Part shown: piece after piece, positions 1 to 21,325 of the stretch
Position numbering within the stretch: the stretch's first letter is position 1
Layout: each line of letters opens with the position of its first letter
Virus record (IMG/VR): IMGVR_UViG_3300036860_000031
Location: 1-21,325 of that record
Reading direction: 5' to 3' (one strand)
Source: a virus
DNA: 21,325 bases
Notes under the pieces: generated by a model
Seen by the model: the letters and a program-made list of their open reading frames with translations, nothing else
Told to the model about the DNA's origin: nothing
Databases searched by the model: none
Position numbers and translations under genes: made by a program

Positions 1-59
1 CCGACGCCGACCGTGGTGACTACTAGGTAGAAGATGCCGAGTCTCAGTATGTGATCCAT
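1..59 (-). CDS. Small membrane protein, N-terminal fragment, runs off window edge
   Basis: An ATG at 59 opens a frame that stays open to the window edge and begins MDHILRLGIFYLVVTTVG. The visible part is strongly hydrophobic after the first few residues, so it looks like the first membrane segment of a small protein. It starts 8 bases after the stop of the upstream membrane-anchored coiled-coil gene and follows the endolysin cassette, so a holin or a second small lysis membrane protein is the natural guess. Only 19 codons are visible, so no family can be named. A three-codon ATG-AAC-GTG-TGA lies between the two genes and may couple their translation. Confidence 0.45.
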   Translation of the reverse strand, partial: MDHILRLGIFYLVVTTVGV

Positions 60-67
60 TCACACGT

Positions 68-424
68 TCATCTCACCTTGAGAATGGCGATGACGATTGA
101 GGCAATGGCGGCCAGGAGTGCAGGCGGTACGGCGTATTTCCACCGCTCGAGGGCGATGATGCGATCCTCATGTTTCTGGGCTACCGAGTGTGGCTCTTGA
201 AGATGGCGGTCTATGGCGGCCCGGGTATCGATCGGCGCGGCCTGCGCTTGAACCAAACGGATCTGCTCGATCATTGCTCGGAGGGCATCCACGTCGGCTT
301 TCTCGGCCTTGAGCTCCATCCGCGTGACAACGGTATCGAGCTTGCGATCCATATCCTGAAGCGTCGTACCCAGCTGGGTAATCAACTCCTTGACGGTGTA
401 GGACACACCCTCCCCATTGCTCAT
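68..424 (-). CDS. Membrane-anchored coiled-coil protein, XhlA/holin-accessory-like
   Basis: This 118-aa protein has a charged, helical N-terminal two thirds (heptad-like stretch around residues 10-60, with many K, E, D and L) and one C-terminal transmembrane segment (residues about 95-115, KYAVPPALLAAIASIVIAI) ending in KVR. That layout matches the XhlA-type accessory proteins found beside phage holins and endolysins. The start at 424 is preferred because its ATG overlaps the upstream stop by four bases (ATGA), which suggests coupled translation; the longer frame upstream adds a low-complexity, non-conserved-looking extension. Its position in the lysis cassette, downstream of an M15 peptidase, supports a role in membrane permeabilisation. 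No enzymatic motif is seen. It could also be a tail-associated membrane protein. Confidence 0.7.
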   Translation of the reverse strand: MSNGEGVSYTVKELITQLGTTLQDMDRKLDTVVTRMELKAEKADVDALRAMIEQIRLVQAQAAPIDTRAAIDRHLQEPHSVAQKHEDRIIALERWKYAVPPALLAAIASIVIAILKVR

Positions 425-624
425 GCGAATAACTCGGCCAGGGTGTCGAGTCCATCGGGACCCAGGTCCTTCTGCCATCTATGGGCACCCTCGAGGCATT
501 GATAGAACACGACACAGGTATGCCCGATGGTGTCGGATGAGTGGAAGAAGCGAACCCGCACAATCTCTACGTGACTGGTGCAATCATCGTAAGCGCAGGG
601 GATATCTGCGAGGACGGGGGTCAC
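421..624 (-). CDS. Small Cys/His-containing protein of the lysis cassette, unknown function
   Basis: I place the start at the GTG at 624, which has an SD-like TGAGGG about eight bases upstream. The open frame extends further upstream, but there it runs through the neighbouring membrane-protein gene in another frame, so the extension is an unlikely reading. The 67-aa product has a Cys pair (CAYDDC), a further Cys near the middle and another late one, plus several His, so metal binding is possible, but no named family is recognised. It overlaps the next gene by ATGA and sits 11 bases after the previous gene, so it belongs to the same translationally coupled run. Confidence 0.6.
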   Translation of the reverse strand: MTPVLADIPCAYDDCTSHVEIVRVRFFHSSDTIGHTCVVFYQCLEGAHRWQKDLGPDGLDTLAELFA

Positions 625-635
625 GATGTCTACCC

Positions 636-785
636 TCAATCCTTCTCTTTGCCCCAGCCCTCGATGACTTGCTTGAACCGCTGATTGAGGGTGGTCTTTC
701 GGTCCTCCCGCCAAGCCCACTGAACGGCGAGGATGAACCCCGCTGTCACCGCGGCGCTGAGGACGATGAGGAAGAACAGGGCCAT
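636..785 (-). CDS. 49-aa single-pass membrane protein, possible holin or lysis accessory
   Basis: A short gene that an ORF-length filter would miss. It begins MALFFLIVLSAAVTAGFILA, a hydrophobic membrane segment of about 20 residues directly at the N-terminus, followed by a basic, amphipathic tail (around WREDRKTTLNQRFKQV) ending in KEKD. It starts three bases after the endolysin stop codon, which suggests translational coupling, and ends 11 bases before the next start. An N-terminal anchor with a short charged tail beside an endolysin fits a small holin or an inner-membrane spanin-like subunit; the sequence alone cannot separate these. Confidence 0.62.
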   Translation of the reverse strand: MALFFLIVLSAAVTAGFILAVQWAWREDRKTTLNQRFKQVIEGWGKEKD

Positions 786-788
786 CGA

Positions 789-1244
789 TCATCCGCTCAG
801 CTTGAATGAGGCGTGCCACGGCTCACCATCAATGGCGTAATGCCAACCGCGTTTCTTGAGGTGATACGCGATCCGTTGACGGCGTAGGACGCCCTGAGCC
901 ATGGAGATATCAACCGCTAGGGCTTCTACATGCAGAGAGCCGTCAGGGTCTGCGTACCGGCCCGGGTCATCGCTGCCCTCAAATAGAGCCCTCTGGAGCT
1001 CATAGCTGCGGTAGCCCACGCCTGTGAGCAGGATCGGGAGAACCTTGCCCTTACGTCTCATCCGCAGGGGCGTGGCTGCCTTCTCGGCCTCCTTGAAGGA
1101 ACGGAGCGCTGGTCCTTGGAGCACCACATCCCCAGCCTCGCGCTGGTACCTCTGGAGGTTCGGGGGTGGCTTGATGCGGCCGGGATTCCGGGCCGTCACC
1201 GTGCCATATGGGGTCTGGAAATCGCCATCCGAATAGTTACTCAT
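789..1244 (-). CDS. Peptidase M15 (VanY/DD-carboxypeptidase-like) endolysin
   Basis: This 151-aa protein resembles the M15 zinc peptidases that cut cross-linking peptides in the cell wall and serve many phages as endolysins. The motifs appear in order: GYRSYELQRAL near residue 77, the SxHxxGxAxD zinc motif in the form SLHVEALAVD (residues about 103-112; His and Asp kept, the usual Gly replaced by Ala), and GEPWH near the C-terminus, supplying the general base Glu and third zinc ligand His. The 60-residue N-terminal part has no recognised cell-wall-binding domain. There is no signal peptide, so a holin would be needed for release. It overlaps the upstream LAGLIDADG gene by ATGA and is followed three bases later by a small membrane protein, forming a lysis cassette. 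Confidence 0.85.
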   Translation of the reverse strand: MSNYSDGDFQTPYGTVTARNPGRIKPPPNLQRYQREAGDVVLQGPALRSFKEAEKAATPLRMRRKGKVLPILLTGVGYRSYELQRALFEGSDDPGRYADPDGSLHVEALAVDISMAQGVLRRQRIAYHLKKRGWHYAIDGEPWHASFKLSG

Positions 1245-1696
1245 CGGGGCGGCCTACCTTTTGAGCGATGGAAATACTCCGCTCGCTCTAGGTCATCCAG
1301 ATCGCGGTATCGCTTACCAAACCAGCGCCAGGCATTCGTGCTACCCGTGCTGCGGGTGCCATCTGCTCGAAGGACTTCAGCTGCGCGAGCTCGACGCCGC
1401 GGGCCCAGCCAGGGCCACAGCATTGCGGTAAGTGCCTGCGTCTTCTCGAGGGTGCCGACCTTCCAGGTATAGCGAGGCTTCTTGAGAAGACCATCAGGGC
1501 CACGGTTGATACCGGGGCCATGAACCGTCCCGAACCCCACCGCCCGGGCAAATCGCTCAAGTGGCTCACGGTCGGTCATCTCAATCCCTGCGTGGGGAGC
1601 AGGGTGCCCAGGGTGCTTGGTGACCATGGTGAAGTAGCCCTCGCCCTCGAATAGGCCCCCGGCATAAGCGAGTTCTTCGCGGTTCGGGAAGGTCAA
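1241..1696 (-). CDS. Single-motif LAGLIDADG-like homing endonuclease, TTG start
   Basis: The 151-aa product begins with ELAYAGGLFEGEGYFT, the one-copy LAGLIDADG-type motif in its LAGLFEGEG form, in which an acidic residue binds the catalytic metal. A single motif implies action as a homodimer. The start is TTG at 1696: a perfect SD (AAGGAGG, 1703-1709) lies exactly six bases upstream, and no ATG competes. A good promoter lies at 1716-1744, so the transcript leader would be only a few bases long. It shares a WPWL-containing segment after the core (MLWPWLGPRRRARA) with the other LAGLIDADG ORF at 6877-7242 (LWPWLSELKRAQ), suggesting they are relatives. It heads the lysis operon and overlaps the endolysin start by ATGA. 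Confidence 0.8.
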   Translation of the reverse strand: MTFPNREELAYAGGLFEGEGYFTMVTKHPGHPAPHAGIEMTDREPLERFARAVGFGTVHGPGINRGPDGLLKKPRYTWKVGTLEKTQALTAMLWPWLGPRRRARAAEVLRADGTRSTGSTNAWRWFGKRYRDLDDLERAEYFHRSKGRPPR

Positions 1697-1715
1697 ATCT
1701 AGCCTCCTTGGGCCA

Positions 1716-1744
1716 AGTCTGGCATGTCAGAATCGGAAGGTCAA
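1716..1744 (-). promoter_or_regulatory. Promoter for the LAGLIDADG-endolysin operon
   Basis: On the minus strand TTGACC (1744-1739) is followed after 17 bases by CAGACT (1721-1716), with TGC directly before it (extended -10). The predicted RNA start falls close to the AAGGAGG of the TTG-started gene, giving a very short leader. The spacer contains the TTCTGACATGC element that recurs near 21,300. It lies back to back with the plus-strand RTX promoter. Confidence 0.5.
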
Positions 1745-1760
1745 GCGGCCAATATCGGTA

Positions 1761-1789
1761 TTGACAGATGTTCCTGTCGGGCGTACGGT
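1761..1789 (+). promoter_or_regulatory. Promoter for the plus-strand RTX gene
   Basis: Consensus TTGACA (1761-1766), 17 bases, then TACGGT (1784-1789), which fits TAnnnT. An inverted repeat GACAG-N6-CTGTC (1763-1778) overlaps the -35 box and could be an operator. The predicted start near 1796 gives a leader of about 50 bases. Confidence 0.55.
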
Positions 1790-1799
1790 GCCTTGGTAG

Positions 1800-1843
1800 G
1801 GAACGGGTGAGCGGCCACTGGGGCCGCGGAAAGGAACGGGTGA
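1800..1843 (+). promoter_or_regulatory. Structured 5' leader with an 11-bp direct repeat around a hairpin
   Basis: GGAACGGGTGA occurs at 1800-1810 and again at 1833-1843. Between them GCGGCC (1811-1816) pairs with GGCCGC (1822-1827) across a five-base loop. The second repeat copy also supplies the GGTGA that is the best SD for the ATG at 1849. The arrangement suggests control of translation of the RTX gene. Confidence 0.45.
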
Positions 1844-1848
1844 AGACC

Positions 1849-2106
1849 ATGAAGGTCAAGAGGGTTCTGGTGGCGACTGCCACCGCCGCGCTTCTGCTAC
1901 TTCCCGGCGTTGCTCAGGCAACGATGGACGGCCCAGATCGGGATATCATCGTTGGCACGGCTGGAGCCGATGTGCTCACGGCCGGCGGTGGGGATGATGT
2001 CATCTACTCCGGTGGTGGAGTCGATTTCGTTAGCGGCGGCCGTGGATTCGATGTGTGTTATGTGAGCCCCGGAGATACGGTCAAGGGCTGCGAAGTCAAG
2101 ATCTAA
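1849..2106 (+). CDS. Secreted RTX (haemolysin-type calcium-binding repeat) protein
   Basis: This is the only convincing plus-strand gene. The 85-aa product starts with a classic signal peptide (MKVKRVLVATATAALLLLPG, then VAQA, a cleavage-like site near residue 24). It continues with DRDIIVGTAGADVLTAGGGD, DVIYSGGGVDFVSGGRGFD and a Cys-flanked end (DVCYVSPGDTVKGCEVKI). The GGxGxD nonapeptides bind calcium in RTX proteins, and the C...GCE ending is common in secreted RTX proteins of high-GC bacteria. At two or three repeats it is much shorter than toxins or proteases, and no catalytic domain is present. ATG 1849 is preferred over an in-frame GTG at 1840 because GGTGA sits five bases upstream. 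Its own promoter and opposite strand mark it as a cargo (moron) gene; it may be expressed in a lysogen. Confidence 0.8.
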   Translation: MKVKRVLVATATAALLLLPGVAQATMDGPDRDIIVGTAGADVLTAGGGDDVIYSGGGVDFVSGGRGFDVCYVSPGDTVKGCEVKI

Positions 2107-2156
2107 CCGATAGCCTGATAGCCGCCCTCGGGGCTGGGGATTGAACACCCGTTCCT

Positions 2157-2174
2157 CCCGGCTCCGGGGGCTTT
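2157..2174 (+). terminator. Possible terminator of the RTX gene, between convergent genes
   Basis: CCCGG (2157-2161) and CCGGG (2164-2168) form a GC-rich hairpin followed by a weakly T-rich stretch (GGCTTTCCATTT). A second small hairpin GCCC-TCG-GGGC lies at 2124-2134. The region separates convergent genes, as expected for a terminator. An inverted copy of the leader repeat (CACCCGTTCC, 2146-2155) sits just before the hairpin. Confidence 0.35.
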
Positions 2175-2178
2175 CCAT

Positions 2179-2712
2179 TTAGGCGAGCTTCACGGCCCAA
2201 AGGGTTGAGTTGGCCTTGACGGTCGTGGCTGTCGCATTGGATGCGGCCTGCGCCCATTCCAGCACGATGTTGCCCGCAGACCCACCGTTCACATGAACGC
2301 CCTCAATGATGACGGGCTGGGGTATCGTCGCTGAGTCCGTATCGAAGTTGTTCTGGGTCGTTGGTGATGTCGTGGTTGAGTAGTTCCTACCCTGAACGCT
2401 AGTGGTCGAGATACCCAGACCCAGGGCACTAAAGGTCCCCGAAGGAAACGTGAACCGGGCAGCGAAGTCACCCGCAGTAGCCCCCTGCACCAGGATCACG
2501 AACTTGAACAACCAGACCTCGTTGACCCCGACCGCCATCAGCAAGTGGTCATCTGCCTGGAACGTAACCGACGATGTGACGGATTCGTCGGATGGCTTGC
2601 GGACGACGAGATGCGATGCAAGTGCATTCAAGTTATCGCGGATGTGCGTGTTGAAGTTCGCCGCCGTCAGCGTCTCGCCGGCACTCCAGGTCTTCGGGTT
2701 AGTCCAGGCCAT
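2179..2712 (-). CDS. Minor tail/baseplate structural protein (MAWTNPKTW type)
   Basis: The 177-aa protein begins MAWTNPKTWSAGETLTAANF then NTHIRDNLNAL, a well-known start of small phage structural proteins usually placed after the tape measure and minor tail genes. The remainder is Thr/Ser/Gly-rich and beta-like (for example TTSVQGRNYSTTTSPTTQ), consistent with a trimeric fibre or receptor-facing domain. ATG 2712 has a strong SD (AAGGAG) six bases upstream. It is the last gene of the tail operon and converges with the RTX gene on the opposite strand. The exact position in the virion cannot be told from sequence. Confidence 0.75.
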   Translation of the reverse strand: MAWTNPKTWSAGETLTAANFNTHIRDNLNALASHLVVRKPSDESVTSSVTFQADDHLLMAVGVNEVWLFKFVILVQGATAGDFAARFTFPSGTFSALGLGISTTSVQGRNYSTTTSPTTQNNFDTDSATIPQPVIIEGVHVNGGSAGNIVLEWAQAASNATATTVKANSTLWAVKLA

Positions 2713-2721
2713 TAGATCTCC

Positions 2722-3936
2722 TTATCCTGATCCGAGGATCGCAGTGGAATCGAGCAGACCGAAGGTCGCGTCATCCAGGATGCCGGCGATCACGAGGGAA
2801 CTGGGTGCCAGGGACAGCGTTACGGTCCACGTCCCATCCCGCCCGATGGAATGAGCGATCCCCTCAACCGAGGACACTTGTTCTGTCTGGGTCCGGGATT
2901 CCTTCACCAGAACAATATCGTTGATGTCTCGTGTCAGTACGCGATCCCAGAAGTCATGTTGCATCGCGTTGTCTACAAGTCCCTCAAGTCGAAGTACGGG
3001 ATTCGCGTATCGACTAACCTGGAGTTCGGCCCGTGTAAGGACAGCCCCGTCACTGGCTAACTGGATATCGGTTTCGGCTACCGAGCGTGTCCCGAACTCA
3101 TTCTGAGAGAACAGATCGGTCGCTACCTGCTCGGCTCCCCCGGTTCTGGTTAGGTGAACGTCGTTCAGGATCAGGGAGTCATCAAAGACAACTACAACGT
3201 CCCGGTAGGTCATGTCCGTACCGTTGTCGGCCCATATCCGAGTAGATAGGTCGGGGTTGACCTCTACGGCTTCCCGGAAGACTGCGAAACCGTCTCTGCC
3301 GATAAAGAACCTTCCTCCCTCAGCGTGGGCAATCTGCTGAAGGTGTTCCAGGGCTGAGACGTTCGCTAGCGTTATCGCCGGGACTGTAGCCGTCCCCACA
3401 TCGATGTCACGGTCAGTGGTAGGCCAGCCCACCTCATCTAGAATGGCGGTGACCCTGGCCCCGCTGCCTTGCTGGATGAAGTTACCCGAAACGAATGCCT
3501 GAGCGAGCATCTTGAAGCCGTCCACAAGGGAGACCGTCGTCTCCATGTCTGTGTCACCGGGGAACCGGACGGGCCAGCCTTCAACGAACCCGACAAACAC
3601 CGGGTAACCGACTGCGGACCATGTGCCGGTGATTCGGATGCGGCGCATGGGAAGGACATTGGGGTAGTAGGGGGAGCTTGTATTGAGTGGCGTGAACCGT
3701 CCGTCCAGGTTGTCTAGGACGATGGTCCCCGTGCCGGCCTCGATACGCTCGAGTTCACGCTGAGCCCCGCGTTGGGTGCTAGCCTCCCGAACATAGGCCG
3801 TGATGTCTTCAGCGAAGGTAGCTGCTACGGGTCCGAGCACAGCTGAGTCGAGTTGGCCCGTGGCGTCATCATCCAGCTGGGCCCCACTGATATACCCGCC
3901 TAGGTCTAGTTCGATAGTCAGGTCTGGGGTACTCAT
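2722..3936 (-). CDS. Large minor tail protein (distal tail / tail-hub-like)
   Basis: This 404-aa protein follows the tape measure with an ATGA overlap, the slot of distal-tail or hub proteins in siphophages. The N-terminal third has a tail-ring-like look (ITAYVREASTQRGAQRELER, GTGTIVLDNLDGRFTP), and the middle (YPVFVGFVEGWPV, TVSLVDGFKMLA) resembles proteins that describe a local frame and domain insertion in hub proteins. Short echoes of one motif occur near both ends: LDDDATGQLDSAVLG at about residue 21 and LDDATFGLLDSTAILG at the C-terminus, a phrase common in phage tail proteins. No enzymatic motif is visible. Confidence is high for a virion tail protein and moderate for the exact role. 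Confidence 0.75.
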   Translation of the reverse strand: MSTPDLTIELDLGGYISGAQLDDDATGQLDSAVLGPVAATFAEDITAYVREASTQRGAQRELERIEAGTGTIVLDNLDGRFTPLNTSSPYYPNVLPMRRIRITGTWSAVGYPVFVGFVEGWPVRFPGDTDMETTVSLVDGFKMLAQAFVSGNFIQQGSGARVTAILDEVGWPTTDRDIDVGTATVPAITLANVSALEHLQQIAHAEGGRFFIGRDGFAVFREAVEVNPDLSTRIWADNGTDMTYRDVVVVFDDSLILNDVHLTRTGGAEQVATDLFSQNEFGTRSVAETDIQLASDGAVLTRAELQVSRYANPVLRLEGLVDNAMQHDFWDRVLTRDINDIVLVKESRTQTEQVSSVEGIAHSIGRDGTWTVTLSLAPSSLVIAGILDDATFGLLDSTAILGSG

Positions 3937-5426
3937 AGCCCCGTACCAGCATTGCGTTTGCCCATCTTGAGCAGCCCATCCCGGACCTTGCGGACAACTT
4001 CCTCGCCGGTTACATCACCGTTGATGATGACGGTTAAGCCACTACCTGCGGGGGAGATGGTCTCTCCAGCATGGATCACCGCGAGTCCGGTTCTTGCCAC
4101 AAAGCCACCCGTCGCCGCCTGGGGGACGGGTTGACCGACTCCGGGTCGGCCAGTTTGGGCGGTCACGTTTGCAGCGGCCCCACCTGCGCCGAACAATTCC
4201 TTCAGCCAGCCGATAGCATCCTGAATCCAGCCGATTAGCGTCTCAATAGTGTCGATGATCTTCTGGATAGCTGCGATGATGGGGCCGGCAGCCGCCTCCC
4301 ATGCGCCGACGAACCTGTCCTTGATCCACCCGACGACCTTGCCGATGAAGTCTCCAATCTTGGCGAGGAGGTTCCCAATCGGCTCGACAACCTTGTCGCG
4401 GACGAATTGCACGACCTCTCCGAAGGCATCGATGACAAGCGTGATAGCGGTCACAGCGAGGGCGAACTGCGCCACGATCATCGTGCCAAACGCCACTATG
4501 GCAATACCGAGGGGAATGAGGATGGGGGCTAACTGCTTGAGCGCCGGCAGCAATCGGGATTGGATCGTGTGCCATGCCGTCTCGAGGAACGGAACTAGGA
4601 CATTCCCGATGGTCTCGGCGAACGGCTGCACGGTATCCCAGGCCTTCCCCACACCTTCGGTGAAGGCATCCCACGCCGCAGGAATCTTGTCCTGGAGGAT
4701 TCCCAGAAGCTCGTTCAACCGACCCAGTAGGAACTCAAACGCCGGGGCCAGGACAGACCCGACTGCTTCGGCTAGGTTCTCGAACGAGACCGCTGCCTTC
4801 CCGGATGCGGTTGCCTGGGCCTCTGCCGAACCCTGGAACTGAGATGTGACCTCGGCAAGAATGATCTTCTGAGCGCCCAAGAGGTTGTTGTGTTTGACTA
4901 GCTGCTCGATCTGTTTCGTCTGTTCCTCAGTGAACTGCACGCCCACACGGGTCAGGGCGCTCATGCCGGCAATGGGATCGTTCAGGGCCTTGCCCAGTTG
5001 GATCGTGGCCGACTTGAGGTTGATCTCACTACCCGAGGCCGCGGCGTAACCGGCTGCGAGGTCAAGGGCTGCTACAGATGCCTGAGTGAAGATGTCGTTC
5101 TGAGCACCGGCCTCATTGCGGATGTTCTTGAACGTCAGCAGCATGTTCTCGCCGGCCTGGATTACCTCATCATCCACGCCGGCCTTGACCGAGAGCGCAT
5201 CCGAGAGTTCGGCGACCTGGTCGGCCGTGACGTGTGCCGCCCCACCCGTTGACTTGATGACGGCCCCGGTCTGCTGGAGGACATTCTCGGCTTCCTCGAA
5301 CTTCCCGAAAGCGAAAGCGGCCCCCGCGGCAAGTGCCGTGAAGGCCGTAGCAGCTGCAGCCAGCCCTACCCGGAGCCGGGAGGTATTGGCGACCACGTCG
5401 ACGGAGAGCGTGCTTATAGTCGGGAT
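3933..5426 (-). CDS. Tail tape measure protein, probable ATC start
   Basis: The gene sets tail length and is threaded inside the tube. The N-terminal part is Ala-rich and helical; there is a typical middle section (SALTRVGVQFTEEQTKQIEQ), then long hydrophobic helices (about residues 275-330) and a Gly/Ala-rich C-terminus with AATGGFVARTG. At about 497 aa it would predict a short tail (about 1.5 Å per residue, near 75 nm). The first ordinary start is GTG at 5396, with no SD. Ten codons upstream, ATC at 5426-5424 follows a perfect AAGGAGG (5433-5439) by exactly six bases, and the added residues (PTISTLSVD before VVANTSRLRVGL) restore the usual tape-measure N-terminus. It overlaps the end of the gpGT frame by 13 bases and the next gene by ATGA. 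Confidence 0.88.
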   Translation of the reverse strand: MPTISTLSVDVVANTSRLRVGLAAAATAFTALAAGAAFAFGKFEEAENVLQQTGAVIKSTGGAAHVTADQVAELSDALSVKAGVDDEVIQAGENMLLTFKNIRNEAGAQNDIFTQASVAALDLAAGYAAASGSEINLKSATIQLGKALNDPIAGMSALTRVGVQFTEEQTKQIEQLVKHNNLLGAQKIILAEVTSQFQGSAEAQATASGKAAVSFENLAEAVGSVLAPAFEFLLGRLNELLGILQDKIPAAWDAFTEGVGKAWDTVQPFAETIGNVLVPFLETAWHTIQSRLLPALKQLAPILIPLGIAIVAFGTMIVAQFALAVTAITLVIDAFGEVVQFVRDKVVEPIGNLLAKIGDFIGKVVGWIKDRFVGAWEAAAGPIIAAIQKIIDTIETLIGWIQDAIGWLKELFGAGGAAANVTAQTGRPGVGQPVPQAATGGFVARTGLAVIHAGETISPAGSGLTVIINGDVTGEEVVRKVRDGLLKMGKRNAGTGL

Positions 5427-6078
5427 GGCACGCCTCCTTGGGCCGCCCAGGTTTGCAAAGTCATCTCAAGTTCCTTGGCGCTCTGCGCCTTCGACTTCGC
5501 CCGCAGCCAGGGCGGCAGGAAGTCCTCGGGTTTACGCCGGGTCTTACCGAGCAGCTTCACAAGGTAATAGGACAGTGACGCGAACCCGACATCGATCCGC
5601 TCATGGATGAGCAGGGGGCCATGGATCTGCTCATAGGCGAGCCAGTCGGTTAGCTCGGCACTACTGACATCTTCGAGTTCTGCGACGGGCCGCCCGAGAG
5701 CGAGAGCGAGTCGGTAGAGAGCTGTTCGTCTCGGGCTTGTTCGAAACTTGCCATCGCCACCTCGAGTTCCTTGGACGTGAGCCCGTTGAGTTTTGCCGCC
5801 TCGTTAAATAGCCTGAGCACTAGGGGGAAGTCCTCCTCGGCTAGTGCTTCGGCGTCTTCCTCCTCGAGCAGTCGAGTGCCGTTCTCATCGACGAGGCAAT
5901 GCAGGAGCACCTGCACCGGCATCTCCGCCGGCTTCACGTCCTCTGAGAGGGCGACCTGGTCCGCCACTGTCATCACGCGGAGATAGACATCCCCACCCCA
6001 TTCCGGCACCGAGACCTTGACCGGCTTGCGGTCTTCCCGGTGCCGTGCGGCGAGGATCTGCTCCCTAGTCAGACTCAC
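5414..6078 (-). CDS. Tail assembly chaperone gpGT-type fusion made by -1 frameshift
   Basis: A second frame, -1 relative to gpG, is open from 5803 to the stop at 5414-5416 and is protein-like well past the gpG stop: TALYRLALALGRPVAELED, then ELTDWLAYEQIHGPLLI, then YYLVKLLGKTRRKPEDFLPP. This is the normal T part of siphophage chaperones, and it has no start codon or SD of its own that fits. In lambda-like phages a fixed fraction of ribosomes slip to make the fusion, which helps load the tape measure. The slip must fall within 5650-5803. I see no perfect X-XXY-YYZ heptamer; AAGTTTC (5749-5743), read in gpG as A-AGT-TTC, is one candidate. Confidence is high for the frameshift product and low for the exact slip site. 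Confidence 0.78.
5650..6078 (-). CDS. Tail assembly chaperone gpG-like
   Basis: This 142-aa acidic, helical protein sits between the tail tube and tape measure genes, the fixed position of the G-type chaperone. Typical phrases are KPVKVSVPEWGGDVYLRVMT at the N-terminus and the LFNEAAKLNGLTSKELEVA segment near residue 110. The start is GTG at 6078, overlapping the tail tube stop as GTGA. Its C-terminal 30 residues (Ser/Gly-rich) are probably replaced in a fraction of products by the T extension in the -1 frame. It is not expected to be in the finished virion. Confidence 0.8.
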   Translation of the reverse strand: MSLTREQILAARHREDRKPVKVSVPEWGGDVYLRVMTVADQVALSEDVKPAEMPVQVLLHCLVDENGTRLLEEEDAEALAEEDFPLVLRLFNEAAKLNGLTSKELEVAMASFEQARDEQLSTDSLSLSGGPSQNSKMSVVPS

Positions 6079-6509
6079 GATGGGGTCACCGAGGACACGC
6101 CAGGCGTGATGATCTTCAGCGTGATGTGCGCTTCCATCGCTCCGTCATCCGTTGCCTCGACCTCCCATTGAGAGGTCACTGCCGGGAACCGATACGCCGA
6201 TGCCCAGTTCGGATGCTGGAGCTCGTAGTACCGGATAGCGACGGCTACGGAGTCATAGTCCGCTTTCATGTTCGTGTGCGTGGTAATCGTCGGATCCCAC
6301 ATGACGGTAAGTGTGACCTCTGAACCCTCCTGCCGTCCGGGCAGGAAGTCCGACCATGCATCACCATGTGCCGAGACATCGATGAGGGCACGGCTCGAGC
6401 CCACCGCAGTCACGGTGCCGATCTGAGAGACGGTGTTATACGTACCCGTCGCCACGCCCGTCGCCGCATTCTGCTTGAGGAATCCCTGGAAACCAGCTTG
6501 CTTGGTCAT
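6075..6509 (-). CDS. Major tail (tube) protein
   Basis: The 144-aa product has the size and placement of a siphophage tail tube subunit, directly before the gpG/gpGT pair and tape measure. It begins MTKQAGFQGFLKQN and contains ALIDVSAHGDAWSDFLPGRQ followed by EGSEVTLTVMWDPT, the usual run of strands and a small-domain loop of tail tube proteins; the C-terminal AMEAHITLKIITPG is also typical. ATG 6509 follows a strong SD (GAAGGAGGG) at the correct distance. Its high expected expression fits that site. No Ig-like extension is present. Confidence 0.8.
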   Translation of the reverse strand: MTKQAGFQGFLKQNAATGVATGTYNTVSQIGTVTAVGSSRALIDVSAHGDAWSDFLPGRQEGSEVTLTVMWDPTITTHTNMKADYDSVAVAIRYYELQHPNWASAYRFPAVTSQWEVEATDDGAMEAHITLKIITPGVSSVTPS

Positions 6510-6522
6510 CTACCCTCCTTCC

Positions 6523-6876
6523 CTAAGCGACGAATACGGCGGCCGTGACCGACGTGGTGAATGAGTTCGTTACCGCGACGGTACCGTTGGACTGGAGATA
6601 CCGTCGCACCGGGGCTAGCCGGATGAACCGCTCCGTGGCATTAGCCACTGCGACGGTCACATCGGGGTTGTATGAAGTGGCCCCCGGAGCGTTCGAGAGG
6701 CTGGTAGCGTCATCGATCACGACCGTGTCCGAGGAGCCGCCCGCGTTCTTGACGTGCAGGATGTGCGGCTTGTCCAGGTCAGCGGTCGCTGGCGTGAACG
6801 TATCGCTCCCACTCACCGCTGTATAGGTCGGGATCACCCCCGCCTCCGTGACAGTTTGAACCGTGTAGCTGGCCAA
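6523..6876 (-). CDS. Small head-tail or decoration structural protein, TTG start
   Basis: The 117-aa protein begins MASYTVQTVTEAGVIPTYTA and continues as a beta-rich, Thr/Val-rich chain (HILHVKNAGGSSDTVVIDDA, RFIRLAPVRRYL), a type common in phages just before the tail tube gene. The start codon is TTG at 6876, adjoining the stop of the LAGLIDADG gene; AAGGAG lies ten bases upstream, and the MA(S/I)TVQ-like N-terminus supports this start. It could be a decoration protein or a tail terminator; no motif decides between them. Confidence 0.65.
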   Translation of the reverse strand: MASYTVQTVTEAGVIPTYTAVSGSDTFTPATADLDKPHILHVKNAGGSSDTVVIDDATSLSNAPGATSYNPDVTVAVANATERFIRLAPVRRYLQSNGTVAVTNSFTTSVTAAVFVA

Positions 6877-7242
6877 CTAGACCACTCTCCTTCTTGAGCC
6901 GAGGGCGTGATAGTTGCGAAACGCACTCTCGAACTGCGCCCGTTTCAGTTCGCTAAGCCATGGCCATAGGCGCCAATAGAGAAGCATCACGCCATCCCGG
7001 CCTATATCCTGCTGCCAGTTCCAGCCAGATGTATGGGGGTAGATCTTGCCTCCCACGATGGAGACAAGTCGCTCAAGGACCCCCCGGTCTTTCTGTGTCA
7101 CGTTCGCATGGATATACCGATGGCCCCGACCGTTATCTCGGGCTCCGACATGTCCCTCGCCGTCCCAAAATCCCGCCGCCCAAGCCAACTCATGCGTGTC
7201 GGCCGGAATAACCGGACCATAGCCGGCCCATTGGGCTGCCAT
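6877..7242 (-). CDS. LAGLIDADG-like homing endonuclease inside the head-tail operon
   Basis: The 121-aa product carries one LAGLIDADG-type motif, ELAWAAGFWDGEGHVG (residues about 18-33), with the acidic residue kept as DGEG, so it would act as a dimer. Downstream features are HANVTQKDRGVLERL and LWPWLSELKRAQFESAF, resembling the other LAGLIDADG gene at 1241-1696. It has an excellent SD (AAGGAGG five bases before ATG 7242) and abuts the TTG-started structural gene. It is free-standing, splits two structural genes and interrupts no reading frame, so it is a selfish insertion between genes rather than an intron-encoded enzyme. Confidence 0.78.
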   Translation of the reverse strand: MAAQWAGYGPVIPADTHELAWAAGFWDGEGHVGARDNGRGHRYIHANVTQKDRGVLERLVSIVGGKIYPHTSGWNWQQDIGRDGVMLLYWRLWPWLSELKRAQFESAFRNYHALGSRRRVV

Positions 7243-7251
7243 GCTTCCTCC

Positions 7252-7611
7252 TTAGCCTTCTACGGCTGTCTTGAAGATCGAGGTCATCGCGGCGATGATC
7301 CCCGGGACTGATGCCGCTGCGGCCTGCTCGCCGTAGGGCTGGGCGGCCATGTGGACCGTCCCTCTCTGGACGAATCGGTCATAGGGGGCTTCAGAGCCCA
7401 CCTTGGTCGTAGCTCCCTGGCCTAATGCACTCTCGTCGGTTGTGATGAGCGAGATGAGTCTTCCCGTGTCTCTGGGGGCTCGAGCGATCATCTGGCGTTG
7501 GACAATCTCACCACCGGTCTTCGTGGCTGGCCCCGCTGCGGCTTCAGCCTGAGCCGAGGCTTTCGCAAGGGCGGCCTTTGTCTTTGCGATACCGAGCAGG
7601 CGTGCGGTCAT
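7252..7611 (-). CDS. HK97 gp10-like tail completion/neck protein
   Basis: The 119-aa protein has the hallmark of gp10-type neck proteins: an Ala-rich helix followed by IARAPRDTGRLISLI (the APRDTG motif), then VGSEAPYDRFVQRGT and the H-M-A-A-Q-P element, which is the usual YAxxVExGT...AxPF region in altered form. These proteins attach the tail to the head connector. ATG 7611 overlaps the upstream connector stop (ATGA), the conserved order in HK97-like gene clusters. Confidence 0.8.
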   Translation of the reverse strand: MTARLLGIAKTKAALAKASAQAEAAAGPATKTGGEIVQRQMIARAPRDTGRLISLITTDESALGQGATTKVGSEAPYDRFVQRGTVHMAAQPYGEQAAAASVPGIIAAMTSIFKTAVEG

Positions 7612-8168
7612 CCCACCAGCACCTTTCCGAAGTCGGCCAGTGACATCTTCTCCCCGAGTGTCAGAAAGACCTCCGGGGCATAACCCGCAGACTCCATCAC
7701 CGTTGAGCCCATCGCTTCTGAGGCACTACGTTCATTCAGCGTGTAGGCCCTTGAGGCAGCTTCGAGACACACCGCCTTGATGGCCTTGTATTCATCGGTG
7801 GATTCAGCGTAGCCGTGGTCATACGTGACCGTGGCACCCTGGCTCCAGAACGCCCCTTCGAGAGCGATAGTGCCTCTGTGAAGTAGTCCCGCCCGCGTGA
7901 ACCAGTAATCGGAACTCGAGATCGTCACCGAGGCAACTACCACCGAGGTGATCGCGGTCACGGGTCTCTCTGGAAGCACCAGGGTTGCCCGCTCAAGGGC
8001 CGGCAGGATTACCACGTCAGCCACAACCGGAGACAGTGTTTGACCGCAGTACCGCCGGATGGCAGCAGAGGACAGGTCAAGAAGGAACTGCATCCTTGCT
8101 AGATCGGTCGGCTCGGTATTCCCGATGAACTGGGAAAGCTCGCCAGCAGAGGCAAACGGGTCACTCAC
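7608..8168 (-). CDS. Head-tail connector (HK97 gp6-like adaptor), GTG start
   Basis: The 186-aa product matches gp6-type adaptors: N-terminal helices (LARMQFLLDLSSAAIRRYCG), the segment ILPALERATLVLPERPVTAI with VVVASV, a Tyr/Trp-rich middle (DYWFTRAGLLHRG, WSQGATVTYDHGYA) and C-terminal helices (YKAIKAVCLEAASRAY). The start is GTG at 8168 and overlaps the preceding stop as GTGA. It would form a ring below the portal. Family assignment is by motif recall and gene order. Confidence 0.78.
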   Translation of the reverse strand: MSDPFASAGELSQFIGNTEPTDLARMQFLLDLSSAAIRRYCGQTLSPVVADVVILPALERATLVLPERPVTAITSVVVASVTISSSDYWFTRAGLLHRGTIALEGAFWSQGATVTYDHGYAESTDEYKAIKAVCLEAASRAYTLNERSASEAMGSTVMESAGYAPEVFLTLGEKMSLADFGKVLVG

Positions 8169-8380
8169 GTATCACTCTTCTTCGGCCTACCCACTGGTCG
8201 CTTTTCACCAGGCGCAGCCGTAGCCCGTTCCACCGGTGAAGCCTTGGTGTCCGCAGGCTCAACGACGCCCTCGGCGATCAGGGCCTTAGCCAGGGCATCA
8301 TCGACCTCAACAACGTCGCCACCTGCGCCCTTGATACCGTGCGCCTCTGTAACCGTCGGATACAAGACTCGCACCTTCAT
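8165..8380 (-). CDS. Small head-region protein with an AT-hook-like C-terminus
   Basis: The 71-aa protein begins MKVRVLYPTVTEAHGIKG and contains GGDVVEVDDALAKALIAEGV, a phrase seen in small phage proteins placed between capsid and connector genes. The C-terminal KRPVGRPKKSDT has the RP-x-GRP-like core of an AT-hook, which could touch DNA at the head vertex. ATG 8380 has a strong SD (AAAGGAG). It is the first gene after the capsid-linked hairpin and is coupled to the connector by GTGA. Confidence 0.65.
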   Translation of the reverse strand: MKVRVLYPTVTEAHGIKGAGGDVVEVDDALAKALIAEGVVEPADTKASPVERATAAPGEKRPVGRPKKSDT

Positions 8381-8400
8381 ATGATCTCCTTTCCGGGGGA

Positions 8401-8418
8401 GGGGGCCTTACGGCCCCC
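8401..8418 (-). terminator. GC hairpin between major capsid and downstream genes
   Basis: GGGGGCC (8401-8407) pairs with GGCCCCC (8412-8418) around TTAC. No T-run follows, so at most it would attenuate transcription or protect the capsid mRNA 3' end. It occupies the only gap (8381-8446) in the head-tail operon. Confidence 0.45.
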
Positions 8419-8446
8419 CCGTGTCCAGCGGTCCCCCGGAGTCTCG

Positions 8447-9727
8447 TTATGTGGCCGACGCCACCAGCGATTTGGCGGCAGTCGTATCAATCGGCTTCCC
8501 ATCAGTCCTGATGAGGACGCGGAAGGTAATCAGGTCGGTGGAGAAAGCGAAATCATCGCTTCGCTCGAACCTGACCGAATCCACGTCGCGGATCAGGTAG
8601 TACTGGGTGAAGTCGCCGAAAGCGGCCACCTTAGCGTTGGCAGCGAACACAGCCATGTTGGGATCCGTGAACACCGGCCGTCCCAGAATCGTATCCGGCG
8701 TGCCAGCCGCAAGGCCGGGCTGCCAAAGATACTGGTTGGTAGTGTCCTTCGTCTTGCGAATTTTGGCCAGGGTCGCGTCATTCATGACCCAAACACCCCT
8801 AGCACGGTATCCCGTAACGATGCTGTGATACAGGTCGAACAAGGCATCAATCGAACCGGCGACCGTGAATCCCAGGGTGTTACCAGTTCCCAGGGTCACA
8901 CCGGCCGTGATATTTGTCATGATGCCTTCAGGCTGCGCGGTGCCGGTTCCGGTCACATAGTGCGTACCAGAAGCCAGGCCCACATTACGCCCGCCGGACT
9001 CCGCGATGTAACCAAGAAGGTCAACTGCAGTGTCCTGCACGAGTTCTGTAGACAACTGGATCAACTGGCCGTACTTGTACGCATTCATCGTGACCTGACC
9101 GAATGCCGCGTCGGACGCAGCGATGGTGCCGGCTTCAGCCACCAGGCCTGCGGCACCGTGCGTGGTCGTCTTCGGCACTAGCAGGTTCTCGCCGGAGTTC
9201 GTTGTCAGATTGCCGGCGAACTGCCGCACTGTTGCAGCTTCCACCAGGTGCGCATAGAGACGCTCAACGAAGCCAGTGGGCACGACGTTTCCGCCTGCAC
9301 CCGCAGTTAGCTTGCTGAGAGTTCGTTGCTCTCGCTGCGCCATAACGCGCTGCTTCATTTCATTGGTGAACTTGAACGTGATTGCCCTGGGAGCCCAGGT
9401 ATCCGAGTCGGGAAGAGAGGCACGGCAGAACTGCCGTAGCTTCTCCTCGTCCGAATCGGCCTTGGCCGCAAATTCTGAGGGGCGGACCATCTTTTCAAAC
9501 TCGGCCCGCTGTTCCTCTGACTCACGGTTTCGCTTCTCCAGATCAATCTGCGCCTTGATGCGCTTGTCGAGTGCGTCAACGTCCGCATTGGCCTTGTCCC
9601 AAGCCTCATCATCCTCGGCGGCCCACTCGCCACCCCGGGACTCGACATCGGCGTGAATGGCCTTTTGGGCGTTGACTGCCCGCAAGCGCTCATCAACCAA
9701 ACGCTTTGTAAATTCATCAGGAGTCAT
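8447..9727 (-). CDS. Major capsid protein, HK97 family
   Basis: The 426-aa protein has an N-terminal charged coiled coil (about residues 1-100, the scaffold-like delta domain), then a core that starts around GAGGNVVPTGFVERLYAHL and includes LSTELVQDTAVDLLGYIAES, then FDLYHSIVTGYRARGVWVMN, with DATLAKIRKTKDTTNQYLWQ, GRPVFTDPNM and YLIRDVDSVRFERSDDF near the end, all typical of HK97-fold capsids. The chosen ATG at 9727 overlaps the protease stop (ATGA) and follows GGAGGTG; the upstream ATG at 9748 would place that SD inside the gene. The protease before it presumably removes the delta domain. Confidence 0.92.
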   Translation of the reverse strand: MTPDEFTKRLVDERLRAVNAQKAIHADVESRGGEWAAEDDEAWDKANADVDALDKRIKAQIDLEKRNRESEEQRAEFEKMVRPSEFAAKADSDEEKLRQFCRASLPDSDTWAPRAITFKFTNEMKQRVMAQREQRTLSKLTAGAGGNVVPTGFVERLYAHLVEAATVRQFAGNLTTNSGENLLVPKTTTHGAAGLVAEAGTIAASDAAFGQVTMNAYKYGQLIQLSTELVQDTAVDLLGYIAESGGRNVGLASGTHYVTGTGTAQPEGIMTNITAGVTLGTGNTLGFTVAGSIDALFDLYHSIVTGYRARGVWVMNDATLAKIRKTKDTTNQYLWQPGLAAGTPDTILGRPVFTDPNMAVFAANAKVAAFGDFTQYYLIRDVDSVRFERSDDFAFSTDLITFRVLIRTDGKPIDTTAAKSLVASAT

Positions 9728-10551
9728 TTGTTCGACACCTCCTTCCAATACTCCTGCAAGTGCTCCGGCCAGGTTTGGACCCTGGCCTCTTGCGCGGAGG
9801 TGTCGCGAGCATCTAAGTCCGGTGCCTTGCGGCGGGCAGACTTAGACGGTGCGGCGGTCTCCTGTCCGTAGACACCCTTAGACCGGATGCCTGCGGAGGT
9901 CGTTTCATAGGCCGGCCATGTGACCGGCCCAAACTCGTAGAGTTTCACTTCTGTAATGGTTCGCTCTGTTCCATCATCGTTCCACTCCTGGGCCACTACA
10001 TCAAATTGAAAACTCATACCGTCAATGGCGCCCGAGGCTAACGAGGCTTTGAGATCCTCGTTGTAGGAGGTCTTATCAAGCGGCGTTTCGGTATAGAGAC
10101 CACCAGCACGCTCCTCGAGAACTGTTGGTTTACCCAGCGGCTTCATACCAATCTGGGGGTCCATGCCATGGTTGAACATGACCTTGATCTTGTCCCCATT
10201 GTTGTTCAGGGTGCGTTTGAATGCCCCAGGCTTGACGCGCTCCCTGAATGACCCCGAGGAGCCATCAATATCCGCCCAAGTATCAAACACTGCGGCATAG
10301 CCCGTTAGCGTGTTCCCGTCATCTGCCGTCTCTGCTCTTGCAATGGAATTCGGCACCATGCGGAATAGGCCTTCGCGAGGCTCCTCACTGCGGTCTGGCA
10401 TAGCCACTCCTTTGACGTTGATGTTCAACGCAGCCAGTTGCTTCTGTGCCTTCGCCTTGGTCGGATGACATCCCGCAATTGAGCCATCGGAATCCTTCAC
10501 CACGGCCCATCCACTGCAATCGGGATTGTCATTCTCTATATGCCACGGCAT
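9724..10551 (-). CDS. HK97-type prohead protease (U35-like) with an extra N-terminal mini-domain
   Basis: The 275-aa protein has the prohead protease core: TLTGYAAVFDTWADIDGS then FRERVKPGAFKRTL, the histidine of KVMFNHG and the serine of DGMSFQF, which form the catalytic pair, then TEVKLYEFGPVTWPAYETTS. The C-terminal part is charged and disordered. The first 50 residues form a separate mini-domain (CSGWAVVKDSDGSIAGCHPT, then AKAQKQLAALNIN) with two Cys, a module also attached to other phage head proteins. ATG 10551 overlaps the portal stop by one base (TGATG). If the mini-domain is not native, an internal ATG (MPDRSEE) is an alternative start. Confidence 0.88.
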   Translation of the reverse strand: MPWHIENDNPDCSGWAVVKDSDGSIAGCHPTKAKAQKQLAALNINVKGVAMPDRSEEPREGLFRMVPNSIARAETADDGNTLTGYAAVFDTWADIDGSSGSFRERVKPGAFKRTLNNNGDKIKVMFNHGMDPQIGMKPLGKPTVLEERAGGLYTETPLDKTSYNEDLKASLASGAIDGMSFQFDVVAQEWNDDGTERTITEVKLYEFGPVTWPAYETTSAGIRSKGVYGQETAAPSKSARRKAPDLDARDTSAQEARVQTWPEHLQEYWKEVSNK

Positions 10552-11837
10552 CAGGCTGCGTCCCCATCAGTTCCATCCTGCGTATCAGCATCCACCAATG
10601 CCGGTGGGACTGGCGCAGGTGGCTTCTTGAGATTGTCAATCGTGTCGAAGTTCTTAGGCATCCAATGCTTATCGAGCCCGGTCTTGGGCGGTAGATCAAG
10701 AAGGCTCCGCACCTCGGCCTGATTGATCCAGCCATTCTGAATACCCTTGGCGAGTGTCTCTGCCTCCGACTTGGAATCTGCCCGCAACAGACCCCGGAGA
10801 TTCAATTTGACGAACTGGCCCCGTGGTAGCAACTGGTCGAGGGCTTGCTCGATGCGGATGATGTAGGGCATGAGCGAGTAACGAACGAAGCCAATCGACA
10901 TTTGCTCTACGCCGGTCCCCCAGGAACTTGTCTTCTCAACGTCCCCGAGCATGAAGGGCGGGACACCGAATAACCGGGCGATCTCCTCGACCTGAAACTT
11001 CCGAGTCTCTAGGAATTGCGCTTCTTCAGGCGTTACCGAGAGCGGCTTCCATTCGGCCCCACCCGTAAGGATGGCGGGTCTATGGGCCTTGTCCGTCCCG
11101 CCGTGCTTGGCTTCCCAGTTCTCCCTAATGAGGTCGATGTATTCCTGGGTCATCGCGGCCGACGAGGGCGGAATCTCGATCACCCCAGAAAGGGTTTGAC
11201 CCCGACCGAAGAACTTCGCCCCGTACTTCTCCCCGGCAAGTGCAAGCCCGATGGCCTGGGCGGCTGCTGAGATGGGGGAGATACCGCGCAACCCACTATT
11301 ACTAAGGCCCCGGATATGCAGTACATCACCGCCGGGATTGGTGGGGCCGAAGCGTGAGAGGCGCTTGTCGCCCTCCCAAACAAAGAACGTGGCACCGCCA
11401 CCCTCTGGGCGCTTTACATCAACCGTGCGGGGATTCAAAGTCCATAGCTCGGTGGGAAACCCCAACACATCGCGGCCTGTAATGATGATGAAAGCATTTC
11501 CATCCAGCAGGAGAGAGATCATGATCTCTTCCGCAAGCTCGAACCACGTGCTTTCCGGGTTCGGGGTCGTGAGCCATCCTGGGGGGCGGGGGACTGGCTG
11601 CCGGTCCCCATCTACCCTGCGGAATGCATCGGCTGGCAATCCGGCAATAGCGCCAGACAGAATCCGCACGCAGCCATAGACGGCCGTTAGCGCGAGGGCC
11701 GTGGACTGGTTGACCGAGACGCCGGCGTGGATCCCCCACTCTTCAACGTCACCACGGGCCCATAGGGCCATCTTGTCGATGCTCCGCTTCTCCGGCTCCC
11801 GGAACATCCAGGCGTCGAGGCGCTCGAGGAGCTTCAC
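10551..11837 (-). CDS. Portal protein, HK97 family, GTG start
   Basis: The 428-aa protein is a standard HK97-type portal: N-terminal STALALTAVYGCVRILSGAI and GLPADAFRR, the central DGNAFIIITGRD with YIDLIRENWEAKHGG, then the clip/stem part KFQVEEIARLFGVPPFMLGD and SIGFVRYSLMPYIIRIEQAL, followed by the adaptor-facing SEAETLAKGIQNGWINQAEV. The start codon is GTG at 11837, overlapping the terminase stop as GTGA. The dodecameric portal would be the exit for packaged DNA. The C-terminal tail is Pro/Asp-rich. Confidence 0.92.
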   Translation of the reverse strand: MKLLERLDAWMFREPEKRSIDKMALWARGDVEEWGIHAGVSVNQSTALALTAVYGCVRILSGAIAGLPADAFRRVDGDRQPVPRPPGWLTTPNPESTWFELAEEIMISLLLDGNAFIIITGRDVLGFPTELWTLNPRTVDVKRPEGGGATFFVWEGDKRLSRFGPTNPGGDVLHIRGLSNSGLRGISPISAAAQAIGLALAGEKYGAKFFGRGQTLSGVIEIPPSSAAMTQEYIDLIRENWEAKHGGTDKAHRPAILTGGAEWKPLSVTPEEAQFLETRKFQVEEIARLFGVPPFMLGDVEKTSSWGTGVEQMSIGFVRYSLMPYIIRIEQALDQLLPRGQFVKLNLRGLLRADSKSEAETLAKGIQNGWINQAEVRSLLDLPPKTGLDKHWMPKNFDTIDNLKKPPAPVPPALVDADTQDGTDGDAA

Positions 11838-13288
11838 AATGCGTAGACCATCGGCAGCTCAGGCGGGATATCGGTGGCCTGATGAGCCGCCATCAGAACC
11901 GCGATAAGGCCTGCTGTGTCGGCCGTGGGTTCTAGCCGCCAGCCCTGTTGAGTTTCCTTGGTTCGCCCCGCGAGTACCTGCCGCCGAAGTTCCATATCGC
12001 CGTCGTGGGATAGAAGCTTCCCTGAGACCAACCGCCAGAAGGTAGCTGTGGCCTGAGTCAACTTCTTGGGGGACTGGAACACCTCGCTCATTGGTAGCCC
12101 CTCCTGAATCAATAGTTCGGCCGAACGGGCGAAGTGGTCGGGGTCGTAGGCCACGTCTCGAACGTCGTATTCGAGTGCGAGTTCGCGCAGGGTGCCCTCG
12201 ACCACTCGCAGCGGAACCCTCGACCCGACTGGGGCGGGGATCGGAATCATCTTGACCGCCACGCCCTCTCCGCGAAGGGAGGCCAAGCCGATACCGATCT
12301 CCGCACCGATACGAACCCCGACGTAGACCTCATCGCCGGGGGCCACGCCGCCTACATCAATCTTGAGTACATCCCACTCAGAGGCCGAGAGCCAGGATTC
12401 GAGACGAGCCGGCATCCCACAGACAAACCTTCGCCAGTGGGCGGGGGTCATGGCTGGAGAAGACTTCTTCCGTTCCAGTACCGCACGAGTCACGGCCTTC
12501 AGCGGGTTGGCCTTGAGAACCTGGGTCAGATCTTCCGGATTCCTATCTTCTGGCACCGCGTATTCATGAAGCACCGAGTTGGGACCGACCGCCCTGAGGA
12601 ATGACCCCTTTCGAATAACATCCCCGGACTCACGCATGGTCTTGCGTAGTGCTTCGAACTCTCCATCGGGCTCGCCGGCCGTAGAAATCGAGATCAGCTG
12701 CCCACCGCGTTTCTCCAGCTTGCCCCGCCAGGTTCGGTATAGGTTCAGGTTTCGATGCCTGTGGAGCTCCTCCAGGATGGCGAGGGTGGGGATAACCCCA
12801 TCTCCAGTCCTGTCGTCGGCGGCGAAGATCTGAGCCCTTGAGCTGGTCGAATCGCACCGGATACGCCGGTAGCCCTCCTGGCACCTGAACTGCTTGAGCT
12901 CGGAACGCTCAACGAAGCCGGCGGCAGCCTGATAGAGCCATTCGGCCTGATCCCTGGAGCTTGCAGCCACCACCACCCGGGCGTATTCCTGGTGCTCCAA
13001 GTGGTATAGGAGCAGGCCCCCTACAAAAGTGGTTTTTGCGTTGCCCTCTGGGATGACGAGCAGGGCCTCCATGAACTTGCCCGAGAACACGTCGGCGAGG
13101 AATCGGGTCTGGAATGGCTCTAGATTCCAGGGCTCGCCATTGTCAAGAATGAGCTTCTTAGCCCAGGCTTTCGCATGTTTGACCGTGAACGGGTGATTTC
13201 CAGCAGATTCGGGGGCTTTTCTCGCGATTCCGGCTGAGGTATCTCTAGCGCGATTTTCTTGAACTTTTCGATCCGCCCCGGTTTTCAT
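11834..13288 (-). CDS. terL: Terminase large subunit
   Basis: The 484-aa protein has the packaging ATPase and nuclease layout. The Walker-A-type motif is VIPEGNAKT (about residues 78-86) and Walker B is LAILEE (169-174), followed by HRHRNLNLYRTWRGKLEKR and the coupling segment LISISTAGEP. The nuclease half begins around YVGVRIGAEIG, then YDPDHFARSAELL and DTAGLIAVLMAAHQA. In many terminases the first nuclease element reads VGVD; here it reads VGVR, a variant I recall from related actinophage-type terminases. ATG 13288 overlaps the HNH stop (ATGA) and is chosen over the longer frame. No small terminase is recognisable immediately upstream; an HNH gene takes that slot. Confidence 0.92.
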   Translation of the reverse strand: MKTGADRKVQENRARDTSAGIARKAPESAGNHPFTVKHAKAWAKKLILDNGEPWNLEPFQTRFLADVFSGKFMEALLVIPEGNAKTTFVGGLLLYHLEHQEYARVVVAASSRDQAEWLYQAAAGFVERSELKQFRCQEGYRRIRCDSTSSRAQIFAADDRTGDGVIPTLAILEELHRHRNLNLYRTWRGKLEKRGGQLISISTAGEPDGEFEALRKTMRESGDVIRKGSFLRAVGPNSVLHEYAVPEDRNPEDLTQVLKANPLKAVTRAVLERKKSSPAMTPAHWRRFVCGMPARLESWLSASEWDVLKIDVGGVAPGDEVYVGVRIGAEIGIGLASLRGEGVAVKMIPIPAPVGSRVPLRVVEGTLRELALEYDVRDVAYDPDHFARSAELLIQEGLPMSEVFQSPKKLTQATATFWRLVSGKLLSHDGDMELRRQVLAGRTKETQQGWRLEPTADTAGLIAVLMAAHQATDIPPELPMVYAL

Positions 13289-13608
13289 CGCTTGATCCGA
13301 TTGCGTCCACCCTTGCTGATATTGCAACCCTGATGTGTCCATTGAACTTCGCCCAGTGTGGTTGCCCTTCCTCCGAGTGAGATTGGTCTAATGTGATCGA
13401 GATGGGCCAGCTGTCCCTCAATGATGGGCCTGCCACACACACCACAGACCTTGGGCAGGGTGGTCTCTGCCTCTTCCCTCAGTCGTTGCCATTGGTAGCC
13501 ATAGGGATTAGGACCGGTGGTCTTGGGGGACGATGGCCCGCACTTCCTGCACCTAGACCTCCCCCCCACCCTGGGGTAGGGGCAGCGTGGGGTCATGCAC
13601 CGTGCCAT
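13285..13608 (-). CDS. HNH endonuclease adjacent to the terminase
   Basis: The 107-aa protein has the HNH core: VCGVCGRPI (a C-x2-C zinc pair, about residues 55-58), HLDHIRPISLGG with the DH catalytic pair (71-72), and the H-Q-G-C-N-I-S-K-G element (about 92-100) with Asn and Lys. An N-terminal Cys-rich part (RCMTPRCPYP, CRKC) adds another possible zinc site. HNH proteins next to the terminase are part of the packaging machinery in several phages, where they are required for cleavage at genome ends. Its stop overlaps terL by ATGA, and it follows the BppU-like gene without a gap. It is more likely a working packaging component than a selfish element. Confidence 0.88.
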   Translation of the reverse strand: MARCMTPRCPYPRVGGRSRCRKCGPSSPKTTGPNPYGYQWQRLREEAETTLPKVCGVCGRPIIEGQLAHLDHIRPISLGGRATTLGEVQWTHQGCNISKGGRNRIKR

Positions 13609-13908
13609 CTAGCCCACCTTTGGCCTGATCACTACCTCGAGATATGAGCGTTGGGGAAATCTCTGAATAGCACCGCTAGCGAAGGTGGCGATGGCCTCTA
13701 CTAGGTAGGTACCTGGTACATCGGTATCTCCTGCTATCCATGTGTAGGACAGGATGCCGTTTGGTGCATCGGTTGCAGTCAGGGTCTTGGTCGTAACCGT
13801 GGTGCCGTGAACCTTCCTCATCTTGGCTACGAGGGAGGTAGCACCGGTTACGTTGGCGTTGGTGTCAATCACTAGTGGGGGGTAGAGATCCCCCTGTTTG
13901 ATGAACAT
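13609..13908 (-). CDS. BppU N-terminal-like baseplate/tail protein
   Basis: The 99-aa product begins MFIKQGDLYPPLVIDTNAN, with TGATSLVAKMRKVHG and GILSYTWIAGDTDVPGTYLV, which is the layout of the N-terminal domain of phage baseplate upper proteins (FxxxQGDTxPPL...GATVxF...W...DTxxPGxYxxxF). Those proteins attach receptor-binding proteins to the tail tip. ATG 13908 has GGAGGTG directly upstream, inside the end of the preceding gene. Here the domain stands alone, with no fibre part fused to it. Confidence 0.7.
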   Translation of the reverse strand: MFIKQGDLYPPLVIDTNANVTGATSLVAKMRKVHGTTVTTKTLTATDAPNGILSYTWIAGDTDVPGTYLVEAIATFASGAIQRFPQRSYLEVVIRPKVG

Positions 13909-14721
13909 CTACACCTCCACCAGGATGGCCTTGCCTTCTTCGCCTTGGTTCTGGGCGGTTCCTTCGGTGCCTGTTAGAGAAGCCTTTCCTTCAGCGTTCA
14001 CTAGGAAGCCTTCTCCGAATGGGCCTAAGAGCTCGGCTTTCGGTTCATCTACCGCTAGCCCTGGCGGTTCTCCACCGATGAGCGTGATGGTAGAACCGGT
14101 CCAAGTAATCTGCCCTGGGACCACCATTAGGGCGGTCTGGAGCCCTACCGCTTGACCAGCCCAGGTGATTGCACCCGGTGTTGGGATGATGCTTGTGGTG
14201 AGGCCGACCGTTTGGCCTGTCCATGTGATCGCCCCCGGTGTTGGGGTGATCGTGGTCTTCAGGCCGATGGTTTGCCCGGCCCAAGTGATTTGGCCCGGGG
14301 TATCGACGTTGATGATGCCCGCAACTAGGGCCGTGAATCTGGCTATGCGCGGCCCACGGACGATCTTCTTCGGTTTGCGCCTACGTCGCCTTACGGTGAT
14401 CGGGATGCTGGTAGTGGCGACCAGCATTATGGCGCTCGAGCCGGTCCATGTGATCTGCCCAGCTACATCGATGTTGATGACAACATTGGCAACCGGGGTG
14501 AATGCCCGAACCCTTGACCCACGGACGATCCGTTTAGGCTTGCGTTTGCGGCGCTTGCTGACTATCGGAAGGCTCGTTGTAGCAACGAGCGTGATAGCCG
14601 TGGAGCCTGTCCAGGTGACCTGGCCGGCTACATCAACATTGACAACGACGTTCTGCGCGGCGGGGGCGAACCATATGATCCGAGACCGCCGTACGACGCG
14701 GAAGTATTCCCGCCGCGCCAT
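13909..14721 (-). CDS. Tandem-repeat structural protein with basic patches
   Basis: A 270-aa protein built from repeats. Three long units of about 55 aa contain NVVVNVDVAGQVTWTGSTAI, then LVATTS, then a strongly basic stretch such as SKRRKRKPKRIVRGSRVRAF. Toward the C-terminus the pattern changes to short 20-aa units such as TPTPGAITWTGQTVGLTT. All share the core G-[QA]-[IV]-T-W-[TA]-G-[QS]. The final section is acidic and Gly-rich. The DNA shows matching periods of 165 and 60 bp. Such beta-repeat proteins occur in phage tail or adsorption regions. No enzymatic motif is seen. ATG 14721 is four bases after the upstream stop. Confidence 0.75.
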   Translation of the reverse strand: MARREYFRVVRRSRIIWFAPAAQNVVVNVDVAGQVTWTGSTAITLVATTSLPIVSKRRKRKPKRIVRGSRVRAFTPVANVVINIDVAGQITWTGSSAIMLVATTSIPITVRRRRRKPKKIVRGPRIARFTALVAGIINVDTPGQITWAGQTIGLKTTITPTPGAITWTGQTVGLTTSIIPTPGAITWAGQAVGLQTALMVVPGQITWTGSTITLIGGEPPGLAVDEPKAELLGPFGEGFLVNAEGKASLTGTEGTAQNQGEEGKAILVEV

Positions 14722-14725
14722 GGTG

Positions 14726-15190
14726 CTACGTCACAGTCGCTTGGAAAAGCCCGGTCGCTCCCGTGGTGATGGTGAAGGTGTTACCGGCCGTGATGGTCTG
14801 GGCACCGCAGTCAATGTAGCCGATAAGCGGAGAGGTAGATGCTGTACCCGTATCCTTCCGTAGGACGGCCCATTTGAACGTCAGGCCAGCACCTGAGGCA
14901 GTCCAGACCACAGTCGTGTCGTCCATGTCGAACGTGGTGACATTAGTAGCGCCGGTATAGACCACCGTCTTGGTCCCGATGGCAATACCGCCAGCCGTAT
15001 AGCCATTGGCCGTGCCGAGCTCGTTCGTTGCATCATCGAAGAAGTCATGCACATCTATATCTGGCGCATACGTCGAGGTATGTAGCGAGAACTTGATCGA
15101 ATCCGTGAGGTAGTCGATTGGCACGCCGCCACCGGCGGTGCCACCCGCAACATTTGCCGCGAACTGTCCGTAAGGCTGGAGGGTACTCAC
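14726..15190 (-). CDS. Beta-rich structural protein, GTG start
   Basis: The 154-aa product contains LTDSIKFSLHTSTYAPDIDV with HDFFDDATNEL, GYTAGGIAIGTKTVVYTGAT and WTASGAGLTFKWAVLRKDTG, a recognisable type of small phage structural protein, often tail-associated. The rest is Thr/Gly-rich beta sequence (YIDCGAQTITAGNTFTITTG). The GTG start at 15190 is favoured by GGAGGAG three to nine bases upstream and direct contact with the upstream stop. The precise virion role is unknown. Confidence 0.7.
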   Translation of the reverse strand: MSTLQPYGQFAANVAGGTAGGGVPIDYLTDSIKFSLHTSTYAPDIDVHDFFDDATNELGTANGYTAGGIAIGTKTVVYTGATNVTTFDMDDTTVVWTASGAGLTFKWAVLRKDTGTASTSPLIGYIDCGAQTITAGNTFTITTGATGLFQATVT

Positions 15191-15628
15191 TTACTCCTCC
15201 CAGACAAAGACCACGTCGCAGATCTGTCCTGTGCCGGTAGGCGTGATGAGCCCTACGCCATTCGTCGTCGCGGGAGGAATCCGGATTGGATCTACATCGA
15301 ATGTCCAGATCACACCGGAACCAACAGCAGCACCGAGGTCACCGCGGACGAGCTCATCCGTAATGGTCGGGCCGACCGTATGGGAGTTGAATGCCGTGCC
15401 CTGGATCGCGGGCTGGTCGGCGTCGTACTTTGCCTCGGTAATCGCCGCACCCTGGGTGCCGGTGGTCGTAAGACGAACCAATGCGATACCGGCCGCCGTA
15501 ATCGTGGTGTTGTAAACCTGAACCTCACGAAGATGCAGCCGGATGCTTGCCACGGAATAGAGCGATGCACCGGGCAGGAGGTTCGTCGGGGCGGCTGTCA
15601 TACGGAATGATGCACTAGCTCTGGCCAT
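15191..15628 (-). CDS. Structural protein, beta-rich, tail/decoration-associated
   Basis: The 145-aa protein begins MARASASFRMTAAPTNLLPG and contains IRLHLREVQVYNTTITAAGI, then LVRLTTTGTQGAAITEAKYD, with VGLITPTGTGQICDVVFVWE at the C-terminus. This resembles small phage structural proteins encoded in series with capsid-binding or tail genes. ATG 15628 is preceded by AGGAG at good spacing. It abuts the GTG of the next gene, so the two are probably translated in step. Confidence 0.65.
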   Translation of the reverse strand: MARASASFRMTAAPTNLLPGASLYSVASIRLHLREVQVYNTTITAAGIALVRLTTTGTQGAAITEAKYDADQPAIQGTAFNSHTVGPTITDELVRGDLGAAVGSGVIWTFDVDPIRIPPATTNGVGLITPTGTGQICDVVFVWEE

Positions 15629-15636
15629 GGGATCTC

Positions 15637-15954
15637 CTAGCTCGGTGAACGGGATGACTGATGTGTCACCCGACGGATCAGTCGCCGGGGCTCAATCTTC
15701 GTGATGACAGCGGCAGCGGCGATGGCCTTGAATGGAACGGGGCGATATAGATCAGGTGTAGTTGTAGTGCGGTTCGAAGTCCACCCGGGGCCATCATTAT
15801 TCTGACGAAACTGACCGATCAGGCTTTGGCTATCGAGCAGTCGCCTCAGACCGATACCCGGTGTGCCCGGTACCGTAATGAACTTCCAACCACCGAACGA
15901 GGCAGCGAACGAGTCGGGCGTAGACCCTCCCGTAGCGAAAGCTTTTAGTGCCAT
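15637..15954 (-). CDS. Hypothetical protein in the structural block
   Basis: This 105-aa protein is not recognised. It has a Gly/Phe-rich start (LKAFATGGSTPDSFAASFGG), a Gln/Asn middle (IGQFRQNNDGPGWTSNRTTT) and a basic C-terminus (KIEPRRLIRRVTHQSSRSPS). ATG 15954 lies three bases after the upstream stop, with only a weak SD, so it is probably translated by reinitiation. Location among structural genes suggests a virion or assembly role. Confidence 0.55.
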   Translation of the reverse strand: MALKAFATGGSTPDSFAASFGGWKFITVPGTPGIGLRRLLDSQSLIGQFRQNNDGPGWTSNRTTTTPDLYRPVPFKAIAAAAVITKIEPRRLIRRVTHQSSRSPS

Positions 15955-15957
15955 CAG

Positions 15958-17136
15958 TTATCCCTGACACGTACGAGCGAATCCCGTGAGCTGACTCGAG
16001 GAAGCACCATTGGCGAACAGAAGGAAACTGAGACACCCTGTTACCAAGCTGACGTTTGCAAGTTCCAAGAGTCCGGTCAGGTCCGAAGGAAGGTCTCGCT
16101 CGATGTAGATGTTTGCCGTGTTCAACATAGGAACCCACACCAACGGCTGCACGATGGAGATGGCAGTGCCGCCCGTCGTATCGAGGGCGGCAACTCGGGT
16201 AGATGACACAATCTGCTTCACTCCGGTATCTCCCGCTTCTAGAGGGAAGAACGGAAGGGCGGTTGCCCCACCTGGAGCGATTAGACGGTTCACGGGGTCA
16301 GCCGTTGCCACCAACGCCTGTGCAGGGGTAGAACTTGAAGCGCCACCCTGATCGAGATAGGTAAGCGACCATGTTCCCGCGCCCGGTGTAGCCCGAGCAG
16401 TTGTTACGGTGGCGATGAGTTGGGCTCCAACGCCCGCACCTCCGCCATAATCGCGTGTAACCGTATCGGGTGAGGTAGTTGTTTCAACCGTAGACACTGA
16501 CAAACGATAGTTTCCACCCTGGATGTGACGGTCAATCAGCACTCCCACGAAGTGACCAGCAGCGGTAAATATCCCGAACGTCAACAGGTAGCTCTTGTCC
16601 GACCCGGATGGGTTGAACGGTGTCCCACCGAACAACGATCCACTCGTTGAAGCATCGAGAGCGGCATCGGTCGGCGCTGTCGTATTCAGGAAGGTGCCTG
16701 CACCACCTGAACCCGTTGCCACCCATAGGTCATACCAAAGGGAAGCAGCCGTAGTGATAGTAGCTTTCGAGAATGCTGCATCTCGCGCTTTTCCTCCAGC
16801 CCGTGCAGCGATGATGCCATCATAGGTCGTAATGGCTCCGACCTCACTCCGATGTAGGTCGCGGAACCGGCGCACGAAGTAGTCGCGCTTCCGAGCGAAC
16901 GGCGAATAATCGTACACATACGGTATGCGTTTCGTGATACCGAGCCGTTTGGAATCCAGCCCATCAAGAAGTAGTCCCCGGCCCGGAAGCATCCAGCCGA
17001 CGAACTGGCCTTCCGGCCCCATGGCGGGTTGCCGCTGTCCAGCCTTCTCCCACGCTGGAGCCATGTGTTTCGCCTGATACCCGAGGAGCAAAAGCTGCTC
17101 CGCTATCTTGTCAACATCGGGGACCATGCGACTCAT
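15958..17136 (-). CDS. Minor structural protein of the phage virion, 392 aa
   Basis: The start is ATG 17136, overlapping the previous stop (ATGA); the longer frame upstream duplicates another gene's DNA. After a polar N-terminal section (RKRDYFVRRFRDLHRSEVGA) the body is a beta-rich, Ser/Thr/Gly region that includes AASLWYDLWVATGSGGAGTF, then TSGSLFGGTPFNPSGSDKSY, FVGVLIDRHIQGGNYRLSVS and RDYGGGAGVGAQLIATVTTA. That series matches a family of phage minor structural proteins best known from short-tailed phages of bacterioplankton, here in a long-tailed phage. It may be a head-decoration or whisker protein. No catalytic residues are apparent. Confidence 0.72.
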   Translation of the reverse strand: MSRMVPDVDKIAEQLLLLGYQAKHMAPAWEKAGQRQPAMGPEGQFVGWMLPGRGLLLDGLDSKRLGITKRIPYVYDYSPFARKRDYFVRRFRDLHRSEVGAITTYDGIIAARAGGKARDAAFSKATITTAASLWYDLWVATGSGGAGTFLNTTAPTDAALDASTSGSLFGGTPFNPSGSDKSYLLTFGIFTAAGHFVGVLIDRHIQGGNYRLSVSTVETTTSPDTVTRDYGGGAGVGAQLIATVTTARATPGAGTWSLTYLDQGGASSSTPAQALVATADPVNRLIAPGGATALPFFPLEAGDTGVKQIVSSTRVAALDTTGGTAISIVQPLVWVPMLNTANIYIERDLPSDLTGLLELANVSLVTGCLSFLLFANGASSSQLTGFARTCQG

Positions 17137-17399
17137 TGGGTCACCGGAATGGGGGTAGCGGTCACCGTGCCACCGGTAGCAATAATGCGTACCTTCGAAG
17201 GGAGATAGTTTTGCCCCGTTCCATTGCAATCTACGTCCATGATGCCATTGATGAATCCCGTTCCCGAGCACGGCACATGATTGGTCACCTGCGGATCCGG
17301 ATTGGTTGGCTGAGTTACTACAATCGCGTCTTGAAGTTGGGTTTCCAGGAGGGCAATAACTTCAGCGATAGTCACTAGAATCCCTTTGTTCGTTGCCAT
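17133..17399 (-). CDS. Small hypothetical protein, two Cys, structural block
   Basis: The 88-aa protein begins MATNKGILVTIAEVIALLET with a short helix and then becomes Pro/Thr/Gly-rich with two cysteines (HVPCSGTG, DVDCNGTG) in similar settings that could pair. The C-terminus is beta-like (KVRIIATGGTVTATPIPVTQ). ATG 17399 directly follows the FN3-like gene stop. It overlaps the following structural gene by ATGA. No family is recognised. Confidence 0.55.
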   Translation of the reverse strand: MATNKGILVTIAEVIALLETQLQDAIVVTQPTNPDPQVTNHVPCSGTGFINGIMDVDCNGTGQNYLPSKVRIIATGGTVTATPIPVTQ

Positions 17400-17711
17400 T
17401 CAGAACGCCGCAGTTACTTCGTTGGAACACTCACCCGTTTCACGGATACAGACCCGGAAGGTGTGATCCGAGCTTCCCCGGTATCCCGTCCTGGTGAAGA
17501 ACTCGCCGTCGTTGACGATGCCTTGACTACCCGAGACGCCAAGCTGCCCATCCATGTACACGTCAGCCCTTTGGGTCACGTCATATGGCGACCAGGCGAG
17601 CCGGACGTGTTGATAGCCCTTCTCCTTGAAGGTCTCGGTAACCGATAGGGTGATCCCATCGGTTGCGGCGAGCATGAGTGGGACGAACAGAATCAGGGCG
17701 AGTTTCCGCAT
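17400..17711 (-). CDS. Exported FN3-like protein
   Basis: The 103-aa product begins with a signal-peptide-like stretch (MRKLALILFVPLMLAATDG) and then an Ig-like or fibronectin-III-like domain: HVRLAWSPYDVTQRADVYMD, then TRTGYRGSSDHTFRVCIRET, ending CSNEVTAAF with a probable disulfide (VCIRETGEC). FN3-like domains occur on phage virions, and the secretion signal also permits a role at the host surface. ATG 17711 has a strong SD (TAGGAG) six to seven bases upstream. The upstream 130 bp hold no complete gene. Confidence 0.7.
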   Translation of the reverse strand: MRKLALILFVPLMLAATDGITLSVTETFKEKGYQHVRLAWSPYDVTQRADVYMDGQLGVSGSQGIVNDGEFFTRTGYRGSSDHTFRVCIRETGECSNEVTAAF

Positions 17712-17841
17712 ATGAGTCTCCTAGCGGGGGGGGATCTAGTAACGGTAGCAGGGCTCCTGCGTGTGTTTACGCAGATTGCATCTGGGGCAGGCCAATGGAT
17801 ACAGTCCCCCAATCTTGGGGTAATTGTAAACTACACGTCTG
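17712..17841 (-). other. Intergenic stretch with a palindrome and an orphan Cys-rich frame
   Basis: The stretch contains CCCCAATCTTGGGG (17807-17820, a near-perfect inverted repeat), a run of eight G and the SD for the FN3 gene. A minus-strand frame open at 17736-17873 reads 45 codons with LACPRCNLRKHTQEPCY but has no ATG or GTG start; only a TTG just before the CPRC segment. It may be a decayed zinc-binding gene, or be reached by a +1 shift from the zinc-finger gene next to it. Confidence 0.35.
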
Positions 17842-18021
17842 TCATTTGCAAGCCCGTCTGGACAGTCGGGCCACTATCGCGTCTAGGACTTCTTCCCGCC
17901 GGCAATCGCGTTGGACGAGGTAATCATGGCGCTCCCGGCCTGTACGCCAGAGGTACATGTAACAGGCACGGCAGCGGCCCCGGACCCGGGCACGTACCTC
18001 GCCGCAGATCACGCACCACAT
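17842..18021 (-). CDS. 59-aa zinc-finger protein
   Basis: A short gene, easily missed by length cut-offs. Near its N-terminus it has MWCVICGEVRARVRG followed by CRACYMYLWRTGRERHDYL, a C-x2-C ... C-x2-C zinc knuckle followed by the Y-x-(R)-x-x-G-R pattern common in small actinophage proteins. The C-terminal helix is rich in Arg. ATG 18021 overlaps the stop of the previous gene by one base and has GGGGAGGG just upstream, a strong SD. DNA or RNA binding is likely; whether it regulates transcription is unknown. It resembles the zinc proteins at the start of the cassette, so the operon seems enriched in these. Confidence 0.78.
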   Translation of the reverse strand: MWCVICGEVRARVRGRCRACYMYLWRTGRERHDYLVQRDCRREEVLDAIVARLSRRACK

Positions 18022-18440
18022 CAGCCCTCCCCAAACGAGGCACCAGTTGCAGCCCGCCGGCGCTGGGCCTCGCGGGCTTCATCTAGATCGGCGAACGTGG
18101 CCGTGCGTGGCCCATATGGCCCCCGGGGAAGCGTCGGAATCCCGGCACGACCCAGGCGTTTCTCAAGTCTCTTGAGCTTGGAGGCCAGTGCATTGGCCGA
18201 TTCCCGCACCTCGGCGGCGGTAGCCTTGAGGTCGCCTCGAGCTCGGGCCTTCCCCTCCGAGGAGACCACTCCGCCGGTGGGATCACTGGGCCCGGGGGTG
18301 GTCCCACCATTTCGCTCTACCACGGTCTGTTGTGTTGCGGCGTAGTAGAGCCACCGATATTCGGTGCGCAGATCCGAGAGAATCCCGAGCATCCGCTCAA
18401 TCTCGGCATCCAGGCCGCGAGGTGTAGTTAGCGCAGTCAT
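18021..18440 (-). CDS. Coiled-coil/helical hypothetical phage protein
   Basis: The 139-aa protein is helical and charged. It begins MTALTTPRGLDAEIERMLG, carries a Gly/Thr-rich spacer (around NGGTTPGPSDPTGGVV) and a second helical stretch (AAEVRESANALASKLKRLEK), and ends in a basic Arg/Ala-rich tail. I cannot name a family. Size and charge would also fit a small terminase, but there is no recognisable helix-turn-helix, and it lies about 5 kb from terL. It overlaps the micro-ORF stop (ATGA) and is followed by the zinc-finger gene (TGATG). Confidence 0.65.
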   Translation of the reverse strand: MTALTTPRGLDAEIERMLGILSDLRTEYRWLYYAATQQTVVERNGGTTPGPSDPTGGVVSSEGKARARGDLKATAAEVRESANALASKLKRLEKRLGRAGIPTLPRGPYGPRTATFADLDEAREAQRRRAATGASFGEG

Positions 18441-18502
18441 ACGATCTTAGTCATTTCCGCTGCCACGGCCTCAGGAACCGGCATTGCGGGCCTACGGGTC
18501 AT
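18437..18502 (-). CDS. 21-aa micro-ORF linking two genes by ATGA at both ends
   Basis: The frame runs from an ATG at 18502 that overlaps the coiled-coil gene's stop to a TGA at 18439-18437 that overlaps the start of the 139-aa gene. Both junctions have the ATGA form used by the real gene pairs here. The peptide starts MTRRPAMPVPEAVAAEM. It may serve purely to carry ribosomes across a 58-base gap, or it may be a real micro-protein. Confidence 0.45.
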   Translation of the reverse strand: MTRRPAMPVPEAVAAEMTKIV

Positions 18503-18837
18503 TCCTTCTCCTCGGCTAGAGCGGCAATGGTTGCCTGCGCTGCATCCTCGAAGCCTTTTCGAGCATGGGGTGGTAGCGCTTGAATAGCATTAGATGACAT
18601 CATGCCCCAGAATCGTCGCCAGGCTGTTGTCGCCGCTCGCAGCCGCTTGACCTCGGCCTCGGCCGTTATCCAATCTCTCCGATAGGACTTGGCGAGGGCT
18701 TTCAGCCGCTCGACCTCGCGCTCCGTGGCGTCCTGGTCGTAGTTGTCGTTGGCTTGGATGATGGCCTGCAGCCGCTCGACCTCGGTCTCTAATTCACGGA
18801 TACGTAGATTCGCCTTCGTCAAGTCTGGATACTTCAT
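18499..18837 (-). CDS. Coiled-coil protein
   Basis: The 112-aa product is almost entirely helical, with a long heptad-like region (NLRIRELETEVERLQAIIQA, and EAEVKRLRAATTAWRRF) typical of coiled coils, and a C-terminal part (PPHARKGFEDAAQATIAALA). The start is ATG 18837 because it overlaps the upstream nuclease-like stop as ATGA; the longer frame is spurious. No other domain is seen. It may be a scaffold, spacer or oligomerisation partner in the nuclease/methylase cassette. Confidence 0.68.
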   Translation of the reverse strand: MKYPDLTKANLRIRELETEVERLQAIIQANDNYDQDATEREVERLKALAKSYRRDWITAEAEVKRLRAATTAWRRFWGMMSSNAIQALPPHARKGFEDAAQATIAALAEEKE

Positions 18838-19280
18838 CTCAGCCCCTTCGCTGGAATCGGGGTTACCATCCACATGCCCTTACGTCCGCAGTCCAAGACT
18901 AATGATGGCAAGGCATCGGCACCGATAGGAATCTTTTTCTCAGCCTGTCGTAGAGCATGGCGGGTCCATTCGAGCCCAATGAACCGGAGAAAGTTGACCG
19001 GGATCTCCCCGCCGCTCTTGTTCTCATAGGCCACGTCTACCGAGGCGGTGAAATAGAGATCATCCTTCTTCGTTTGCCCAGGCAGGCCCAGGGCTTTGTA
19101 GGTCTTGGCCTCAGAACGTCTGCCCTTGTACTTGTTCCGCCTTCCCAAACAGACGCGACAAGTACAGCCCCGCAAATGGCCATATCGGGTCAGCTTTGTG
19201 CCCATCTCATTACAACCCATGAAGGTCGTCCCGTCGCTATTGCACGGGCATGGGCCAAAGCTTTGAGTGACGGCGTTCAT
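18834..19280 (-). CDS. Probable PD-(D/E)XK-like nuclease with a Cys-rich N-terminus
   Basis: The 148-aa protein starts at ATG 19280 (ATGA overlap with the methyltransferase stop). Its N-terminal third is Cys-rich (FGPCPCNSDG, MGCNE, RGCTCRVCLGRRNKYKGR) with the GRRN...K..R..KALG sequence I recall from phage resolvase-like proteins. The second half contains DDLYFTASVDVAYENKSGG, where Asp followed by E-x-K fits a nuclease active site, and helical VNFLRFIGLEWTRHALRQ. A resolvase or recombination nuclease is the best guess. Metal ligands and activity are inferred from motif layout only. Confidence 0.6.
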   Translation of the reverse strand: MNAVTQSFGPCPCNSDGTTFMGCNEMGTKLTRYGHLRGCTCRVCLGRRNKYKGRRSEAKTYKALGLPGQTKKDDLYFTASVDVAYENKSGGEIPVNFLRFIGLEWTRHALRQAEKKIPIGADALPSLVLDCGRKGMWMVTPIPAKGLR

Positions 19281-20509
19281 GCGTCCATCTCCATCAACCT
19301 TCGCCCGATCCACTCGGCGATCTGGGGGACGACGGCATTGCCGAGTCCTCTAAGTCGGTCCATTCGAGAGGGAACCCCCTTGGAGATCCTCGGTACCCCA
19401 GGCCACTCGCTCACGAACGGTCCTCCACCAAGAGCCATTCCGACCCATGCTTGATCTTCTTCAGATAGGGACTGCCATGCCGCCGCTGTCGGCTGGCGTG
19501 GGTCGGACAGAGCCCCAACTTGCGAGCAGGTTTGTCGCAGACCTTGCATGAACCGAGCCGCTTCCAGGCTCGCTTGCCCGTCTCCCAATGGGTGCGGGTG
19601 TGGCAGGCGGGGCAGAGCGTTCGCAAGTTGTCGGGTGAGTTGTTCATCCGATCCTCGTCCATGTGATGCAGTCCCAACCTCGGTCCATGCGAACCACACC
19701 GCTCGCAAGCAGTCTTCTGATTGGCGAGGCGTACCGCCCGTGGAATCCACTCGGTGACCGCCATCTACACCTCCGTCCAACCCTTCGGAAATCCCATCAA
19801 CCATTCGACGAATGTCGGATTCAGTTGTCCACCAACCTCCGTCCGAAGGTTCGGGCCTCCGTCCCTGCCCGAAGATTCCGGGCCGCCCTTGCCATCGCTC
19901 TCGGTCGGCGTCGGCCACGCTCGTACCCAACGATCTAGGCTGACGCTCTTGTTCGTCTCGTAGTTCAATACCTCGGTTGAGGTTGATTTCCGTTCGATGT
20001 GATCCGAGGCCGTTGGCGTCGGGACGTGATGAGTCGGCTTGATAGGCAATGACGAAGACCCGGTAACGGAGGTGAGGGGCACCGACGGCTGCCGCCGGGA
20101 TGCAATCCCATTCTGTGTCGTACCCGCTCGCGGCCAGGTCTCCGAGTACGTCGCCCATTCCTCGAGCAAGGAGACCTGGAACGTTCTCCACAAGGACGTA
20201 TAGGGGTCGTAGTACGCGAACGATCCGAGCGAACTCGGGCCAGAGCCATCGTTCGTCGTCCTGTCCACGGCGTTTGCCGGCGAGGGAGACGGGCTGACAA
20301 GGAAATCCCCCGCAGATGAGGTCAACGGGATCGAGAAATGCCGCGGATGTTTCCCGGATATCTCCGAATCGGGGGACATCGGGCCAATGTCGTTCGAGGA
20401 CTGCTCGGCACCACTCATCGATCTCGACCTGCCAGGCACAAGTCATCCCAGCGCGTTCGAGGCCGAGATCTAAGCCGCCGATGCCCGAGAACAGGGAGCC
20501 GAAGCGCAT
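19277..20509 (-). CDS. DNA (cytosine-5-)-methyltransferase, Dcm-like
   Basis: A complete 410-aa C5-cytosine methyltransferase. Motif I is FGSLFSGIGGLDLGLERAGM (residues about 3-22), motif IV GGFPCQP with the catalytic Cys71, motif VI ENVPG (108-112), motif VIII GAPHLRYRVFVIA (the Q-x-R-x-R element is here H-L-R-Y-R), and motifs IX/X PSRMDRLRGLGNAVVPQIAE close to the end. The protein would methylate DNA to protect the phage from host restriction or to mark its own. The region between motif VIII and motif IX (about residues 160-370) is the variable target-recognition part; it is exactly where two other ORFs use another frame. It starts beside the upstream zinc gene's stop and ends with an ATGA overlap. 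Confidence 0.92.
   Translation of the reverse strand: MRFGSLFSGIGGLDLGLERAGMTCAWQVEIDEWCRAVLERHWPDVPRFGDIRETSAAFLDPVDLICGGFPCQPVSLAGKRRGQDDERWLWPEFARIVRVLRPLYVLVENVPGLLARGMGDVLGDLAASGYDTEWDCIPAAAVGAPHLRYRVFVIAYQADSSRPDANGLGSHRTEINLNRGIELRDEQERQPRSLGTSVADADRERWQGRPGIFGQGRRPEPSDGGWWTTESDIRRMVDGISEGLDGGVDGGHRVDSTGGTPRQSEDCLRAVWFAWTEVGTASHGRGSDEQLTRQLANALPRLPHPHPLGDGQASLEAARFMQGLRQTCSQVGALSDPRQPTAAAWQSLSEEDQAWVGMALGGGPFVSEWPGVPRISKGVPSRMDRLRGLGNAVVPQIAEWIGRRLMEMDA
19411..19764 (-). CDS. HNH endonuclease ORF nested in the methyltransferase gene (different frame)
   Basis: The 117-aa ORF is a complete HNH enzyme: CERCGSHGPRLGLHHMDEDR (zinc pair plus the HH), MNNSPDNLRTLCPACHTRTH with the Asn and second zinc pair, and a C-terminal zinc element CKVCDKPARKLGLCPTHASR ending in the R-R-H-G-S-P sequence known from phage HNH proteins. 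It starts at ATG 19764 with GGAGGT four bases upstream, one codon after the stop of the neighbouring 224-aa ORF in the same frame. It shares all of its DNA with residues 249-366 of the methyltransferase. Both readings look like real proteins. Confidence 0.75.
   Translation of the reverse strand: MAVTEWIPRAVRLANQKTACERCGSHGPRLGLHHMDEDRMNNSPDNLRTLCPACHTRTHWETGKRAWKRLGSCKVCDKPARKLGLCPTHASRQRRHGSPYLKKIKHGSEWLLVEDRS
19765..20439 (-). CDS. Phage protein ORF overprinted on the methyltransferase (LMGFPKGWTE family)
   Basis: In the same alternate frame as the HNH ORF, this 224-aa reading has phrases of an independent phage/bacterial family: SLWRTFQVSLLEEWATYSET, then WPRAGTTQNGIASRRQPSVP and LTSVTGSS, repeated PTPTASD/WPTPTESDGKGG, and the hallmark end LNPTFVEWLMGFPKGWTEV. 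It overlaps methyltransferase residues 24-248 in a +1 frame. Possible starts are GTG 20439 or ATG 20418 (AGGTCGAG upstream). It ends one base before the HNH ATG. Function is unknown; it may be a separate protein, or the family may exist because this frame of such genes is often long and open. Confidence 0.5.
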   Translation of the reverse strand: MPGRSRSMSGAEQSSNDIGPMSPDSEISGKHPRHFSIPLTSSAGDFLVSPSPSPANAVDRTTNDGSGPSSLGSFAYYDPYTSLWRTFQVSLLEEWATYSETWPRAGTTQNGIASRRQPSVPLTSVTGSSSLPIKPTHHVPTPTASDHIERKSTSTEVLNYETNKSVSLDRWVRAWPTPTESDGKGGPESSGRDGGPNLRTEVGGQLNPTFVEWLMGFPKGWTEV

Positions 20510-20830
20510 TCACGCATCCACCGTCTCTTCATCGGGGATCGGAACGTCAGCCTCGAGCTTCTCGTATCTACTCTCAAACTCACGTCCACGTAGCTGGGTG
20601 CTCTTGAGGTTGATATCAAGTGGATCGTCTTCCACGATTTCCAGCCACCGTTGAACGCGGGCTCGTTCCCATTCGATGGAATGGGTGTGCTTGCGCTTGC
20701 CCGTGATGCTTCCCCCTCGCTCTTCAGCCATACGGGAACATGCCCTACACCATCCGTTGTTGGGTACACGGCCTACCTCCTCGGTGTCGTGCCCCCGTTT
20801 GCAGAAACGTTCCCTTGGACGGCCTATCAC
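20510..20830 (-). CDS. Small zinc-binding protein, GTG start
   Basis: The 106-aa product starts at GTG 20830, overlapping the previous stop (GTGA). The N-terminus RPRERFCKRGHDTEEVGRVP with NNGWCRACSRM gives a C-x3-H ... C-x2-C zinc site of the type found in phage HNH-like proteins, though the H-N-H catalytic residues are not present. The second half is charged and helical (IEWERARVQRWLEIVEDDPL), ending in an acidic tail. It directly precedes the methyltransferase, so a DNA-targeting or regulatory partner is possible; this is inference. Confidence 0.68.
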   Translation of the reverse strand: MIGRPRERFCKRGHDTEEVGRVPNNGWCRACSRMAEERGGSITGKRKHTHSIEWERARVQRWLEIVEDDPLDINLKSTQLRGREFESRYEKLEADVPIPDEETVDA

Positions 20831-20988
20831 TTAGGCCTCACCAAGAGACGACCGCATTCATGCATGAAGGCACGGCCTTCCCGAGCAGCCTTAGCTGCTT
20901 CAACTCCATCGAAAGGCTTGGTACATGTTCCACAGAGATACCTACGCTCACGTTCTCGCTTCTGTTGGGCCGTCTCTTTCTTACTCAT
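20827..20988 (-). CDS. 53-aa zinc-ribbon-like protein, first gene of the operon
   Basis: I choose ATG 20988 (MSKKETAQQKRERERRYLCG) because a purine-rich GAAGAGAG lies about ten bases upstream; the further upstream ATG at 21012 has no SD. The sequence has a basic coiled start and C-G-T-C ... M-H-E-C, a possible zinc site, with an Ala/Glu-rich helix between. It overlaps the next gene by GTGA. It is the first coding sequence after the long leader, so it could be a regulator of the operon. Confidence 0.62.
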   Translation of the reverse strand: MSKKETAQQKRERERRYLCGTCTKPFDGVEAAKAAREGRAFMHECGRLLVRPK

Positions 20989-21325
20989 GGTTTTGTTTCT
21001 CTCTTCTGACATCCCGGGAGTGAGGGCTGGGGAGAGACGGGCCAAGGTTCGACCCGTCTGACATCCCGGTCGTTTCGGGAGGGTGTCTGACGGTCTCTCG
21101 GGAATTACTCGAGAGCAGGGCCGCTTTCGTATACCGCAGCGCTATCGAATGCTGACTGCCCGGGCCTGCTTGACCAGTCCGACTACGGTTCGGGGTAACA
21201 GGAAGTGACACCGTTCCCGGGCGACTTCGCCCTGTGGCCCCTTCGGGTTCACAGGATCGGGGCGTTAGGCTGGCCCTCACAGCAAGACGGTCGATTCTAG
21301 CATGTCAAAACTGACCGCTCACGGT
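20989..21325 (-). promoter_or_regulatory. Leader and control region of the minus-strand operon
   Basis: No convincing gene is seen in these 337 bases on either strand. On the minus strand TGCTAGAAT (extended -10, hexamer 21299-21294) follows TTTTGACA; a palindrome GTCAGTTTTGAC (21315-21304) overlaps it and could be an operator. The -35 box at the normal distance is poor. Further down are a perfect inverted repeat GGGCGA-CT-TCGCCC (21219-21232) and a 13-bp direct repeat TCTGACATCCCGG at 21005-21017 and 21057-21069. A leader of nearly 300 bases is predicted. Confidence 0.45.

Follow-up and report, generated by a model that had tools for sequence, protein, structure and literature searches.

M.EcoHK31I, a two-polypeptide C5-methyltransferase acting on YGGCCR, carries motifs I-VIII and X and a predicted target-recognition region (TRD) in its large subunit, and motif IX in its small polypeptide (PMC3404938). 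M.AquI, an alpha/beta C5-methyltransferase acting on CYCGRG, is also made of two polypeptides and is split in the variable region (PMC3404938). Here, we analyzed a 21,325-nucleotide stretch of viral DNA (the window), a 21.3-kb virus record carrying terminase, portal, capsid, and tape-measure genes, in which two overlapping open reading frames (ORFs), termed alpha and beta, divide the motifs of such an enzyme between them. We put the probability that a single C5-methyltransferase is built from alpha and beta as its subunits at roughly 0.85, with assembly, activity, and role inferred from computational evidence. Alpha, in frame 0, would provide AdoMet binding and the catalytic cysteine (motifs I-VIII) together with the C-terminal helix of motif X, and beta, translated in the +1 frame from its own internal start, would contribute motif IX and the region that recognizes the target. 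By analogy with M.EcoHK31I, both polypeptides would come together to form a single functional enzyme. In the N-terminal half of beta, which lies over alpha motifs IV-VIII, the sequence would be set largely by alpha; the C-terminal half of beta would represent the ancestral specificity region with motif IX, and the alpha stretch between motifs VIII and X would be a by-product. As no restriction gene was recognized alongside, the enzyme would most likely be an orphan methyltransferase with which the phage counters host restriction.

All features of the locus lie on the minus strand. Alpha (19277 to 20509) is a Dcm-like C5-methyltransferase ORF of 410 amino acids that matches PF00145 (E = 1.3e-45) and phrog_363 (4.4e-83). 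Motifs I, IV (PCQ), VI (ENV), VIII (RxR), and X (GNAVVPQ) stand in one frame, which identifies it as a C5-cytosine DNA methyltransferase, and profile alignment assigns to it motifs I-VIII and X without motif IX. According to alignment and hhalign, the catalytic half with motifs I-VIII, including GGFPCQ, ENV, and RYRV, occupies 20039 to 20509, and motif X (RMDRLRGLGNAVVPQIAEWIGRRLMEM), aligned to its canonical counterpart, occupies 19286 to 19366. Nested in the +1 frame of alpha is beta (19765 to 20439), an ORF of 224 codons that runs from a GTG at 20439 to a TAG stop at 19765-19767. It is present as the sequence-only reading had described it, and the peptides and frame overlaps quoted there are correct; alpha TEWDCIPAAAVGAPHLRYRV and beta QNGIASRRQPSVPLTSVTGS are the same DNA read in two frames. 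When alpha codons were shuffled synonymously in the window alone, a +1 ORF of this length had a P value of 0.006, with a mean of 3.8 stops. Residues 35-223 of beta align to positions 34-280 of the 329 in the phrog_1008 profile (E = 1.7e-32), and searches of Pfam, NCBIfam, and the PDB gave no match for it. The start of beta is uncertain, with ATG 20418 or ATG 20379 as plausible as GTG 20439, and no clear Shine-Dalgarno sequence was seen upstream of it in the window. Within beta, a variable specificity region with repeated PTPTASD/PTPTESD motifs (19831 to 20052) is supported by substitution classes and is called TRD-like from its position between motifs VIII and IX. It is followed by motif IX (QLNPTFVEWLMGFPKGWT, 19774 to 19827), which in beta reads LNPTFVEWLMGFPKGWT.

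A third ORF (19411 to 19764; 117 amino acids) lies inside alpha in the frame of beta and qualifies as an HNH endonuclease (PF01844, E = 3.8e-7; 30.6 bits against a curated cutoff of 21.4). It starts at the stop of beta (GGAGG-TGTAG-ATG). The best-surviving alternative to an intact split enzyme accepts the family as real but takes the copy in the window to be decaying, with the HNH gene splitting alpha before motif X. Indeed, the insert adds more than 100 residues to alpha between the beta stop and motif X, where typical members have a few codons. However, the beta, HNH, and alpha frames are all open, that of alpha throughout the HNH ORF (P = 0.007), and in phage methylases with out-of-frame HNH insertions of the ShiLan type, the host frame stays open as well, the HNH translation there being unexplained (PMC11855218). 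We thus regard decay as unlikely, if worth keeping in mind, and infer that this copy remains active despite the insert. The window resembles the ShiLan type in having an HNH ORF in another frame of an open methylase gene (PMC11855218) but involves a different methylase, and its HNH ORF is in frame with and directly behind a nested beta, with GGAGG upstream. Translation of the HNH ORF could be explained by this Shine-Dalgarno-like sequence together with the junction between the beta stop and the HNH start. Two further ORFs of the window (1241-1696 and 6877-7242, both on the minus strand), related to each other and homing-endonuclease-like, are located among the structural genes; both belong to phrog_5046, and the second is LAGLIDADG_3-like.

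To define the two halves, we compared them with canonical C5-methyltransferases using hhalign. The alpha profile aligned over columns 1-168 (motifs I-VIII) and 367-393 (motif X), with nothing between, and the C terminus of beta aligned over columns 341-363, exactly motif IX (LTPREAERLQGFP). The latter match is short, with weak E values of 0.011 at full length and 0.0011 when trimmed; against actinobacterial monomers, where "..PRFVEWLMGLPDGWVTD.." stands directly before motif X in one frame, motif IX of beta gave an E value of 1.5e-8. In the window, motif IX is absent from the alpha polypeptide and was found in the +1 frame only, unlike the situation in a monomeric, HhaI-type enzyme. Frame merges were seen at two loci. 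In L191, motifs IX and X lie in one frame, that of Dcm, with the PTPTASD-type sequence staying in +1, and the in-frame copy aligns to HhaI "LHPRECARVMGYPDSY...GNSVV"; in L122, motif IX is in the Dcm frame and there is no motif X. Since beta has the motif IX that is absent from alpha, the two are best interpreted as parts of one enzyme, with beta as its second subunit. Modeled alone by AlphaFold2 with 79 relatives, beta gave a poor structure (pLDDT of 60), and a Foldseek search of this model against the PDB returned nothing useful; such a result fits a subunit that would fold only with its partner but lends that idea no support.

We then examined how widespread the nested arrangement is. A search with the beta protein retrieved 80 viral loci, and in all 80 a Dcm gene carrying motifs I-VIII holds a beta-family ORF in its +1 frame, most of them with motif X in the Dcm frame. 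The 80 additional viral loci obtained with the beta profile also overlap alpha in +1 without exception (80/80). As a control for search bias, the N terminus of alpha alone was used as the query, yielding 80 viral and 80 bacterial loci; motif IX was in +1 in 76 and 48 of these, respectively. Motif IX was located by profile, an earlier regular expression having missed many true cases, and over 241 loci it was found in +1 in 205, in frame 0 in 6, and in frame 2 in 1, the remaining loci being mostly canonical enzymes with motif IX in frame. PHROG 1008 was matched by each of the 79 aligned betas (79/79) and in 14 of 783 bacterial genomes, with 13 of the 14 matches overlapping alpha in +1. The nested arrangement is common in phages and prophages and is neither a quirk nor an annotation error. 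The single exception (L347, 1069-1233, plus strand) is a beta-like C terminus (SLNPEFVCWLMGFPKEWNDC) behind an HNH-like protein, present as a fusion and without an alpha frame. Other unusual loci were also noted. In L324 (990-1956, plus strand), a partial second copy of the locus lies behind a complete one, with an intact beta frame and an alpha frame from which motifs I-IV are missing, as is a proper motif X; this copy is possibly a beta-only second specificity subunit. In L188 (3007-3675, plus strand), a stop ends the alpha frame immediately ahead of motif X with beta open, reflecting either a sequencing error or inactivation.

These data also bear on whether beta might be an independent overprinted phage protein with some other job, for instance, in anti-restriction or regulation, that overlaps Dcm by chance. 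Overprinted phage genes often encode accessory proteins, which together with the missing Pfam match would favor such a protein. Nonetheless, beta contains the very motif that alpha is missing, L191 and the actinobacterial monomers have the same motif in frame, ahead of motif X, and beta is found essentially only on alpha, so that we consider an unrelated function improbable. The sequence-only reading had proposed a separate family whose standalone members are common; the first part is not supported in view of motif IX, and no convincing standalone members turned up, with none among the 80 viral loci and only the L347 match lacking alpha among the 14 from bacterial genomes. Gene callers that list one of the two frames are a plausible explanation for the "standalone" betas in records: both nested coding sequences are annotated in Paenibacillus phage Jacopo (gp56 and gp57), only alpha is listed in Synechococcus phage S-H1, and only beta in contig cta39025. 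The Llama gp74/gp75 pair, considered as evidence of a split gene, was rejected as a frameshifted copy.

Whether beta is coding was assessed family-wide by counting stops against a null in which the synonymous codons of alpha were shuffled and the protein was kept. In 171 nonredundant nested loci, the +1 frame contained 10 stops from motif VI to motif IX versus 416 expected, and it was fully open in 161 loci versus 23 expected. The +2 frame was not depleted (1146 stops versus 1091 expected). This null does not include codon-pair bias, but the control frames and regions, which are unaffected, speak against such a bias as the cause. In a finer map of 201 loci, +1 stops were as frequent as expected up to a point about 110 codons short of the motif VIII end; the two bins that follow had 0.41 and 0.26 times the expected number. 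The bins after these, which cover the 70 codons leading up to the motif VIII end, the TRD, and motif IX, held 0, 0, 0, 1, and 0 stops, i.e., 1 versus about 573 expected, and downstream of beta, +1 stops were normal again. In the zone where the start is expected, 274 ATG codons were counted in +1 compared to 62 in +2 and 18 in frame 0, and those with a Shine-Dalgarno-like core numbered 71, 9, and 1, respectively. This pattern weighs against programmed frameshifting into a single polypeptide, in which alpha motifs I-VIII would be followed by a +1 shift into the TRD and motif IX and a return to motif X. Such a product would, judging from the profile alignment, restore the canonical linear motif order, but the +1 frame is open some 70 to 110 codons upstream of any needed shift point, the zone where it opens is enriched in ATGs with Shine-Dalgarno-like cores, and two shifts would be required; we therefore give frameshifting very little credence.

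We next determined which frame selection follows, using 63 pairs of relatives. Only isolated substitutions were retained and classed by their effect in both frames, replacing an unfiltered count that was distorted by multiple hits. Before beta, alpha-silent/beta-changing substitutions stood at 0.130 versus 0.0075 for alpha-changing/beta-silent ones, and over motifs I-VIII at 0.083 versus 0.020. The order was inverted over the TRD (0.020 versus 0.069) and motif IX (0.014 versus 0.065) and returned after beta (0.090 versus 0.012). The substitution classes thus reverse twice along the gene, indicating that selection reads alpha, then beta, and then alpha again at motif X. No substitution creating a beta stop was found over the variable region and motif IX in these pairs, the DNA of the specificity region is only weakly constrained in the alpha frame, and in single-frame controls selection was in frame 0 throughout.

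The N-terminal half of beta is less distinctive. Over motifs IV-VIII, the beta profile is matched as well by the +1 frame of some methyltransferases that have motif IX in frame; as this resemblance is shared, the diagnostic part of beta is its C-terminal half. A stop-free +1 frame over motifs IV-VIII was withdrawn as proof of a nested beta, since 25 enzymes with in-frame motif IX show the same. Judged against 57 diverse C5-methyltransferases, this openness is clade-specific and not general. The idea that the +1 ORF merely reflects conserved Dcm motifs in a GC-rich background and that the database family is an annotation artifact, which could draw on that shared resemblance and on the little amino acid constraint that the N-terminal half of beta has of its own, can be set aside almost entirely, as those 57 enzymes show no +1 depletion (398 stops versus 390 expected), the depletion in nested loci persists at a GC content below 50% (4 versus 108), and selection over the TRD and motif IX follows the beta frame, which refutes it for the C-terminal half. 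Accordingly, the dual coding by overprinting that the sequence-only reading put forward is upheld by the near absence of +1 stops and by purifying selection that acts on beta in the specificity region and motif IX, and the frame artifact that it offered as the other option is rejected on the same evidence. It had also named dN/dS near 1 in the second frame and frequent stops there as signs to the contrary; both were looked for, and neither was found.

A second kind of nested ORF, assigned to PHROG 16143, was observed in streptococcal and clostridial prophage C5-methyltransferases with in-frame motif IX (L354-L433 and L221-L242; e.g., L368, 2152-2565, plus strand). It lies in +1, is about 140 codons long, and ends in a conserved tail, SLSDILEENVDEKYFLS, the only part predicted with confidence; several other monomers have SLSDILEENVDEKYFLS in frame 0, 21 to 25 codons after motif VIII. 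Over motifs IV-VIII, these enzymes contain 1 stop in +1 versus 64 expected (25 genomes), with no +1 depletion in their other regions in the same genomes, and the ORF shows constraint of its own. This clade counts as a point against the split-enzyme reading, in that openness over motifs IV-VIII is unspecific. A tree built from motifs I-VIII unites the nested PHROG 1008 type with the actinobacterial in-frame monomers in one clade (97/97), and most streptococcal and clostridial enzymes fall outside it, so there may have been two origins. We find the case evenly balanced for a general phage and prophage architecture in which C-terminal elements of C5-methyltransferases have moved to a nested +1 gene in at least two ways, namely the specificity region and motif IX in type 1 (PHROG 1008) and the SLSDILEENVDEKYFLS element in type 2 (PHROG 16143), and in which beta may be a swappable specificity subunit (compare L324).

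If alpha and beta are indeed two subunits of one enzyme, many annotated Dcm-like methyltransferase genes of phages would encode only half of an enzyme. An annotated ORF cloned alone could yield an inactive or nonspecific protein, and one half would be dropped by gene callers that forbid long overlaps on the same strand. PHROG 1008, a large phage family labeled just "DNA methyltransferase," would gain a concrete role. The loci are also a natural example of overlapping genes of unusual clarity, with a visible change in the frame under selection along one piece of DNA.

Compared with known systems, the window locus shares with the monomeric M.HhaI type (PF00145) an alignment of alpha over motifs I-VIII and X and of beta over motif IX, but no single polypeptide of the window has all motifs. 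Its beta is a member of PHROG 1008 (329 positions), the label of which is silent on the family being the +1 frame of another methyltransferase gene. Like M.AquI, it is a C5-methyltransferase split within the variable region; however, AquI beta has both motifs IX and X in a plain split, whereas the window has motif X in alpha and nested genes. The closest likeness is to M.EcoHK31I, given an alpha with motifs I-VIII and X but without IX and a beta with motif IX. The small-subunit gene of the window is nested in the large one, a layout that M.EcoHK31I reportedly shares, its small-subunit gene being said to lie out of frame within the large one. The window system differs in being phage-borne and widespread, with no recognized restriction gene adjoining, and selection places its specificity region in beta, whereas the TRD predicted for M.EcoHK31I in the literature belongs to its large subunit. 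By motif layout, and with M.EcoHK31I compared by description, the window locus is assigned to the M.EcoHK31I type of split methyltransferase.
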